Positions 1 through 64,000 of a DNA stretch of 64,000 nt are shown here, piece by piece. Origin of the DNA: Microbacterium abyssi (GTDB taxonomy: Bacteria; Actinomycetota; Actinomycetes; Actinomycetales; Microbacteriaceae); NCBI RefSeq assembly GCF_015277895.1, contig NZ_CP063815.1:620001-684000 (forward strand). Direction: 5' to 3'. The stretch's first letter is position 1. Every line of letters begins with the position of its first letter. Under the pieces are notes generated by a model. The model saw only the letters and a list, made by a program, of their open reading frames with translations. It was not told the origin of the DNA and did no database searches. The position numbers and the translations under genes are program-made.

Positions 1-36
1 CGCTGCATGGGGGAGAAGGCTGACACGGTGACGAGA

Positions 37-864
37 CTACGCCCGATCGCAGGTCGCGAAGACGTGTCCGTCCGCACCCGCCGGTAGCAGGTCGCGGTCG
101 CGCAGGACCATGGATGCCGGCGACGCCGGATCCGCGCACATCTCCGCAAACGGTCGCGGCAGCTGATCGGTGTACTCGATGTCGATCACGTGCGCGCCGT
201 ACACGTCCGCATACGCGTCGCACTCCTCGTAGGCCGCACACTCCTCGACCACGGCGAAATCGAACCCCGCACGTTCGTGCAGCGCGACGGCATCCTCCGC
301 AGCGTTCTTCTGCCCGACCGCCAGTCCGGCGGCGTGCGCCGCGTCGACCAGTTCGGCTGCGAGGGCCAGGTTGTCGTCGAGCTCCAGTGCTCCGCCGGAG
401 CGCGTGTATGAATCGAGGTTGTCGAACTCCACTGCGTCGAAGCCGTCGGCCGCGCATCCGGTGATCCACGGAGTGACCATCGCCGCGATCCGCTCGCGCT
501 TCTCGTCCGTCGAGGTGTCCACCAGCACCTCGTCCGGCCAATCCGGGTCGAACACCGGGGCGCCGCCGGCGTGCAGCAGCAGGTCCTGCGGCCAGCTGCC
601 GAGCTCTCCGGGCTGGGTCTGGAACGCGTTCACGTAGCAGATCGAGTAGACGCCGTCGGCGGCTTCGGCGCCGCGATCGCGCCCCACGATCTCGACGCCG
701 TCCGCCGGCGCGTAAGCGCCTCCGAGCTGGTAGTCGGGTGCGGCACCGGCCGGCGGCAGCGCGATGGATGCAACGTCACCGGCGCCTGTGCCATCGGCGG
801 TGGCGGCGCATCCGCTCATCATGAGCAGCATCGCCGCGCCTGCGGCAGCGCGGCCAAGCGTCAT
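37..864 (-). CDS. Secreted GH114-type glycoside hydrolase lipoprotein
   Basis: About 275 aa. The mature part matches the GH114 TIM-barrel family (endo-alpha-1,4-polygalactosaminidase and relatives), seen in YVNAFQTQPGE near the start of the domain, in FDAVEFDNLDSY with its acidic residues, and in GQKNAAE. The N-terminus is a lipoprotein signal: a hydrophobic stretch ending in MSGC, then an Ala/Thr/Gly-rich linker, so the enzyme should be anchored outside the cell. I chose the ATG at 864 because a GGTGAAG ribosome-binding sequence precedes it; ATG 891 is the alternative. The longer frame to 1050 would run into the divergent oxidase gene and is unlikely. The substrate (galactosaminoglycan or other exopolysaccharide) is inferred from the family only. 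Confidence 0.85.
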   Translation of the reverse strand: MTLGRAAAGAAMLLMMSGCAATADGTGAGDVASIALPPAGAAPDYQLGGAYAPADGVEIVGRDRGAEAADGVYSICYVNAFQTQPGELGSWPQDLLLHAGGAPVFDPDWPDEVLVDTSTDEKRERIAAMVTPWITGCAADGFDAVEFDNLDSYTRSGGALELDDNLALAAELVDAAHAAGLAVGQKNAAEDAVALHERAGFDFAVVEECAAYEECDAYADVYGAHVIDIEYTDQLPRPFAEMCADPASPASMVLRDRDLLPAGADGHVFATCDRA

Positions 865-1018
865 CTTCTTCACCAGGCAATCGTCCCGCATGATGGCCGG
901 CCGCCGTGCACGGGACACATCCCGACCCTGCAGGCGTGGGTTCTCGATCCATATGCGTGACCGGCGCTCTCCCGCACACTGGCGTGGATCAGATCCGCCC
1001 AGGGAGGAACGAAGCGTC

Positions 1019-2149
1019 ATGGAGTCATTCGAGGTCGCCGTCGTCGGCATGGGAGCGCTCGGCAGCGCAGCCGCGTACCATCTTGCCCGTCGCGGGGCGA
1101 AGGTCGTCGCCTTCGAGCAGTACGACCTCGGTCACGTGCGCGGCGCGTCGCACGACACATCGCGGATCGTGCGGACGTCCTACGGCGCATCCCAGTACGT
1201 GCGCCTGGCCCAGTCCGCCTACCGTGACTGGGCCGATCTCGAGGCGGAGTCCGGCGAGCGACTTCTCACGGTCACAGGCGGCGTGATCTTCCTGCCCGTC
1301 GCAGGTCCGTACTCGGCATCCGACTTCACCGCGGCACTGGATGAGTGCGGCGTCCCTCACGAACTGCTCAGCCCCGCAGAGGTTCGGGACCGCTGGCCCC
1401 AGTTCCAGGTTCCCGAGGGCGTCGAGACCGTCTACACGGCCGACACCGGAATCGCTCACGCCGCCCGCACAGTGGCCACTCTGCAGATGCGGGCGCGCGT
1501 GCACGGCGCCGATGTCCGCGACCGCACGGCCGTCGAGGCGCTCATCCCGGATGGGGATGCAGTGATCGTGCGCACCGCGAACGGGGAGGTCCGTGCGAAC
1601 AAGGTCGTCGTCGCGGCGGATGCCTGGACCAACGAACTCCTCGAGCCTCTCGGTGCCGCCATCCCGCTGGACGTCATGCAGGAACAGGTGACGTACTTCC
1701 ACACTCCGGCCCCCGAGGTGCATGATGCGGAGCGCTTCCCCGTCTGGATCTGGGAGGACGACGAGTGCTACTACGGCTTCCCGACCTACGGCGAGCCGAC
1801 GATCAAGGCGGCTCGCGATGTGTCCTTCAACCGGATGACACCGGCGGAGCGCACCTATGTGCCGTCTCCCGAGCTCACCGCTCAGCTCGGCGACTTCGTG
1901 CACGGGCTGATCCCGGCCGCCGGCGCGGAGATGCGCACGGTGACGTGCCAGTACGCGCTCACCCCCGACCGCCGCTTCATCCTCAGCCCACTGCAGGAGC
2001 ATCCCGACATCATCGTGGCGCTCGCCGCAGGCCACGGATTCAAGTTCACGCCGGCCATCGGGCGCATCCTCGCCGAGCTCGCACTGGACGGTGAGTCCAC
2101 CGATGACATCTCCGGATTCGCGGCGCCGGCGCCGGCATCCCTGAGCTGA
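1019..2149 (+). CDS. Monomeric sarcosine oxidase / N-methyl-L-tryptophan oxidase family FAD oxidase
   Basis: 376 aa, usual length for the MSOX/SolA family of DAO-fold oxidases, which demethylate N-methyl amino acids (sarcosine, N-methyltryptophan, pipecolate) and release H2O2. An FAD-binding GxGxxG motif (VVGMGALGSA) lies at residues 8-17. A conserved Cys in TCQYALTPD near residue 308 is the usual covalent flavin attachment site, followed by AAGHGFKF. ATG 1019 is set by AGGGAGGA about 10 bases upstream; the open frame extends further upstream without a better start. A cupin gene follows 7 bases after the stop, so the two are probably co-transcribed. The exact N-methyl substrate cannot be read from the sequence. 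Confidence 0.9.
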   Translation: MESFEVAVVGMGALGSAAAYHLARRGAKVVAFEQYDLGHVRGASHDTSRIVRTSYGASQYVRLAQSAYRDWADLEAESGERLLTVTGGVIFLPVAGPYSASDFTAALDECGVPHELLSPAEVRDRWPQFQVPEGVETVYTADTGIAHAARTVATLQMRARVHGADVRDRTAVEALIPDGDAVIVRTANGEVRANKVVVAADAWTNELLEPLGAAIPLDVMQEQVTYFHTPAPEVHDAERFPVWIWEDDECYYGFPTYGEPTIKAARDVSFNRMTPAERTYVPSPELTAQLGDFVHGLIPAAGAEMRTVTCQYALTPDRRFILSPLQEHPDIIVALAAGHGFKFTPAIGRILAELALDGESTDDISGFAAPAPASLS

Positions 2150-2156
2150 GTTCACC

Positions 2157-2582
2157 ATGCGTGTCCAACGGCGCGGCGACAACGCCCACGAATGGGAGCT
2201 CTACAAGGGCAGGGCCCGCATCGGGATCGAGTGGTACTTCAAGGAGACGACGGACCTGCCGATCTCGGTGATGCTCTACCACCTCGAGCCGGGAGCCGAG
2301 GAGGGGCAGCATTTCCATCTCGAAGGCGTCGGCGACAGCTGCTCGCCGGGCAGTTCGGATGAGATGTACGTCGTCACCACGGGCGAGGTCGTCATCTCAT
2401 CGGACGACGATCAACGCATCCTGCGCGCCGGCGACGCCTTCTACGCGCGGCAGGGCGTGCGTCACGGCGTGCGCAACGAGTCGGATGCTCCGGCAGAGCT
2501 GCTCCTCGTCTTCGGGCCGCGCGGTCCCCACGCCTTCCCGCAGACCGGCGAGGAGGTATTCGACGTCGAAGCGGATCGCTGA
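2157..2582 (+). CDS. Small single-domain cupin protein
   Basis: 141 aa with one cupin beta-barrel. Motif 1 is the histidine-containing segment GQHFHLEG, followed by DEMYVVTTGEVV and a second motif around RQGVRHGVRNES. The spacing of the His/Glu residues fits a metal-binding cupin. It starts 7 bases after the oxidase stop with no clear Shine-Dalgarno sequence, so translational coupling is likely. It could be an isomerase, a dioxygenase-like enzyme or a sensor; the function is not known. The convergent PucR gene ends only 4 bases away, leaving no room for a separate terminator. Confidence 0.8.
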   Translation: MRVQRRGDNAHEWELYKGRARIGIEWYFKETTDLPISVMLYHLEPGAEEGQHFHLEGVGDSCSPGSSDEMYVVTTGEVVISSDDDQRILRAGDAFYARQGVRHGVRNESDAPAELLLVFGPRGPHAFPQTGEEVFDVEADR

Positions 2583-2586
2583 CCTT

Positions 2587-4410
2587 TCAGCGACGTTGGA
2601 GCCGCTCCCGCAGCTCGTCGAGGCGCACGGCGATGCCCAGGCGGAACATGCGCTCGTCCTCCCGCCAATCAGCCCCCAGCACGTGATCGAGCCGGTCGAG
2701 TCGCTGCAGAATCGTGTTCGTGTGGAAGTTCAGCGCCCTCGCCGTACGCGTCGGGCTGGCATTGTTCCGCACGAATGCGCGCAGTGTACCGAGCAGGTCG
2801 GCGCCCCGCTCGGCGTCGTACGTCCGCACGGCGCCGATCGTGTCGCGCAGGAACGCTCCGAGTGCGTGCGAATCCGTGTCGAGGATCGCCGAGTAGGGCA
2901 GGAACTCGTCGACCTGCACGGTCATGCCGGTGATCTCCAGCGCGGTGAGCAGCCGCGCGGTGCGCATCGCGGACACGAACGCATCCGGCAGCGCGGCCGT
3001 CGCCGAGCGCGGGACGACGAGGGAGACCGGATGCCGGATCGCCGCCTCCACGTGTGTGCGCAGGCGCTCGGGCTCGGGCTCGAGAGCATCCTGTGCGGAG
3101 GAGTACGCCACGACGATGAACCCGCGGTGTTCGCCGACCAGGGTGCGCTCGTCGAGATGCCGGCTGAGGGCACGCGCGGCAGCAGTCTGCTGATCCCCGG
3201 GAACGGCCAGGAGCAGCAGGGTGTCGAGCAACTGGAGATCGACGCCGAGACGGCGCGCCCGCCGCTCGACATCCGATCGCCGCTCTGGGACGTCGTCGAG
3301 GAGATCGGTGATCAGCTCGCTGCGCACCCTTTGATCGGCACCGGATGCCGCCTCCTGCTGGAGTTCGAGCAGGGCGCCCACCTGCGCTGCCCGCTCGACC
3401 GTGCGGAAGTCCACAGCTCCGAGTTCGAACTCCCCGTCGCCGAGCAGCATCGCCCCGAAGTGCCGCTTGCCGGCGCTGAGCGCGGCGACGGCGCGCACGC
3501 CCGAACCGGCGACGGCGACGCAGTGCCCTGAACGGCGGCTCTCGGCGATGGCGTCGTGGATCGCGGCATCCGGTTCCAGCATGCCGGGCGCCAGGGGGAG
3601 CCCTGCAGCGGCGATGATCTGATCGTGGTCGTCGAGGATCGCCACGGCGCGGCCGAGCGCCGAGGCGAGCGTCTCGGCGACCGGGCCGAATCCTCCGCCG
3701 GCGAGCACCGCCTGGACGAGCTCCTGGTGGACCGTGTTGGCACGGTCGCGCTCGACGAGGTGCGCTGTCAGGCTCTGCAGGTTCCGGCGGCTGGCATCCT
3801 CGGATTCCTGAAGGCTGCGCAGCGTCTGAGTCGTCTGCAGAATGACGGACGCGTGGTCTGCCAGTGCCGAGAGCAGCGAGACCTCCTCGGGAGAGAAGGA
3901 CTTCTCCGCGCGATTGCCCACGAACAGCACGCCGAGCACGTCATCGCTGGTGAGCATCGGGACGCCGAGCATCGACACGAGTCCCTCTGCGGAGACGGCC
4001 TCGTCGACGCCGGAGTCGTGCCTCTCCTTCGTATACGACGAGTAGTCGGAGACCCACTGAGGTGACCGCGATTCGACCACCGCGCTCACGAGTCCCCGCC
4101 CGGGCGGAACGCGAAGTGAGGGCAGGGACGCGCTCACCGACCCGCTCGTCTCCCGCACCCGCAGTTCACGGGTGTCGGGGTCGAACTCGGACAGGTAGGC
4201 GAGATCGGCGCCCATCATCTCGTGTGCGCGCTGGACGAGCCGCACCAGCACGGCGTCGCTGTCACGGAGCTCTGCGAGTTCCCGAGCGCTGGAGAACAGA
4301 GCCGACAGCTCGTGCTCTCGCCGACGAAGCCGTGACAGCTCCCGCTGCGAGCGGTGCACGCTATCGGCGATCTCGGCAGCCTGGTTCTCGGACGCTCCGA
4401 TGCGGCGCAC
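2587..4410 (-). CDS. GAF-domain PucR/CdaR-family transcriptional regulator, N-terminus displaced by frameshift
   Basis: 607 codons in the intact frame. A GAF ligand-sensing domain covers about residues 40-200, a central GGDEF-like/CdaR region follows, and the C-terminus ends in a PucR-type HTH (ARALNFHTNTILQRLDRLDHVLG). Such proteins are usually local activators of catabolic operons. The frame opens only with a GTG at 4410 that has no ribosome-binding sequence. The family's N-terminal segment is instead encoded just upstream in another frame, starting at ATG 4496 with an ideal AAGGAG. Either the gene carries a real one-base deletion and is damaged, or the sequence has an error. It is tail-to-tail with the cupin gene and upstream of the alpha/beta hydrolase in the same orientation. 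Confidence 0.85.
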   Translation of the reverse strand: MRRIGASENQAAEIADSVHRSQRELSRLRRREHELSALFSSARELAELRDSDAVLVRLVQRAHEMMGADLAYLSEFDPDTRELRVRETSGSVSASLPSLRVPPGRGLVSAVVESRSPQWVSDYSSYTKERHDSGVDEAVSAEGLVSMLGVPMLTSDDVLGVLFVGNRAEKSFSPEEVSLLSALADHASVILQTTQTLRSLQESEDASRRNLQSLTAHLVERDRANTVHQELVQAVLAGGGFGPVAETLASALGRAVAILDDHDQIIAAAGLPLAPGMLEPDAAIHDAIAESRRSGHCVAVAGSGVRAVAALSAGKRHFGAMLLGDGEFELGAVDFRTVERAAQVGALLELQQEAASGADQRVRSELITDLLDDVPERRSDVERRARRLGVDLQLLDTLLLLAVPGDQQTAAARALSRHLDERTLVGEHRGFIVVAYSSAQDALEPEPERLRTHVEAAIRHPVSLVVPRSATAALPDAFVSAMRTARLLTALEITGMTVQVDEFLPYSAILDTDSHALGAFLRDTIGAVRTYDAERGADLLGTLRAFVRNNASPTRTARALNFHTNTILQRLDRLDHVLGADWREDERMFRLGIAVRLDELRERLQRR

Positions 4411-4496
4411 GCATCGCTGACGTCGGTCGGGCCGACGGACTCAGCATCGTAGGCGGCGTTCAGAAGGACCGTGATCGCTTCGGAATCGTCGCGCAT
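4411..4496 (-). pseudogene. Out-of-frame N-terminal segment of the GAF/PucR regulator
   Basis: Starting at ATG 4496, behind AGGAAGGAG, this frame encodes MRDDSEAITVLLNAAYDAES and then VGPTDVSDA. This is the helical lead-in normally fused to the (L)RRIGASENQ segment that begins the downstream frame. Restoring one C between positions 4409 and 4410 (minus-strand reading) would give ...SDALRRIGASENQ..., a continuous family-like N-terminus. Without it the upstream frame runs on as nonsense to about 4215. Confidence 0.7.
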
Positions 4497-4582
4497 CCGG
4501 GCTCCTTCCTCGTGAGGTCGCGCCTGGGTTCGCACGACTCCCGTGTCGAGCATGTCACGTTCTGCGAGCACCACGAGAGGCC

Positions 4583-5431
4583 TCAGCGCTGCTCCTCTGC
4601 GCGGCGAGCGGTGCGCAGCAGCGCCTGCGCGAGATCGGGCCACAGCTCGTGGGGGATGAGGTGTCCCATGTCGGGCTGCACCTGCAATTCCGATCCTGCG
4701 ATCGCCTCGGCGATGTCGACCGCCGAGAACCAGTGCAGCACGTCGTCCTCGCGGCCATGGAACACCAGCGTCGGCACGGTCACCTTCCGCAGATCCTCGA
4801 GTCGCTCCGGCGCGCGGCGCAGGGCCGCCCACTGACGTGCGTAGCCCTCGGGCGCGTAGCCGCGGTCGTAGGCCTCGCCCGCCTTCGCGATGTGCCATTG
4901 CACCTGCGGGTCGTATCGGCCTCGCGGCGCGGAGGTCACCGCCGCCTCCGCGAAGGCCACGGCTTGCTCACGCGTCACACGCACTGGAGCCGCGAGCAGC
5001 TCGGGGCGCTCCCCGTGCAGCACGTACCGCGGGCTGCGCCCGGGGATCGTCGACAGCAATCCGAGACTGCGGACGCGTTGGGGATGCCGGATCGCCACCG
5101 TCTGCGCCATCATCCCGCCCATGGAATGCCCGGCCATATGCGCCGAGTCCACGCCGAGCTCGTCGAGGATGCGCACGATGTCGTCGCCCATGTCTGCCAG
5201 GTCGTAGCCGCCGTCGACGTCTTCCTCGCCGCCGAAGCGCTCGGAGAACCCGGTGTCGCGGTTGTCGAAGCGGACGACGCGCAGACCGCCGTCGGTGAGG
5301 TGTGCGATGAACTCCTCGTCCCAGCTCAGCAACTGGGCTCCGCCGCCCGAGACGAGCACGAGCAGCGGATCCGCCTCGGAGCCGAACACCTCGTAGTAGA
5401 GCCGGACTGGGGCGGACTCGGTGTAGGGCAT
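4583..5431 (-). CDS. Alpha/beta-fold hydrolase
   Basis: 282 aa cytoplasmic alpha/beta hydrolase. Visible: the oxyanion region VSGGGAQ, the RFDNRDTGFSER segment typical of the aclacinomycin-methylesterase/proline-iminopeptidase-like branch, the nucleophile elbow GHSMGG (Ser near residue 105), an Asp in HGREDDV and a His in PDMGHLIP. ATG 5431 is fixed by AGGAGG; an in-frame extension to 5548 adds a basic, non-conserved tail. It lies between the PucR-type regulator and the divergent mvaA operon and may process an ester substrate for that pathway, but this is inferred from position only. Confidence 0.85.
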   Translation of the reverse strand: MPYTESAPVRLYYEVFGSEADPLLVLVSGGGAQLLSWDEEFIAHLTDGGLRVVRFDNRDTGFSERFGGEEDVDGGYDLADMGDDIVRILDELGVDSAHMAGHSMGGMMAQTVAIRHPQRVRSLGLLSTIPGRSPRYVLHGERPELLAAPVRVTREQAVAFAEAAVTSAPRGRYDPQVQWHIAKAGEAYDRGYAPEGYARQWAALRRAPERLEDLRKVTVPTLVFHGREDDVLHWFSAVDIAEAIAGSELQVQPDMGHLIPHELWPDLAQALLRTARRAEEQR

Positions 5432-5533
5432 CGGGGCCTCCTCGGGGCTCGCGTCGTCGCTGCGTCCTGCGAGTCTAGATCTGCGCTGTCGACGGAGGAG
5501 TGTGTCCTTCTCATATACCCGCATGCGTTCAAT

Positions 5534-5556
5534 GAGCGATCCATCCATCGTCGCTC
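5534..5556. promoter_or_regulatory. Candidate operator: inverted repeat between hydrolase and mvaA
   Basis: Perfect 6-bp arms GAGCGA and TCGCTC separated by 11 bases, inside the 201-base divergent intergenic region between the alpha/beta hydrolase and the mvaA operon. It could be a binding site for the nearby PucR-type regulator; support is only the symmetry and position. Confidence 0.25.
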
Positions 5557-5632
5557 GCGGATCCCGCTTCTAGTGTCGACGGTGACCCGCAGCGCCGAGG
5601 ACCCGGCGTCTGCCCACTAAGGAAGGTGGCCG

Positions 5633-6913
5633 ATGCCGACCAACAGCCGAATCTCAGGTCTGCGCGACCACACCCCGCAGGAGCGGCTCGCGCTCGTCGC
5701 CGAGGGCGCAGGTCTCGAAGCGAGTGCTCTCGATGCGCTCGGCACCGAGAGCGGGCTGTCGCTCGCGCAGGCAGACCACATCATCGAGAACGTCGTGGGA
5801 CTGATCGGCGTCCCCGTCGGGGTCGCCACGAACTTCACCATCGACGGCACCGATCGGCTGATCCCGATGGCCACCGAGGAGCCCAGCGTCGTCGCGGCGG
5901 CCTCGAACGCAGCACGCATGGCGCGCGACCACGGCGGCTTCACCACCTCGTACACCGGCGACGTCATGATCGCGCAGATCCAGGTGCTCGACGCGGTCGA
6001 TCCGCACGGCACGCGCTTCGCACTGCTGGAGGCGCGTGACGAGGTCCTGGCGCTGGCCAACGAGCAGGATCCGATGCTGGTCTCGCTCGGCGGCGGCGCC
6101 TTCGACATCTCGGTGCGGGTTCTGCCCACACGGGCCGGCGCTCAGGTCATCGTGCATCTGCATGTGGACGTTCGGGACGCCATGGGGGCGAACGCCGTGA
6201 ACACGATGGCCGAGGCGATCGCTCCGCGCATCGCCGAGATCGCCGGCACCAGAACCCTCCTGCGCATCCTCACCAACAAGGCCGACCTTCGTCTCACCCG
6301 CGCCCGGGCCGTCTTCGACGCCGAACTCCTCGGCGGTGCGCAGGTCGCGGACGACATCGTCGCCGCCAGCGCCTTCGCCGAGGCCGATCCATACCGCGCG
6401 GCCACGCACAACAAGGGAATCATGAACGGCATCACCGCCGTCGTCCTCGCCACCGGGAACGACACCCGCGCTGTCGAAGCCGGATGCCATTCCCACGCCG
6501 CCCGCACGGGACGGTACTCGGCGCTGTCGCAGTTCGAGAAGGATGCCGACGGCAATCTCGTCGGGACCCTCGAGGTTCCGCTAGCGGTCGGCCTCGTGGG
6601 CGGAGCGACCCGCGCGCACCCGACCGCACAGGCATCCGTGAAGCTCCTGGGTGTCGAGACCGCCCGCGAACTGGCAAGCGTCATCGCCGCCGTGGGGCTC
6701 GCGCAGAATCTCGCCGCGTGCCGTGCGCTCGCCGCCGAGGGCATCCAGCGCGGGCACATGACGCTGCACGCCCGCACGGTCGCGGCCAGCGCCGGTGCCG
6801 ACGTCGACGAGATCGGCGAGGTCGCCGCACGCATCGTGGCCGACCGGAAGATCCGAGTGGAGCACGCCCGCGAGATCCTGGCCGAGCTGCGTGCAGGGCG
6901 GGGCTCGGTATGA
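5633..6913 (+). CDS. mvaA: Hydroxymethylglutaryl-CoA reductase, class II (degradative)
   Basis: 426 aa, the length of class II bacterial HMG-CoA reductases, which in mevalonate-degrading bacteria oxidise mevalonate plus CoA to HMG-CoA. The ENVVG motif (near residue 53) and PMATEEPSVVAAAS carry the substrate loop and catalytic Glu. NKADLRLTRA carries the catalytic Lys, HNKGIMNGI and the following LATGNDTR the catalytic Asp, and RGHMTLHAR the C-terminal catalytic His. The start has AAGGAAGG 7 bases upstream. Its stop overlaps the HMG-CoA lyase start (ATGA). With the lyase directly downstream, the degradative direction is strongly favoured over mevalonate synthesis. Confidence 0.95.
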   Translation: MPTNSRISGLRDHTPQERLALVAEGAGLEASALDALGTESGLSLAQADHIIENVVGLIGVPVGVATNFTIDGTDRLIPMATEEPSVVAAASNAARMARDHGGFTTSYTGDVMIAQIQVLDAVDPHGTRFALLEARDEVLALANEQDPMLVSLGGGAFDISVRVLPTRAGAQVIVHLHVDVRDAMGANAVNTMAEAIAPRIAEIAGTRTLLRILTNKADLRLTRARAVFDAELLGGAQVADDIVAASAFAEADPYRAATHNKGIMNGITAVVLATGNDTRAVEAGCHSHAARTGRYSALSQFEKDADGNLVGTLEVPLAVGLVGGATRAHPTAQASVKLLGVETARELASVIAAVGLAQNLAACRALAAEGIQRGHMTLHARTVAASAGADVDEIGEVAARIVADRKIRVEHAREILAELRAGRGSV

Positions 6914-7887
6914 CATTCGCCGAGCCCTCGCCGCGCGCGCAGACAGAGGAAGGGCTGCCCGCGCGGGTCACCGTGTACGAGGTGGGGCCACGGGACGGCC
7001 TGCAGGCCGAGACCGACATCATTCCCACGCGCGTCAAGGCTGAGCTGTGCCGCCGGCTGTACGCGGCGGGCTCCCGCGATCTCGAACTGACGAGTTTCGT
7101 CCCGCCGGCCTGGATCCCGCAGCTGGCCGATGCCGCCGAGGTCGTCGGCGGCGTCGAGGTTCCTACCGGTGCGAGGGCCGTCGCCCTGGTCCCGAATCTC
7201 AAAGGGCTCGAGCGCGCCGTCGGCGCCGGCATCCGCGAGGTCGCCGTGGTCGTCAGCGCCACCGAGTCCTTCGCCGAGGCGAACCTCAACAACACCCGAT
7301 CCGGCGCCATCGACCGAGCCGTGGAGGTCATTGAGGCGGCGACCGCCGACGGCATCCCGGTCCGCGGTTACGTCTCGATGGCGTTCGGCGACCCGTGGGA
7401 GGGCGAGGTCGACATCCAGGCGGTGCTGCAGGCCGCCACCGCTCTGCACGAGGCCGGCAGCCGGACCATCGCCCTCGGCGACACGATCGGCGTCGCGACC
7501 CCCGGCTTGACCACCCGCGTGGTGGAGGAGGTGATGGCCGCCGGCATCCCGGTCTCCGATCTCGCCCTGCACCTGCACGACACCTACGGCCAGTCCCTCG
7601 CCAACGTCCACGCCGCTCTGCGGCTCGGCGTCGCGGAGTTCGACGCCGCGGTCGGAGGCCTCGGTCGCTGCCCGTACGCGAAGGGCGCGACCGGTAACCT
7701 CGCCACAGAGGACCTGGTGTGGATGCTGCACGGGCTGGGCATCGAGACCGGACTGGATCTCGGCGCACTCGCGGCCACCACGCTCTGGCTCTCCCGCATC
7801 CGCGGCATCCCCGCGCCGTCGAACGTGGCACGCGCGCTCGCCGCCGCCGGCGCATCCGAAACCACAAAGGAGGCAGCATCCGCATGA
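6910..7887 (+). CDS. mvaB: Hydroxymethylglutaryl-CoA lyase
   Basis: 325 aa TIM-barrel lyase of the HMGL-like family. The N-terminal EVGPRDGLQAE motif carries the catalytic Arg-Asp, LHLHDTYGQ carries the metal-binding His residues, and GGLGRCPYAKGATGN carries the catalytic Cys of the HMG-CoA lyase signature. It cleaves HMG-CoA to acetoacetate and acetyl-CoA and therefore completes the route opened by mvaA. The start codon overlaps the mvaA stop by 4 bases, and its own stop overlaps the next gene's ATG in the same way. Confidence 0.95.
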   Translation: MTFAEPSPRAQTEEGLPARVTVYEVGPRDGLQAETDIIPTRVKAELCRRLYAAGSRDLELTSFVPPAWIPQLADAAEVVGGVEVPTGARAVALVPNLKGLERAVGAGIREVAVVVSATESFAEANLNNTRSGAIDRAVEVIEAATADGIPVRGYVSMAFGDPWEGEVDIQAVLQAATALHEAGSRTIALGDTIGVATPGLTTRVVEEVMAAGIPVSDLALHLHDTYGQSLANVHAALRLGVAEFDAAVGGLGRCPYAKGATGNLATEDLVWMLHGLGIETGLDLGALAATTLWLSRIRGIPAPSNVARALAAAGASETTKEAASA

Positions 7888-9113
7888 CTGACATGTCGCT
7901 CCCCGCGCCCGGTGCGCTCGACGGCGTCACGGTTCTCGACCTGTCCCGTGTGCTCGCCGGCCCCTACGCCGCCCAGATGCTCGCTGATCTCGGCGCCATG
8001 GTGATCAAGATCGAGAACCCGCGCGATCCCGACGTCTCGCGCGGGTTCCCTCCGTATCTCACCGACGGCGACGAGGAGTTCAGCGCCTATTACGCGCAGT
8101 ACAACCGCGGCAAGCTCGGCGTCGGCCTCGACCTCGCGAGCGACGAGGGCAAGGAGGTCCTCAAGGACCTCGTGCGAAACGCCGACGTCCTGGTCGAGAA
8201 CTTCCGCCCCGGCACCATGGCCAAGCTCGGCGTCGGCTACGACGTGCTGCGGGAGATCAACCCGAAGCTCGTCTACACCGCGATCTCCGGCTACGGCCAG
8301 ACGGGTTCGCGCAGTCGCCGTCCGGCCTTCGACAACACCGCGCAGGCCGCCGGCGGACTGTGGTCGATGAGCGGCTACCCCGGCCAGCCGCCGGTGCGCG
8401 TCGGCGTGACGATCGGCGACCTCTCGGCCACACTGTTCGCCGTGGTCGGCACGCTCGCCGCGCTCCGTCACGCCGAGGCGACCGGTGTCGGGCAGCTCGT
8501 CGACGTCGCGCAGGTCGACAGCATCATGGCGCTCACCGAGACCGCGGTGGTCGACTACACGGTCGGCGGCAAGGTGGCGGAGCCCGCCGGCAATCAGCAC
8601 TCCTGGGTCAAACCGTACGAGCTGTTCGACTGCGCGGACGGTCAGGTGTTCTTCGGCGCGTACACCGACAAGCTCTGGAACGCCGCCTGCGACCTGTTCG
8701 GCACGCCGGAGGTCAAGGCCGACCCCGAGATCGACACGATGCGCAAACGCCTGGACCCCGAGGTCTACGAGCGCAAGGTCAAGCCGATCGTGGTCGACTG
8801 GCTCGCCGGGTACACGAAGGCCGAACTCGAGCAGATGGCCGGCGACGTCGTGCCGCTCACGGCGATCAAGACGATCGGCGAGGTCGTCGACGACCCGGGC
8901 ACCGCCGAGCGCGACATGATCGTGGAGGCCGACTACGGCGACCTGGGGATGCTGCGCATGTTCGGACAGCCCATCAAGCTCTCCGCGACCCCCGCGACTC
9001 CGGCACGCACGGCGAACCGGCTCGCCGAGCACGCGGACCAGGTGCTCGCCGACCTCGCCGGATACGACGCCGCCCGCATCGCCGAGCTGCGCGCGGCGGG
9101 TGTGCTGCCGTGA
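7884..9113 (+). CDS. CaiB/BaiF family (family III) CoA-transferase
   Basis: 409 aa. The N-terminus carries the family III signature VLDLSRVLAGPYAAQMLADLGA and KIENP, followed by YNRGKLGVGLDL, VLVENFRPG and ISGYGQTG. The catalytic aspartate is expected in the QLVDVAQVDSI segment. AAAGGAGG lies upstream of ATG 7884. These enzymes move CoA between carboxylic acids. In this operon it could activate a C5/C6 acid (3-methylglutaconate, anhydromevalonate, 3-hydroxy-3-methylglutarate) at the expense of an acyl-CoA made by its neighbours. Mammalian SUGCT, which uses HMG, belongs to the same family, but the substrate here is inference. Confidence 0.9.
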   Translation: MTDMSLPAPGALDGVTVLDLSRVLAGPYAAQMLADLGAMVIKIENPRDPDVSRGFPPYLTDGDEEFSAYYAQYNRGKLGVGLDLASDEGKEVLKDLVRNADVLVENFRPGTMAKLGVGYDVLREINPKLVYTAISGYGQTGSRSRRPAFDNTAQAAGGLWSMSGYPGQPPVRVGVTIGDLSATLFAVVGTLAALRHAEATGVGQLVDVAQVDSIMALTETAVVDYTVGGKVAEPAGNQHSWVKPYELFDCADGQVFFGAYTDKLWNAACDLFGTPEVKADPEIDTMRKRLDPEVYERKVKPIVVDWLAGYTKAELEQMAGDVVPLTAIKTIGEVVDDPGTAERDMIVEADYGDLGMLRMFGQPIKLSATPATPARTANRLAEHADQVLADLAGYDAARIAELRAAGVLP

Positions 9114-9928
9114 GTGTCGTGCGCACCTCGGTCGTCGACGAGGACACCGTCGAGGTCTACCGCGGCACGTTCGCCGCCGAGGAGCGGCGACGGGATGCCG
9201 GTGACGAGCTGCCTTCCGCATGGGAGGGCGTGCTCTTCCCGTTCACGGCAGCGCTCGCCGATCTGCGGCCGGACGGCACGCCAGCGCGGGACGGCGTGAT
9301 CCCCGAGATCGATCTGCCGCGGCGCATGTACGCGGGGGAGAGCACCGAGTTTCTCGGGCCGATCCGGCTCGGAGACGAGGTCACCCAGACGACGACGCTC
9401 GGGAAGGTCGTCGAGAAGAGCGGCTCCAGCGGACGGCTCGTGTTCGTCGACGTCGAGCGGGAGTACGCGGTCGCAGGTGAGACGGCGATCCGCAGCGTGT
9501 GGCACGACGTCTTCCTCGAGCAGACGGATGCGGATGCGCCCGCACGCCCGCCGAGGACAGACCCGGATGCCGCGGCATTCGCCGAATGGATCGATGAGCT
9601 CGAGCTCGACGCCCGCCAGCTGTTCCGCTTCTCGGCGCTCACCTTCAACACGCATCTCATCCACTACGACCGGGCCTGGGCGCGCGAGGTCGAAGGATTG
9701 CCCGACCTGCTCGTGCACGGGCCGCTCACCCGCATCCTGCTCATGGATGCCGTCCGCAGGCATTCCCCTGGTCGCAGGCCTGTGCGACTCGACGTCCGCG
9801 CGATCGCGCCGGTGCTCGTCGACCGGCCGCTGCGCATCGCCGGCACGGATGGCGACGGCGTGACGAGGGCGACGCTGCTGGATGCCGACGACGCCGTCCT
9901 CGCGACCGCGGAGGTCGATTGGGAGTGA
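9110..9928 (+). CDS. FAS1-like/HTD2-type hydratase, 3-methylfumaryl-CoA hydratase family
   Basis: 272 aa double-hotdog hydratase. An N-terminal FAS1-like dehydratase half (MYAGESTEFLGPIRLGDEV) is joined to a C-terminal MaoC-like half with the signature FSALTFNTHLIHYDRAWA and then PDLLVHGPLTRILL. This pattern is typical of 3-methylfumaryl-CoA and HTD2-type hydratases, which add water across 2-enoyl-CoA bonds, in some cases with a 3-methyl branch. It starts at GTG 9110, overlapping the CoA-transferase stop. As the last gene of the operon it probably makes a 3-hydroxy-3-methyl-acyl-CoA for the HMG-CoA branch. Exact substrate unknown. Confidence 0.85.
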   Translation: MSVVRTSVVDEDTVEVYRGTFAAEERRRDAGDELPSAWEGVLFPFTAALADLRPDGTPARDGVIPEIDLPRRMYAGESTEFLGPIRLGDEVTQTTTLGKVVEKSGSSGRLVFVDVEREYAVAGETAIRSVWHDVFLEQTDADAPARPPRTDPDAAAFAEWIDELELDARQLFRFSALTFNTHLIHYDRAWAREVEGLPDLLVHGPLTRILLMDAVRRHSPGRRPVRLDVRAIAPVLVDRPLRIAGTDGDGVTRATLLDADDAVLATAEVDWE

Positions 9929-9941
9929 GAGACGTATTTCA

Positions 9942-10092
9942 TGCGGGTCGTTGAGCGGAGGCGCGTAGCGCCGAAGACGAAACGGGCTGAGCGACCGGAG
10001 GAAGTCGAAGCCTTCGCTACCGGCCTTCCTTTCGACTCGCCTGCGGCTCGCTCAAGGCGTTTCGTCTCGCTGCGCTCGCTCAACGACCCGCA
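9942..10092. repeat. Long interrupted inverted-repeat element, copy A, between convergent genes
   Basis: Ends are a perfect 16-bp inverted repeat (TGCGGGTCGTTGAGCG and its complement). Further paired blocks follow in mirror order inside: ACGAAACG/CGTTTCGT, TGAGCGA/TCGCTCA and AGTCGAA/TTCGACT. The two arms also carry small local hairpins. It fills the gap between the hydratase operon end and the LysR gene end, where it could act as a two-way terminator. Related copies lie at 32039-32115, 37690-37905 and 56451-56603. Confidence 0.85.
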
Positions 10093-10117
10093 AGAACGTC
10101 CGGAAGCGGACTCCGCC

Positions 10118-11008
10118 TCAGCGCGGCCAATGAGCCGCGAGGGCATCGGCCAGCGCCGTCAGCACTGCGCCGATGGCGGCGCCGTCGCGCGAGGACGACC
10201 GCGTGGCGGCGAAGATCTCGCGCACCGGGTCACCGGGCAGCTGAAGCAGCCGCACCGGGGAGCGCTCGCCGGTCCAGATCAGGTCCGGCAGCATGGCTGC
10301 GGCGTGGCCCGCCGCAGCCAGTCGCGCATGCGCAGTGAGATCCGTCGCCTCGAACCGCACATCGGGTTCGAAGCCCGCCGCCCGGCACTGCTGCACCGCC
10401 CACTGCCGCACGACGGCACCCTCCGGCTCCATCGCCCACGCCGCGTCTTCCAGGTCGGCGAGCTCTCTCGCCGGCGAATCCGGCGGCACCACGAGCCTCA
10501 CCGGATCGCGGCCGATCAGCGTGCGCTCGATGCCGGGCTGGAGTTCTCGCGTGTACCCCGGGTACTGCTCGGCGACTACGAGATCGAAGGCGTGCGCCTG
10601 CAGCTCGAACAGGGCCTCCTCGGGCGGCATCTCGGCCATCTCCAGCCGCAGTCCCGGTTCGCGCTCGGCGAGGAGCGTGAGCGCCGCGGGGACGAGGGCT
10701 TCGGCCGCGGTCGGCATCACCGCGATGCGCACGATGGCCGGGGCGTCCTGCGAGATCGACAGCTCGGCCCGAGCCGTCTCATCGAGCTCCAGAGCCCTGG
10801 CGGCGTGCGCGGCCAGTACCCGCCCCTGCGCCGTCAGACGCACCCGACGACCGTCGGGTTCGAGCAGCGCGACGCCCGCCTCCCGCTCCAGCAGTGCGAG
10901 CTGCTGAGACACGGTGGACGGGCTGTAGGAGAGCGCGCGGGCCACGTCGGCGATGGTGCCGCGCAGAGCCAGCTCGTGCAGCAGGCGCAGTCGTCGCAGC
11001 TCGAACAT
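10118..11008 (-). CDS. LysR-family transcriptional regulator, divergent from putA
   Basis: 296 aa. The N-terminal winged HTH covers residues 1-60, with ARALSYSPSTVSQQLALLEREAG as the recognition region, followed by a periplasmic-binding-like effector domain (about 90-290). It is transcribed away from putA with 131 bases between them, the classic LysR arrangement, so it probably senses proline, ornithine or a related compound and controls the six-gene putA operon. ATG 11008 begins the standard LysR start (MFELRRLRLLHELALRGT). Nothing in the sequence identifies the ligand. Confidence 0.88.
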   Translation of the reverse strand: MFELRRLRLLHELALRGTIADVARALSYSPSTVSQQLALLEREAGVALLEPDGRRVRLTAQGRVLAAHAARALELDETARAELSISQDAPAIVRIAVMPTAAEALVPAALTLLAEREPGLRLEMAEMPPEEALFELQAHAFDLVVAEQYPGYTRELQPGIERTLIGRDPVRLVVPPDSPARELADLEDAAWAMEPEGAVVRQWAVQQCRAAGFEPDVRFEATDLTAHARLAAAGHAAAMLPDLIWTGERSPVRLLQLPGDPVREIFAATRSSSRDGAAIGAVLTALADALAAHWPR

Positions 11009-11057
11009 CGACCATCCTCAATTCATCGACAGAACCGAATGGTATCTATCGTAAAGG

Positions 11058-11082
11058 CTCGCTTTTCACGAACAAAGGCGAG
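11058..11082. promoter_or_regulatory. Candidate LysR operator upstream of putA
   Basis: Imperfect 25-bp dyad, CTCGCTTT ... AAAGGCGAG, in the LysR-putA intergenic region. Arms match 8 of 9 positions allowing one bulged base. The position about 60 bases from the putA start fits a regulator or RNA polymerase site. Confidence 0.35.
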
Positions 11083-11103
11083 GCTTCACACTGAGACCAG
11101 GTC

Positions 11104-11120
11104 GCGCGGCTCCGCCGCGC
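11104..11120 (+). promoter_or_regulatory. GC-rich hairpin in the putA leader
   Basis: Perfect 7-bp stem GCGCGGC/GCCGCGC with a 3-base loop, 19 bases before the putA ATG. There is no T-run, so it is not a simple terminator; it may tune leader structure or message stability. Confidence 0.35.
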
Positions 11121-11139
11121 TCTCGAGTGAGGAAGCACG

Positions 11140-14100
11140 ATGACCCAGACGACCGACGCAGCCACCGGCCACGCCGAACTCTCCGCTCTCGCCGACGACG
11201 CGGTGGCCCTCGTGAAACGCTGGCTCGAAGAGAGCCGCGAGGTGCCCACCGACACCGCGGCGAAGCGTCTCGCCGGCGTTCTCAGCGACCCGAACGGCCT
11301 CGACTTCACGGTCGGTTTCGTCGACGGCGTCGTGCGCCCCGAAGACCTCAGGGTCGCCGCACACAACCTGCGCGACCTCGCCCCGCTCACCCCGAAGTTC
11401 CTGCCCGCCGCGCTGCGCGGCCTCGTCCGGCTCGGCGGCGCGCTCGCACCGGCCTTCCCCGGCATCGTCGTGCCGATCAGCCGCAAGGTGCTGCGCGGAA
11501 TGGTCCGCCACCTCATCGTCGACGCGACCGATGCGAAGCTCGGCACCGCGATCCGCCGCATCCGATCCGATGAGGGCGTGCACCTGAACATCAACCTGCT
11601 CGGGGAGGCGATCCTCGGCGAGGACGAGGCCGCCCGCCGCCTGGCCGGGACCCGCCGCCTACTCGAGCGCGACGACGTCGACTACGTCTCGATCAAGGTG
11701 TCCTCGACGGTCGCCCCGCACAGCCCTTGGGCGTTCGACGAGGCCGTCCATCACGCCGCCACGGCGCTCGTCCCGCTGTTCCGCATCGCGAAGGAGCGCG
11801 GGAAGAAGTTCATCAACCTCGACATGGAGGAGTACAAGGACCTCGATCTCACCATCGCGGTGTTCACGAGCATCCTGGACCGCGAGGAGTTCCGCGACCT
11901 CTCCGCCGGAATCGTGCTGCAGGCCTACCTGCCCGACGCGCTCGGCGCGATGATCCGCCTGCAGGAATGGTCCGCCGCGCGCGTGGCCGCCGGGGGAGCT
12001 GCGATCAAGGTGCGCGTCGTCAAGGGCGCGAACCTGCCGATGGAGCGGGTCGACGCCGAGACCCACGGCTGGGAGCTGGCGACCTGGCACAGCAAGGAGG
12101 CCTCGGATGCCTCGTACAAGGCCGTGCTCGACTATGCGCTGCGCCCCGAGCACGTGCAGAACGTGCGCATCGGCGTCGCCGGTCACAACCTGTTCGACAT
12201 CGCGCTGGCCTGGCTGCTGGCGAACCGGCGTGGCGTGACGGACGGGATCGAGTTCGAGATGCTGCTGGGCATGGCGACCGCGCAGGCGACCGTCATCCGC
12301 CGCACCGTCGGATCGCTGCTGCTCTACACGCCCGTCGTCCACCCCACCGAGTTCGACGTCGCGATCGCCTACCTGATCCGCCGCCTCGAAGAGGGCGCGT
12401 CGACCGAGAACTTCATGTCCGCCGTCTTCGACCTCGACGAGGACCCCGCGCTGTTCGCACGCGAGCGTGACCGCTTCCTCGCCTCGATCGCGTCGATGCC
12501 AGCCGAAGTCCCCGCCCCGAACCGCACTCAGGATCGCGGCGCACCCGCGGTCGCATCGGCCACGGACGCCTTCGAGAACACCCCTGACACCGACCCGAGC
12601 CTGGCCGCGAACCGCGCCTGGGCCGACGGCATCCGCTCGCGCATGGCGGACTCGATCCTCGGCGACGAGACCGTCGCGAGCAACACGCTCTCGGATGCCG
12701 CCGCGGTGGATGCCGTGATCGCCCGCGCCGTCACGGCGGGCGAGAGCTGGCGTGCACTGGGAGCGCACGGCCGCGCCGCGATCCTGCACCGCGCCGGCGA
12801 GGTGCTCGAGCAGCGCCGCGCCGACCTGCTCGAGGTGATGGGCTCCGAAGCCGGCAAGGTGATCGAACAGGGCGACCCGGAGGTCTCCGAGGCGATCGAC
12901 TTCGCGCATTACTACGCCGAGAGTGCGAAGCGCATGGAGAACCTCGACGGAGCGACCCACAAGCCGGTCGGCCTCACCGTCGTGACACCGCCGTGGAACT
13001 TCCCGGTCGCGATCCCCGCGGGATCCACGCTGTCGGCGCTCGCCGCCGGATCCCCGGTGATCATCAAGCCGGCACGTCAGGCCCGCCGCTCCGGAGCCGT
13101 CATGATCGAAGCGCTCTGGGAGGCCGGAGTACCGCGCGACGTGCTGCAGTACGTCCAGCTCGACGGACGCGAGCTCGGTCAGAAGCTCATCAGCGACCCC
13201 GCCGTGGAGCGCGTGGTGCTCACGGGCGGCTACGAGACCGCAGAACTGTTCCGCAGCTTCCGCCCCGACCTGCCGCTGCTGGCCGAGACGAGCGGCAAGA
13301 ACGCCATCATCGTCACCCCCAGCGCCGACCTCGACCTCGCCGCCAAGGACGTCGCCTACTCGGCCTTCGGCCACGCAGGGCAGAAGTGCTCCGCGGCATC
13401 CCTCGTCATCCTCGTCGGCTCCGTCGCGACGAGCGAGCGGTTCCGCCGCCAGCTCATCGACGCCGTCGGCTCCTATCCGGTCGGTCAGCCGTGGGACGGC
13501 TCCAGCCGCATCGGGCCGCTCATCGGACCGGCCGAGGGCAAACTGCTGCACGCGCTGATCTCGCTCGAGCCCGGTGAGCGCTGGATCATCGAGCCGCAAA
13601 AGCTCGACGAGGCAGGGCAGCTGTGGCGCCCCGGCATCCGTGAGGGCGTCGCCGCCGGCAGTCCGTACCACCTGACCGAGTACTTCGGCCCCGTGCTCGG
13701 CATCATGACGGCCAAGACGCTCGACGAGGCGATCGGCATGGTCAACGCGATCGACTACGGCCTCACCAGCGGACTGCACTCCCTCGACGAGGACGAGATC
13801 GCGCAGTGGCTCGCCGGCGTCCAGGCCGGGAACCTCTACGTCAACCGCGGAACCACCGGTGCCATCGTGCAGCGCCAGCCGTTCGGCGGCTGGAAGAAGG
13901 CGGCCGTCGGGACCGGAACCAAGGCCGGCGGTCCGAACTACCTCATCGGCCTGTCCGACTGGGAGGATGCTCCCGTCACCGCCGATGCGCCCGCCGACGC
14001 CGTCTCGCGTGGCGCGCTCGCCGCGGCAAAAGATGCCGGAGCCGACGTCGCCTGGCTGCAGGGCGCGCTCTCGACCGATGTCGCTGCCTGGTCAGACGAG

Positions 14101-14580
14101 TTCGGCGCCGTGCGCGATGTGACGGCGCTCGAGACCGAGCAGAACGCGCTGCGCTACGACGCCGTGCCGGTAACGATCCGTCTCGAGCAGGCCGCGCCCG
14201 CAGAGGCGATCCGCGTGATCGCGGCAGGAGTCCGAACGGGTGCGCGGCTCAGCGTCAGCACCGCTGAAGAGCTGCCGGCATCGATTCGCTCCTGGCTGAG
14301 CGAGCTGGCCGTCGGCGTCGCCGTCGAGGACGAGAAGGGCTGGGGTGCGCGCGCCGCGCGACTGGCGGAGTCCGGCGGGCGCATCCGCCTGGTCGGTGGC
14401 GACGCCCGGGCAGTCGCCGGTCACACCGGCGGCTCGCCCGCTGTCGCGATCTACGCAGGCCCCGTGGTGTCGGCCGGCCGGATCGAACTGCTGCCCTACC
14501 TGCGCGAGCAGGCCGTGTCGGTCTCGTCACACCGCTTCGGCACCCCGCACCGCTACGAGATCGCCGCCCTCACCTCCTAG
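11140..14580 (+). CDS. putA: Bifunctional proline dehydrogenase / L-glutamate-gamma-semialdehyde dehydrogenase
   Basis: 1146 aa. The N-terminal half is a PRODH FAD barrel (about residues 60-440: VSIKVSS, INLDMEEY, VRVVKGANLPMER, IGVAGHN). The second half is an NAD-dependent aldehyde dehydrogenase (about 500-960) with TPPWNFP, LLAETSGKNA carrying the general base, and nucleophile Cys in GHAGQKCSAAS near residue 749. A C-terminal stretch of about 180 residues has no motif I recognise. The protein oxidises proline to glutamate in two steps. GAGGAAG precedes ATG 11140. It is the first gene of an operon that also has ornithine cyclodeaminase, which makes proline from ornithine. Confidence 0.95.
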   Translation: MTQTTDAATGHAELSALADDAVALVKRWLEESREVPTDTAAKRLAGVLSDPNGLDFTVGFVDGVVRPEDLRVAAHNLRDLAPLTPKFLPAALRGLVRLGGALAPAFPGIVVPISRKVLRGMVRHLIVDATDAKLGTAIRRIRSDEGVHLNINLLGEAILGEDEAARRLAGTRRLLERDDVDYVSIKVSSTVAPHSPWAFDEAVHHAATALVPLFRIAKERGKKFINLDMEEYKDLDLTIAVFTSILDREEFRDLSAGIVLQAYLPDALGAMIRLQEWSAARVAAGGAAIKVRVVKGANLPMERVDAETHGWELATWHSKEASDASYKAVLDYALRPEHVQNVRIGVAGHNLFDIALAWLLANRRGVTDGIEFEMLLGMATAQATVIRRTVGSLLLYTPVVHPTEFDVAIAYLIRRLEEGASTENFMSAVFDLDEDPALFARERDRFLASIASMPAEVPAPNRTQDRGAPAVASATDAFENTPDTDPSLAANRAWADGIRSRMADSILGDETVASNTLSDAAAVDAVIARAVTAGESWRALGAHGRAAILHRAGEVLEQRRADLLEVMGSEAGKVIEQGDPEVSEAIDFAHYYAESAKRMENLDGATHKPVGLTVVTPPWNFPVAIPAGSTLSALAAGSPVIIKPARQARRSGAVMIEALWEAGVPRDVLQYVQLDGRELGQKLISDPAVERVVLTGGYETAELFRSFRPDLPLLAETSGKNAIIVTPSADLDLAAKDVAYSAFGHAGQKCSAASLVILVGSVATSERFRRQLIDAVGSYPVGQPWDGSSRIGPLIGPAEGKLLHALISLEPGERWIIEPQKLDEAGQLWRPGIREGVAAGSPYHLTEYFGPVLGIMTAKTLDEAIGMVNAIDYGLTSGLHSLDEDEIAQWLAGVQAGNLYVNRGTTGAIVQRQPFGGWKKAAVGTGTKAGGPNYLIGLSDWEDAPVTADAPADAVSRGALAAAKDAGADVAWLQGALSTDVAAWSDEFGAVRDVTALETEQNALRYDAVPVTIRLEQAAPAEAIRVIAAGVRTGARLSVSTAEELPASIRSWLSELAVGVAVEDEKGWGARAARLAESGGRIRLVGGDARAVAGHTGGSPAVAIYAGPVVSAGRIELLPYLREQAVSVSSHRFGTPHRYEIAALTS

Positions 14581-14589
14581 GAGACATCG

Positions 14590-15228
14590 ATGAGACCCAA
14601 CCCCGACTACGCGTTCGACGACGCCGAGGGAATCCGCGCGCTCGTGCGCGAGAACCCGTGGGCGACGATCGTCAGCTTCGTGCCGGGGAAGGGCCTGGTC
14701 TCGTCGCACTACCCGATCCTGCTCGACGAGGATGCCGACGACATCGCGATCGTCAGCCACGTCGGCCGGCCCGACGAGCGCCTCCACGAACTCGGCCGTC
14801 ACGAGGCGATGGTGATCGTGTACGGCCCGCAGGGGTACGTCTCGCCCAGCTGGTACGGCACCTCACCGGCCGTGCCGACCTGGAACTTCGCCACAGCTCA
14901 CCTGTACGGCACGCCGGAGCTCCTCTCCGACGAGGAGAACCTGCAGGTGCTCGAGCGCCTCGTCGCTCATTTCGAGAACCCGCTGCCCGAGCCGTATCTG
15001 ATGAACCGGACGCTCGAGAACGCCGATTACGCCGCTCGCATCGTGCACGGCACGGTGGGGTTCCGGATGCGGGTCGACCGCTTCGAGGCCAAGGAGAAGA
15101 TGAGCCAGGACAAGCCGGCCGAGGTGGTCGAGCGGGTCATCGAAGCGCTCAACGCGCCCGGGCCGTACGAGAACCCGCGGCTCGCGGCGCGGATGTCGCA
15201 TGTGCACGGGCGGGAGGAGGCCGTATGA
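14590..15228 (+). CDS. PaiB-type FMN-binding negative transcriptional regulator family protein
   Basis: 212 aa, matching the PaiB family (flavin reductase-like split barrel). Motifs: FVPGKGLVSSHYPILL, VYGPQGYVSPSWYG, VPTWNFATAHLYG and GTVGFRMRVDRFEAKEKMSQ. AGGAGA precedes the ATG, 9 bases after putA. PaiB in Bacillus was linked to polyamine-related regulation, and the proline/ornithine setting suits that. The protein could equally be an FMN-dependent oxidoreductase acting in the pathway. Confidence 0.88.
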   Translation: MRPNPDYAFDDAEGIRALVRENPWATIVSFVPGKGLVSSHYPILLDEDADDIAIVSHVGRPDERLHELGRHEAMVIVYGPQGYVSPSWYGTSPAVPTWNFATAHLYGTPELLSDEENLQVLERLVAHFENPLPEPYLMNRTLENADYAARIVHGTVGFRMRVDRFEAKEKMSQDKPAEVVERVIEALNAPGPYENPRLAARMSHVHGREEAV

Positions 15229-16253
15229 CCACGTTCGTCGGCGTCGCAGACCTCGTCCGGTGGGTCTCGCGCACCGGAGCCGAGCGGATCATGGCCGAGA
15301 TGTCGGAGACCATCGAGGCCGACTTCCGCCGCTGGGAGTCGTTCGACAAGACCGAGCGAATCGCGAATCACACCCCGTTCGGGGTCATCGAGCTCATGCC
15401 GATCAGCGATCCGGACGTCTACGCGTTCAAGTACGTCAACGGGCATCCGTTCAATCCCGCCCGCGGGTATCAGACCGTCACGGCCTTCGGCGTCCTCGCC
15501 GACGTCCACAACGGGTATCCCGTATTCCTCTCCGAGATGACCGTCCTCACGGCACTGCGCACTGCGGCGACCTCCGCCATGGTCGCGCGCCATCTCGCCC
15601 GGCCCGACTCCCGCGTCATGGCCATGATCGGCGCCGGCAGCCAGGCCGAGTTCCAGGCGCTGGCGTTCCGCGCCGTCCTCGGCATCGAGACCCTGCGGAT
15701 CTTCGACGTGGATGCGGCCGCCACGGAGAAGTTCGTCCGCAATCTCCGCCCGCTCGGCTTCGACATCACGGTCTGCGACTCGTCGTCGCAGGCGGCGTCC
15801 GGTGCGGACATCGTCACGACGTGCACCGCCGACAAGGCCGTCGCCGAGGTGCTGAAGGATGCCGACGTGACGCCCGGCATGCACATCAACACGATCGGAG
15901 GCGACTGCCCTGGCAAGACGGAGCTCGATCCGCGCATCCTCGAGCGCGGTCCGGTGTTCGTCGAGTACGCGCCGCAGACCCGCATCGAGGGCGAGATCCA
16001 GAACGTCGCCGCCGACTTTCCTGTCACCGAGTTCTGGCGGGTGCTCGCCGGCACGGCCCCAGGTCGCACATCGCCGGAAGAGGTGACGATCTTCGACTCG
16101 GTCGGCTTCGCCATCGAGGACTTCTCGGCGCTGCGGCATCTGCGCGCCGATGTGGCCGGCACCGATCTCGCTCATGAGATCGACCTCGTCGCAGCTCCCG
16201 ACGACCCGAAGGACCTCTTCGGCTTCGCCACCGCTCCCGTCCCCGTCGCCTGA
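15225..16253 (+). CDS. Ornithine cyclodeaminase family protein
   Basis: 342 aa of the OCD/mu-crystallin family. The N-terminal substrate region includes PFGVIELMPISDPDVYAFKYVNGHP, the NAD-binding motif is MIGAGSQAEFQALAF (about 130-145), and HINTIGGDCPGKTEL follows. The family deaminates ornithine to proline with tightly bound NAD. Following putA, it would feed ornithine into proline oxidation. The ATG overlaps the previous stop (ATGA). Some relatives are alanine or lysine dehydrogenases; the operon supports the ornithine role. Confidence 0.9.
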   Translation: MTTFVGVADLVRWVSRTGAERIMAEMSETIEADFRRWESFDKTERIANHTPFGVIELMPISDPDVYAFKYVNGHPFNPARGYQTVTAFGVLADVHNGYPVFLSEMTVLTALRTAATSAMVARHLARPDSRVMAMIGAGSQAEFQALAFRAVLGIETLRIFDVDAAATEKFVRNLRPLGFDITVCDSSSQAASGADIVTTCTADKAVAEVLKDADVTPGMHINTIGGDCPGKTELDPRILERGPVFVEYAPQTRIEGEIQNVAADFPVTEFWRVLAGTAPGRTSPEEVTIFDSVGFAIEDFSALRHLRADVAGTDLAHEIDLVAAPDDPKDLFGFATAPVPVA

Positions 16254-16282
16254 CGTTCCGCCGCCTGAGAGAATCGAGCATC

Positions 16283-17758
16283 ATGACCGCCCCCTCGCCC
16301 CTCACGCTGCGCGGCGCTCGCCGCTACGGCGAGACGGAGACCATCGACATCGTTCTGCGCGACGGCGTGATCGCCGAGATCGGGCCCTCGGGAACGGTCG
16401 AGCCCGACGGCGAGATCGTCGACGCATCCGGGCGCTGGATCGGGCCGGGCCTGTGGGACGCGCACGTGCATTTCACGCAGCACGTGATCCGTCGCAGCCG
16501 GGTGGACCTGACCGCCACCAGCAGCGCCGCCGACGTGCTGTCCACCGCCCGCCGTGCGCTCGACGCGGGGCACCCGCTGCTCAACGGCATGCTCATGGGC
16601 TACGGCTTCCGCGACGGACTCTGGGAGGACCCCGCCTCCCTCGCCGCGATCGAGGCGGCGATACCCGAGGTGCCCGTCGTCCTCGTCAGCGGCGACCTGC
16701 ACTGCGGCTGGATGAACCGCGCGGCTGCCGCGCGTCTGGGCGTCGACCTCGATGAGACCGGTCTGCTGCGCGAGGGACCCTGGATCGAGCTGCACCACGG
16801 GCTTGACCAGACCGACGCACTGCCGCTGGCGGGGTACCGCGAAGCGGCGGATGCCGCGGCGTCGCGCGGGGTCGTCGGGGTCGTCGAGTTCGAGAGCGCC
16901 GACAACGTCTCGCTGTGGCGCTCGCGTGTGCGCGACGGCATCACCGGCCTGCGCGTGGAGGCCGCCGTCTGGCCCGACCGGCTGGAAGAGGTCATCGCAG
17001 CCGGGTGGCGCACCGGAGACCCGATCGACGAGCAGGGGCTCGTGACCTTCGGCCGGCTCAAGGTCGTGGTGGACGGATCGCTCAACACACGTACCGCGTG
17101 GTGCTGGGACCCGTACCCGGGCATGGATCCGTCCCATCCGCTCGCATGTGGCATGGAGAGCGTCCCGGTCTCCGAGCTTCGACGGCTGCTCGTGCGCGCC
17201 CGCGAGGCCGGCATCGGCGCCGCGGTGCACGCGATCGGCGACCGCGCCAACAGCGAGGTCCTCGACACATTCGCCGAACTCGGCATGCCCGGCGTGATCG
17301 AGCACGCGCAGCTGGTGCGCGAAGACGACTTCGCCCGCTTCGCCGAACTCGGACTGGTCGCCAGCGTGCAGCCCGAGCACGCCATGGACGACCGCGACAT
17401 CGCCGACCACCACTGGGCCGGCCGCACCGGCCGTGCCTTCGCGTTCGGCTCCCTTCACCGTGCCGGCGCCGAGCTGAGGCTCGGATCGGACGCCCCGGTC
17501 GCGCCCCTGGACCCGTGGATCTCGATCGCCGCAGCCACCGCCCGCAGTCGTGACGACCGAGAGGCCTGGCATCCGGAGCAGCGGGTTCCGCTGAAGGTCG
17601 CGCTCGCGGCATCCACTCGCTCGACGCTCGAAGTCGGACAGCCGGCGGACCTCGTGATCACAGGTCGCGACCCGTACGCGTCCGATCGAGACGAGCTGCG
17701 CACGATGCCGGTGGCGGCGACGCTGCTGGGCGGCCGGTTCACGCACCGGGACATCTGA
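16283..17758 (+). CDS. Metal-dependent amidohydrolase, YtcJ-like (first of two)
   Basis: 491 aa amidohydrolase of the Amidohydro_3/YtcJ-like group. Features are the N-terminal beta-sandwich, the metal site WDAHVHF, VVLVSGDLHCGWMN, FGRLKVVVDGSLNTRTA carrying the bridging Lys-type region, AVHAIGDRANS, VIEHAQLV, and a final Asp in RLGSDAPVAP. Such enzymes hydrolyse cyclic or linear amide/imide bonds; substrates are mostly unknown. It starts 29 bases after the cyclodeaminase and is 8 bases upstream of a second member of the same family. Confidence 0.85.
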   Translation: MTAPSPLTLRGARRYGETETIDIVLRDGVIAEIGPSGTVEPDGEIVDASGRWIGPGLWDAHVHFTQHVIRRSRVDLTATSSAADVLSTARRALDAGHPLLNGMLMGYGFRDGLWEDPASLAAIEAAIPEVPVVLVSGDLHCGWMNRAAAARLGVDLDETGLLREGPWIELHHGLDQTDALPLAGYREAADAAASRGVVGVVEFESADNVSLWRSRVRDGITGLRVEAAVWPDRLEEVIAAGWRTGDPIDEQGLVTFGRLKVVVDGSLNTRTAWCWDPYPGMDPSHPLACGMESVPVSELRRLLVRAREAGIGAAVHAIGDRANSEVLDTFAELGMPGVIEHAQLVREDDFARFAELGLVASVQPEHAMDDRDIADHHWAGRTGRAFAFGSLHRAGAELRLGSDAPVAPLDPWISIAAATARSRDDREAWHPEQRVPLKVALAASTRSTLEVGQPADLVITGRDPYASDRDELRTMPVAATLLGGRFTHRDI

Positions 17759-17766
17759 GGAAGGCC

Positions 17767-19365
17767 ATGGGCACGCAGCTGTTCACGAACGCGAAGGTGT
17801 TCACGGGGACGGGGGAGGACGACTTCGCCTCCGCGTTCCGCATCCGCGACGGCGTCGTCGACTGGGTCGGAGACGCCGGTGACGTCAGCGGTGAGGATGC
17901 CGTCGACCTCGGCGGACGCACCGTGCTGCCCGGCCTGATCGACAGTCACACGCATCCCGCACTCATGGCGGGGACCGCCGCGGCAGCGGAGTGCTTCCCG
18001 CCTTCGGTGACCTCGGTGGAGGATCTCGTCGACGTCCTGCGCGCGCATGGCGCCGCGGTGACGGCGCCCGGAGCCTGGGTCCTCGGCCGCGGGTTCGACG
18101 ACACGAAGTTCCCCGGACGCCGGATGCCGACGGCTGCCGATCTCGATCGGGTCTCGACCGAACGCCCGGTGCTCGTGTGGCGCTGCGACGCGCACTCGGC
18201 CGTGTGCAACACGAAGGCGCTGGAGATCGCCGGCATCACGGCATCCACTCCCGACCCTGCGGGCGCCCGGTTCGAGCGTGACGCCGATGGCTCGCCGAAC
18301 GGAGTGCTCACCGAGATCGCCGCCGTCGCCGCGGTCACGGCCTTCATCCCCGCACCCACCCGGGACGAGCAGATCGATGCGCTCGTCGCGATCGGAGAAG
18401 AGCTCGCCTCGCGCGGCATCGTCGCCGTGTGCGACCTGCTCTCCACGCGCATCGACGAGCCGCTCGACACCTTCCGTGCGGCAGCCGGCCGCGGTCTGCG
18501 CACCAGGGTGGCGCTGTACCCGGGCTGGGATCCGGAGCATCCGCTCGCCGACCTCGCCCCCGCGGACAAAGAGGGGCAGATGCGGATCGCGGGCGTCAAG
18601 GTCGTCCTCGACGGCGCCTACTCGAACCGCACCGCGTGGGTGCACGAGCCGTATCCGGAGTCCTGCGATCACGGCCTTCGCCTCGTTGACGACACGGACG
18701 TGCTCGCCGCGGGGGAGTGGGCGCGCCGCAACGGCGTGCAGCTGGCGGTCCACGCGATGGGGGATCAGGCTCTCGATCGCGTCGTCGAGCTCTTCGCCGA
18801 CGACGAGCCGTGGCTCACCGGCATCCCGTCGGTGCGCATCGAGCACGCGACGATCGTGAGCGACGATTACGTGCGCCGGCTGCGCGAAGCGCGCATGACC
18901 TTCGGCATCGCGACGCACACCGTGTTCTTCTTCGCCGAGTACGACGGCTACGAGACGGCGCTGCGGGCCGAGCAGATCACGGACGCCTACCCGATCGCGC
19001 GGCTGTACGCCGGCGTCGAGGCGCTCGCGCTGTCGAGCGACCGGCCGGCGACGGCATGGAGCGGAGCGGACGACGTGATGCTCTCGATCGAGGCGGCGGT
19101 GCGTCGGCGCACGTACAACGGCGTCGACTTCGGCCCTGCAGCGGCGATCACGGCCCCGCAGGCGCTGATGCTGTATACCGGCAGGGCGCGGATGCTGTCG
19201 CCGCTCGAGCACGTCGGCGAGATCGCGCCCGGGTTCGACGGCAGCTTCGCCGTGCTCGAACGCGACGTGTTCACGGTGCAGGCGGACGAGATCGCGCAGG
19301 TGCGCGTCGCAGAGACCTGGATCCGCGGCGAGCAGGTCTTCGTTTCCAGAAGGAACGCACCATGA
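17767..19365 (+). CDS. Metal-dependent amidohydrolase, YtcJ-like (second of two)
   Basis: 532 aa, same family as the preceding gene but not a close duplicate: longer and with different loops. It shows LPGLIDSHTHP (metal site), RGFDDTKFPGRRMP, RCDAHSAVCNTKALE, IAGVKVVLDGAYSNRTAW, AVHAMGDQALDR, IEHATIV and LSSDRPATAW with the last metal Asp. GAGGAAGG precedes ATG 17767. Two different amidohydrolases plus a CoA-transferase after a proline/ornithine module suggest breakdown of an N-acyl, lactam or hydantoin-like derivative of these amino acids, but the substrate is unknown. Confidence 0.85.
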   Translation: MGTQLFTNAKVFTGTGEDDFASAFRIRDGVVDWVGDAGDVSGEDAVDLGGRTVLPGLIDSHTHPALMAGTAAAAECFPPSVTSVEDLVDVLRAHGAAVTAPGAWVLGRGFDDTKFPGRRMPTAADLDRVSTERPVLVWRCDAHSAVCNTKALEIAGITASTPDPAGARFERDADGSPNGVLTEIAAVAAVTAFIPAPTRDEQIDALVAIGEELASRGIVAVCDLLSTRIDEPLDTFRAAAGRGLRTRVALYPGWDPEHPLADLAPADKEGQMRIAGVKVVLDGAYSNRTAWVHEPYPESCDHGLRLVDDTDVLAAGEWARRNGVQLAVHAMGDQALDRVVELFADDEPWLTGIPSVRIEHATIVSDDYVRRLREARMTFGIATHTVFFFAEYDGYETALRAEQITDAYPIARLYAGVEALALSSDRPATAWSGADDVMLSIEAAVRRRTYNGVDFGPAAAITAPQALMLYTGRARMLSPLEHVGEIAPGFDGSFAVLERDVFTVQADEIAQVRVAETWIRGEQVFVSRRNAP

Positions 19366-20501
19366 CGGCGGGGGAACCGTATCGCCCTCTCGCAGGCATC
19401 CGGGTGATCGACTTCACCCGACTGCTCGCGGGCCCCTACGCGACCATGACACTCGCCGAACTCGGCGCGGACGTCATCAAGGTCGAGCAACCCGAGATCG
19501 GCGACGAGACGCGGCACTGGGGCCCGCCGTTCATCCACGGTGCGAGTGCTTACTTCCATGCGATCAACCGCGGAAAACGCAGCATCGCGCTCGATCTCAC
19601 GCGGCCGGCCGACCAGGAGATCGCGGATCGGCTGATCGGTACCGCCGACGTCGTCGTCGAGAGCTTTCGCCCCGGCGTCGCGGACCGGCTGGGCATCGGC
19701 GCCGAGCGCATGAGGGGGCGGCATCCGCGTCTCGTCTACGCGTCGATCAGCGGCTTCTCGCAGACCGGCCCCCTCGCCGCCGAACCCGGCACCGCCGTGA
19801 CGGTCGAGGCGGAATCCGGCCTCATGCACGTCACCGGCTACGAGGGCGCAGACCCGGTGCGATCCGGCGTCGCGATGGTCGACATCGCCACGGGGATGTC
19901 GATGATCAACGGCGTGCTCGCCGCGCTCCTCGAACGGGAGCGCACCGGTCAGGGGCGCAAGCTCGAGTTCTCGCTGTTCGCCACGGCGATCAGCTCGCTG
20001 GGCACGGTCATCGCTGCGACGTCCGCGGGCGGTCCGCCGTCGAAGCCCTGGGGCAGCTCGCATCCGTCGATCGTGCCGTACCGCTCCTTCGCGGCATCCG
20101 ATGGGCACGTCGTGCTCGGCGCCACGAACGATGCGATGTTCTCACGGCTCGTCGCGGCACTCGACCTGGCGGACACGCTCGGCGACGAACGCTGGAGAAG
20201 CAACCGGGAGCGCGTCGCCGGACGCGACGAGCTGGAGGCGATCGTCGGCGCACGTGTGGCGGCGCTTTCGCTGGACGAGGTCGTCGAGCGGCTCAAGGCC
20301 GCCAGGGTGCTCGTCGCACGCGTGCGCACCCCTGAGGAAGCAGCGCACGGCGCGCATGCGGCGTCCCTCGGTCTGGTCTTCGACGACGACGGGGTCTCCA
20401 TCGCCCGCTCCGCGCTCGGCACCAACGGCACGCCCCGGCTCGACCGCGCGCCGGCTCTGGACGAGCACGGCGCGACCTTGCGCGCGGAATCCGCCATTTG
20501 A
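19362..20501 (+). CDS. CaiB/BaiF family CoA-transferase (second copy in window)
   Basis: 379 aa with the family III CoA-transferase pattern: VIDFTRLLAGPYATMTLAELGADVIKVEQP (split over residues 13-42), INRGKRSIALDL, VVVESFRPGV, SISGFSQTG and a SNREVR-like segment near WRSNRERVAGRDELE. It overlaps the previous stop (ATGA) and closes the putA operon. It is clearly a paralogue of the 7884-9113 gene but diverged. It may activate the acid released by the amidohydrolases. Confidence 0.88.
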   Translation: MTAGEPYRPLAGIRVIDFTRLLAGPYATMTLAELGADVIKVEQPEIGDETRHWGPPFIHGASAYFHAINRGKRSIALDLTRPADQEIADRLIGTADVVVESFRPGVADRLGIGAERMRGRHPRLVYASISGFSQTGPLAAEPGTAVTVEAESGLMHVTGYEGADPVRSGVAMVDIATGMSMINGVLAALLERERTGQGRKLEFSLFATAISSLGTVIAATSAGGPPSKPWGSSHPSIVPYRSFAASDGHVVLGATNDAMFSRLVAALDLADTLGDERWRSNRERVAGRDELEAIVGARVAALSLDEVVERLKAARVLVARVRTPEEAAHGAHAASLGLVFDDDGVSIARSALGTNGTPRLDRAPALDEHGATLRAESAI

Positions 20502-20552
20502 AAGGGGGAAGTCGTCGGGAATCCACGCGGATGACCGGCAACTTCCTCCTTT
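20501..20552. terminator. Hairpin between the convergent CoA-transferase and PucR genes
   Basis: Arms AAAGGGGGAAGTCGTCGG (20501-20518) and CCGGCAACTTCCTCCTTT (20535-20552) pair at 15 of 18 positions around a 16-base loop. The left arm begins at the last base of the CoA-transferase stop codon. With A-rich and T-rich ends it could terminate transcription from both sides. Confidence 0.65.
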
Positions 20553-20571
20553 CGTGCGTCAGTCGGACCGA

Positions 20572-22089
20572 TCAGCCGGCTCCGAGCAGGCGCACCCTGC
20601 AGGCGAGCTCCACAGCGAAGCGCACGTCCGGGTCGTCGAGATCGATGCCGAGCAGCTCGCGGATCTGGCGCATGCGGTAGCCGACGCCGTTCGGGTGCAG
20701 CATGAGCTCACGGCCGGTGTGCACGAGCGAACCCTCGTGCGCGAGATACGACTGCAGCGTGCGCACGGCGGTCAGCGCCCGATCCGTGCCCAGCTCGTCG
20801 AGCGGGCGCAGGATGTCGTGCAGCAGATCGCGGCTGATCGGCGATGCATAGACGTCCAGGAGCACGCGCCGCAGACCGGTCACGTCCGTGAGCTCCACGC
20901 CGCCGAGGCGCCCGGCGGCGATCGCCGATTCGGCGGCGATCCGGGCTTCCGCGGCGGATTGCCGCAACCCGGTGGCCCCGAGCTGCGGCGTTCCCAGCCC
21001 GACTGTGTACTCCCACCCGCTGCCCGCGAGCAGATGGGCGTGCTCCTTGATGCGCACGGCGACCTCACGCACTCGGCGCTGGTGGTCCGGGGCGCCGTGC
21101 TCCTCCGTGCACACGAGCATCAGATCGTCCTGCAGGAACGCGAAATGCCACATCTCCGACCGCTCCTCGACGAGCTGGAGCGCGAACAACTCGAGGGCCG
21201 GCTGGACGGTGCGGGGCGCACGATCGTGCACCGCGGAGGGATTGGCGGGAGCGAGCCACGCGACGACATGAGAGAGCTGCAGTGGGAGCCCCAGGTGGGC
21301 CGCTCGTCCGACGAATCCCTCCACGCGGGAGGAGTCGGTGAGCACGAGCTCGATCAGCAGGTCCGCTCGCGACTGCGTCGGCGCGAAGCGGTCGCGGCTC
21401 TGACGCTGGGCAGCACGCGAGAGCAGGGCTGCGACGACTGGAATCGCGACGTCCGTGGCCGGGTCCGGCGATGCGGCCGCGAGACGGCCGATCGGCACCT
21501 CCCCGATGCAGACCGCATCCTTGGAGGTCCACTGCACGGTCGGATCCTCGACGATCGACAGCGTCGTGCCGAGCGCGCGCGATGCCGCAGCGAGGATGCC
21601 GTCGCTGGAGGCATCATCGCCGGCAGCTGCTTCGGTGGCGCGTTCGACGGCCTGCGCACCGCGCATCATCGCCTCCGAAGCCCCGCCGGCCACTGCGCGG
21701 TCTATCGCCTTGGCGAGTTCTGCGGCGTCGGCACCCGGCGCGCAGAACACCGGAACGCCGCCGCGCGCGGCGAGCGCCGACGCCGTCTCGGCGAGGGTGA
21801 GATCGATCGTGAACACGATGCCGGCGAGGCGCCGGGCACTTGCGCGGCGCAGTGCGACGTCGACGCGGAACGGGGCCGGCTGCTCTTCACCGGTCAGGAT
21901 CACCAGCGCTCCGGCGGGAACCGCGTCCAACCGGTCGAGCGAGCCGAGATCCACTCGGTCGATCGAGCGATCGTCGATCGGGCCGGCCAGGTGCCGCAGA
22001 CCGAGACGTTCGGCCGCTGTACCGAGATCTCGAACCAGGTACTGTGCCACGAGCACAGTCTGACATGAAACAGTGGATTGAAGGAACAT
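20572..22089 (-). CDS. PucR-family transcriptional regulator
   Basis: About 505 aa. The N-terminal PucR-type ligand domain (PF07905-like) runs from YLVRDLGTAAERLGLRHLAGP to about residue 130, the middle is CdaR/GGDEF-like, and the C-terminal helix-turn-helix is HPNGVGYRMRQIRELLGIDL. Such regulators usually activate purine, allantoin or amino-acid catabolic genes. The start is uncertain: ATG 22089 is used here, while GTG 22056 or 22050 lies directly at the domain boundary and would also fit. It is divergent from the DUF917/HyuA operon, its likely target. Confidence 0.82.
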   Translation of the reverse strand: MFLQSTVSCQTVLVAQYLVRDLGTAAERLGLRHLAGPIDDRSIDRVDLGSLDRLDAVPAGALVILTGEEQPAPFRVDVALRRASARRLAGIVFTIDLTLAETASALAARGGVPVFCAPGADAAELAKAIDRAVAGGASEAMMRGAQAVERATEAAAGDDASSDGILAAASRALGTTLSIVEDPTVQWTSKDAVCIGEVPIGRLAAASPDPATDVAIPVVAALLSRAAQRQSRDRFAPTQSRADLLIELVLTDSSRVEGFVGRAAHLGLPLQLSHVVAWLAPANPSAVHDRAPRTVQPALELFALQLVEERSEMWHFAFLQDDLMLVCTEEHGAPDHQRRVREVAVRIKEHAHLLAGSGWEYTVGLGTPQLGATGLRQSAAEARIAAESAIAAGRLGGVELTDVTGLRRVLLDVYASPISRDLLHDILRPLDELGTDRALTAVRTLQSYLAHEGSLVHTGRELMLHPNGVGYRMRQIRELLGIDLDDPDVRFAVELACRVRLLGAG

Positions 22090-22123
22090 TGTCCGCCTGT
22101 AGGACCCTCCGTAACGTGGGGGC

Positions 22124-23230
22124 ATGGCAAAGACATCCCCGCCGGCACGGGTCGGCGAGCACATCACCGAGATAACCCCCGACGACATCACAGCTCTCGG
22201 CGTCGGCACGGCGATCTTCGGCACCGGCGGCGGCGGCGAGGTCTACAGCGCGCAGACCATGGTCGAGCGGGAGCTCAGGGAACACGGATCGGTGCCCCTG
22301 GTGTCCGTCCACGATCTGGGTCCGGAAGACGTCGTGATCCTGATGTCCGGCATCGGGGCCCCGACCGTCGGCATCGAGATGCTGTCCTCGAAGGGGCAGA
22401 TTCACGCTCTGCTCGAAGAGGCCGAGCGCCTCATCGGCCGCCCTGTCACGACGTTGATGGCCGCAGAGATCGGCGGCAGCAACGGCGTGCGCCCCATCGG
22501 CTGGGCGGCGAGACTCGGGCTGCAGGTGCTCGACGCCGACGGCATGGGACGCGCCTTCCCGGACGCCGCGATGATGGCCATGAACGTCGCGGGCGTGCAC
22601 TGCGACTGGGCGGTGCAGAGTGACGTCGTCGGCAACATCGCGGTCATGAAGACGGTGGATCTGCACTGGCTCGAGCGGCACGCCCGCGCTCTCACCGTCG
22701 CGAGCGGATCGATCTGCATCGGGGCGCACTACCCGATGACCGCCGAGACCGTGCGCGGCGCCGTCATCGAAGGAACGGTGAGCGCGGCGATCCGGGTGGG
22801 CCACGCACTCCTGAACGCGTCGGACCCTGTCGCGGCGGTCGCTGCCGAGCTCGACGCCCGAGTGCTGCTGAGCGGCAAGATCACCGATCTCGATCGCCGC
22901 ACCGTCGGCGGGTTCGTCCGCGGCTCCGTCACGATCACGGGAACAGGCGACGACCGCGGACGGCTGCAGCGTCTGGAACTTCAGAACGAGAACCTCCTCG
23001 TCCTCGAGGACGGCGAAGTCCTCGTCAGCGTGCCCGACCTCATCACGATCATCGACGCGGAGACCGGTCACGCCATCACGACCGAGATGCTCCGCTTCGG
23101 ACAGCGCGTCTCCGTCCTCGCCTGGCCCTGCGATCCGATCTGGCGCACGCCTCGCGGGCTCGAGCTGGCGGGGCCGGCGGCCTTCGGCTACGACCTTCCC
23201 TACACGCCCTTCGAAGGAGCAGCCCGATGA
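22124..23230 (+). CDS. DUF917 family protein (S-methyl-thiohydantoin desulfurase-like)
   Basis: 368 aa of the DUF917 family. The N-terminal part has GTGGGGEVYSAQTMVERELR, MAAEIGGSNG and DADGMGRAFPD; the C-terminal beta-rich part follows LDRRTVGGFVRG. DUF917 genes nearly always sit beside HyuA-like hydantoinase/oxoprolinase genes, as here. The family is named for an S-methyl thiohydantoin desulfurase but most members are uncharacterised. It is the first gene of the operon divergent from the PucR regulator; the next gene overlaps its stop by 4 bases. Confidence 0.85.
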   Translation: MAKTSPPARVGEHITEITPDDITALGVGTAIFGTGGGGEVYSAQTMVERELREHGSVPLVSVHDLGPEDVVILMSGIGAPTVGIEMLSSKGQIHALLEEAERLIGRPVTTLMAAEIGGSNGVRPIGWAARLGLQVLDADGMGRAFPDAAMMAMNVAGVHCDWAVQSDVVGNIAVMKTVDLHWLERHARALTVASGSICIGAHYPMTAETVRGAVIEGTVSAAIRVGHALLNASDPVAAVAAELDARVLLSGKITDLDRRTVGGFVRGSVTITGTGDDRGRLQRLELQNENLLVLEDGEVLVSVPDLITIIDAETGHAITTEMLRFGQRVSVLAWPCDPIWRTPRGLELAGPAAFGYDLPYTPFEGAAR

Positions 23231-24801
23231 GCGCCCGCGATCTCTCCCTCGGCGTCGACGTCGGCGGCACGAACACCGATGCCGTCATCCTCGACGGCGC
23301 CGGCGCTGTCCTCGCGCACACGAAGCAGCCGACGAGCGACGACGTCACCGGCGGCATCCGCGCGAGCATCGCCGACGTGCTCGCGGCGATCGGCGCGGAC
23401 CGCAGCCGCGTCTCGCGCGTCATGCTGGGCACCACCCATGCGACGAATGCCATCGTCCAGCGGCGCCGGCTCGACAGGGTCGCGATGATCAGGCTGGGAG
23501 CCCCTGCGGCGACGGAGTACCCGCCGCTGACGGGCTGGCCGCAGGATCTCGTCGACATGGTGCTGGCGGACTCCGCCATGCTCGGCGGCGGGCACATGGT
23601 CGACGGCACGCCGATCTCGCCGCTCGACCGGGACGGCGTGCTGCGCTTCGTCGACGGGCTCGACCATTTCGACGCGATCGCGGTCGCCGGCATCTTCAGC
23701 CCCTCCTCTCCCGAGCAGGAACTGGAGGTCGCAGAACTGCTGCGCGGGCACCTCGGCCCGGACGCCCGAGTGTTCCTCAGCCAGGACATCGGACCCACAG
23801 GCCTCCTCGAGCGCGAGAACGCCACCCTGCTCAACGCCGCGCTCTACAGCGTCGCGAGCTCGGTCACCGAAGCGCTCGTCACGGTCGTCGCCGAGGAGGG
23901 TCTCGACGCGGTCACGTTCTTCGCGCAGAACGACGGCACGCTGATGTCGCTCGACTACGCCACGCAGTACCCCGTACTCACCATCGGATCCGGACCGGCC
24001 AACTCGATCCGGGGCGCGGCATACCTGTCCGGTCACGACGACGCGATCGTCATCGATGTCGGCGGTACCACCAGCGATCTCGGTGTCGTCGTCGGCGGGT
24101 TCCCCCGCGAATCCACTCTGCCGCGCGAGATCGGCGGCGTGCGGACGAACTTCCGGATGCCGGATGTGCTGTCCGTCGGCATCGGCGGCGGGACCATCGT
24201 CGACGTGGTCACGGGACGCGTGGGCCCGGAGTCGGTCGGCTATCGCATCAACCGGGAGGGGCTGCTCTTCGGCGGATCGACGCCCACGCTCACGGATGCT
24301 GCGGCGCTCGCCGGCAGTCCGGTCGCAGGCAGGCGCCTGCCCGCGATGTCCGGGGCGACTTCACGGGCGCTCGAGCGTGCACTGGAGGTCGTCGCAGATC
24401 GACTCGACCAGGCCGTCGAGCGGCTGTCGCTCGGACGGGTCGACATTCCGCTGGTGGTCGTCGGCGGCGGAGGCTTCCTCGTGCCCGACCGCCTCCCCAG
24501 CGCCGGAGAGATCCTGCGACCCGACCATGGCGGCGTTGCCAACGCCGTCGGAGCCGCCATCTCCCTCGCCGGCGGACGCGCCGATCACATGGCGTCGATG
24601 GAGGACCGCGAGGACGCCATCGCCCAGGCGTCCGAGGCGGCCATCGCCAAGGCGATCCAAGCCGGTGCGGATCCGCTGGAGGTGTCCGTCGTCGAGATCC
24701 TCGAGACGCACGTGCCCTACACCGCTCGCCCGACCGTGAACGTGAGCGTGAAGGCGGCCGGTCCGCTCGCCACTCTCACCGCCGACGTGACCGTCGGCTG
24801 A
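23227..24801 (+). CDS. Hydantoinase/oxoprolinase family protein (HyuA-like)
   Basis: 524 aa. The N-terminal actin-like ATPase half starts with LGVDVGGTNTDAVILDG (phosphate-1 loop) and GTTHATNAIVQRR. The second half has TIGSGPANSIRGAA, VIDVGGTTSDLGVV (phosphate-2 loop) and GIGGGTIVDV. HyuA-type enzymes couple ATP hydrolysis to opening of hydantoin or lactam rings. Short HyuA proteins paired with DUF917 form a distinct group whose substrates are mostly unknown. The start codon overlaps the DUF917 stop. Confidence 0.88.
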   Translation: MSARDLSLGVDVGGTNTDAVILDGAGAVLAHTKQPTSDDVTGGIRASIADVLAAIGADRSRVSRVMLGTTHATNAIVQRRRLDRVAMIRLGAPAATEYPPLTGWPQDLVDMVLADSAMLGGGHMVDGTPISPLDRDGVLRFVDGLDHFDAIAVAGIFSPSSPEQELEVAELLRGHLGPDARVFLSQDIGPTGLLERENATLLNAALYSVASSVTEALVTVVAEEGLDAVTFFAQNDGTLMSLDYATQYPVLTIGSGPANSIRGAAYLSGHDDAIVIDVGGTTSDLGVVVGGFPRESTLPREIGGVRTNFRMPDVLSVGIGGGTIVDVVTGRVGPESVGYRINREGLLFGGSTPTLTDAAALAGSPVAGRRLPAMSGATSRALERALEVVADRLDQAVERLSLGRVDIPLVVVGGGGFLVPDRLPSAGEILRPDHGGVANAVGAAISLAGGRADHMASMEDREDAIAQASEAAIAKAIQAGADPLEVSVVEILETHVPYTARPTVNVSVKAAGPLATLTADVTVG

Positions 24802-24834
24802 CCCTCGCACCACCACCCGAATGAGGAGATTGCA

Positions 24835-26427
24835 ATGAAACGCAGTATCGCAGTACCGGTTGGCGCCGGACTCGTCGTCCTCGCGATGACACTGGCGTCA
24901 TGCTCGGGGTCCACCGACAGCGGATCGCCCGATGACGGCGACTACGTCTCCGGGGGAACCTTCCGTCAGGCACTTTTCCCCGAGGTAGGCAGCATCATCC
25001 CGATGAGCGCCACGCAGCCGCAGGAGATCCAGATCGTCACCTACGCCTACGAGACGCTGATCTACACGGACAAGGAGGGCGAGGACTTCCCCTGGCTCGC
25101 GGAGTCGTGGGAACTCGGTGACGACGGCACCTCGGTGACGTTCGAGCTCAAGGACGGCGTGACCTTCCACGACGGCACGGAGTTCACAGCGGAGGTCGCG
25201 GCGGCGAACATCAATTTCCACGCCGATCCGGCCAATACGACGACGATGGCGGATGTGCTGCCCGCCGGCATCAACGCCACCGGAAGCGGGTTGACGCTGG
25301 AAGTGTCCGCCGATGCATCCGACCCGTTCCTGGCCAGCATCCTCGGCAGCATTCCGATGGTCGCCGAAGCAGGGCTGGCCGACCCGAGCAGCCTCGAGGC
25401 CGCGTCCAACGGCACGGGGCTCTTCGAGCTCACCGACGTCGGAGCGGATCTGTACACGTTCGAGGCCCGCGACGATTACACCTGGGGACCGGATGGCGTG
25501 ACCTCCGAGACCGAGGGCCTGCCGGACACGCTGGAGATCAGCGTCGTCACAGACACGTCCACGCGGGCGAACCTGATGCTGTCCGGGGAGGTCAACGCCG
25601 CGGCTGTCGAGGGGCCCGATCAGGACCGCATCGAGGCGGCCGGCCACGAGTTCGCCGGGACCATCAATCCGATCGGCCAGATGCTCTTCAACGAGCGGGA
25701 AGACCGCCCGACGCACGATCCGCTGGTACGCGAGGCCCTGATCCTCGGGTTCAACCACGAGGACACCGCTGAGGTCGTCTCCGGCGGGCGGCCAGAGGAG
25801 CTGACGTCCTGGATCACCGACGCCCCGTTCACGTGCTACCGCGAGGAGCCGATCTGGAATCGTCCCGCGTCAGACCCCGAACGTGCCGCCGAACTGCTCG
25901 ACGAGGCGGGATGGACCGAGGGCTCCGACGGGAAGCGCAGCAAGGACGGTCAGCCGCTCGACATCAACTTCATCTACGACGCGACCTCCACCGCGCACTC
26001 GTCTGCGGCCGAGCTCGTGGCGGAGGACTGGGAAGGACTGGGCATCACGACGAACCTGATCGCGATGGACGGCGCCGGCTGGTCGGAGTACCTGTACGAG
26101 ACGTTCGACTACGACACCGGCTGGATCCAGATCGGCGTCGGCAGCCCGGTCACGCAGGATCTGTTCTACGGCGGGGCCTTCCCCGAGGACGGCGGCCTGA
26201 ACTTCATGGGCGTCTCGGACGAGGAGTACAACGGCTTCGCAGACCAGGCCCGCGCATCGGCCGACGCGGATGAGGCGTGCGGCTACTGGGAGGAGGCAGA
26301 GAAGGTCGTGGTGGAGAACTTCCACACCTTCCTGCTCACGGGAACGATCCGGCCGACGTACATGTCGGGCGCGACCTTCGAGATCACCGACTATCTGCAG
26401 CCGGTGACGATCCGCATGACGGAGTGA
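24835..26427 (+). CDS. ABC transporter substrate-binding lipoprotein, family 5 (peptide/opine type)
   Basis: 530 aa. The N-terminal lipoprotein signal ends at LASC (Cys near residue 23). The SBP_bac_5 fold follows: GGTFRQALFPE, LAESWELGDDGTSVTFELKDGVTFHDG in segments around residues 90-120, and WITDAPF. It binds a peptide-like or opine-like ligand outside the membrane and passes it to the two permeases downstream. GAGGAG precedes the ATG, 33 bases after hyuA. The substrate is probably what DUF917, HyuA and the M20 hydrolase degrade. Confidence 0.9.
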   Translation: MKRSIAVPVGAGLVVLAMTLASCSGSTDSGSPDDGDYVSGGTFRQALFPEVGSIIPMSATQPQEIQIVTYAYETLIYTDKEGEDFPWLAESWELGDDGTSVTFELKDGVTFHDGTEFTAEVAAANINFHADPANTTTMADVLPAGINATGSGLTLEVSADASDPFLASILGSIPMVAEAGLADPSSLEAASNGTGLFELTDVGADLYTFEARDDYTWGPDGVTSETEGLPDTLEISVVTDTSTRANLMLSGEVNAAAVEGPDQDRIEAAGHEFAGTINPIGQMLFNEREDRPTHDPLVREALILGFNHEDTAEVVSGGRPEELTSWITDAPFTCYREEPIWNRPASDPERAAELLDEAGWTEGSDGKRSKDGQPLDINFIYDATSTAHSSAAELVAEDWEGLGITTNLIAMDGAGWSEYLYETFDYDTGWIQIGVGSPVTQDLFYGGAFPEDGGLNFMGVSDEEYNGFADQARASADADEACGYWEEAEKVVVENFHTFLLTGTIRPTYMSGATFEITDYLQPVTIRMTE

Positions 26428-26437
26428 GCAGGCGGCG

Positions 26438-27463
26438 ATGACCACGACACAGGCTCGAGAGAACCGGCCGCCGGCGACGGCGCGACTGCTTCAGCTGCGA
26501 GAGCTGCAGCAGCGGCGATCGCCGCGCACCGATTTCGCCATCCGAAGGATCGGGCGATTGATCGTGAGCCTGCTCGTCGTGATCCTCGCGGCCTTCTTCC
26601 TCATCCATTTCGTGCCGGGCGATCCGGTCCGCGCGGCTCTCGGCCCGACCGCTCCGGTGAGCCTGGTCGAGAGCACCCGCGCAGACCTCGGGCTCGACAA
26701 GTCCGTCCCGCAGCAGCTCCTCGACTATCTCGGGGGTCTGCTGCGGGGCGACCTCGGCACCTCGATCCAGTCCGGGCTGTCGGTCACCGGCACGATCGTG
26801 TCTCGCTTCCCCACGACACTCAGCCTCGCAGCCCTCGGCTTCGCCGTCGCGGTGATCGGCGCGCTCCCGATCGGCATGGGCGCCGCTCTGCTGGCGAGGA
26901 CGGGGCGAGGGCGAGCCGCGAACAGCGGCATATCGGGGTTGCTGGGCGTGCTGATCGCCGTGCCCGACTTCCTGCTCTCGGTCGGCCTGATCGCCCTGTT
27001 CAGCATGTGGCTGGGGCTGTTCCCGCCGGCCGGCTGGGGCGACATCGACAACGCCGTCCTGCCAGTGCTCGGTCTCGCTCTCGGCCCGATGGCGTACCTG
27101 GCGCGGATCGTGCAGGTCGAGATGATCCGCGTCCTGGATTCGACGTACATCGCCACAGCCCGTGCGAAGCGTCTGCCCCAGCGACTGATCCTGCTGCGAC
27201 ATGCCCTGCCGAACATCATCACGGCGACGCTGACGGTCGGCGGGCTCCTGCTGTCCGGCCTGGTGGCGGGAACGGTCATCATCGAGACCGTGTTCGCCAT
27301 CCCCGGGACCGGCAGCACGCTGGTCTCGGCGGTCGGCACCAAGGACTATCCGATGGTGCAGGGCATGGTGCTCGTCTACGCGACGATGGTGCTCGCCGTG
27401 AACCTCGTCGTCGATCTGATCCTCATCACGATCGATCCGCGCACCACGATCGCAGAAGGGTGA
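26438..27463 (+). CDS. Dipeptide-type ABC transporter permease (DppB-like)
   Basis: 341 aa. A cytoplasmic N-terminus of about 40 residues is followed by a first membrane helix (IVSLLVVILAAFFLIHFVPG) and the DppB pattern GDPVRAALGP, then five more helices and the EAA loop (DSTYIATARAKRLPQRLILLR, with its conserved Gly replaced by Lys). It forms one half of the membrane channel for the substrate-binding protein upstream. Ten bases separate the two genes. Confidence 0.9.
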   Translation: MTTTQARENRPPATARLLQLRELQQRRSPRTDFAIRRIGRLIVSLLVVILAAFFLIHFVPGDPVRAALGPTAPVSLVESTRADLGLDKSVPQQLLDYLGGLLRGDLGTSIQSGLSVTGTIVSRFPTTLSLAALGFAVAVIGALPIGMGAALLARTGRGRAANSGISGLLGVLIAVPDFLLSVGLIALFSMWLGLFPPAGWGDIDNAVLPVLGLALGPMAYLARIVQVEMIRVLDSTYIATARAKRLPQRLILLRHALPNIITATLTVGGLLLSGLVAGTVIIETVFAIPGTGSTLVSAVGTKDYPMVQGMVLVYATMVLAVNLVVDLILITIDPRTTIAEG

Positions 27464-27470
27464 GCCCGAG

Positions 27471-29309
27471 ATGACGACGTTCGTTCCGCGCAATCCGCAA
27501 GCGCCGCTCACGGGCGGTGCGACCTCGAAGCCGCGCCGCCGTTCACGCTGGATGAGCCTCAGCGGCGTCGCCGCCCTCGTCGGCATCGCCGTGCTGCTGA
27601 CGATCGCAGTCATCGGGCCGGACGTCTGGACTCAGGCGGCGACGGAGCGCAACATCGCGGAGCGCTGGGCCTCCGCGAGCCTTGAGCATCCGTTCGGCAC
27701 GGATGACATCGGACGCGACATCTTCGCCCGTGTCATGGTCGCCACCCGGCTGTCGCTGCTGCTGACGATCGGCGCGACGGCGATGCTCGTCGGTGGCGGG
27801 CTCATCATCGGTCTCACAGCGGCGATCCTGCCGAGGCCTGCGCGTCGCTCCCTCATCTGGGTGATGGACATGCTGCTGGCCTTCCCCTGGCTGCTGCTGG
27901 TGCTGTTCTTCACAGTGATCTGGGACGCCTCGGCGACGGGAGCGATGCTCGCGATCGGTCTGGCGGGGATCCCCAGCATCACGCGCCTGGTCTACAACAT
28001 GGCCTCCTCCGTGTCCGATCAGGATTACGTGCGCGCCGCCCGCGTCGTCGGGGTGGGGCCGGTCGGCATCATGTTCAAGCACGTGCTGCCGAACATCGCC
28101 AATCCGCTGCTCGTGCAGTCGGCGGCATCGGCGAGCGTCACTCTGCTGTCGTTCGCCGCACTGTCCTTCCTCGGGCTCGGCGTCCAAGCGCCCGAGTATG
28201 ACTGGGGGCGGCTGCTGAACGAGGGGCTCGGTCATCTGTACACCAACCCGATGGCGGCGGTCGGGCCGGGCATCGCGATCGTCTTCGCCGGTCTGGTGTT
28301 CACGATGGTCGCCGAGGCGATCGCTGATCAGCCGGGCCAGGGAGTCCGCGCGGTGGCGCGAACAGGACGCGGCGCAGCGCTGGCCGGGCTCGGGTCGCGC
28401 CGCGGCACCCCACCGGCCGCGGCTCGTGGAGGCGACGCAGCGCCGCTTGCAGAGGTGCGGCAGCTGCGCGTCGCCTTCCCCGACGGTGACGGGGGTGTCG
28501 TGGAACGGGTGCGCGGTGTCGACCTGAGCGTCGGAGCGGGAGAGATCGTCGGAATCGTCGGCGAGTCCGGGTCGGGAAAGTCGCTGACGGCGATGGCGCT
28601 GGCCGGTCTTCTGGATGCCCCCGCGATCGTCACAGCGGAGGAGCGGCGCTTCGACGACATCGATATGGCGGCCCGGCTGGGCCCTGCCGCCCGGAAGCGG
28701 CTCGGCGTCGAACTCGGCGTGATCTTCCAAGATCCGCTCACGTCGCTGAATCCGGCGCTCACCATCGGTCGCCAGCTCACCGAGGTGCCGCAGCAGCATC
28801 TCGGCATGAGCCGTTCCGAGGCTCGCAAGCGTGCTGTGGACGGATTGGATGCCGTCGGCATCCCGAACCCCGCCGAGCGCCTCCGCGACTATCCGCACCA
28901 GTTCTCCGGCGGAATGCGCCAGCGCGCCATGATCGGCATGGCGCTGACGGGGCACCCGCGCCTCATCATCGCCGACGAGCCGACCACGGCCCTCGATGTG
29001 ACAGTCCAGCGGCAGGTGCTCGGCGTGCTGCGCCGCGCGCAGCGCGCGACCGGGGCCGGCATCGTCTTCATCTCGCACGACATCGCCCTCGTCTCGGGGT
29101 TCTGCGACCGCGTCGTGGTGATGAAGGACGGTGAGATCGTCGAGCAGCTCGATGCCGCGCGCATCAAGGAGCAGGCGACGCATCCGTACACGAGAGGGCT
29201 GATCGCGTGTCTGCCCGACATGCACTCCGACCGCACCCGACCGCTTCCGGTCATCGGCGACGAGTTGCCGGCCGAACCCGCTCCCGCACCCGTGGAGGTG
29301 TCGCTGTGA
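27471..29309 (+). CDS. Fused ABC transporter permease-ATPase (DppC-DppD type)
   Basis: 612 aa, a natural fusion of two proteins that are usually separate. Residues 1-285 are a DppC-like permease (HPFGTDDIGRDIFARVM; EAA loop around YVRAARVVGVGPVGIMFKHV). A Gly/Ala/Arg-rich linker (about 290-325) joins it to a DppD-like ATPase with Walker A GESGSGKS near 364, signature FSGGMRQR near 478 and Walker B LIIADEPT near 497. The downstream gene supplies the partner ATPase. The reading frame is continuous, so this is not two genes joined by a lost stop without a linker. Confidence 0.9.
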   Translation: MTTFVPRNPQAPLTGGATSKPRRRSRWMSLSGVAALVGIAVLLTIAVIGPDVWTQAATERNIAERWASASLEHPFGTDDIGRDIFARVMVATRLSLLLTIGATAMLVGGGLIIGLTAAILPRPARRSLIWVMDMLLAFPWLLLVLFFTVIWDASATGAMLAIGLAGIPSITRLVYNMASSVSDQDYVRAARVVGVGPVGIMFKHVLPNIANPLLVQSAASASVTLLSFAALSFLGLGVQAPEYDWGRLLNEGLGHLYTNPMAAVGPGIAIVFAGLVFTMVAEAIADQPGQGVRAVARTGRGAALAGLGSRRGTPPAAARGGDAAPLAEVRQLRVAFPDGDGGVVERVRGVDLSVGAGEIVGIVGESGSGKSLTAMALAGLLDAPAIVTAEERRFDDIDMAARLGPAARKRLGVELGVIFQDPLTSLNPALTIGRQLTEVPQQHLGMSRSEARKRAVDGLDAVGIPNPAERLRDYPHQFSGGMRQRAMIGMALTGHPRLIIADEPTTALDVTVQRQVLGVLRRAQRATGAGIVFISHDIALVSGFCDRVVVMKDGEIVEQLDAARIKEQATHPYTRGLIACLPDMHSDRTRPLPVIGDELPAEPAPAPVEVSL

Positions 29310-30079
29310 ACGCACTCGAGATCGAAGACCTGCAGATCAGGTACGGACGCCGTGAGGTCGTGTCCGGAGTGTCCCTCGCGATTCCCGCCGGGCGGACACT
29401 GGGGCTGGTCGGCGAGTCCGGTTCAGGGAAGTCCACCGTCGCCAATGCCGCCGTCGGGCTGGCGCCGATCCACGCCGGCGACATCCGCGTGCACGGCGTG
29501 AGCTCGGTCGGACGACGCCGCTCGGCCAGGACTGCTCGCCGTCGCATCCAGATGGTGTTCCAGGACCCCTTCTCGTCCCTGGATCCGAAGATGCCGATCG
29601 GCGAATCCATCGCCGAGGGGCTCAAAGCCGCCGAACATGACATGTCCCGCGCCGCACGTCGCGATCGAGTCGCCGAGCTGCTGGAGCAGGTCGGTATGGA
29701 CCCGGGGCGCGCGGATGAGCTGCCGAAGTCGTTCTCCGGCGGTCAGCGCCAGCGGATCACGATCGCCAGAGCGCTCGCCGGTGAGCCCGAGATCCTCATC
29801 GCCGATGAGGTCACGAGCGCCCTCGACGTCTCCGTGCAGTCCACGGTGCTGAACCTGCTGCGTGACCTGCAGCAGCGCCTGGGGCTGACGATGCTGTTCA
29901 TCTCTCACAACCTTGCGGTCGTCCGGTACGTCAGCGATGACATCGCCGTGATGCGCAACGGGCACATCGTCGAATACGGGCCGACGGATGAGCTGCTCGC
30001 CGACCCTGCTGAGCCGTACACGCGGGAGTTGCTGGAAGCAGTCCCGGTGCTGGGCGAGCGCATGGTGCTCAGCGCTTGA
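29306..30079 (+). CDS. Dipeptide-type ABC transporter ATP-binding protein (DppF-like)
   Basis: 257 aa. Walker A is GESGSGKST near residue 36, Q-loop FQDPFSSLDP, signature SFSGGQRQR, Walker B EILIADEVTSALD and H-loop FISHNLAVV. The GTG start overlaps the stop of the permease-ATPase fusion (GTGA), so the two ATPase halves are translationally linked. The protein lacks the long oligopeptide C-terminal extension with Fe-S cysteines found in some DppF proteins. Confidence 0.9.
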   Translation: MNALEIEDLQIRYGRREVVSGVSLAIPAGRTLGLVGESGSGKSTVANAAVGLAPIHAGDIRVHGVSSVGRRRSARTARRRIQMVFQDPFSSLDPKMPIGESIAEGLKAAEHDMSRAARRDRVAELLEQVGMDPGRADELPKSFSGGQRQRITIARALAGEPEILIADEVTSALDVSVQSTVLNLLRDLQQRLGLTMLFISHNLAVVRYVSDDIAVMRNGHIVEYGPTDELLADPAEPYTRELLEAVPVLGERMVLSA

Positions 30080-30131
30080 TCCGCTCAGCGACTGATCCGT
30101 TAAGCGGCTGCGAACGGGAGAGGACGTTGAC

Positions 30132-31310
30132 GTGACGACACGTTTCGAGGCTGCGGGCCTGCTCGACGACCTGGTCGCCGTGCGGCGTGAACTGCACACC
30201 GCCGTGGAGATCGGGCTCGAGCTGCCTCGCACGCAGGCCATCCTGCTGCGCGAGCTGGCGGGCCTCGGGCTGGAGGTCAGCACCGGGCGTTCGCTGTCGT
30301 CGGTGACCGCGGTACTCCGCGGCGGGATGCCGGGCCCGGTCGTGCTGCTTCGCGCCGATATGGACGGTCTTCCCGTGACCGAGGCCACCGGCCTGGTCTT
30401 CGCGTCCACCTCCGGTGCCATGCACGCCTGCGGCCATGATCTGCACATGGCAGGGCTCCTCGGTGCAGTGCGGCTTCTCACCGCCCGACAGGCAGAGCTT
30501 CCCGGCACCGTCGTCTTCATGTTCCAGCCGGGTGAGGAAGGCCAGGCCGGAGGCCGCATCATGCTCGAGGAGGGTGTGCTGGAGGCGGCGGGGGAGCGGC
30601 CGGTCGCCGCCTTCGCGATCCATGTGGAGTGCACTGTTCCGCGCGGCGAGCTCGTCACCCGGGCAGGATCGATGATGGCCAGCGCCAGTGCGCTGCGCAT
30701 GACTCTGCGCGGAACCGGAGGCCACGCGGCGTTCCCGCAGAACGCGATCGATCCGGTCCCGGTGGCTGCACAGCTCATCCTCGCCGTTCAGGCTTTCAGC
30801 GCACGGCGGCTGCCGGCCACCGATCAGGCGGTGATCTCGATCACGCGGCTCTCCAGCGATTCGGCTGCCAGCAACGTGCTGGCGGCGGAGGTGCACCTGG
30901 AGGCCAACATCCGCACGCTGTCCAAGGCGACGCTCGAGATCATCCGCACCCAGCTGCCCGTGATGCTGACCGGTATCGCCGAGGCGAACGGATGCACACT
31001 CGAGGCCGAGTTCATCGCGTCGTACCCGGTGACCTACAACGACCCTGGCGAGACGGCTTTCGCGCTGACGGTCCTCGATGAGCTGGTCGGCGCTGAGCGG
31101 GTGACCCGGCTGGAGGCGCCCTCGATGGCCTCGGAGGACTTCTCGTACGTGCTCGAGGAGGTGCCGGGAACGCTCGTGTTCCTGGGCGCGGCGCCCGATG
31201 AAGGATCGGGGCCGTTGCACTCCGAGCACGCGGTCTTCGACGACGGCGTGCTGGGGCTGCAGGCATCCGTGCTCGCCGAGCTCGCCTGGCGGCGCCTGGA
31301 GCGAGCGTGA
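30132..31310 (+). CDS. M20 family amidohydrolase/carboxypeptidase (IAA-amino acid/hippurate hydrolase type)
   Basis: 392 aa. The M20 peptidase pattern is clear: LLRADMDGLPVTE with the first metal Asp, AMHACGHDLHMAGLLG, MFQPGEEGQAGG with the catalytic Glu pair, and a dimerisation domain with GTGGHAAFPQNAIDPV. Family members remove acyl groups from N-acyl amino acids or cleave hippurate-like amides. It follows the ABC transporter by 52 bases in the same direction and probably cleaves the imported compound. The start is a GTG at 30132. Confidence 0.88.
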   Translation: MTTRFEAAGLLDDLVAVRRELHTAVEIGLELPRTQAILLRELAGLGLEVSTGRSLSSVTAVLRGGMPGPVVLLRADMDGLPVTEATGLVFASTSGAMHACGHDLHMAGLLGAVRLLTARQAELPGTVVFMFQPGEEGQAGGRIMLEEGVLEAAGERPVAAFAIHVECTVPRGELVTRAGSMMASASALRMTLRGTGGHAAFPQNAIDPVPVAAQLILAVQAFSARRLPATDQAVISITRLSSDSAASNVLAAEVHLEANIRTLSKATLEIIRTQLPVMLTGIAEANGCTLEAEFIASYPVTYNDPGETAFALTVLDELVGAERVTRLEAPSMASEDFSYVLEEVPGTLVFLGAAPDEGSGPLHSEHAVFDDGVLGLQASVLAELAWRRLERA

Positions 31311-31517
31311 CGTGCGTCCGATCGGCGGGTAAACTCGCCCCGTGCTGTTCTGTGTGAGCGCCCCTCAGGCGCGGAAGGCGGTCGCAGGCGCATCGCGCGC
31401 CGGCGGCAGAGGCTGAGCATCGGCCGGAGGCGGATCCCCGTCCCCGGCAGATCGTCGTACCCGGCATCCATCTGAGCGATGCCGGCTCATCCTCGAGTCT
31501 GAACAGAGAGCATCATC
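31311..31517. other. Intergenic region, no clear feature
   Basis: This 207-base stretch separates the M20 gene from the FBP-domain gene. It contains several short GC-rich dyads but no reading frame with a credible start and no motif I recognise. It should hold the end of the transporter operon and the promoter of the FBP-domain gene. Confidence 0.4.
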
Positions 31518-32003
31518 ATGCGTCCCCTCACCGAGCGCGACATCCGCGCATCCTTCATCAACGCCTCCCGCAAGGAGGTCTCCTCCCTGACTCTGCCGTC
31601 CGGCTTCGTCGAGATCGACTTCGATCGGCTCGACTTCCTGGGCTGGTCGGATCAGAAGTTCGCCCGCCGCGCCTATGTGGTCACCGAGGTCGACGGCGTG
31701 CTCACCGGCGCGCTTCTCCAACGTGCGGAGCAGCGCGTGCTCGCTCGAGCCCAGTGCTCGTGGTGCGATGACGTCACGCTCCGAAACGACGTGCAGTTCT
31801 TCTCCGCCCGCAAGGCCGGTGCCGCCGGGCGCAACGGCGACACCATCGGCACGCTCGCGTGCGCCGAGTTCGGGTGCTCGCACAACGTCCGGCTGCTGCC
31901 GCCGCTCGCCTACGAGGGCTTCGATCGAGAGGCCGCACGGGATCAGCGCATCGAGCGGCTCGGCGAGAACGTCAGGGCGTTCCTGCGCGCAGTCGCCGAC
32001 TGA
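31518..32003 (+). CDS. FBP-domain zinc-binding protein
   Basis: 161 aa actinobacterial protein with the elongation factor G-binding/FBP C-terminal treble-clef domain. The Cys pair in CSWCDD (near residue 82) and a second Cys pair in LACAEFGCSH (near residue 116) build a zinc finger, and RAYVV plus NVRLLPPL flank it. The fold is related to FusB-type proteins that bind EF-G, but for most actinobacterial members no role is shown. It is a single gene, convergent with the kynurenine operon. Confidence 0.85.
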   Translation: MRPLTERDIRASFINASRKEVSSLTLPSGFVEIDFDRLDFLGWSDQKFARRAYVVTEVDGVLTGALLQRAEQRVLARAQCSWCDDVTLRNDVQFFSARKAGAAGRNGDTIGTLACAEFGCSHNVRLLPPLAYEGFDREAARDQRIERLGENVRAFLRAVAD

Positions 32004-32038
32004 GCCCTCACTGTTGAGCGGAGGCTGCGGCCTTTCCC

Positions 32039-32115
32039 TGCGGGTCGTTGAGCGAAGGCGGCGGAGCCGCCGAGACGAAACGCGTTGAGCGACGAGCGCA
32101 GCGAGGAATCGAAGC
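32039..32115. repeat. Half copy (B) of the convergent-gap inverted-repeat family
   Basis: Carries only the left arm of the element: GCGGGTCGTTGAGCG, then a local GGCGGCGGAGCCGCC hairpin, GAGACGAAACGCGTTGAGCGA and a final AATCGAAGC. It lies in the 129-base gap between the FBP gene and the convergent kynU gene. A further partial match (GTTGAGCGGAGGC) stands just before it at 32013. Confidence 0.8.
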
Positions 32116-32132
32116 GTACCTTCGGCCCCAGC

Positions 32133-33344
32133 TCAGCTCAGCTCATCGCGCACGGCCAGCACGCCGCTGAGCGCCTCCGCGTACGAGGTGCTCAGCGGCG
32201 ACAGCCCGAGGCGGATGCCGTCGGGGAAGCGGAAGTCCGGGATCACGCCGTCCGCCCACAGCCGCTTCGTCACCTCGGCGAAGTCGGGGTGGCCGATCGT
32301 GACGTGTCCGCCGCGGAGCGCGGCATCCCTCGGGCTGAGCAGCCGCACGCCGAGCGGTGTCAGCTCCTCGTCGACGGCGCGCACGACGAGGTCGGTGAGC
32401 GCCTTCGACTTCTCCCGCACGGCGGCGATGGTCGCCTCCTCGATCAGGTCGAGCATGCCCTGCATGGCCAGCATCCCGAGCACCGGTGGGGTGCCGCTGA
32501 TGAACTGACGGATGCCGGCGGCCGGCGCGTACGCGGAGCCCATCGCGAACACGTCGCCTGCGCCCATCCATCCCTGGATGGGCTGGCGCAGCAGGCCGTG
32601 GTGGCGCGCGTTCACATAGGCGAATGCGGGGGCGCCCGGACCGCCGTTGAGGTACTTGTAGGTGCATCCGACGGCGAGGTCGACGCCGCATTCGTCGAGC
32701 TCGACCGGGATCACGCCCACCGAGTGGCACAGATCCCACAGCATGAGCGCTCCCGCGTGGTGCACGGCATCCGTGATCGCCCTCATGTCGGCGAGCGCCC
32801 CGGAGCGATAGTCGACGTGGCTGAGGACGACGAGAGCGGTGCTCTCGGACAGAGCGGCTTCGACGTCGGCGAGCTGCACGCCGGCGACCGGGTCGGGGCT
32901 GATCCACCGCAGCGTCAGCCCGCGCTCTGCCGCGATGCCCTCGGCGATGAACCGGTCGGTGGGGAAGTTGCCCTCCTCGATCACGATCTCCGATCGGTCT
33001 GGAGATGCATCGACCGCCGCGCGCATCAGCTTGTACAGCAGCACCGTGGTGGAGTCGGCGACGACCGTCTGACCCGCCGCCGCGCCTATCGCGACCCGGC
33101 CGATGCGGTCGCCGAGCTGGATCGGCAACTCCATCCACTGCTCGTCCCACGAGCGGATCAGTCGCGTTCCCCAGTCCTCGCGCACGAACGCGGCGAGGCG
33201 ATCCGGCAGCTCCCGCAGCGGACGGCCCAGCGAGTTGCCGTCGAGGTACGCGCTGACACCTGCGGCCGGGACGAACGCATCGAGGTGCGCGGCGAGCGGA
33301 TCGCGGGCGTCGAGGTCGCGGGCTTCGGCGGGCAGATCGGACAT
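32133..33344 (-). CDS. kynU: Kynureninase
   Basis: 403 aa PLP enzyme that cleaves kynurenine to anthranilate and alanine. Typical features: YLDGNSLGRPL at the N-terminus, DSTTVLLYKLMRA, VVLSHVDYRSG, LWDLCHSVGVIPV with the cofactor Asp, and the Schiff-base Lys in VGCTYKYLNGGPGAPAF. The substrate loop GWMGAGDVFAMG follows. It is last in the kynA operon and starts one base before the stop codon of the amidohydrolase upstream. Confidence 0.95.
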   Translation of the reverse strand: MSDLPAEARDLDARDPLAAHLDAFVPAAGVSAYLDGNSLGRPLRELPDRLAAFVREDWGTRLIRSWDEQWMELPIQLGDRIGRVAIGAAAGQTVVADSTTVLLYKLMRAAVDASPDRSEIVIEEGNFPTDRFIAEGIAAERGLTLRWISPDPVAGVQLADVEAALSESTALVVLSHVDYRSGALADMRAITDAVHHAGALMLWDLCHSVGVIPVELDECGVDLAVGCTYKYLNGGPGAPAFAYVNARHHGLLRQPIQGWMGAGDVFAMGSAYAPAAGIRQFISGTPPVLGMLAMQGMLDLIEEATIAAVREKSKALTDLVVRAVDEELTPLGVRLLSPRDAALRGGHVTIGHPDFAEVTKRLWADGVIPDFRFPDGIRLGLSPLSTSYAEALSGVLAVRDELS

Positions 33345-34205
33345 TCAGGCCTCCAGATCGGCGGGAGTGAGGGGACGTGCCAGCAGAGGATCGAACGCGT
33401 CGCCGGGAAGGAAGAGCCACGGCTCACCTGTCAGAGGGGCGAGGGCGCGCAGCAGATCCTCGCCGTCGATCCCGGCTTCGCGGAGCGCTGCGATCTCGTG
33501 AGGATTCAGCCCCGCCGGGGTGGAGCCGTTGCCCATGTCGGTCCCGTACAGCACGGTCCCGCCCGCCTCGTAGAACCGGCGGACGTTGTCGACCGCGATC
33601 TCGTAGGCCTCATCGCCGTGGATCGCGAGGGTGGAGACCCATTCCGCGGATTCCGCCTGCAGATCGATCTCGGGCTCGGTCAGCCGCTCGGTGAACGGCG
33701 CATGGGCGAGCCTGGTCGCGCCCATGCGGACCACCCGCTGCGCCTCGCCCGCGCCTTCCGCGTGCGCGACGACGGGCATCCCGCTCGCCGCGCTCAGCCT
33801 GACGATCTCCCGGAACAGCTCATCCGTGAACACCGGCCCCGCCGTGCTGTTGCCGGCGACCTTGATGCAGGAGGCGCCGGCATCCTTCATCTCGGCGACC
33901 GCGCGGGCCGCGGCATCCGCATCGGCGATCTCCCGCACCGAACCCGTCGGTGCCCACGAGCGGTCGGAGGGGTAGCCGCCGGGCGGGGTGAGGAACGCCC
34001 CCGCGAAGGCGATCTCGACGCCGCGCTCGTCCCACTCCGGAGACGTCGCGGCTGCGGCCAGCACCTCCGGGTTCCCACCGAGGTCGATGACCCGACCGAG
34101 CACCGATCCCGCCAGGCCGGAGGGATCGATGAGCTGCACATGCACGTGATGGTCGGTGAATGCGCCGGTGATGAAGCCGCCGGGCACACGGCGCACCCCC
34201 CGCAT
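33345..34205 (-). CDS. Amidohydrolase family protein inside the kynurenine operon
   Basis: 286 aa, a compact amidohydrolase. The metal site is TDHHVHVQL near the N-terminus, SCIKVAGNSTAGPVF may hold the bridging Lys, VVAHAEG carries a metal His, and LYGTDMGNGS carries the final Asp. It lies between kynA and kynU with a 4-base ATGA overlap to kynA. No standard kynurenine formamidase (KynB) is in the operon, so this enzyme is a candidate for hydrolysing N-formylkynurenine. It might also process another tryptophan-derived amide. Confidence 0.8.
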   Translation of the reverse strand: MRGVRRVPGGFITGAFTDHHVHVQLIDPSGLAGSVLGRVIDLGGNPEVLAAAATSPEWDERGVEIAFAGAFLTPPGGYPSDRSWAPTGSVREIADADAAARAVAEMKDAGASCIKVAGNSTAGPVFTDELFREIVRLSAASGMPVVAHAEGAGEAQRVVRMGATRLAHAPFTERLTEPEIDLQAESAEWVSTLAIHGDEAYEIAVDNVRRFYEAGGTVLYGTDMGNGSTPAGLNPHEIAALREAGIDGEDLLRALAPLTGEPWLFLPGDAFDPLLARPLTPADLEA

Positions 34206-35089
34206 CACGCTCCGATCTCGGTGCGCACCGTATACAGCTCGGGGAAGAAGGTCAGCTCGAGCGCCCGCTGCAGGAACCCGACGCCGCTCGACCCGCCGGT
34301 ACCCGGCTTCATCCCGATCGTGCGGGTGACGGTCTTCAGGTGGCGGAAGCGCCAGAACTGGAAGTTGTCCTCCAGGTCGACGAGATCCTCGCAGGCCTCG
34401 TAGAGATCCCAGTGGGTGTGCGGATGCTCGTAGATCTCGCGGATCGCCGGCACGAGCGAGGGGTGCGGTCGGTACGGCTCGCGGACGTCGCGCTCGAGGA
34501 TCTCGGCCGGGATCGGGATGCCGCGCCGCGACGCGTACCGCAGGAACTCGTCGTACAGCGTCGGTCGCTCGAACTCGGTCGTCAGAAGCGCGAGGTTCGC
34601 CGGGTGATCGCGGAACACCGACAGCATCCGCTCGTTCTTGTTGCCGAGCGCGAACTCCACCGCCCGGTACTGCACCGACTGGAATCCGGATGAGTTGCCC
34701 AGTGCCCCGCGGAACTGCGCGTACTCGGTCGGTGTGAGGGTCGCCAGCACCGACCACTGCTGCGTCATGACATCTTGGATGCGCTTGACGCGCGCCACGC
34801 GCTTGAGCGCCTCGCGCAGGTCGTCGCTCGCCAACAGGTCGCGAGCCGATGACAGCTCGTGCAGCAGCTGCTTGAGCCACAGCTCGGTGGTCTGATGCTG
34901 GATGATGAACAGCATCTCGTCGTGGTGCTGGGGCTCGCTCACAGGGTGCTGAGCGGAGAGCAGCCGGTCGAGACCGAGGTACGAACCGTAGGTCATGCGA
35001 CCGGAGAGGTCGGTGACGATCGTGTCCTCCAGCGCCCGCTGGTTGTCCGCGGAGCCGCCGGTGGAGTCGTCCGTCGAGTCAGTGCCCAT
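34205..35089 (-). CDS. kynA: Tryptophan 2,3-dioxygenase
   Basis: 294 aa haem enzyme opening the indole ring of tryptophan to N-formylkynurenine. The family pattern is strong: MTYGSYLGLDRLLSAQHP, HDEMLFIIQHQTTELWLKQLL (distal His region, split), SGFQSVQYRAVEFALGNKN, the proximal-His region FRHLKTVTRTIGMKPGTGGS and the C-terminal FFPELYTVR. GGGAG precedes ATG 35089. It is 35 bases downstream of the alpha/beta hydrolase, probably in one transcript with it and with the amidohydrolase and kynU. Confidence 0.95.
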   Translation of the reverse strand: MGTDSTDDSTGGSADNQRALEDTIVTDLSGRMTYGSYLGLDRLLSAQHPVSEPQHHDEMLFIIQHQTTELWLKQLLHELSSARDLLASDDLREALKRVARVKRIQDVMTQQWSVLATLTPTEYAQFRGALGNSSGFQSVQYRAVEFALGNKNERMLSVFRDHPANLALLTTEFERPTLYDEFLRYASRRGIPIPAEILERDVREPYRPHPSLVPAIREIYEHPHTHWDLYEACEDLVDLEDNFQFWRFRHLKTVTRTIGMKPGTGGSSGVGFLQRALELTFFPELYTVRTEIGA

Positions 35090-35124
35090 GACTCCCGAGG
35101 ATATCCCGAGCGATCGGTCCGGCG

Positions 35125-36177
35125 TCAGGGCTGAGTGGTGTGTGCAGCCAGGAAGTCGATCGTCTGCTGCAGTGCGGCCTGCGCATCCGGCATGTCGAGG
35201 TGGAACTGGTACTCGTGCGGCAGTTCCGGTTCGTGCGCTGCCGGCCAGAACAGTGTCGTCACATCCACGCCGAGCGCCTCCAGGCGCTTGGCCATCGGGA
35301 TCGACTGCAGCCAGGTCAGCCCGTCGCCGTTGCCGCCGGAGATGTACGTGGTGGGGAAGTCGGCCGTGACCCAGTCGATCGTCGACATCGTCGATCCGGT
35401 GGCGCCCTCGGCCCAGGTCCGGTCGCCGGCGTACGCCCACATCGCCGACTTCAGTCCCCAACCCCCGATGCCGTCCAGGGCCGCGAGCGCGGCGAGGTCG
35501 TAGACGCCGCAGTTGAGCACCGTCGCGACGACCTGGTCGGCATCCAGCGCCGGTTCGACGGACATGATCTCGGCGTAGGCCGGGTTCGTCATGATGGTCG
35601 CCATCTGACTGGCCAGCTGGCCTCCGGCGGAATCCCCCGCGAGCACGATCTGCGAGGGATCGACATTGAGATCTTCGGCGTTCGCGTCGATGTACGCGAG
35701 CGCCTGATTGATCTGGCCGACGGCGGTCGGATACTTGCCTTCCGGGCCGATCGTGTAGTTGACCGCGATGGTCGTGTACCCCTCGGTGGCGAGGATGCGC
35801 ATGTACGGGTCGACGTTCTCCTTCGAGCCCGAGATCCAGGCACCGCCGTGGATCCACACGATCGTCGGCAGCGGGTCGGTGGCGGATGCGGGGGTGAAGA
35901 CGTCCATGGTCGTATCGGCGCCGTCGTCACCGTAGGAGACGTCGAGCGTCTCGGTGAGCTCGATGTCGGGGACATGCTTGTCCATCTCCGCAGCCGTCGC
36001 GTCACCGCCTTGGGTGAACACGGCACGGATCACCATCGCGGAGGGCCACGGCGTGATGGCTCCGACCGCCGCCACGACGAGCACGATCGCGATGAGGATG
36101 CCGACCGTGATCTTCGTCTTGTGCCATCGGCGATGCTTCGGCTCGGCGGAAGTCTCGTCGTTCACGTGCGCGCTCAT
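35125..36177 (-). CDS. Membrane-anchored alpha/beta hydrolase (esterase/lipase HSL-like)
   Basis: 350 aa. One membrane segment (about residues 24-43, ITVGILIAIVLVVAAVGAI) after a basic N-terminus suggests an anchored, outward-facing enzyme. The catalytic domain has the oxyanion motif WIHGGAWISG, nucleophile elbow AGDSAGGQ and late Asp/His regions. The HGGxW-GxSAG pattern resembles carboxylesterases and also eukaryotic-type kynurenine formamidases. GGAGGGG precedes ATG 36177. Its place ahead of kynA hints at a role with tryptophan metabolites, but the membrane anchor argues against a simple cytoplasmic formamidase. Confidence 0.8.
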   Translation of the reverse strand: MSAHVNDETSAEPKHRRWHKTKITVGILIAIVLVVAAVGAITPWPSAMVIRAVFTQGGDATAAEMDKHVPDIELTETLDVSYGDDGADTTMDVFTPASATDPLPTIVWIHGGAWISGSKENVDPYMRILATEGYTTIAVNYTIGPEGKYPTAVGQINQALAYIDANAEDLNVDPSQIVLAGDSAGGQLASQMATIMTNPAYAEIMSVEPALDADQVVATVLNCGVYDLAALAALDGIGGWGLKSAMWAYAGDRTWAEGATGSTMSTIDWVTADFPTTYISGGNGDGLTWLQSIPMAKRLEALGVDVTTLFWPAAHEPELPHEYQFHLDMPDAQAALQQTIDFLAAHTTQP

Positions 36178-36227
36178 GTAGGCCCCTCCGGGAATCAGTG
36201 TGGCAGAGCCGAGTGAGGCTGTGCCCG

Positions 36228-36286
36228 TTCGGGTCGCACTTCTCGCCGGTGTGGCACGGGCAAAACGGCAGAAACAGCGACCCGAA
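36228..36286. repeat. 59-bp palindromic element with perfect 10-bp ends
   Basis: TTCGGGTCGC at the left end and GCGACCCGAA at the right end are perfect complements. Inside, TTCTCGCCG and CGGCAGAA extend the stem with one bulge. It lies between the alpha/beta hydrolase start and the TetR stop. It resembles a short extragenic palindrome or miniature element. Confidence 0.65.
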
Positions 36287-36298
36287 TGCTCTTGCGCC

Positions 36299-36892
36299 TC
36301 ACTCTGCGATGAGCCCGTGGACCAAGCGGTCAAGTCCGTAATCGAAGGCCTCATCGACGTCGCCCCCCAGGCGGAAGGCACCGGCCAGCTCCATCTGCAG
36401 GAAGCCGGTCGCCCACGCGGTGAACAGGCGCGCAGCCTCGAGGGCGTCATCGTCGCCGACGAGGGCACGCGCTGCGCGGAGGACCGGTGCCGCCGCGCGC
36501 TCGAGCGTGTCGAGCGGTGCGGATGCCGTGAACATCAGCCGGAACCCCTCCGGATGTCGGTGCGCATAGTCCCGCAACGCTTCCGCGAGCCCAATCAGCT
36601 CCCCGCGAGATCGCATTCCGCGGCCGAGATCGACGGAGTTTCCGGGCGTTTGAGCCGCGGAATGCAATCTCGCGCCGGCGTCGAGCCGGTCGGTGAGTTC
36701 GTCGATGGTCGCTTCGGCCACCGCGGTCAGAAGGGCATCCCGGTTGCGGATGCGCTTGTACAGGGACGGTGCGCGCACGCCGACGCGAGTGGCGACGGCC
36801 TGCATCGTCAGCCCGGCGGGCCCGTCGGATTCGAGGATCTCGCGGCCCGCCGCGACGATCGCGGCCTTCGAAGTGCGCTCGGGTGTCGGCAT
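36299..36892 (-). CDS. TetR-family transcriptional regulator
   Basis: 197 aa. The HTH covers about residues 5-50 (AAIVAAGREILESDGPAGLT, then RVGVRAPSLYKRIRNRDAL), with a WHG-like C-terminal ligand domain. ATG 36892 is set by GGAGG 5 bases upstream; ATGs at 36904 and 36916 lie inside the operator palindrome and lack a ribosome-binding sequence. It is divergent from the metallo-hydrolase gene and probably represses it and itself through the palindromes at 36903-36945. Residues about 73-96 (LHSAAQTPGNSVDLGRGMRS region) are encoded by a 71-bp palindromic element and look like an insertion. Confidence 0.87.
   Translation of the reverse strand: MPTPERTSKAAIVAAGREILESDGPAGLTMQAVATRVGVRAPSLYKRIRNRDALLTAVAEATIDELTDRLDAGARLHSAAQTPGNSVDLGRGMRSRGELIGLAEALRDYAHRHPEGFRLMFTASAPLDTLERAAAPVLRAARALVGDDDALEAARLFTAWATGFLQMELAGAFRLGGDVDEAFDYGLDRLVHGLIAE
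36604..36674. repeat. 71-bp palindromic element inside the TetR reading frame
   Basis: Left end CGCGAGATCGCATTCCGCGG plus C and the right end pair at 20 of 21 positions, separated by a 29-base core. The element keeps the TetR frame open. Such long near-perfect arms are far beyond chance in coding DNA and suggest a REP-like or miniature mobile element that entered the gene. Confidence 0.8.
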
Positions 36893-36902
36893 CCATACCT
36901 CC

Positions 36903-36945
36903 ATGGCTATTGACATTAGCCATGATAGCTACGTATCGTAGCCAT
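36903..36945. promoter_or_regulatory. Two adjacent palindromic operators between tetR and the metallo-hydrolase gene
   Basis: Site 1 (36903-36923) is ATGGCTA, 7 bases, TAGCCAT, a perfect inverted repeat. Site 2 (36925-36945) is ATAGCTACG, TAT, CGTAGCCAT, with 8 of 9 matches per arm. Both share the half-site TAGCCAT. Their place between the divergent start codons is typical of autoregulated TetR operators. Confidence 0.7.
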
Positions 36946-36964
36946 GACAACCGGAAGGACTGCC

Positions 36965-37672
36965 ATGAAGCTCGCACCGCACCTGCACCGACTGGGCAAC
37001 GATCTCGTTGCGTCGTACCTCATCGACCTGCCCGAGGGCATCACTCTCGTCGATGCCGGCTTGCCAGGGCACTGGAGTGACCTGCAACGCGAACTCGAGG
37101 CCATCGGCCGTCCGCTCTCCGATGTGCGTGGGCTCGTTCTCACCCACGGCGACAGCGACCACATCGGCTTCGCCGAGCGGCTGCGGCAGGAGATCGGCGT
37201 GCCGGTGTTCATCCATGCCGCGGACACGCACCGCGTCCGTACCGGCGAGAAGCCGAAGACGCCGATGGGGCCCGCGCGCATCGGCCCCGTGCTGGGATTC
37301 TTCGCCTACGGGCTGCGCAAGAACGCGATGCGCACGCGGTACGTGCAGGACATCGTCGAGGTCGCAGACGGTGACGTGCTGGACCTGCCCGGCACACCGG
37401 TGGTGATCGGGATGCCGGGGCATTCGCCCGGCAGCATCGCCGTGCACGTTCCGTCGGTGGATGCCGTGTTCGTCGGCGATGCGCTCACCACCCGCCATGT
37501 CCTCACCGGTCGCGAGGGCGCCCAGCCCGCACCGTTCACGGATGAACCCGCAGAGGCGATGGCATCCCTCGACCGGCTCGCCGGGCTGACGGCATCCTGG
37601 GTGCTGCCGGGGCACGGCGCTCCCTGGCAGGGTTCTCCCGCCGGCATCGCCGCCGCCGTCCGCGCGGGTTGA
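36965..37672 (+). CDS. Metallo-beta-lactamase-fold hydrolase
   Basis: 235 aa MBL-fold protein. The metal motif is THGDSDHIGFAERL (HxxxDH, with Gly in place of the second His of HxHxDH), followed by MPGHSPGSIAVH, the bridging Asp in VFVGDAL and a C-terminal LPGHGAPW. ATG 36965 is chosen for GGAAGGA upstream; ATG 36944 lies within operator site 2. The enzyme may be a thioesterase, glyoxalase-II-like or lactonase-like protein. It is probably repressed by the divergent TetR. Confidence 0.87.
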   Translation: MKLAPHLHRLGNDLVASYLIDLPEGITLVDAGLPGHWSDLQRELEAIGRPLSDVRGLVLTHGDSDHIGFAERLRQEIGVPVFIHAADTHRVRTGEKPKTPMGPARIGPVLGFFAYGLRKNAMRTRYVQDIVEVADGDVLDLPGTPVVIGMPGHSPGSIAVHVPSVDAVFVGDALTTRHVLTGREGAQPAPFTDEPAEAMASLDRLAGLTASWVLPGHGAPWQGSPAGIAAAVRAG

Positions 37673-37689
37673 CGCGTCCGCCAGTAGCC

Positions 37690-37905
37690 GCGGGTCGTTG
37701 AGAGCCCTTCGACTCGCTGCGCTCGCTCAGGAACCGCTACGCGAGACGAAACGGGTGAGCGCCCTTCGACTCGCTGCGCTCACTCAGGAACCGCTTCGCG
37801 AGTCGAAGCCTTCCGGAAGGCGATGGCTTCGACTTCGGCGCTTCGCGCCTGCGCTCAACCCGTTTCGTCTGCGCGGCCTCCGGCCGCTTCGCTCAACGAC
37901 CAGAG
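37690..37905. repeat. Complex copy (C) of the convergent-gap inverted-repeat family
   Basis: Contains CGCGGGTCGTTGAG at the left, two near-identical internal blocks (CCCTTCGACTCGCTGCGCTC then CTCAGGAACCGCT), CGAGACGAAACGGGTGAGCG, and at the right CTCAACCCGTTTCGTCTGCG and CGCTTCGCTCAACGACC. It appears to be several nested or rearranged copies. It fills the 220-base gap between the MBL gene and the convergent cysteine hydrolase gene and reaches the latter's last codons. Confidence 0.8.
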
Positions 37906-38480
37906 GCGCGACGCCTCGCGAGCACCTCGGCGGTCGTCGCCAGCGTGATCTGCGGCGGGTACAGGCCCATCACGTGCACGGCGGCGGCGTGGTTCTCGGC
38001 CGTCGAACCCGCACACGCGTCGGTCGCGACGGTCACGTGAGCGCCGGCATCCGCCGCGACCAGCGCCGTCGAGAGCACGCAGCAGTCCGTCGAGACGCCG
38101 GCGAGAACGATGCGGCCGCCATGGCCGACGATCGACTCCAGCTCCGGGCCCCACTTCCCGAACGCCGGCAGGTCGAGGGTCGCCCGGGGCGACAAACCCG
38201 CGGCATCCGGAACCAGGTCGAACAGGGCGTCCGTCGGCGGCTGATCCGCGAACGGCCAGGCCGCGAAGTAGTCGCCCCACGACGTCGACCGATCGGCGGT
38301 CGGCATCCAGCGGGTCACGATCACGCGCTCGCCGAATGCGTCGGCGAGCGACCGGATCCGCGGCATTGCCTGCGCGAAGAACGGCGAACCCCAGGCGGAA
38401 TCGGCCGAGGCGAAGATGTTCTGCGGGTCGATGACGACCAGCCACGCCTCATCGACGACCACCGGGAGCGGGTTGCTCAC
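37893..38480 (-). CDS. Isochorismatase-like cysteine hydrolase
   Basis: 195 aa. The catalytic triad of the family is visible: Asp in VVIDPQNIF, Lys in FGKWGPELE and Cys in VSTDCCVLSTALVAADAG. Members hydrolyse amides such as nicotinamide, ureidoacrylate, N-carbamoyl compounds and carbamates. It starts at GTG 38480, overlapping the stop of the upstream NCS1 permease, so it likely acts on what that permease imports or on a breakdown product. Confidence 0.87.
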   Translation of the reverse strand: MSNPLPVVVDEAWLVVIDPQNIFASADSAWGSPFFAQAMPRIRSLADAFGERVIVTRWMPTADRSTSWGDYFAAWPFADQPPTDALFDLVPDAAGLSPRATLDLPAFGKWGPELESIVGHGGRIVLAGVSTDCCVLSTALVAADAGAHVTVATDACAGSTAENHAAAVHVMGLYPPQITLATTAEVLARRRASGR

Positions 38481-39925
38481 GCTTCCTGCTGCCGGATCTT
38501 CGCGGCCCGCGCGAACCAGGTCACCAGGAACGACAGCGCCAGGGCGACGAAGACTCCGAGGTTCGCGTACGCCCACTCGCCGTCCCGGCCGCCGATGAGG
38601 AACAGCAGGTAGCCCTGCCAGTTGTTCCAGGCGGCCTCCGCGGCGAAGTTGTTCACCACGAGCCCCCAGCCGATGACGGAGGCGACGATCATCGTGATGA
38701 TCGAGGTCCAGTCCCACGCTCCGTAGCGGCCGCTCGCGTCGAACAGGGCGTCCTCGTCGTAGTCCTTCCTGCGGCGCAGGATGTCGGCGATCAGGATTCC
38801 GGCCCACGACGCCAGCGGAACGCCGAGCGTGATGAGGAAGGACTGGAACGGCCCCAGGAAGTCGGTCGCGAAGAACACCACCCAGATCGTGCCGAGCGTC
38901 AGGATGACGCCGTCGATCGCCGCTGCGGACGGGCGGGGGATCCGGATCCCGAGGCTGATCAGCGTCAGCCCCGAGGAGTAGATGCCGAGCACGGCGCCGG
39001 AGACCAGGGCCAGCACGGCCGTGAGTAGGAACGGCACGAGCACCCAGATCGGCAGCAGCGTGGCAAGCGCGCCGATAGGGTCGGCGCCGACCGCCGCCAT
39101 CAGCTCATCGTCGGATCCGGCCAGCAGCAGACCGAACACCACGAGAAGCACGGGGGCGATCGCCCCGCCGAACGTGTTCCAGAAGACGATCGCGCCGTCG
39201 GACGCGGTGCGCTTCTGATACCGCGACCAGTCCGCTGCGATGTTGATCCAGCCCAGGCCGAAGCCGGTCATCACCATCACCAGTGCGCCGATCACGGCGC
39301 CGATGCCGCCGGCGGGTCGCGCCATGACGGCCTCGAAGTCGATGTGCGGGATGGTCAGGATGACGTAGAGGATCGTGACGACGCCGGTGATCCACGTCAG
39401 AACCGACTGCATCTTCATGATCGTGTGGTAGCCGAGAACGGATGCTGCGACGATGAGCGCCGCGACCACCACGGTCGCGATGATCTTCAGCGCGACGCTG
39501 TCGCCGTCCCCACCGAGCTGCGTGATGACGGTGGCCGTGGCGAGCACCGCCATGATCGCCAGGAACGTCTCCCAGCCGATCGAGGTCAGCCAGGACACGA
39601 TGCCGGGCACCTTCTGCCCGTGCACCCCGAAGGCCGCGCGCGAGAGAACCATGGTCGGCGCCGAGCCGCGCTTGCCGGCGATCGCGATCAGTCCGCACAG
39701 CGCGAACGACACGATGATGCCGATGACCGACACCAGCGTCGCCTGCCAGAACGAGACTCCGAACCCGAGCACGAACGATCCGTACGACATGCCGAACACC
39801 GACACGTTCGCCGCGAACCACGGCCAGAACAGGTCGCGCGGCTTCGCCGTCCGCTCGGACTCGGGGATGATCTCGATGCCGGCGCGCTCGATCAGCGCTG
39901 GGCCCGCTGCGATCTTCTCTGACAT
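38477..39925 (-). CDS. NCS1-family purine/cytosine (nucleobase) permease
   Basis: 482 aa with about 12 membrane segments, typical for nucleobase:cation symporter-1. Features: an N-terminal FAANVSVFGMSYGSFVLGFG, APTMVLSRAAFGVHGQKVPG, GLGWINIAADWSRYQKR and a C-terminal helix ending in WFARAAKIRQQEA. It imports cytosine, purines, allantoin, hydantoin or a relative; substrate class not decidable by eye. Its stop overlaps the cysteine hydrolase start, forming a two-gene unit. Confidence 0.9.
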   Translation of the reverse strand: MSEKIAAGPALIERAGIEIIPESERTAKPRDLFWPWFAANVSVFGMSYGSFVLGFGVSFWQATLVSVIGIIVSFALCGLIAIAGKRGSAPTMVLSRAAFGVHGQKVPGIVSWLTSIGWETFLAIMAVLATATVITQLGGDGDSVALKIIATVVVAALIVAASVLGYHTIMKMQSVLTWITGVVTILYVILTIPHIDFEAVMARPAGGIGAVIGALVMVMTGFGLGWINIAADWSRYQKRTASDGAIVFWNTFGGAIAPVLLVVFGLLLAGSDDELMAAVGADPIGALATLLPIWVLVPFLLTAVLALVSGAVLGIYSSGLTLISLGIRIPRPSAAAIDGVILTLGTIWVVFFATDFLGPFQSFLITLGVPLASWAGILIADILRRRKDYDEDALFDASGRYGAWDWTSIITMIVASVIGWGLVVNNFAAEAAWNNWQGYLLFLIGGRDGEWAYANLGVFVALALSFLVTWFARAAKIRQQEA

Positions 39926-39940
39926 GCCCCCATATTGGCA

Positions 39941-40774
39941 CTAGGCGGAGCTGAGCAGCACCACTGCCAGGGTCGCGCCGACCAGACCGGCGATCTGACC
40001 GCGCGTGCAGCGCTCGCGTAGGACGAAGACCCCGAGCAGCACGGGAATCGCCGGGTAGAGCGAAGCCAGGGTGACGGCGATCGACAGCAACTCCTCGCGG
40101 GTCGCGAGGAGGTACAGCGTGAGGCCGATGGCCGCTCCCGCGCCGATCAACAGTGCCTTCGCCGTGTCGGGCCACGTGAACGGCCGCACGCGGCGGATGG
40201 GCAGCACCGTTGGCGTCAGAACCACCACGGCGGCGATCCGGCCTGCCGCCACCGCCCACAGACCGCTCTCGGGACCCGCCAAGCCCAACCCGATGTACTG
40301 CACCGTCACACCCGCGCTCGCGATGAGCCCGTCACGCACCGCACCCGGCTGCGCGCCGTCCGTGCTCCGACCACGGGAGACGAGCCACAGCGCCGGGAGC
40401 ATGACGATGAAACCCACCCATGCAAGAACTGAGGGCTGTTCGCCGAGGAACAGGACACCGGCGAGAACTGACAGCGCGACGCCGGTGACGGCGCTGATCG
40501 GCAGCACGGTGCTCATCGCGCCGCGCGAGAGTCCTCGGTTGAGGAAGAGCATCGTGACTGCGCTCCCGATCCCGGAGAGCGCACCCCATGACAGATCGGT
40601 CGCCTCCACACGTTCGGCCGGTACGATCATCGCGAGGACGAGCGCGCACACCAGACCGCCGATCTGGCCCACCCAGGCGACGAAGGCGTAGTGGACCCGT
40701 CGTGACAGGATGCCGCCGGCGAAGTCGACGATGCCGTAGGCGACAGCGGAGGCGAGTGCGAGACCGATTCCCAC
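39941..40774 (-). CDS. EamA/DMT-superfamily transporter
   Basis: 277 aa, about 10 membrane helices in two repeated EamA halves (first around YGIVDFAGGILSRRVHYAFV, second around LGLAGPESGLWAVAAGRIAA). It starts at GTG 40774 behind a strong AGGAGG. DMT proteins of this size are mostly exporters of amino acids or metabolites. It lies 15 bases upstream of the NCS1 permease in the same direction and may be co-transcribed with it. Confidence 0.87.
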   Translation of the reverse strand: MGIGLALASAVAYGIVDFAGGILSRRVHYAFVAWVGQIGGLVCALVLAMIVPAERVEATDLSWGALSGIGSAVTMLFLNRGLSRGAMSTVLPISAVTGVALSVLAGVLFLGEQPSVLAWVGFIVMLPALWLVSRGRSTDGAQPGAVRDGLIASAGVTVQYIGLGLAGPESGLWAVAAGRIAAVVVLTPTVLPIRRVRPFTWPDTAKALLIGAGAAIGLTLYLLATREELLSIAVTLASLYPAIPVLLGVFVLRERCTRGQIAGLVGATLAVVLLSSA

Positions 40775-40807
40775 TGCATCCTCCTGCTGTCGGCGCGAAA
40801 GCGAGCG

Positions 40808-42088
40808 TCAGGCCGAGAAGAAGGCCTCCGCGACGCGGGTCAGGTCGTACAGGTCGCTGACGCCGGCGAGCTCGCGGGCCGAGTGCATCGACAGGATCGG
40901 GATGCCGACGTCCACCGTGCGGATGCCCAGACGCGTGGCCGTGATCGGGCCGATCGTCGAGCCGCACGGCACGGTGTTGTTCGAGACGAACTCCTGCGAA
41001 GCGACCCCCGCCGTGGCGCACCAGTGCGTCCAGGCGGCGGAGCCGACGGCATCGGTCGCATACCGCTGGTTGGCGTTGATCTTCAGGATCGGCCCGGATC
41101 CCAGCAGCGGTTGCACCACCGGGTCGTGCTTGAAGACGTAGTTGGGGTGCACCGAGTGGCCGACATCGCTGGAGAGGTGCCAGGATGCCGCGAACGCGCG
41201 GCGCTGCTCGGTGGCGTCCGCTCCGAGACCGGCGTAGACACGCGACAGGATGTCTTCGAGGAACGGGCCGGCCGCACCGGAGCGCGAGGCGGAACCGAGC
41301 TCCTCGTGGTCGAACGCGGCGAGGACGGCGATGTGGTCCGAGCCCTTCGAAGCGCCGGCCAATGCGACGACGCCGGCATGAACGGAGGCCAGGTCGTCCA
41401 GGCGTCCGCTCGCGAAGAAGGCGTCGTCCTTGCCGAAGACGGCACCGCGCGCGGAATCCGCGACGACGGCGTCGAAGCCGCGGACGTCGGCGGCGTTCAC
41501 GCCCGCAGACGACGCCAGCTCGCCGAGCAGGTCCTCCTCAAGGGGGTCGCCGAGCCCCCACACCGGCTGGGTCTGCTGCTGCTTGTCGAGCGTGAGCGCC
41601 TTGTTCGCCTCGCGGTCGAGGTGGACGGCGAGCTGGGGCAGGCGCAGCAGGGCGCCGGTGTCGGCGAGCACGACGCGGCCGTCGGCGAGCGCGAGCCGGC
41701 CGGCGAGGCGGAGCTCCCGATCGAGCCACGAGTTCAGGAGAGGGCCGCCGTAGATCTCGACCCCGGCCTGGAGCCAGCCGCGTGACCCGGTCGTCGGCTG
41801 CGGCTTGAGCTTGAAACCGGGCGAGTCGGTGTGCGCACCGAAGATCTGCGCGGGCGTCGTGGGCGCAGCATCCTTCGGCACCGCCCACGCGATGACAGCG
41901 CCGTCGCGCACCACGACGAAGCGACCGCCCGGTTGCGCGGGCCATTCATCCTGTTCGTCGAGACGCATGAATCCGGCATCCTCGAGGCGGCGGGCCACCT
42001 CGGCAGCGGCGTGGTAGCTCGAAGGGGAGGCAGCGACGAAGTCGGCGAGATCCTCGGCGTGGGAGAGTGCTGCGGCGGTGACGACCAT
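40808..42088 (-). CDS. M18 family aminopeptidase (aspartyl aminopeptidase)
   Basis: 426 aa metallopeptidase. Family features are FVAASPSSYHAAAEVARRLE, the metal His in IFGAHTDSPGFKLKP, FGKDDAFFASGRLDDLAS with the bridging Asp, AFDHEELGSASRSGAAG with the catalytic Glu pair, and the C-terminal metal region VDVGIPILSMHSARELAG. It removes N-terminal acidic or neutral residues from cytosolic peptides. ATG 42088 matches the family N-terminus; an extension to 42151 is not conserved-looking. It is divergent from the riboswitch-controlled EamA gene. Confidence 0.93.
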   Translation of the reverse strand: MVVTAAALSHAEDLADFVAASPSSYHAAAEVARRLEDAGFMRLDEQDEWPAQPGGRFVVVRDGAVIAWAVPKDAAPTTPAQIFGAHTDSPGFKLKPQPTTGSRGWLQAGVEIYGGPLLNSWLDRELRLAGRLALADGRVVLADTGALLRLPQLAVHLDREANKALTLDKQQQTQPVWGLGDPLEEDLLGELASSAGVNAADVRGFDAVVADSARGAVFGKDDAFFASGRLDDLASVHAGVVALAGASKGSDHIAVLAAFDHEELGSASRSGAAGPFLEDILSRVYAGLGADATEQRRAFAASWHLSSDVGHSVHPNYVFKHDPVVQPLLGSGPILKINANQRYATDAVGSAAWTHWCATAGVASQEFVSNNTVPCGSTIGPITATRLGIRTVDVGIPILSMHSARELAGVSDLYDLTRVAEAFFSA

Positions 42089-42171
42089 GGGTTCGATCGT
42101 ATCCGCGACCGACGGACCCTGTGCGTTCGCACCCGTCCCTGCGGCGTTCACACCATGGTGTTAGGGTGTCG

Positions 42172-42282
42172 CTCGACAGTGCCTAGGGTTCCGGGGCTCA
42201 CGCCCGACTGGTCCGAGCGGCACCACGACTCGTCTTCGCAGACGGTCGTCATCTGACAGGACAAAAGCCCGGAGGAGCCCGT
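42172..42282 (+). ncRNA. ykkC-family riboswitch, probably guanidine-I class
   Basis: The conserved core is present in order: CTAGGGTTCCG at 42183-42193, CTGGTCCGAG at 42208-42217 and GGACAAAAGCCCGG at 42259-42272, with a variable stem between them. This matches the ykkC RNA, whose type 1 members bind guanidinium. The type 2 members (ppGpp, PRPP and others) share much of this core, so the ligand is less certain than the family. It lies 33 bases before the ATG of an EamA exporter. Confidence 0.83.
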
Positions 42283-42313
42283 TCGTCGCGCCCGCCGACG
42301 GACAGAAGGCTCC
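42274..42313 (+). promoter_or_regulatory. Possible expression-platform hairpin of the riboswitch
   Basis: GGAGCC (42274-42279) can pair with GGCTCC (42308-42313), and the enclosed TTCGTCG/CGACGGA blocks extend the stem. The right arm covers part of the AGAAGG ribosome-binding sequence just before ATG 42315, so folding could block translation when no ligand is bound. Confidence 0.5.
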
Positions 42314-42314
42314 C

Positions 42315-43181
42315 ATGTCCGCACTCGCTCTCGTCCTCGTCTTCTCCGCCGCCGTCACGCACGCCGTGTGGAACATCATCGCTCACGGCATCAGTCGCGC
42401 CGGCATCCCGTTCCTGTGGTGCGGGGCCGTAGCCGGCGCCGTCATCTGGGGCGCCGCGATCCCGTTCACCGGCGGCATGGGCGAGAGCGACTGGACCGGC
42501 TTCCTGATCGGCGTCGGCATCTCGGGCGTTCTGCACGTGGCCTACATGCTGGTGCTCCAGCACGGCTACCGCGTCGGCAACCTCTCCACCGTGTACGCGA
42601 CAGCGCGGGGGAGCGGACCGTTCCTCGCCGTGATCGCCGCCATCGTGCTGCTGGGCGAGCGGCCTTCCGGCTGGGCGCTCGCCGGGGTGCTGGCGATCGT
42701 CGCCGGGGTGGTCGCGCTCGGACTCGTCGACCGTGCACCGCGAGGCGAGCGGCAGCGCGGGCTGGACCCGTCGATCGTCTTCGGACTCTTGACGGGTGTC
42801 GCGATCGCCACTTACACGATCTGGGACACCCACGCCGTTCGCGAGTGGCATCTCGCCCCCGTGCCGTACATGGTCGGCACCTGCGTCATGGAGATCGTCG
42901 TGTACTCGGTGATGCTGCATCGCCGGTGGCGCGAGACCGTCGCCTTCGCCCGGTACCAGTGGCGCCGCGTGCTCGTCTTCGGATTCCTCTCGCCGCTGTC
43001 GTACATCCTCATCCTCGTCGCGGTGACGATCGCACCGGTCGCGCTCGTCGCGCCGCTGCGCGAGGTGAGCGTCGTGCTGGTGAGCCTGTTCGGCGTCTTC
43101 GCGCTGAAGGAGAGCCGCCCCGCCGCGAGGCTGGCGGCTTCGGGAGTGGTGGTGGCAGGTATCGTCCTGCTCGCTGGATGA
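42315..43181 (+). CDS. EamA-family exporter under riboswitch control
   Basis: 288 aa with about 10 helices, two EamA repeats (first SALALVLVFSAAVTHAVWNI, second after LDPSIVFGLLTGVAIATYTI) and conserved APLREVSVVLVSLFG at the end. SMR guanidine exporters (Gdx/SugE) belong to the same DMT superfamily but are four-helix proteins; this protein has the ten-helix size. The ykkC RNA directly upstream predicts export of guanidine or a guanidino compound if the RNA is class I. It ends 10 bases from the convergent response regulator. Confidence 0.88.
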   Translation: MSALALVLVFSAAVTHAVWNIIAHGISRAGIPFLWCGAVAGAVIWGAAIPFTGGMGESDWTGFLIGVGISGVLHVAYMLVLQHGYRVGNLSTVYATARGSGPFLAVIAAIVLLGERPSGWALAGVLAIVAGVVALGLVDRAPRGERQRGLDPSIVFGLLTGVAIATYTIWDTHAVREWHLAPVPYMVGTCVMEIVVYSVMLHRRWRETVAFARYQWRRVLVFGFLSPLSYILILVAVTIAPVALVAPLREVSVVLVSLFGVFALKESRPAARLAASGVVVAGIVLLAG

Positions 43182-43190
43182 CCGCGCCGG

Positions 43191-43847
43191 TCAGCGGAAG
43201 TTGACGAGCCCCGCCTGCGCGGCGGTCACGAGGATCTGCACACGGTCGCGCAGGTGCCACTTCGACATGATGCGCCCCAGGTGGGCCTTGACGGTGCCTT
43301 CCGAGACGATGAGCGCCCGTGCGATCTCGGCGTTCGACATGCCCTGCGCGAGGCACTGCAGCACTTCGCCTTCGCGGTCGGTGAGGGTCTCCAGCTCGTC
43401 GGCGCCCACTCCTGTCGGCGCCTCATCGCGGACGTGCTTGATGAGCAGCGACGCGATGGATGGCGAAAGGGAACTCGCGCCGCTGTACACCTCGCGAACC
43501 GCGGCGAGGATGCTGGCGGCACTCGAGTCCTTGAGCATGTAGCCGGATGCGCCTGCACTCAGCATGGGCAGCACCGTGTCGCTGCCGTCGAGGGTGGTCA
43601 CCGCGAGGACTCGCACATCGGGCCAGCGTTCCGCGATCGCCGCGGTGGCCTCGATGCCGTTCATCTCGGGCATCTGAACATCCATCATCACGACGTCGGG
43701 GCGGTCGCCCTCGATGAAGGAGATCGCCTCGAGGCCGGTCTCGGCCTCGCCGATCACATCGACCTCAGGATCGCGCGCGACGAAGTGCGCCAGCGCGGTG
43801 CGGACCAGAGGGTCGTCGTCGACGATGAGAACGCGGATTTGCGGCAT
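43191..43847 (-). CDS. NarL/FixJ-family response regulator
   Basis: 218 aa. The receiver domain has acidic pocket DDDPL, phospho-acceptor Asp in VVMMDVQMPEMNG (near residue 55) and Lys in YMLKDSS. The LuxR-type HTH at the C-terminus contains LTDREGEVLQCLAQGMSNAE and SEGTVKAHLGRIM. The partner kinase is divergent, 230 bases away. ATG 43847 is followed by the standard receiver start. Ligand and targets unknown; the pair resembles DesKR/LiaSR-like stress systems. Confidence 0.92.
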   Translation of the reverse strand: MPQIRVLIVDDDPLVRTALAHFVARDPEVDVIGEAETGLEAISFIEGDRPDVVMMDVQMPEMNGIEATAAIAERWPDVRVLAVTTLDGSDTVLPMLSAGASGYMLKDSSAASILAAVREVYSGASSLSPSIASLLIKHVRDEAPTGVGADELETLTDREGEVLQCLAQGMSNAEIARALIVSEGTVKAHLGRIMSKWHLRDRVQILVTAAQAGLVNFR

Positions 43848-43999
43848 GGGGGAAGCCTAATGGCGGGCAGTGCTGCCCATGGTGGCGGTATAGACGTTTG
43901 GCTATTAAAGAGTGAACGGTAGTCAGATGTGCACGTGTGGCATTGCCGAGAGGATGAATACAGACATCCGACGAAAGACCTTATGAGGCGGTGAACTAC
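43848..43999. other. Divergent two-component promoter region with hairpin
   Basis: AT-richer than the surroundings. Contains a perfect dyad GGGCAG-TG-CTGCCC (43865-43878) next to the response-regulator start, and a short frame ATG 43954 to TGA 43986 coding MNTDIRRKTL. Divergent promoters for the regulator and kinase should lie here; no convincing -35/-10 pair was assigned. Confidence 0.4.
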
Positions 44000-44047
44000 A
44001 TGACTATTTGGGAGCAGCTTGCGCGCGCCTTCGGCATCATTCGCTAG
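44000..44047 (+). CDS. Putative 15-residue peptide upstream of the sensor kinase
   Basis: ATG 44000 to TAG 44045-44047 encodes MTIWEQLARAFGIIR, which could form a short amphipathic helix. AGGCGGTG stands 7 bases before the ATG. It ends 30 bases before the kinase ATG. It may be a leader peptide, a secreted signal or chance; there is no other evidence for expression. Confidence 0.3.
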   Translation: MTIWEQLARAFGIIR

Positions 44048-44077
44048 GATACCTGGCGAATAGGAGATACGGAAGAT

Positions 44078-45220
44078 ATGGCTTTTGGCCCGCCGGTTCG
44101 AGAAGAACCCAGCATTCTCCGCATGACGCGATCAGAATCGCTTGGCGTTCTCGAGCGCATCGCGATCCTCGTTGTGATCGGTGTCCTCGTAGCAGTCGAC
44201 ATCTTCAACTTCTTCCTCGCCTCCGACGTCGATCCCTTCGTCACCGTGCTCAGCGTGGCGACGACATCGACCTTCGCACTTTTTCTGTGGTCGCCATGGG
44301 TGGCAACCGCCTCGTTGGGGGTGGTGTTCATCCTGTCGTTCTTCACAGGAACGCAGTTCAGCGTCATCTTCGCCGCCGCCGTCGCGGCGGGGCTTGTGAT
44401 GAGGCTCGGTACGACCGCCCTCCTGCTGTCATACCTCGGTGGATTCTTCGTCGCCACTGCTGTCGTCGCTTTCAGCGATCTGACGGTTCCGGTGAACGTG
44501 GGTGTCAACCTCATCATCGCTACCGTGGCAGGCGCGATCGGCTTCGCACTGCGCGTGGCCTCCGCGCGAGGTCACCGGCTGGAAGAGCAGCTTGTGATCC
44601 AGGCCGAACAGGAACGCGAAGCAGTACTCGCCGAGCGGCGGTGGATCGCAGGCGAGCTTCACGACAGCATCGCCCACCACCTCACCGTCGTCGCACTGCA
44701 CGTGCAGATGCTCGACGATCCTGAGATCAGCCGTGATTCGCAGGAGGCGATACGAGCGGCCGCCAAGAAAGCGATGGCCGATCTGCGTTTCGTCATCGAA
44801 CTCGCCGACGACGGACCACGCAACTCGGCCGTGCAGACCGGCGACCTCGCCGAAGCCGTGGACGAGGCGCGATCCGAGATCGAATCCGCAGGGCATCCGG
44901 TGGTCAGCGGCGGCGACCCGCGCGACGAGCGCCTGCCTCGCGTCGCCGAGATCGTCCTGGCGCGAATCGTCCGCGAGTCGGCGACGAACATCCTCAAGCA
45001 CGCCGGAGCGGGCGAAGTCAGCATCCGGCTCGACGTCGACGACGATTCGGCTGCGCTCTCGATCCACAGTCCCCTTCCGGCGACTCCACGGCGGGATCTT
45101 CCCTCCAGTGGCACCGGTCTCAACCGCATGGCGGAACGCGTGATCGGCGCGAGCGGTGAGTTCAGCGCCGAGGCAGTGGACGGTCAGTGGCGCGTTTCTG
45201 CACGGCTGCCGATCACATAG
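44078..45220 (+). CDS. Sensor histidine kinase, HisKA_3 type
   Basis: 380 aa. The N-terminal half has about five to six membrane helices (ERIAILVVIGVLVAVDIFNF onward). The dimerisation box ELHDSIAHHLTVVALHVQML carries the phospho-accepting His near residue 197, and the ATPase domain has IVRESATNILKHAGA (N-box) and SSGTGLNRMAERV (G-box). It is the likely partner of the divergent NarL-type regulator. It has no large extracellular sensor, so it probably senses the membrane or a small ligand in it. Start ATG 44078 is preceded by AGGAGA at a slightly long distance. Confidence 0.9.
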   Translation: MAFGPPVREEPSILRMTRSESLGVLERIAILVVIGVLVAVDIFNFFLASDVDPFVTVLSVATTSTFALFLWSPWVATASLGVVFILSFFTGTQFSVIFAAAVAAGLVMRLGTTALLLSYLGGFFVATAVVAFSDLTVPVNVGVNLIIATVAGAIGFALRVASARGHRLEEQLVIQAEQEREAVLAERRWIAGELHDSIAHHLTVVALHVQMLDDPEISRDSQEAIRAAAKKAMADLRFVIELADDGPRNSAVQTGDLAEAVDEARSEIESAGHPVVSGGDPRDERLPRVAEIVLARIVRESATNILKHAGAGEVSIRLDVDDDSAALSIHSPLPATPRRDLPSSGTGLNRMAERVIGASGEFSAEAVDGQWRVSARLPIT

Positions 45221-45341
45221 GCGCCGGCTCTGCGGCCCGATCTGGACGAAAGTCCACCACAGTGTCGACGTTCGTAGCTTATGACTTGCAATGACAAGTT
45301 CTAGCGTCGAAGTACCCCAGAAATAGCGTCCCCAGCGCTGA

Positions 45342-45383
45342 CCGCGGGCGTGAGAGATCTGATCGCCACGCTCGCGGTTTTTT
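45342..45383 (+). terminator. Rho-independent terminator after the sensor kinase
   Basis: Stem CCGCGGGCGTG (45342-45352) and CACGCTCGCGG (45367-45377) pairs at 10 of 11 positions with a 14-base loop and is followed by six T. It is a textbook intrinsic terminator, unusual in a genome this rich in GC. Confidence 0.85.
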
Positions 45384-45419
45384 CTGCCCGCGAAACCGCG
45401 TTTTTTGCCCGCGAAGCCG
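45374..45419 (+). repeat. Duplicated terminator tail (two T6/GCCCGCGAA units)
   Basis: The unit CGCG, T6, GCCCGCGAA, CCG appears twice in tandem, with two or three extra bases in the first copy. The junction also forms a short CGCG-AAAC-CGCG stem before the second T6 run, giving a back-up terminator. Confidence 0.6.
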
Positions 45420-45568
45420 TGTTCCGGCCGCTCGTTCAGCGTGCGTTCACCCGCTGAGAGTCCGGTGGAATGTCGGGTGAACGCGAGGGAAACTCTCCCG
45501 GGTTCGGCGGGGGACCGCAGGTGTCGGGTGCGACAGTGGATCTCAATCCCTCGCACCGAAAGAGCATC

Positions 45569-46723
45569 ATGACGCGGCATTCCGTGGCCTCAGACACAGC
45601 CGATCTGGTCGTCGTCGGCGCCGGCATCGTCGGCCTCGGCGCCGCATACGCCGCCGCGCGTCGTGGCCTGCGTGTGATCGTCGTCGATCGCACGGCAGGG
45701 CCGATCGGTGCGACGATCCGCAACTTCGGCCACCTCTGCATCGGTGCACAGACCGGCCTTGCCCGCGAGTTCGCAGACACCGCACGGGAGACGTGGCTGC
45801 GCCTGGCGACGGATGCCGGATTCTGGCTGCGCGAATCCGGAACCCTGATCGCTGCACGCCAGGGTGACGAGCTCGCCGTGCTCGAGCGCGCGTCTGCCGA
45901 CGGCGGGGTTCGGATGCTGACGGCCGAGGAGCTGCGGCGCCATGCCCCGCTGCGCGCGGATGCCGTCGTCGGCGGCGCGCGCATCGCGTCCGACCTGCAG
46001 ACCGACCCGCGCGAAGCCGCCAGCGCGATCGTGCGGCATCTGGTCGCACTCGGCGTCGAGTTCCGCTTCCGCACCGCCGTCACAGCGGTGTCCGGCATCC
46101 GCGTCGAGACCACGCGCGGTGCGATCGACGCCGGCAGGGTCGTCGTCGCCATCAATCACGACCTCGATCAGCTCCTCCCTGACCTCGCCGAGCGGGTCGG
46201 CGTTGTCCGCTGTGCCCTCGACATGATGAGGGTGAGCGCGACGATGCCGCGCACGCTCGATGCGCCGCTCCTCACGGGGTGGTCGCTGCTGCGCTACGGC
46301 CGGTTCGGCAGTTACCGCGAGACCACCGCACTGCGTGAGCGGATGCACGCTGAGCGGCCCGACCTCGCCGCCCTCGATCTGAACCAGATGTACACCCAGT
46401 TGCCGGACGGCTCGCTCATCCTCGGCGACTCGCACAGCCGCGGCATCCAGCCCGCTCCGTTCCAGCCGGAAGCCGCCTTCGATGCCTTTCTCGAAGAGGC
46501 GCGGGCGCTGTTCGAGATGGAAGGCATCCGCGTCATCGAACGCTGGCAGGGCGTATACGCATCCGGGCCGGACGAGTTCCTCATCGAGGAGCCGGAACCG
46601 GGCTTGCACGTCATCGCCGCGACCACCGGCATCGGCATGACCTGCGGCCTCGGCCTTGCCGAGCACACGCTTCGAACCGCAATCGAGCGGGCACCGCAGC
46701 CCGCGCAAGGAGGAGAATCATGA
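45569..46723 (+). CDS. FAD-dependent oxidoreductase, phosphonate-catabolism-associated (TIGR03364-like)
   Basis: 384 aa DAO-fold flavoenzyme. The FAD motif VVVGAGIVGLGAAYAAARRG is near residue 14, followed by GPIGATIRNFGHLCIGAQTG and the C-terminal EPGLHVIAATTGIGMTCGLG. The TIGR03364 group occurs beside phosphonate genes and may deaminate or demethylate amino-phosphonates. The next two genes are the other members of the usual trio. ATG 45569 has GAAAGAG upstream; the longer frame from 45470 is not supported. The stop overlaps the hydrolase start. Confidence 0.87.
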   Translation: MTRHSVASDTADLVVVGAGIVGLGAAYAAARRGLRVIVVDRTAGPIGATIRNFGHLCIGAQTGLAREFADTARETWLRLATDAGFWLRESGTLIAARQGDELAVLERASADGGVRMLTAEELRRHAPLRADAVVGGARIASDLQTDPREAASAIVRHLVALGVEFRFRTAVTAVSGIRVETTRGAIDAGRVVVAINHDLDQLLPDLAERVGVVRCALDMMRVSATMPRTLDAPLLTGWSLLRYGRFGSYRETTALRERMHAERPDLAALDLNQMYTQLPDGSLILGDSHSRGIQPAPFQPEAAFDAFLEEARALFEMEGIRVIERWQGVYASGPDEFLIEEPEPGLHVIAATTGIGMTCGLGLAEHTLRTAIERAPQPAQGGES

Positions 46724-47427
46724 CCGCCATCGAACTCGTCGTCCTCGACATGGCAGGAACGACCGTCCGCGATGACGGCGTGGTGGAGCAGGCGTTCCAG
46801 CGCGCGGCCGAACGCACCGGCGTCGCAGATCGGATGCCGTGGCCGGACGCGCTGCAGTACGTCCGCGACACCATGGGGATGTCGAAGATCGATGTCTTCA
46901 CGCACCTCGCCGGCGGAGACGTCGCGGCGGCCGCCGCCGCGACCGCGGCGTTCGAGGGCGCATACTCCGACATCATCGCCGAACAGGGCGCCCTGGAGAT
47001 CCCCGGTGCCGCCGAGGCGATCGCCGGACTCCGCGATGCCGGGCTCAAGGTTGCCCTCACCACTGGATTCGCGCCCGTGACCCGCGACGCGCTGATCGAC
47101 GCGCTCGGTTGGCGCGACCTCATCGACCTCGCGCTCTCACCGGTGGACGCGGGCCGTGGCCGGCCGGCTCCCGACCTCGTGCTGACCGCGCTGCTGCGCA
47201 CCGGCACGTCCTCCGTGCGGGCCGTAGCCGTCGTCGGCGACACCAGCAGCGACGTCGAATCTGGACGCCGGGCCGGGGCCGGATTCGTCGCCGGCGTCCT
47301 CAGCGGCGCGCACGACCGCGATGCACTCGCCGGCGCGGATGCCGTGCTGGACGACGTCACATCGCTGCCGGCGGCACTCGTCGAGCGCAACCTCGTCGCC
47401 CGCGCTCTCGTAGCACGGACGCCGTGA
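46720..47427 (+). CDS. Phosphonatase-like HAD hydrolase (TIGR03351-like)
   Basis: 235 aa HAD-superfamily protein. Motif 1 is VLDMAGTTV, with Asp nucleophile and an Ala-Gly sequence as in phosphonoacetaldehyde hydrolase (DxAGT). The cap domain follows, motif 2 is ALTTGFAP and motif 4 VVGDTSSDVESG. This group is named phosphonatase-like; whether it cleaves a C-P bond or a phosphate ester is not established. It is translationally coupled to the FAD enzyme (ATGA) and one base from the dehydrogenase gene. Confidence 0.87.
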   Translation: MTAIELVVLDMAGTTVRDDGVVEQAFQRAAERTGVADRMPWPDALQYVRDTMGMSKIDVFTHLAGGDVAAAAAATAAFEGAYSDIIAEQGALEIPGAAEAIAGLRDAGLKVALTTGFAPVTRDALIDALGWRDLIDLALSPVDAGRGRPAPDLVLTALLRTGTSSVRAVAVVGDTSSDVESGRRAGAGFVAGVLSGAHDRDALAGADAVLDDVTSLPAALVERNLVARALVARTP

Positions 47428-47428
47428 C

Positions 47429-48517
47429 ATGCGTGTGCTGGCGCCGCATGAAGAACGGCACGACGTCAATCTGAGACCCGCGGCCACCGCGAAGGTGTGG
47501 CTCGGCTCGGGCCAGGAGCACGAGACGGTTGCCGTGCCCGGGGTAGCCCTCGGCCACAGCGATGCTCTGGTCGCGATCGAGCTTTCGACGATCTGCGGAT
47601 CGGATGTGCACACCGTCGCCGGTCACCGCTCAGCACCGGCCCCGCTGGTGCTGGGCCACGAGAGCGTCGGGCGGATCATCGCCCTCGGCGAGCACGGCGT
47701 GAAGGCGGTCGATGGCACGGATCTGCGCATCGGCGACCGCGTGGTGTGGTCGGTCACAGTGTCCTGCGGCACGTGCGACCGCTGTGCCGCGGGGCACGCG
47801 CAGAAGTGCCGGACGCTCGCCAAGTACGGTCACGAGCGGATCGGTCCGCGCTGGGAGCTGACCGGAGGGTTCGCCAGCCACGTCCACCTGCGCGCCGGTA
47901 CGGCGATCGTGCGCGTACCCGAGGCGCTGCCCTCTGCCGTGCTCGCACCGGCGTCGTGTGCGACGGCGACCGCATGGGCGGCCGTGAGCCGCGGATCTGC
48001 GGGGCGCCTGCTCGAGGGCGTTCGCGTGCTCGTCTACGGCGCCGGACTCGTCGGGCTGTCGGCAGTCGCGATCGCGGCGGATGCCGGCGCTCGGGTCACT
48101 GTCATCGACCCCTCGGCACAGCGGAGGGCGTTCGCCGAGCGGTTCGGGGGGAACGCGGCGACGGCGGCGACGGAACCTGCGGACATCGTGATCGAGGCAT
48201 CCGGTCACGCCGTCGCCGACGCGATCGCCGCGGCGGACGTCGGCGGCACGGTCGTGCTCGTCGGCAGCGTCTTCCCGGCCGACCCCGTGCCCTTCGACGC
48301 TGAGGATGCCGTGCGGCGCCTGCTCACGATCACCGGCGTTCACAACTACACGGGCCGGGAGCTGGCGGCTGCGGCGGGATTCCTCACCGGTACAGGACGC
48401 GCCTATCCCTTCGCCGAGGTCGTCGGCGAGGTCTTCGCGCTCGACGAGGTGGATGCGGCGATCGCCGCGGCATCCGCACCAGGAGCGCCGTTGCGCGTCG
48501 CGATCAACCCGCGTTGA
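47429..48517 (+). CDS. Zinc-dependent alcohol dehydrogenase, phosphonate-associated (HpnZ-like)
   Basis: 362 aa medium-chain dehydrogenase. The catalytic zinc site has ICGSDVHTVAGH and GHESVGRI; the structural zinc site has CGTCDRCAAGHAQKC. The NAD-binding region is VLVYGAGLVGLSAVAIAADA. This is the third member of the FAD oxidoreductase, phosphonatase-like, dehydrogenase trio. It may oxidise a hydroxy or amino phosphonate. The last 14 bases overlap the convergent membrane-protein gene. Confidence 0.85.
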   Translation: MRVLAPHEERHDVNLRPAATAKVWLGSGQEHETVAVPGVALGHSDALVAIELSTICGSDVHTVAGHRSAPAPLVLGHESVGRIIALGEHGVKAVDGTDLRIGDRVVWSVTVSCGTCDRCAAGHAQKCRTLAKYGHERIGPRWELTGGFASHVHLRAGTAIVRVPEALPSAVLAPASCATATAWAAVSRGSAGRLLEGVRVLVYGAGLVGLSAVAIAADAGARVTVIDPSAQRRAFAERFGGNAATAATEPADIVIEASGHAVADAIAAADVGGTVVLVGSVFPADPVPFDAEDAVRRLLTITGVHNYTGRELAAAAGFLTGTGRAYPFAEVVGEVFALDEVDAAIAAASAPGAPLRVAINPR

Positions 48518-49559
48518 CCCTCTCGAACTCATCGCCTGAGGGCGTCCGCGTCGTCTGAGCGAGGATCGGCACCAGCCGAGCGGCGGCGAGGAGCGCAGCG
48601 GAGGCGAGCGTCGCCAGAGCGAGGCCGGGCTGCGCGATCGTGGCAGCAGCGAGGAGCACACCAGCCATGATCCACAAGAGGCGGAGTACGGACCCGCGGT
48701 GCATCGGCGCGACGACCGCGAGGATCAGGCCGGCGATCGCGAGCAGCGCACCGATGCCGACATTGATCGCCCAGACGCTCAGCCAGGTCTCACCAGTCGG
48801 CAGCGGATCGGTGCGGGGGAGGGTGGCCGCACTGAGCCAGCCGGCCGACCACAGCAGCGGCACAAAACCCAGGATCGTGAGCGTCGTGCGCCGAGTGCCC
48901 TCGCGCGATGCGCCGAGCAACACGAGGATCCCGGTCAGCAGTGCGACGGCCGATCCGGACAGGAGCGCGAGGCCGGGGAAGATGTAGCCGATGCCGTCGG
49001 AGCACATCCAAGCACCGGCGGCCTCTCCCTCGGTGCCGTAGGAACACCCGACGTGGAGCTGTTCGCGCAGCATCCCGACCGCGCCCAGCGATGAGAACAG
49101 CGCGAGGAACCCGCCCGCGATGAGAATCAGCAGGCGCGCTGTGAACGACGGGTCGGTGTGGCGCAAGGTCGGCGCGCTGGTGAGCTGACGGGCGGCGGCA
49201 CGAGCGACGGAGATGTGCAGAACTGTCGTCACCGCCGCCGTGACGACCATCGGCACGAAGTAGTAGCCGCGGGTCAGCACCCAGGACGCGAAAGCGGCGA
49301 GTGCGATCGATGCCGCCCCTGAGATCGCGAGGGCCCGAAGGGTGGACGCGGTCAGGGTCGATGCGAGCAGGGTCAGTCCCATCGACACGACACCGATCAG
49401 CAGACCGAATCCGCCCATCAGTGAAAGAGAGAAGACGCTCAGCGGCACCCCGAGCATGATGCCGTAGACGACTGCGGCGATCACACCGCACAGTCCACCC
49501 ACCGCGACGGGCACCCACGCCGTGCGCCGTGCACCGGCGGCGATCCGAGTCGATGTCAC
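48504..49559 (-). CDS. Multi-pass membrane protein of unknown function
   Basis: 351 aa, GTG start, about 8-9 hydrophobic helices (from VAVGGLCGVIAAVVYGIML onward). A pair of Cys lies in an apparent loop (VGCSYGTEGEAAGAWMCSDG), which may form a disulfide outside the cell. I recognise no family. Its end overlaps the convergent dehydrogenase gene by 14 bases and its start is divergent from an EamA transporter. Confidence 0.75.
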   Translation of the reverse strand: MTSTRIAAGARRTAWVPVAVGGLCGVIAAVVYGIMLGVPLSVFSLSLMGGFGLLIGVVSMGLTLLASTLTASTLRALAISGAASIALAAFASWVLTRGYYFVPMVVTAAVTTVLHISVARAAARQLTSAPTLRHTDPSFTARLLILIAGGFLALFSSLGAVGMLREQLHVGCSYGTEGEAAGAWMCSDGIGYIFPGLALLSGSAVALLTGILVLLGASREGTRRTTLTILGFVPLLWSAGWLSAATLPRTDPLPTGETWLSVWAINVGIGALLAIAGLILAVVAPMHRGSVLRLLWIMAGVLLAAATIAQPGLALATLASAALLAAARLVPILAQTTRTPSGDEFERVNAG

Positions 49560-49623
49560 TCGTCGAACCTATCGCGGCCCGCACGATTGGACGAGGGTGT
49601 CCCGTAGGGCGCACGCTGGGTAC

Positions 49624-50565
49624 GTGGCCTCGACTTCGTCCTCTCGTCCCGCCGTCGGTGTGGCGCTCGTCATCGGATCGTGTCTGTCGCTGCCGTTCGG
49701 CGCGGCCATCGCCGCACAGCTCTTCCCCGCGCTCGGCGCGTGGGGTGTCACGTCGCTCCGGATCGGGCTCGCGGCGCTGATCCTGCTCATCGTGGTTCGC
49801 CCGCGGATTCGCGGCTGGAGCAGGCAGCAGTGGCTCGCGGCGGCGCTGTTCGGAGTGTCACTGGCCGGAATGAACGGGTTCTTCTACTCCGGGATAGAGC
49901 GCGTGCCGCTCGGACCTGCGGTCGCGATCGAGTTCCTCGGGCCGCTGATCCTGGCGGCCGTGCTCACCCGCCGCCTGGTGGACGGCGTCTGGGTCGCGGT
50001 CGCGCTCGTGGGCATGGGGCTGCTCGGGCTCGACGGGATGCTCGAGGCCGAACCGCTCGACCTCCTCGGCGTCGTCTTCATCCTCTTCGCCGCCGGGTTC
50101 TGGGTGTTCTACATCCGGATGAGCGCCAGGGTCGGCGAATCCATCCCCGGCAGCGGCGGTCTCGTGGTCGGGCTGCTCGTCGCGTCCGTTCTGCTGCTAC
50201 CCGTCGGCATCCCGACGGTTGCGACCGCCAGCGGCGACATGATGCTGCTTCTGCTGGCCCTTCTCACTGCCGTGCTGTCGTCTGTGATCCCCTACAGCTT
50301 CGAACTCGCCGCCCTCCGGCGCCTGCCGCAGCGTGTGTTCGGCGTGCTGCTCAGCCTGGAGCCCGCGTTCGCGACGCTTGCAGGCTGGCTGGTCCTCGGC
50401 CAGTCGGCGACGCCGCTGAAGCTCGCCGCGGTCGCCCTCGTCGTCGCAGCGAGCGTGGGCACGGCGCTAGGCGTGCGTCGCGAGAAGCGCCGCGCGGACG
50501 ACGACAGCGGTCCCGACGAACCGCCCGCAGTTTTCACCGGAACGATCCCGATCGTTCCGAACTGA
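49624..50565 (+). CDS. EamA-family transporter (RhtA-like exporter)
   Basis: 313 aa, about 10 helices. The first repeat has ALGAWGVTSLRIGLAALILL and SGIERVPLGPAVAIEFLGPL; the second has VIPYSFELAALRRLPQRVFG and LLSLEPAFATLAGWLVLGQ, the pattern of RhtA-like threonine/homoserine exporters. A GTG at 49624 fits the family start; the longer open frame to 49522 runs into the divergent gene. The end is 7 bases from the convergent YidC-like gene. Confidence 0.87.
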   Translation: MASTSSSRPAVGVALVIGSCLSLPFGAAIAAQLFPALGAWGVTSLRIGLAALILLIVVRPRIRGWSRQQWLAAALFGVSLAGMNGFFYSGIERVPLGPAVAIEFLGPLILAAVLTRRLVDGVWVAVALVGMGLLGLDGMLEAEPLDLLGVVFILFAAGFWVFYIRMSARVGESIPGSGGLVVGLLVASVLLLPVGIPTVATASGDMMLLLLALLTAVLSSVIPYSFELAALRRLPQRVFGVLLSLEPAFATLAGWLVLGQSATPLKLAAVALVVAASVGTALGVRREKRRADDDSGPDEPPAVFTGTIPIVPN

Positions 50566-50571
50566 CGCACC

Positions 50572-51318
50572 TCACGCGGGCACCGAAAGCGGATAGCGAC
50601 GGCGCAGGACCATCCGCTGCGCGAGCGTCCACGCCACGGTGACCGTCAGATACAGCGCCGCCGCGAGCGGCACGAACACCGCGAACACCGCCGTCAGGTA
50701 GTGCAGGGCGCTCATCATGCGCAGCATCGCGGGGGAGGAGAGCGGCGAATCGTCGACGGGCGTCGGACGGAACACGCGCCTCGTGATCTCGGCGACGACG
50801 ATCATGATCGCGATGAGTGCCGCGTACACCAGCAGTGTCGGCAGCGAGAACGGGCCGCCGAACACCATGTGCACGAGACTCGTGCCCAGCGATGCCCCGA
50901 ACAGCTCGTGCGTGAGCAACTCGTTCGCGTGGCCCGCGATCTCGGCGTGCAGGAACAGCGTGTAGAGGATGCCGATCACCGGAGCCTGCAACAGCACGGG
51001 CAGGCATCCTGCGAACGGGGACGTGTTCTCGTCCTTGTACAGCTGCATGGTCTCGCGCTGCAGGCGCTCGGGGTTCTTCTTGTGCCGCTTCTGCAGTTCG
51101 CGGAGCTTCGGCGCGAGGCGGGCGCGCGTCTGCTCGGCCTTCGCCTGCGAGATGCCGACGGGGATGAGGAGAGCGCGGACGAGAAGGGTGACGAGGATGA
51201 CGGCGGCAGCGGCGGCCGCCGTACCCGCGAGAGGTTCGAGCGCTGCGGAGAGCGCGGTCAGGGCGCCGTAGGCGGCGTCCAGGATCGCCGCGATCGGCGG
51301 GAAGGCATAGATGTCCAA
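50572..51318 (-). CDS. YidC/Oxa1-family membrane protein insertase (short paralogue)
   Basis: 248 aa with the core five-helix YidC fold: LLVRALLIPVGISQAKAEQ, which holds the conserved hydrophilic-groove Arg, then the coiled ELQKRHKKNPERLQRE hairpin and FAGCLPVLLQAPVIGILYTL. It starts with TTG at 51318, which fits the conserved N-terminus although no clear ribosome-binding sequence is seen. The main housekeeping YidC would be expected near the origin, so this is likely a second copy. DUF6412 is upstream in the same direction. Confidence 0.87.
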   Translation of the reverse strand: MDIYAFPPIAAILDAAYGALTALSAALEPLAGTAAAAAAVILVTLLVRALLIPVGISQAKAEQTRARLAPKLRELQKRHKKNPERLQRETMQLYKDENTSPFAGCLPVLLQAPVIGILYTLFLHAEIAGHANELLTHELFGASLGTSLVHMVFGGPFSLPTLLVYAALIAIMIVVAEITRRVFRPTPVDDSPLSSPAMLRMMSALHYLTAVFAVFVPLAAALYLTVTVAWTLAQRMVLRRRYPLSVPA

Positions 51319-51381
51319 GGGGGTGTCCGTTTCTGAGTGTCGGGAGGGTCGGCGAGCCGCGTTCCCGTCACGAACGGACGG

Positions 51382-51669
51382 TTACACGGCGGGCACGACT
51401 CCCGGCGCCCTGGGACGAGGATGGCCGGCGGCATCCGGATCGCTCTGCGAGAGCAGAGTCGACGGATCGATGGCGCGCAGCGGATGCGGGGCCGAACCCC
51501 CGCCTGCCTGCACGATGCCGAGCGTGATCGCGACCACGAGCGCGGCGACCGTCAGCAGGGCGACGGCGAGGGTGAGGGCGGCGAGGTCGAGTGACGCCAG
51601 ATCAGGCATCGCGACCAGCCCGAGCGCAGACAGCATGAGCCGCATCAGCTGCTCGATCCCGTCCGCCAT
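51382..51669 (-). CDS. DUF6412-type small membrane protein
   Basis: 95 aa. One hydrophobic segment (LTLAVALLTVAALVVAITLG, about residues 30-50) is followed by a C-terminal SQSDPDAAGHPRPRAPG, typical of the actinobacterial DUF6412 family, whose genes often neighbour a short YidC. The open frame reaches to 52083 but the conserved part starts at ATG 51669. It may be a partner or target of the YidC-like protein; no function is known. Confidence 0.75.
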   Translation of the reverse strand: MADGIEQLMRLMLSALGLVAMPDLASLDLAALTLAVALLTVAALVVAITLGIVQAGGGSAPHPLRAIDPSTLLSQSDPDAAGHPRPRAPGVVPAV

Positions 51670-51713
51670 GTCACAGACAGTACCAGCGGTGGGCTGAGGC
51701 GTAGCTTGGGAGC

Positions 51714-52748
51714 ATGAGTGATCTGCGCGACATCCTCGGCGTTCGGCATCCGATCCTCCTCGGCGCGTTCGGCGGTCTGTCATCAGTGACACTGACGGCG
51801 GCGGTGAGCGAGGCCGGCGGTCTCGGCGCCTACGGGCTGTACGGCTACGACGGTGATCGCGTCCGCTCGACGGCGGCCGACCTGCGCGAGGCGACCGATA
51901 AACCCTTCGCGCTGAACATCTGGCTGCCGACCGGTGACGAAGTCGAGCCCGGCCCACAGCACACGGTGTTCGCGCAGGTGCTGGAGCCCTTCTATGCCGC
52001 GGTCGGCGTCGAGGTGCCGCACCGCCCTGAGCATTACGTTCCGACGCTGGAAGAGCAGCTGGACGCGATCTGGGATGCTGCACCCGCCGCCCTCAGCGTC
52101 GTGTACGGCGTGCCGTCGGCGGAGGTGGTCGAGGAGGCGCACGGTCGCGGCATCCGGGTCATCGGCACCGCCACCACCGTCGCCGAGGCGGTCGCTCTGG
52201 AAGCGGGCGGCGTCGACGTGATCATCGCCTCGGGTGCGGAAGCTGCGGGACACCGCGTTTCCTTCCTGCGCCCGGCGGAAGAATCGCTGGTGGGTACGTT
52301 CGCCCTCGTGCCGCAGGTGGCGGATGCCGTCGGCATCCCCGTCGTCGCGGCCGGCGGCATCGCCGACCGGCGTGGTGTCGCGGCGGCCCTCGCGCTGGGC
52401 GCATCAGGCGTCCAGGTCGGCACGGCGTTCCTGGCGACGCGGGAGTCCGCGGCCAACGACGCCCACCGCGCGGCGATCCGTGCGACCGCGGCCGACGAGA
52501 GCGTGCTGACCCGCGCCATGAGCGGCCGTCTCGCACGCGGTGCCCGCAACCGTGCCGTGCGCGCGATCGAGGCGAGCGGCACGATCGCGCCGTTCCCGAT
52601 GCAGAACTGGCTCACCGGGAGGTTCCGCAGTGCGGCCGGCGAGCAGAACCTCGGCGAGCTGCAGTCCCTCTGGCTCGGACAGGCCGCGCCCCTCGCGACG
52701 CGGGACACCGCGGCCGAGGTGTTCGCGGAGCTTCTGGCCGGATTGTGA
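51714..52748 (+). CDS. Nitronate monooxygenase family protein
   Basis: 344 aa TIM-barrel FMN protein: HPILLGAFGGLSSVTLTAAV at the N-terminus, IIASGAEAAGHR with the active-site His, VVAAGGIADRRGVAAALALGASGVQVG with the phosphate-binding region (split). The family oxidises nitronates such as propionate-3-nitronate and may act in detoxification. It is a single gene, divergent from the DUF6412 gene by 44 bases. Confidence 0.9.
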   Translation: MSDLRDILGVRHPILLGAFGGLSSVTLTAAVSEAGGLGAYGLYGYDGDRVRSTAADLREATDKPFALNIWLPTGDEVEPGPQHTVFAQVLEPFYAAVGVEVPHRPEHYVPTLEEQLDAIWDAAPAALSVVYGVPSAEVVEEAHGRGIRVIGTATTVAEAVALEAGGVDVIIASGAEAAGHRVSFLRPAEESLVGTFALVPQVADAVGIPVVAAGGIADRRGVAAALALGASGVQVGTAFLATRESAANDAHRAAIRATAADESVLTRAMSGRLARGARNRAVRAIEASGTIAPFPMQNWLTGRFRSAAGEQNLGELQSLWLGQAAPLATRDTAAEVFAELLAGL

Positions 52749-52811
52749 GCATGTTCTAGGCTGGATGACCGCGGCTGTCCGGTCGTACCACCGATCCGAG
52801 GAGCATCCGTC

Positions 52812-54289
52812 GTGATCCGATATCCCTCTCCAGCCCGCACGCGTCTTCGCGCGCTCGGGCGCACCGCAGGTGCCTTGGCACTGAGCGCGTTCGTCGCGGC
52901 CGGCGTCCTGCTCGGCATGACCGCGCCGGCCACAGCCGCCGAAGACAGCGGCGAGACCTACGTGATCGGCACCGACACGACGTTCGCGCCGTTCGAGTTC
53001 ACGGATGCCGATGGCGAGCTGGTCGGCATCGACATGGACCTTCTCCGCGCGATCGCCGAGGACCAGGGCTTCGAGGTCGAGATCCGTCAGCTCGGCTTCG
53101 ACGCCGCCGTGCAGGCGCTGCAGTCCAACCAGGTCGATGCCGTCATGGCGGGCATGTCCATCACAGACGAGCGCAAGCAGACGTTCGACTTCAGCGACCC
53201 GTACTTCACCAGCGGCATCCAGCTCGGTGTTCTCGAGGCGAGCGACATCCAGTCCCTGGACGACCTCGATGGCAAGACCGTCGCGGTCAAGACCGGTACG
53301 CAGGGGCAGACCTTCGCGGACGACAACAAGGACGAGTACGGTTTCCGTGTCACGCCGTACCAGGACACGACCGACATGGTGGATGCCGTCAAGGCCGGCC
53401 AGGCCGTCGGCTACTTCGAGGACTTCCCGGTCCTCGCGTACGGCATCCAGCAGGGGTCGGGCTTCCGCCTCGTCGGCGAGCCGGAACTCGGCGGCGAGTA
53501 CGGGTTCGCGGTGAACAAGGGCATGAACCCCGAACTGCTCGAGATGTTCAACGCGGGCCTCGGCAACGTCCAGGAGTCCGGCGAGTACGACGAGATCGTC
53601 GACCGCTACCTCGGCGGCGGAGAGCAGTCGACGCAGCCGACCGACATCATCTCGGTCGCCGTCCAGTACTGGCCGGCGCTGATGGAGGGTCTGTGGCTCA
53701 CGATCCTCTCGACGATCGTCGCGATCGTCGCCGCGTTCATCCTCGGCATCGTGTTCGGGTTCGGTCGCATCTCGAAGTTCTTCCCGTTCCGGTGGATCGC
53801 GACCGCGTACGTGTACGTGTTCCGCGGCACCCCGATCCTCGTGCAGGCGTTCTTCGTGTTCTTCGCGGTCCCGCAGCTGTTCCCCGGCCTTACGTTCAAC
53901 CCGTTCGTCGCCGGTGCGATCACGCTGTCTCTCAACACCGGCGCGTACATGACCGAGATCATCCGCGGCGGCATCCAGGCCGTCGACCCCGGCCAGAACG
54001 AAGCCTCGCGCTCACTCGGACTCGGGCACTGGAAGACGATGCAGAAGGTCGTGCTGCCGCAGGCGTTCCGCATCATGATCCCCTCGTTCGTGAACCAGGG
54101 CATCATCACGCTGAAGGACACCTCGCTCATCAGCGTCATCGGCCTCGCCGAACTCACGTTCCAGTCGCGGCAGATCATCGCCTCGACCTACCTGTCGGCG
54201 CAGGTGCTGACCATCGTCGCCATTATCTACTTCGTCGTGATCACGCTGCTGACGCTGCTCGCGAACCGCCTGGAGAGGAAGTTCAACGC

Positions 54290-54293
<4 letters not shown>
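52812..54293 (+). CDS. Fused amino-acid ABC transporter binding protein-permease
   Basis: 493 aa. A signal sequence ends near ATAAED (residue about 40). A family 3 solute-binding domain follows (about 45-270: [33 protein letters not shown]). A HisM/GlnP-type permease (about 285-490) carries [15 protein letters not shown] and the EAA loop [20 protein letters not shown]. Fusing receptor and channel is known for GlnPQ-type systems. It starts at GTG 52812 after AGGAGC and overlaps its ATPase gene by 4 bases. Likely substrates are polar amino acids such as glutamine. Confidence 0.92.
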
Positions 54294-55018
<725 letters not shown>

Positions 55019-55024
55019 CACCGC

Positions 55025-55042
55025 GCGCGGCGTGCGCCGCGC
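55025..55042. terminator. Hairpin between the GlnQ-like gene and purU
   Basis: Perfect 8-bp arms GCGCGGCG/CGCCGCGC with a 2-base centre (effective loop of 4), immediately before the purU stop in a 24-base convergent gap. No T-run; acts at most as a compact two-way terminator. Confidence 0.5.
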
Positions 55043-55906
<864 letters not shown>

Positions 55907-55989
55907 GGATGCTCCTTGCAGGGGTGTGCATCGATTCTGCCGCGTCCGCGGCGACGGTGACGAATCGGGAGCGCGAGTAGCCTGAATCC

Positions 55990-56448
55990 GTGACTTCCGC
56001 CGCCGAACTGCTCGCCGATGCGCGCGGCGCGCTCGCGGGCGTCCCGAAGGAGGGACTCGGCGAGGACCGCTCCTCGCGCTGGCGCGGCGAGCGGATCGTG
56101 CGCGTCGGGGAGGCCTGGCACGTCGGGGTGCTGCTGCTCACCGACGACCGGACGCTCGCCACGGCGGAGGTGCTGCGCGCGGCCGATCCCGGCCGCCGCG
56201 GGTACACGGCGGAGTCGGCACGCGAGCGCGCAGCCCGGCGCCAGATGGCACTGCGCGGCGGATTCGGGGAGGGCGAGGTCGTGCACGTCGGCTGGACGGT
56301 GATCGACGTGGATGCCGTCGACGCCGGCGGCTCTTCGGGACCGCTCGCCATGCGTGGCGGTGTGCCCATGGTGCGGTGGTCGAACGCCAGTGCCTACCTG
56401 CCGCTCGAGGCGTACCTCCGCGAGCGGATCGAGCTGCTGCGGGGGTGA
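55990..56448 (+). CDS. Hypothetical actinobacterial protein
   Basis: 152 aa, soluble, GTG start at 55990. The sequence is Arg/Glu-rich (SRWRGERIVRVGEAWHVGVL, YTAESARERAARRQM) with a C-terminal VRWSNASAYLPLEAYLRERI. I do not recognise a domain, though related short proteins seem common in actinobacteria. It is divergent from purU and convergent with the glutamine amidotransferase, the gap being filled by repeat copy D. Confidence 0.7.
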   Translation: MTSAAELLADARGALAGVPKEGLGEDRSSRWRGERIVRVGEAWHVGVLLLTDDRTLATAEVLRAADPGRRGYTAESARERAARRQMALRGGFGEGEVVHVGWTVIDVDAVDAGGSSGPLAMRGGVPMVRWSNASAYLPLEAYLRERIELLRG

Positions 56449-56450
56449 GG

Positions 56451-56603
56451 CTCCTTCGACTCGCCTCCGGCTCGCTCAGGACGTTTCGTCTCGCTGCGCT
56501 CGCTCAACGACCCGCAAACGGGATCTTCCCCGCGGGTTGTTGAGCGGAGGCGGCGCAGCGGCCGGAGAAGAAACGGGTTGAGCGAGCGTCAGCGAGTCGA
56601 AAC
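56451..56603. repeat. Inside-out copy (D) of the convergent-gap inverted-repeat family
   Basis: The right arm comes first (CCTTCGACTCGCC, GGACGTTTCGTCTCGCTGCG, CTCGCTCAACGACCCGC), then the left arm (GCGGGTTGTTGAGCGGAGG, AAGAAACGGGTTGAGCGAGC, GAGTCGAAACC). The element overlaps the end of the amidotransferase gene and provides its stop codon and final Val-Ser-Thr-Arg residues. Confidence 0.8.
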
Positions 56604-57323
56604 CGCCGCCGCCCTGAGCCTCTCCGCGAACCGCCGCAGCAGGTCCGTACCCGTGACGGATGCCGCCAGCACGCGCTCGGCCGTCAGGTCGTACTCGCGC
56701 GGGTCGAAGTAGCCGGTGGTCCGGTAGTACGCCATCCGATCCACGAAGTCCTGCGGCGTGACCTCGGGGTGGAACTGCGTCGCATACAGCCGGTCTCCGA
56801 CCCGATAGGCCTGCACAGGGCAGTCGTCGTTCGCGGCGAGCAGCACGGCTCCGGGCGGCGGTTCGATCGAGCCCTCTTTGTGGGCCGTGAGGACGGACAT
56901 CGACGGCGCGGACGGACCGAAGATCGGATCATCCGAGGCCGCCGCGGTGATCCGGATGCTCGTCGCGCGCGTCGACTCCGGCACCGCGGTACCAACCGTG
57001 CCACCCAGCATCCGCGTCACGACGCCGATGCCGTAGCAGGTGAAGAACGCCGAGAGGGGGCCGTCGGCGGCATTCTGAGCCAGCGTCTCGAGATCATTCT
57101 CGACCCGTCGCTGCAGATCGCCGCGCTCCTCGGCTGTGACGTTGAACGGCGAGCCTCCGACCACGACTCCGTCGTATCGATCGGCGACGGCGACATCCAG
57201 CGGCCTGTCGAGCAGGTCCCACCGGTCGAGCACGGGTACGCCGAGCGCACGCCGGAATGATCGGTGCTCGGCATCCGCTGCACCCTGCTCCGGCCTCACG
57301 CAGACGTACAGGATCGAGGCCAC
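56589..57323 (-). CDS. Class I glutamine amidotransferase-like protein
   Basis: 244 aa. The GATase1 fold shows nucleophile Cys in FFTCYGIGVV and the catalytic His-Glu in TQFHPEVT, as in stand-alone GMP-synthase-like amidotransferases. It starts at GTG 57323. Such single-domain proteins may hydrolyse gamma-glutamyl compounds or deliver ammonia to a partner; none is adjacent. The gene end coincides with a repeat element (copy D), which supplies the last codons. Confidence 0.85.
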   Translation of the reverse strand: MASILYVCVRPEQGAADAEHRSFRRALGVPVLDRWDLLDRPLDVAVADRYDGVVVGGSPFNVTAEERGDLQRRVENDLETLAQNAADGPLSAFFTCYGIGVVTRMLGGTVGTAVPESTRATSIRITAAASDDPIFGPSAPSMSVLTAHKEGSIEPPPGAVLLAANDDCPVQAYRVGDRLYATQFHPEVTPQDFVDRMAYYRTTGYFDPREYDLTAERVLAASVTGTDLLRRFAERLRAAAVSTR

Positions 57324-57375
57324 CAGAGAATTCTATTCGCCCGCTCGGGAATATCGTCCGGTGGCGAGCGTTGAA

Positions 57376-57423
57376 CTTGAGCGTAGTACACTCAACTTCG
57401 TACTTGAGTGAAGCACGCTCAAC
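57376..57423 (+). promoter_or_regulatory. Two tandem HAIR (HspR-binding) inverted repeats upstream of the Clp ATPase
   Basis: CTTGAGC-N7-ACTCAAC (57376-57396) and CTTGAGT-N7-GCTCAAC (57403-57423) both follow the HAIR consensus CTTGAGT-N7-ACTCAAG, each with two mismatches confined to outer or junction bases. They are 27 bases apart, close to two helical turns and a half, just before the gene start. They imply repression by HspR with release on heat shock. Confidence 0.85.
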
Positions 57424-57438
57424 TTTCAGGAGGACAAA

Positions 57439-59973
<2,535 letters not shown>

Positions 59974-59979
59974 CGCCCC

Positions 59980-60588
59980 CTACCGGGACGAGTTCGCGGT
60001 CCGCCCGCGGACGATCCCGATGAATGTCTCGACGTCCTCCGTCGTGCGATCTCGCATCCATGCGAGCGCGACGGAGGACGTCGGCGCATCCAGGAGAGGG
60101 CGGTAGTCGACGTCCTTGCGCTGATGCAGGCGCGCCAGCGACATGGGGACGACGACGATTCCCACGCCCGTGGCGACCGTGGCGATGGCATCCGCCGTCG
60201 TCTCGAGCGGCGAGAAACTCGGCGCGACCGTCGGCAGGTCCAGCGGGCCGAGCACATCATCGAGCGGAGTGATCAGGACTTCGCCGGCGAGGTCGTCGGC
60301 GGTCAGCTCGTCGGCGGCCATGAGGTGCGACTCGGCGGATGCCACCACGACCGGCACCTCGTCGTACAGCGGGATCACGTGCAGATCATCGACGTCGTCC
60401 ATCGGACGGCGCACGAGCGCAGCATCCAGCTCTTCCACCGCCGTACGCTGGTCGGCGAACTCGATCGGCACCAGCTCGAGGGGGACTCGCGGCATCCGCT
60501 GCTTCCAGGTGTCGATCCACTTGCCCGGCGTCGCGCCGGGGACTGCGCCCAGCCGGAATGTGCGGGGGGCGGACGTGCGCGATGCCAT
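59980..60588 (-). CDS. LysR-type substrate-binding domain protein without HTH
   Basis: 202 aa. The whole protein corresponds to a LysR effector-binding domain (FRLGAVPGATPGKWIDTWKQ at the start, VATGVGIVVVPMSLARLHQ later); no DNA-binding helix-turn-helix is encoded. ATG 60588 opens the frame and there is no HTH-coding sequence upstream in any frame within the 146-base gap. It may be a stand-alone ligand-binding protein or a remnant. It is divergent from the phosphonate transporter. Confidence 0.75.
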   Translation of the reverse strand: MASRTSAPRTFRLGAVPGATPGKWIDTWKQRMPRVPLELVPIEFADQRTAVEELDAALVRRPMDDVDDLHVIPLYDEVPVVVASAESHLMAADELTADDLAGEVLITPLDDVLGPLDLPTVAPSFSPLETTADAIATVATGVGIVVVPMSLARLHQRKDVDYRPLLDAPTSSVALAWMRDRTTEDVETFIGIVRGRTANSSR

Positions 60589-60734
60589 GCGTTCAGGCTA
60601 CTCGGCTGTTCATGTCGAGTTCACGCCCCGGTCAGGGTCTCTATGCGCTCCAGTCGCTCGGCGGTCGTTAGCTCGTCCCGTCGGCCGTTCTGCCGATCAA
60701 TCACCCTGCACCCGCACCTTCGAAAGGTTCCCCC

Positions 60735-61673
60735 ATGCAGTCCACCCTCAAGCGCGGTCTCGCGATCGCCGCCGGCCTCACCCTCGCCTTCGGCCTCTCG
60801 GCCTGTGCCGCGGACACCGCTGACAGCACCACCGATGGCGCAGCCGCCGAAGGCACCTTCGCCTCGGGCGACTCCGACACGCTGGTCTTCGCCGTTCTGC
60901 CCGACCACGAGGGCGCCGACCAGGACGCTCAGCCGATCGCCGACTGGATCGCCGAGATCACGGGCAAGAACGTCGAGTTCTTCCAGGCGACCGACTACAC
61001 CGCCGTCGTGCAGGGCCTCGCCGCCGACCAGATCGACATCGCGCAGATCTCGGCCTTCACGTACTACCAGTCGCAGAACGCCGGCGCGGACATCGTCCCG
61101 ATCGGCGCGCAGATCACCCAGGAGGGTGCCGAGCCCGGCTACTTCTCCGTCGCCGTCAAGAACCCGGCTGCCACCGACGTGACCTCGCTCGAGGACTTCG
61201 CCGACCGTCCGGTCTGCTTCGTCAACCCCACCTCCACCTCGGGCTTCGCGGTTCCGATGGGCGGCCTGCTCGAGGCCGGCGTGACCGTCTCCGAGGACAA
61301 CCGCTTCTTCGGCGAGGAGCACGACCTCAACGCCAAGAAGGTCGCTGAGGGCACCGACTGCCAGGTCGGATTCGCACAGGACATCGACGCCGACCCGCTG
61401 ATCGAGTCGGGTGAGCTCGAGGAGGTCCAGCGCGTGCAGGTTCCCGCTGCCCCCATCGTCATGCAGGCCGCTCTCCCGCAGGATGTCCAGGACCAGCTCG
61501 TCGAGGCCCTCGCCGACAGCACCCAGTCCGACCTCACCGACGCCGGCGTCGAGCTCAACGAGTTCCTCACCGACGGCTGGTTCGGCTTCGGCGCGGTCGA
61601 CGACGCGTACTACGACCTGATCCGCACCCTGTGCACCGAGATCGCCGACGAGGTCGAGGCCTGCCGGGCCTGA
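60735..61673 (+). CDS. phnD: Phosphate/phosphite/phosphonate ABC transporter binding lipoprotein
   Basis: 312 aa. The signal peptide ends in the lipobox LSAC (Cys near residue 18). The PhnD-like domain follows: FAVLPDHEGADQDAQPIADW, EFFQATDYTAVVQGLAADQIDI (split) and FVNPTSTSGFAVPMGGL, the ligand loop. GGAAAG-type spacing is weak, with AAAGG 10 bases before the ATG. It is first in the PhnD-PhnC-PhnE unit and would serve the phosphonate-catabolism trio 12 kb upstream. Confidence 0.92.
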   Translation: MQSTLKRGLAIAAGLTLAFGLSACAADTADSTTDGAAAEGTFASGDSDTLVFAVLPDHEGADQDAQPIADWIAEITGKNVEFFQATDYTAVVQGLAADQIDIAQISAFTYYQSQNAGADIVPIGAQITQEGAEPGYFSVAVKNPAATDVTSLEDFADRPVCFVNPTSTSGFAVPMGGLLEAGVTVSEDNRFFGEEHDLNAKKVAEGTDCQVGFAQDIDADPLIESGELEEVQRVQVPAAPIVMQAALPQDVQDQLVEALADSTQSDLTDAGVELNEFLTDGWFGFGAVDDAYYDLIRTLCTEIADEVEACRA

Positions 61674-61715
61674 CGCACCATCACCTGACCGACACGCACA
61701 GCCAGGAGCATTGAC

Positions 61716-62609
61716 ATGACGAACAGCGACACCTCCGCCGTCCGGATCACGGATCTGGGAAAGACCTATCCCGGAGCCGCCGCCCCGGCTCTCTCGGAGG
61801 TGTCGCTGTCCGTCGAACGCGGCGAGATCGTCGTCCTGCTCGGGCTCTCGGGCTCGGGCAAGTCGACGCTCCTGCGGCACGTCAACGGGCTTGAAATCCC
61901 CACCGAGGGATCGGTCGTCGCGCTCGGCGAGTCGGTGTCAGAGCTGAGCGGCCGTGCACTGCGTGCAGTGCGCGGCCGCATCGGCTTCATCTTCCAGCAG
62001 TTCGAGCTCGTCGGGGCCCTCACGGTGCTCGAGAACGTGCTCACCGGCGGGCTGGCGACGCTCCGCGGCCCGCGTGTGGGCATCTTCACCTACCCGCGGG
62101 CGCTGCGCGAGAAGGCGCTCGGCCATCTCGACCGCGTGGGCCTGCTCGAGTTCGCGTATCAGCGGGCCGACCAGCTTTCGGGCGGACAGCAGCAGCGCGT
62201 CGCGATCGCCCGCGCACTTATGCAGGACCCTGAGATCCTCCTCGCCGATGAACCGGTGGCATCCCTCGACCCCGAGTCCAGCAGCCAGGTCATGGCGCTG
62301 ATCCGCGAGATCGCCGCCGAGCGGTCCCTCACCGTCATCTGCTCCCTGCACCAGGTCGACCTGGCGCTCGGCTGGGGAGACCGCATCGTCGGCCTGCGCG
62401 CCGGCCGCGTCGTGCTCGACACGCACACGGAAGGCCTCAGCCGCGAAGAGGTCATGGAGATCTACGGCCGCGTCGCCACCACGACCGGCGAGATCGAGGC
62501 GCTCGAGGACGAGCTCGCCGAGGCACGCGAGCAGGTCCGCAATCAGGAGGCGCAGCGCGCTGCGCGCGGACGGCTCGCCGAGGACTTCGCGAACGAGGAG
62601 CCCGCGTGA
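61716..62609 (+). CDS. phnC: Phosphonate ABC transporter ATP-binding protein
   Basis: 297 aa. Walker A GLSGSGKST, Q-loop FIFQQFELVGALTV, signature LSGGQQQR, Walker B ILLADEPVASLDPES and H-loop CSLHQVDLAL match PhnC. The C-terminal extension of about 45 residues is charged and helical (EIEALEDELAEAREQVRNQE) and longer than usual. CAGGAG precedes the ATG. Its stop overlaps the phnE GTG by 4 bases. Confidence 0.93.
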   Translation: MTNSDTSAVRITDLGKTYPGAAAPALSEVSLSVERGEIVVLLGLSGSGKSTLLRHVNGLEIPTEGSVVALGESVSELSGRALRAVRGRIGFIFQQFELVGALTVLENVLTGGLATLRGPRVGIFTYPRALREKALGHLDRVGLLEFAYQRADQLSGGQQQRVAIARALMQDPEILLADEPVASLDPESSSQVMALIREIAAERSLTVICSLHQVDLALGWGDRIVGLRAGRVVLDTHTEGLSREEVMEIYGRVATTTGEIEALEDELAEAREQVRNQEAQRAARGRLAEDFANEEPA

Positions 62610-64000
62610 CCACTCTCGCCGAGCGCCCCGCCGCTCTCGCAGAGCGGGTCGCACGTGTACCGCGCCCAGCGCCGCGACTGTCGACCGTCGTCTCATACGG
62701 CGTCATCATCGCCATCTTCGCGCTCGGGGTCTGGTCGTTCATCGGCCTCGACTACAGCCTGAAGAGCCTGGACACCACCGGCAAGAACATCACCCGCTTC
62801 CTCAGCATGGCCACCCCCATGCAGTGGCCGGGCTGGGAGGTCGCCGGAGAGCGTCAGGCCGACGGCACCACGACCTATGTGACCACCTGGGTCGGCTTCG
62901 CGCCGATCTGGGAGATGTTCCTGACGATCGTCATCACCCTGGCGCTGGTGGTCGCCGGAACCGCGCTCGCCGCGGTGCTCTCGGTGCCGGTGGCCTACGG
63001 CGCCGCCCGCAACACCACGCCGCACGGCGTCGTGCTGGCCGTCTGCCGCGGAATCGGCGTCATCGCCCGCGCGATTCCGGACGTCGTGTTCGTCGTGATC
63101 TTCGCGTTCCTGTGGTTCAACTCCGGAACGCTTCCGGCGATCGTCGCCATCGGCCTGCACTCGGTCGGCATGATCTCGAAGATGTTCGCCGACGCGATCG
63201 AGCAGATCGACGAAGGTCCGCGTCTGGCGATCCGCTCCGCGGGCGGGTCGAAGGCGCAGGAGTTCTGGTCGGGGGTCGTGCCGCAGGTGCTGCCCGCCTG
63301 GGTCGCCGTCACCCTGCACCGCGCCGACATCAACCTGCGCGGCACCGTCATCCTCGGTGTCGTCGGCGTGATCGGCATCGGCTACGAGCTCGACGAGGCG
63401 CTGCACGGCGGCCCCGCCGGCATGCGTCGCGTCATCCCGCTCGTGGTCATCATCATCGTGCTGTGCGTGCTGTTCGAGATCGTCTCCTCGCTGCTGCGCA
63501 CCCGCCTGCTCGGCGTCCAGCCGACCGGCAAGGGGCTCGGCGACACGGTCGCCCGCGCTGTCTCGCGCAAGAACGCCTCCGCCGAAGGCGCGACGAGCAC
63601 CGGTGCCATCAGGACGCTGGATCGCAACACGCGCATCGAGGCGGCCATGCACCGGCCGTGGGACCGGAACCGCATCGGCAACACCCTGTGGATCTGGCTG
63701 GGCATCGCCGTCGTGGTCGCGGCGTTCATCTACACGGCGCCCGACGTGACGAAGATGTTCACCCCGTCGTGGAACGAGATCGTCGACCCTGAGCGCGACC
63801 GCGCGATCTGGCCGCCGCACTTCGGCAGCCGCAGCGTGGCCGACGTGATGGCGGCGGTGGTGACGACGATCCAGATCGCTTTCGCCGCGACGCTGATGGG
63901 GGCGATCATCTCCGCAGTCGTCGGTCCGCTCTCGGCGCGCAATGTGGCACCGAACAGCTGGGTCCGCAACACCTTCCGCGGCATCGCGCTGTTCATCCGT
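62606..64000 (+). CDS. phnE: Phosphonate ABC transporter permease, fused double PhnE (partial, runs off window)
   Basis: At least 465 codons from GTG 62606; the frame is open to the window end. The first permease domain runs from about residue 30 to 300 (IARAIPDVVFVVIFAFLW, IEQIDEGPRLAIRSAGGSKAQEF with the EAA loop, HRADINLRGTVILGVVG). After a linker (about 310-355) a second membrane domain begins (LWIWLGIAVVVAAFIYTAPD, VVTTIQIAFAATLMGAIISA). Other organisms have one PhnE or two separate genes. The second domain is cut at 64000. Confidence 0.92.
   Translation, partial: MTTLAERPAALAERVARVPRPAPRLSTVVSYGVIIAIFALGVWSFIGLDYSLKSLDTTGKNITRFLSMATPMQWPGWEVAGERQADGTTTYVTTWVGFAPIWEMFLTIVITLALVVAGTALAAVLSVPVAYGAARNTTPHGVVLAVCRGIGVIARAIPDVVFVVIFAFLWFNSGTLPAIVAIGLHSVGMISKMFADAIEQIDEGPRLAIRSAGGSKAQEFWSGVVPQVLPAWVAVTLHRADINLRGTVILGVVGVIGIGYELDEALHGGPAGMRRVIPLVVIIIVLCVLFEIVSSLLRTRLLGVQPTGKGLGDTVARAVSRKNASAEGATSTGAIRTLDRNTRIEAAMHRPWDRNRIGNTLWIWLGIAVVVAAFIYTAPDVTKMFTPSWNEIVDPERDRAIWPPHFGSRSVADVMAAVVTTIQIAFAATLMGAIISAVVGPLSARNVAPNSWVRNTFRGIALFIR

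Follow-up and report, generated by a model that had tools for sequence, protein, structure and literature searches.

An RNA of the ykkC family stands before the gene of a ten-helix membrane transporter in Microbacterium abyssi, and this phn_DUF6-like exporter and its RNA go with the aminophosphonate oxidase HpnW/PbfD (TIGR03364), an association that is new here. The RNA very likely belongs to an orphan class that is already known, the ykkC subtype 2d. Taking the locus as a whole, we give a probability of about 60% to the reading that a 2d aptamer acts as a translational ON switch for a DMT-superfamily exporter and that the compound concerned is tied to aminophosphonate breakdown. Positions are those of the window, i.e., the whole 64-kb stretch of DNA that was analysed (Table 1).

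Table 1. Positions of RNA elements and genes at the locus
Feature	Position	Strand	Basis
ykkC-family aptamer	42172-42276	+	RF00442, end-to-end match; model R1 matches 42174-42281
P1	42179-42183 with 42219-42223	+	covariation, 3/5 pairs changed on both sides
P1b arm	42191-42197 with 42202-42211	+	covariation, 4/7 pairs
Marker position	42218	+	C in window, A in guanidine-I (marker after PMC6031431)
P3	42252-42254 with 42274-42276; 42259-42260 with 42268-42269	+	covariation
Hairpin covering ribosome site	42274-42279 with 42308-42313	+	folding and complementary changes
Likely Shine-Dalgarno AGAAGG	42304-42309	+	sequence; 5 nt before ATG 42315
phn_DUF6-like EamA transporter, 288 aa, ten helices	42315-43181	+	Pfam, NCBIfam, AlphaFold
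Putative HpnW/PbfD-type FAD oxidoreductase	45470-46723	+	TIGR03364 361 bits, cut-off 285
Phosphonatase-like hydrolase	46720-47427	+	TIGR03351 219.9 bits, cut-off 218.9
Phosphonate-catabolism alcohol dehydrogenase HpnZ	47429-48517	+	TIGR03366 359 bits, cut-off 328

The aptamer and its ykkC subtype

The aptamer aligns to the Guanidine-I model RF00442 over all 107 positions (1-107) with 46.9 bits (E 7.4e-7). With permissive filters this is the sole Rfam match up to E 1 within 41500-43000, and the genome of the window (3.27 Mb, one contig) has no further RF00442 match up to E 10. As the gathering score of 63 is not reached, the Rfam scan of the whole 64-kb window at gathering scores reported nothing, and a default-threshold scan alone would have hidden the RNA. 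The original prediction had recognized three ykkC blocks in the right order, assigned the element to the ykkC family and proposed a covariance-model search as a check; the end-to-end match agrees with the block order and the assignment, and the RNA is thus confirmed as a real ykkC-family element. A second match of our model R1 in the window (21710-21769; 12.3 bits, E 0.67) was set aside as chance.

Of the 198 Microbacterium genomes in the genus sample, 54 have a match to RF00442 up to the E-value set, as do 24 of the 249 genomes in the family sample, two of these 24 being common to both samples, and 21 of the 396 in the phylum sample; the strict filters miss weak matches. An EamA homologue lies downstream of the RNA in all 31 genus loci taken (30 of the 54 plus the window); in L019 and L024 the homologue behind the RNA is not one whole frame. 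Among the 71 loci L001-L071, 54 have a homologue of the window EamA protein, namely the 31 genus loci, 22 further family loci and L050, and the remaining 17 comprise 11 guanidine-I-type loci, two 2c-like loci, one locus with a TauE gene (L045) and L047-L049, which by eye have another EamA type.

The subtype was read from a marker base. The AG-bulge adenosine A46 separates guanidine aptamers from the others, and a pyrimidine takes its place in ppGpp and PRPP aptamers, as described in an excerpt of PMC6031431. The window reads GGUCCGAG-C-G with C at the marker, and the marker is also C in the Microbacteriaceae loci recovered by the neutral RF00442 search (L067 read as L128), whereas guanidine-I-type loci have A in 9 of 10 cases in a first set (L032 has G; L036 is outside the count) and in 12 of 13 in a second (L249 has G). 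C likewise stands in every one of the 52 rows of alignment A1, the window row included, which is not independent evidence because the selection pattern demanded C. At the S-turn guanosine positions of the Rfam alignment the window has G and A, in a register made uncertain by a two-base insertion beside them. Model R1, whose training set includes the window, gives the window 101 bits as compared with 22-52 for eleven guanidine-I-type loci and 53-58 for two 2c-like RNAs. The window RNA therefore shares with Guanidine-I the overall fold and most of the conserved blocks and departs from it in the C that replaces the pocket A, in its sub-gathering score and in its target genes; a guanidine-I identity, as originally predicted, was rejected on the marker C and the downstream genes.

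Both marker and targets instead fit subtype 2d. In the published classification, ykkC RNAs before phn_DUF6 genes form the unsolved subtype 2d, with a consensus closest to guanidine-I (PMC5912903, excerpt), and a 2020 review lists EamA and TauE targets with an undetermined ligand (PMC7266159, excerpt); no later report of a 2d ligand appeared in the titles and abstract starts of open-licence PMC papers, among them PMC12186494 and PMC10043782. The window RNA has the ykkC scaffold with no marker A, and the gene behind it encodes an EamA protein that is phn_DUF6-like (below the TIGR03340 cut-off); a similar RNA stands before TauE genes in Mycobacterium and Nonomuraea. We are confident that the RNA is a 2d RNA by marker and targets, as set against the description of the published class. 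The advice given with the original prediction, to try the other ykkC subtypes, was therefore sound, and its proposal of a second type of guanidine exporter loses its footing because the marker is C and the RNA and downstream genes fit 2d. Since 2d RNAs before phn_DUF6/EamA and TauE genes are described in excerpts of PMC5912903 and PMC7266159, pairing a ykkC RNA with an EamA gene is in itself no novelty; the MFS targets and the link to HpnW described below go beyond those excerpts. The PRPP (2b), ppGpp (2a) and NDP (2c) riboswitches are built on the same scaffold, with a marker pyrimidine in 2a and 2b, but the targets here are transporters rather than genes of purine, amino-acid or nucleotide metabolism.

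Two variations on the scaffold were noted in passing. In L010, L065, L070 and L071, GGUUCGAG and CUCAAGGGAYAGAAGCC replace the GGUCCGAG and CUGACAGGACAAAAGCC of 2d RNAs, a joint change of two blocks that perhaps reflects a tertiary contact or a sub-specificity. One genome, G475, has two 2c-like ykkC RNAs (L113, L114), and the gene behind each (L043, L051) is by eye HAD hydrolase-like.

The exporter and the hairpin over the ribosome site

The protein encoded behind the RNA matches the EamA domain (PF00892) with 49.6 bits (cut-off 28.2) and is similar from end to end to TIGR03340 phn_DUF6, a phosphonate utilization associated membrane protein (112 bits, E 4e-32). As this is far below the curated cut-off of 288 bits, we call it phn_DUF6-like, i.e., a relative of the TIGR03340 proteins rather than a member. 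Its AlphaFold model (pLDDT 86.9) has ten long helices in the DMT fold, in keeping with the ten-helix EamA target originally predicted; among solved structures the fold comes nearest to LicB, a choline transporter (TM 0.81), SLC35B1 and 5i20 (TM 0.72), the last of which we take to be YddG, and a sequence search of solved structures returned nothing useful. The protein is thus a DMT/EamA transporter and not a four-helix SMR protein: Gdx/SugE exporters are distant relatives in fold and are likewise controlled by riboswitches, but they have four helices, Pfam gives EamA only, and the NCBIfam SMR models EbrA and MdtJ match weakly (20-23 bits, far under cut-off). In an alignment of 27 phn_DUF6-like proteins, H16, H74, R98, D171, R249 and R272 never vary, a set that may fit an anion or zwitterion better than guanidinium as substrate.

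The fold of the RNA is supported by covariation. In alignment A1 (52 rows), the structure of P1, P1a, P1b, P2 and P3 is paired in 94.7% of cells (78.4% in shuffles), the covariation score is 0.446 as compared with 0.139 when shuffled and at most 0.111 in slid registers, and 188 cells are changed on both sides against 58.8 in shuffles; a fold lacking the conserved pairing, which the original prediction had named as counter-evidence, was not what we found. P2 by itself is paired in only 68% of A1, a MAFFT alignment, which is too low for scoring P2. The outer pair of P3 (42252-42276; RNAalifold, 52 rows) is U-A in 30 rows, C-G in 16, A-U in four and G-C in two, and is broken in none. The RNAalifold pairing of A1 columns 110-134 was preferred by eye to an initial choice for P3, columns 108-130.

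The hairpin, which takes in the end of the likely Shine-Dalgarno sequence, has a folding energy of -21.6 kcal/mol (z -2.36), a stability that 4 of 200 shuffles reach. Six or more pairs (G-U allowed) form the helix in 48 of 51 Microbacteriaceae loci, which have 16 different arms, compared with 922 of 1866 pairings of these arms with the windows of other loci, and relatives show complementary changes in the arms (GGAGCC/GGCTCC, GGACCC/GGGTCC, GGATCC/GGATCC). This stable fold and the changes in relatives uphold the earlier suggestion that a hairpin at 42274-42313 hides the ribosome site. It is also found in 15 of 18 Mycobacterium loci, a set that counts one locus twice (L045 = L243) and has too little variation for a test (cross pairings 123 of 168), and is not clearly seen in 53 other loci (23 of 53; cross pairings 806 of 2642), so that the expression platform may differ there. 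Bases 42274-42276 are common to the 3' strand of P3 and the start of the hairpin, and a translational ON switch is therefore likely. Its direction is drawn by analogy with the sibling classes, the guanidine, ppGpp and PRPP riboswitches being ON switches according to an excerpt of PMC6031431. A simple consensus scan of 42050-42330 found neither a sigma-70-type promoter nor an intrinsic terminator, and the absence of a terminator argues weakly against attenuation.

In the mechanism that we propose, 42274-42279 would pair with 42308-42313 when the ligand is absent, and the ribosome site would be hidden. Ligand binding would close P3 and rob the hairpin of the three shared bases, the ribosome site would be freed and the exporter made, and the exporter would expel the sensed compound or a close relative of it, in a direction that we infer.

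Phosphonate genes and co-occurrence with HpnW

Behind the exporter the window has, in order, a response regulator, a histidine kinase and then, 2.3 kb behind the exporter on the same strand, the trio of putative HpnW, phosphonatase-like hydrolase and HpnZ. Alternative starts of HpnW are 45584 (gene caller) and 45566 (our choice). TIGR03364, the model on which the HpnW assignment in the window rests, covers PbfD1 of PMC10590968, and PbfD enzymes oxidise 2-aminoethylphosphonate (AEP) and N-methyl-AEP to phosphonoacetaldehyde and ammonia or methylamine, as described in an excerpt of that paper. In relatives, homologues of PhnCDE-like uptake genes adjoin HpnW in 22 of 30 HpnW loci examined, their identity being scored for one of the 22 (L126: SBP TIGR01098 157.5 bits, cut-off 112; PhnC 294.6, cut-off 266; PhnE 417, cut-off 217). 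In L093 and L126 (also L139 and L179), a GntR-type regulator on the opposite strand and genes for SBP, ATPase and permease lie between exporter and HpnW; the best model of the L126 regulator is PhnF, under cut-off. In many relatives PhnCDE and GntR genes precede the trio; in the window (45470-48517) the trio lacks them. A further EamA gene (49522-50565), RhtA-like with 202 bits (cut-off 354), follows the trio at a distance of 1 kb, past an opposite-strand gene; this is the type of gene that 2d RNAs precede most often in the pattern scan described below.

Across the genus (198 genomes), 54 genomes have the RNA, 67 have HpnW and 50 have both (Fisher p 2.6e-27), i.e., HpnW is present in 50 of the 54 RNA genomes as compared with 17 of the 144 without the RNA; 44 of the 50 pairs lie within 15 kb and six on different contigs. 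The exporter gives the same picture, with orthologues in 57 of 198 genomes (interrupted in G034 and G128) and HpnW in 54 of the 57 (p 4e-32); G178 was dropped as a 58th orthologue, being a 41% paralogue. Four genus genomes have the RNA without HpnW, two of which also lack a whole exporter: G039 is 44% complete, G042 has the RNA, a whole exporter and an HpnZ fragment, and G013 has an RNA of 76.5 bits with model R1 and neither exporter nor HpnW. G137 (L124) has an intact RNA, a truncated exporter, a partial HpnZ and no HpnW, perhaps decay caught half-way. G132 has the exporter without HpnW or an RNA match. HpnW occurs in thirteen genomes that lack the exporter, and the exporter in five in which no RNA was detected, three of which gave no RNA match above chance with filters off.

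In the family sample (249 genomes), HpnW is present in all 24 RNA genomes as compared with 69 of 249 overall (p 1.4e-15), or, counted by genus, in 14 of 14 RNA genera and 32 of 85 (p 1.2e-7), and in seven of the 24 (G639, G714, G753, G760, G793, G808, G810) it is separated from the RNA by over 700 kb or lies on a different contig. The overall frequency of HpnW across samples is 28-34%. These Fisher tests, like those below, treat genomes as independent and ignore shared ancestry, an objection that rearranged and unlinked cases answer in part.

To reach beyond the family, genome contigs were scanned with a 2d pattern built to leave out most Microbacteriaceae, which fixes the marker C and the 3' block and so defines the set in advance. 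It returned 51 loci from Actinomycetota, Chloroflexota, Bipolaricaulota, Deinococcales and one Hyphomicrobiales MAG. In all 50 loci with a readable target (L149 has no room for one) a transporter gene comes next: 18 RhtA-like EamA, 13 phn_DUF6-like EamA, 10 TauE/TSUP and nine MFS, as typed by tblastn against 11 representatives (L143 was added by its MFS match), with eight target proteins scanned against Pfam and five against NCBIfam, and with some genes cut or short (e.g., L156, L173, L176, L178). No purine, amino-acid or Nudix gene is found among the 50 targets. HpnW was searched in the genomes of 41 of the 51 loci; L139, L152 and L179 (family), L147 and L173 (second loci) and L149 and L167 (cut) were left out, as were, without good reason, L133, L135 and L172. 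It is present in seven of the 41, namely in 6 of 10 genomes with a phn_DUF6-like target (counting the partial gene of L157 and the split gene of L177) and 1 of 31 with other targets (p 3e-4; RhtA-like 0 of 15, TauE 1 of 9, MFS 0 of 7). The 8-kb phn_DUF6-type loci outside the family (Leucobacter and Microbacterium loci excepted) hold no homologues of the phosphonate trio. In Nesterenkonia and Garicola, 2d RNAs precede MFS genes (L138, L142, L147, L154, L164, L178), a target absent from the excerpt of the review PMC7266159. In the distant phylum locus L117/L050, the 2d RNA is followed by a phn_DUF6-like gene (41%) and a sodium:solute symporter-like gene, and an amidase-like gene lies upstream, the names being given by eye.

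Mycobacterium offers a comparison within one genus. Of 138 genomes, 17 have a 2d RNA (called at an R1 score of at least 92 bits), six before phn_DUF6-like genes and 11 before TauE genes (G953 typed by a short match), and 40 have HpnW. HpnW is present in all six phn_DUF6-type genomes against 34 of the 132 others (p 4e-4), on a contig other than that of the RNA in G885, G898, G910 and G920 (G898 and G910 are fragmented drafts in which HpnW may be near), 293 kb away in G881 (a split gene) and 4.6 Mb away in G960. Three of these six genomes (G881, G910 and G920) are those of L177, L137 and L144, so that this test overlaps with that of the pattern loci. In 2d-TauE genomes the link is not significant (4 of 11, p 0.47). 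The loose phosphonatase model TIGR01422, all of whose matches are under cut-off, is found in 11 of 17 2d genomes as compared with 29 of the 121 others (p 0.001), a difference that is due in part to the position of that gene next to HpnW. Of the 11 TauE-type genomes, 7 have HpnW or phosphonatase, as compared with 33 of the 121 genomes that have no 2d RNA (uncorrected p 0.018), a result that is no more than suggestive. Four Mycobacterium 2d-TauE genomes (L215-L218) have a cluster of GntR, phosphonatase-like and HpnZ genes without HpnW.

Ligand, rival explanations and meaning

Because the exporter and its RNA go with HpnW, aminophosphonate breakdown is the most likely setting of the compound, be it a substrate, a product or a look-alike; that the ligand itself is tied to aminophosphonate metabolism is a tentative view to which we give slightly less than even odds. 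One RNA class precedes four exporter types, hence the RNA should sense one compound, or a narrow group, that is to be expelled, and candidates may be AEP, N-methyl-AEP, phosphonoacetaldehyde or the released amine. Outside the family HpnW is rare among the 2d genomes with other targets, so there must be sources of the ligand that do not depend on it; the compound would be formed or taken up in aminophosphonate oxidation in phn_DUF6/HpnW bacteria and come from other sources elsewhere. Evidence against the phosphonate reading comes from the 4 of 10 phn_DUF6-type genomes outside the family without HpnW, from the exporters of G042 and G132 and from the thirteen HpnW genomes without an exporter.

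It is also possible, though we doubt it, that 2d senses a small amine or a general toxic ion with phosphonates as one source of several, for example the methylamine that PbfD enzymes release from N-methyl-AEP (PMC10590968, excerpt). The four transporter types under one RNA class and the presence of HpnW in just seven of 41 2d genomes outside the family speak for this. TauE-type proteins, however, usually move anions, and the three arginines and two histidines that, against a single aspartate, never vary in the aligned phn_DUF6-like proteins would be odd for a plain cation site. Less probable, and in our view unlikely, is that exporter and HpnW are linked by shared descent, as one island gained or lost as a block: most genus pairs do lie close together and the tests count genomes as independent, but the link is kept after rearrangement (L085, L100, L105, L108, L130) and when the genes lie apart (seven of 24 family genomes and six Mycobacterium genomes), and Mycobacterium genomes with only lower-scoring, mostly guanidine-I-type RNAs have HpnW at background frequency (5 of 20). 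A nucleotide ligand, as in ppGpp (2a), PRPP (2b) and NDP (2c) riboswitches, is improbable; the marker pyrimidine is that of 2a and 2b, and an A, allowed in 2a, is aligned at the G96 position in an uncertain register (PMC6031431, excerpt), but all 50 readable pattern-locus targets are transporters, and the two 2c-like RNAs, which precede HAD-like genes by eye, score well below the window. Least probable is a true guanidine-I riboswitch driving a new type of guanidinium exporter: Guanidine-I is the sole Rfam match, and a distant kinship between DMT and SMR proteins is accepted (PMC9574504, excerpt), but the marker is C in the window and its Microbacteriaceae relatives, 46.9 bits compare with 67.9-85.4 for the ten phylum-sample loci above cut-off, the R1 scores separate the window (in the training set) from guanidine-I-type loci, and the neighbouring genes are not guanidine genes.

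Returning to the reading of 2d as a sensor tied to aminophosphonate breakdown, its most specific form, namely an aminophosphonate-pathway riboswitch (for AEP, N-methyl-AEP or phosphonoacetaldehyde) with phn_DUF6-like EamA proteins as the matching exporters that keep HpnW-type oxidation safe, is speculative and rather unlikely to hold in full. The link to HpnW/PbfD narrows "some toxic compound" to a short list of ligands for 2d. We know of no earlier riboswitch for a compound with a C-P bond; if 2d senses a compound of the aminophosphonate pathway, it would be the first, and the exporter is possibly needed by bacteria that use phosphonates.
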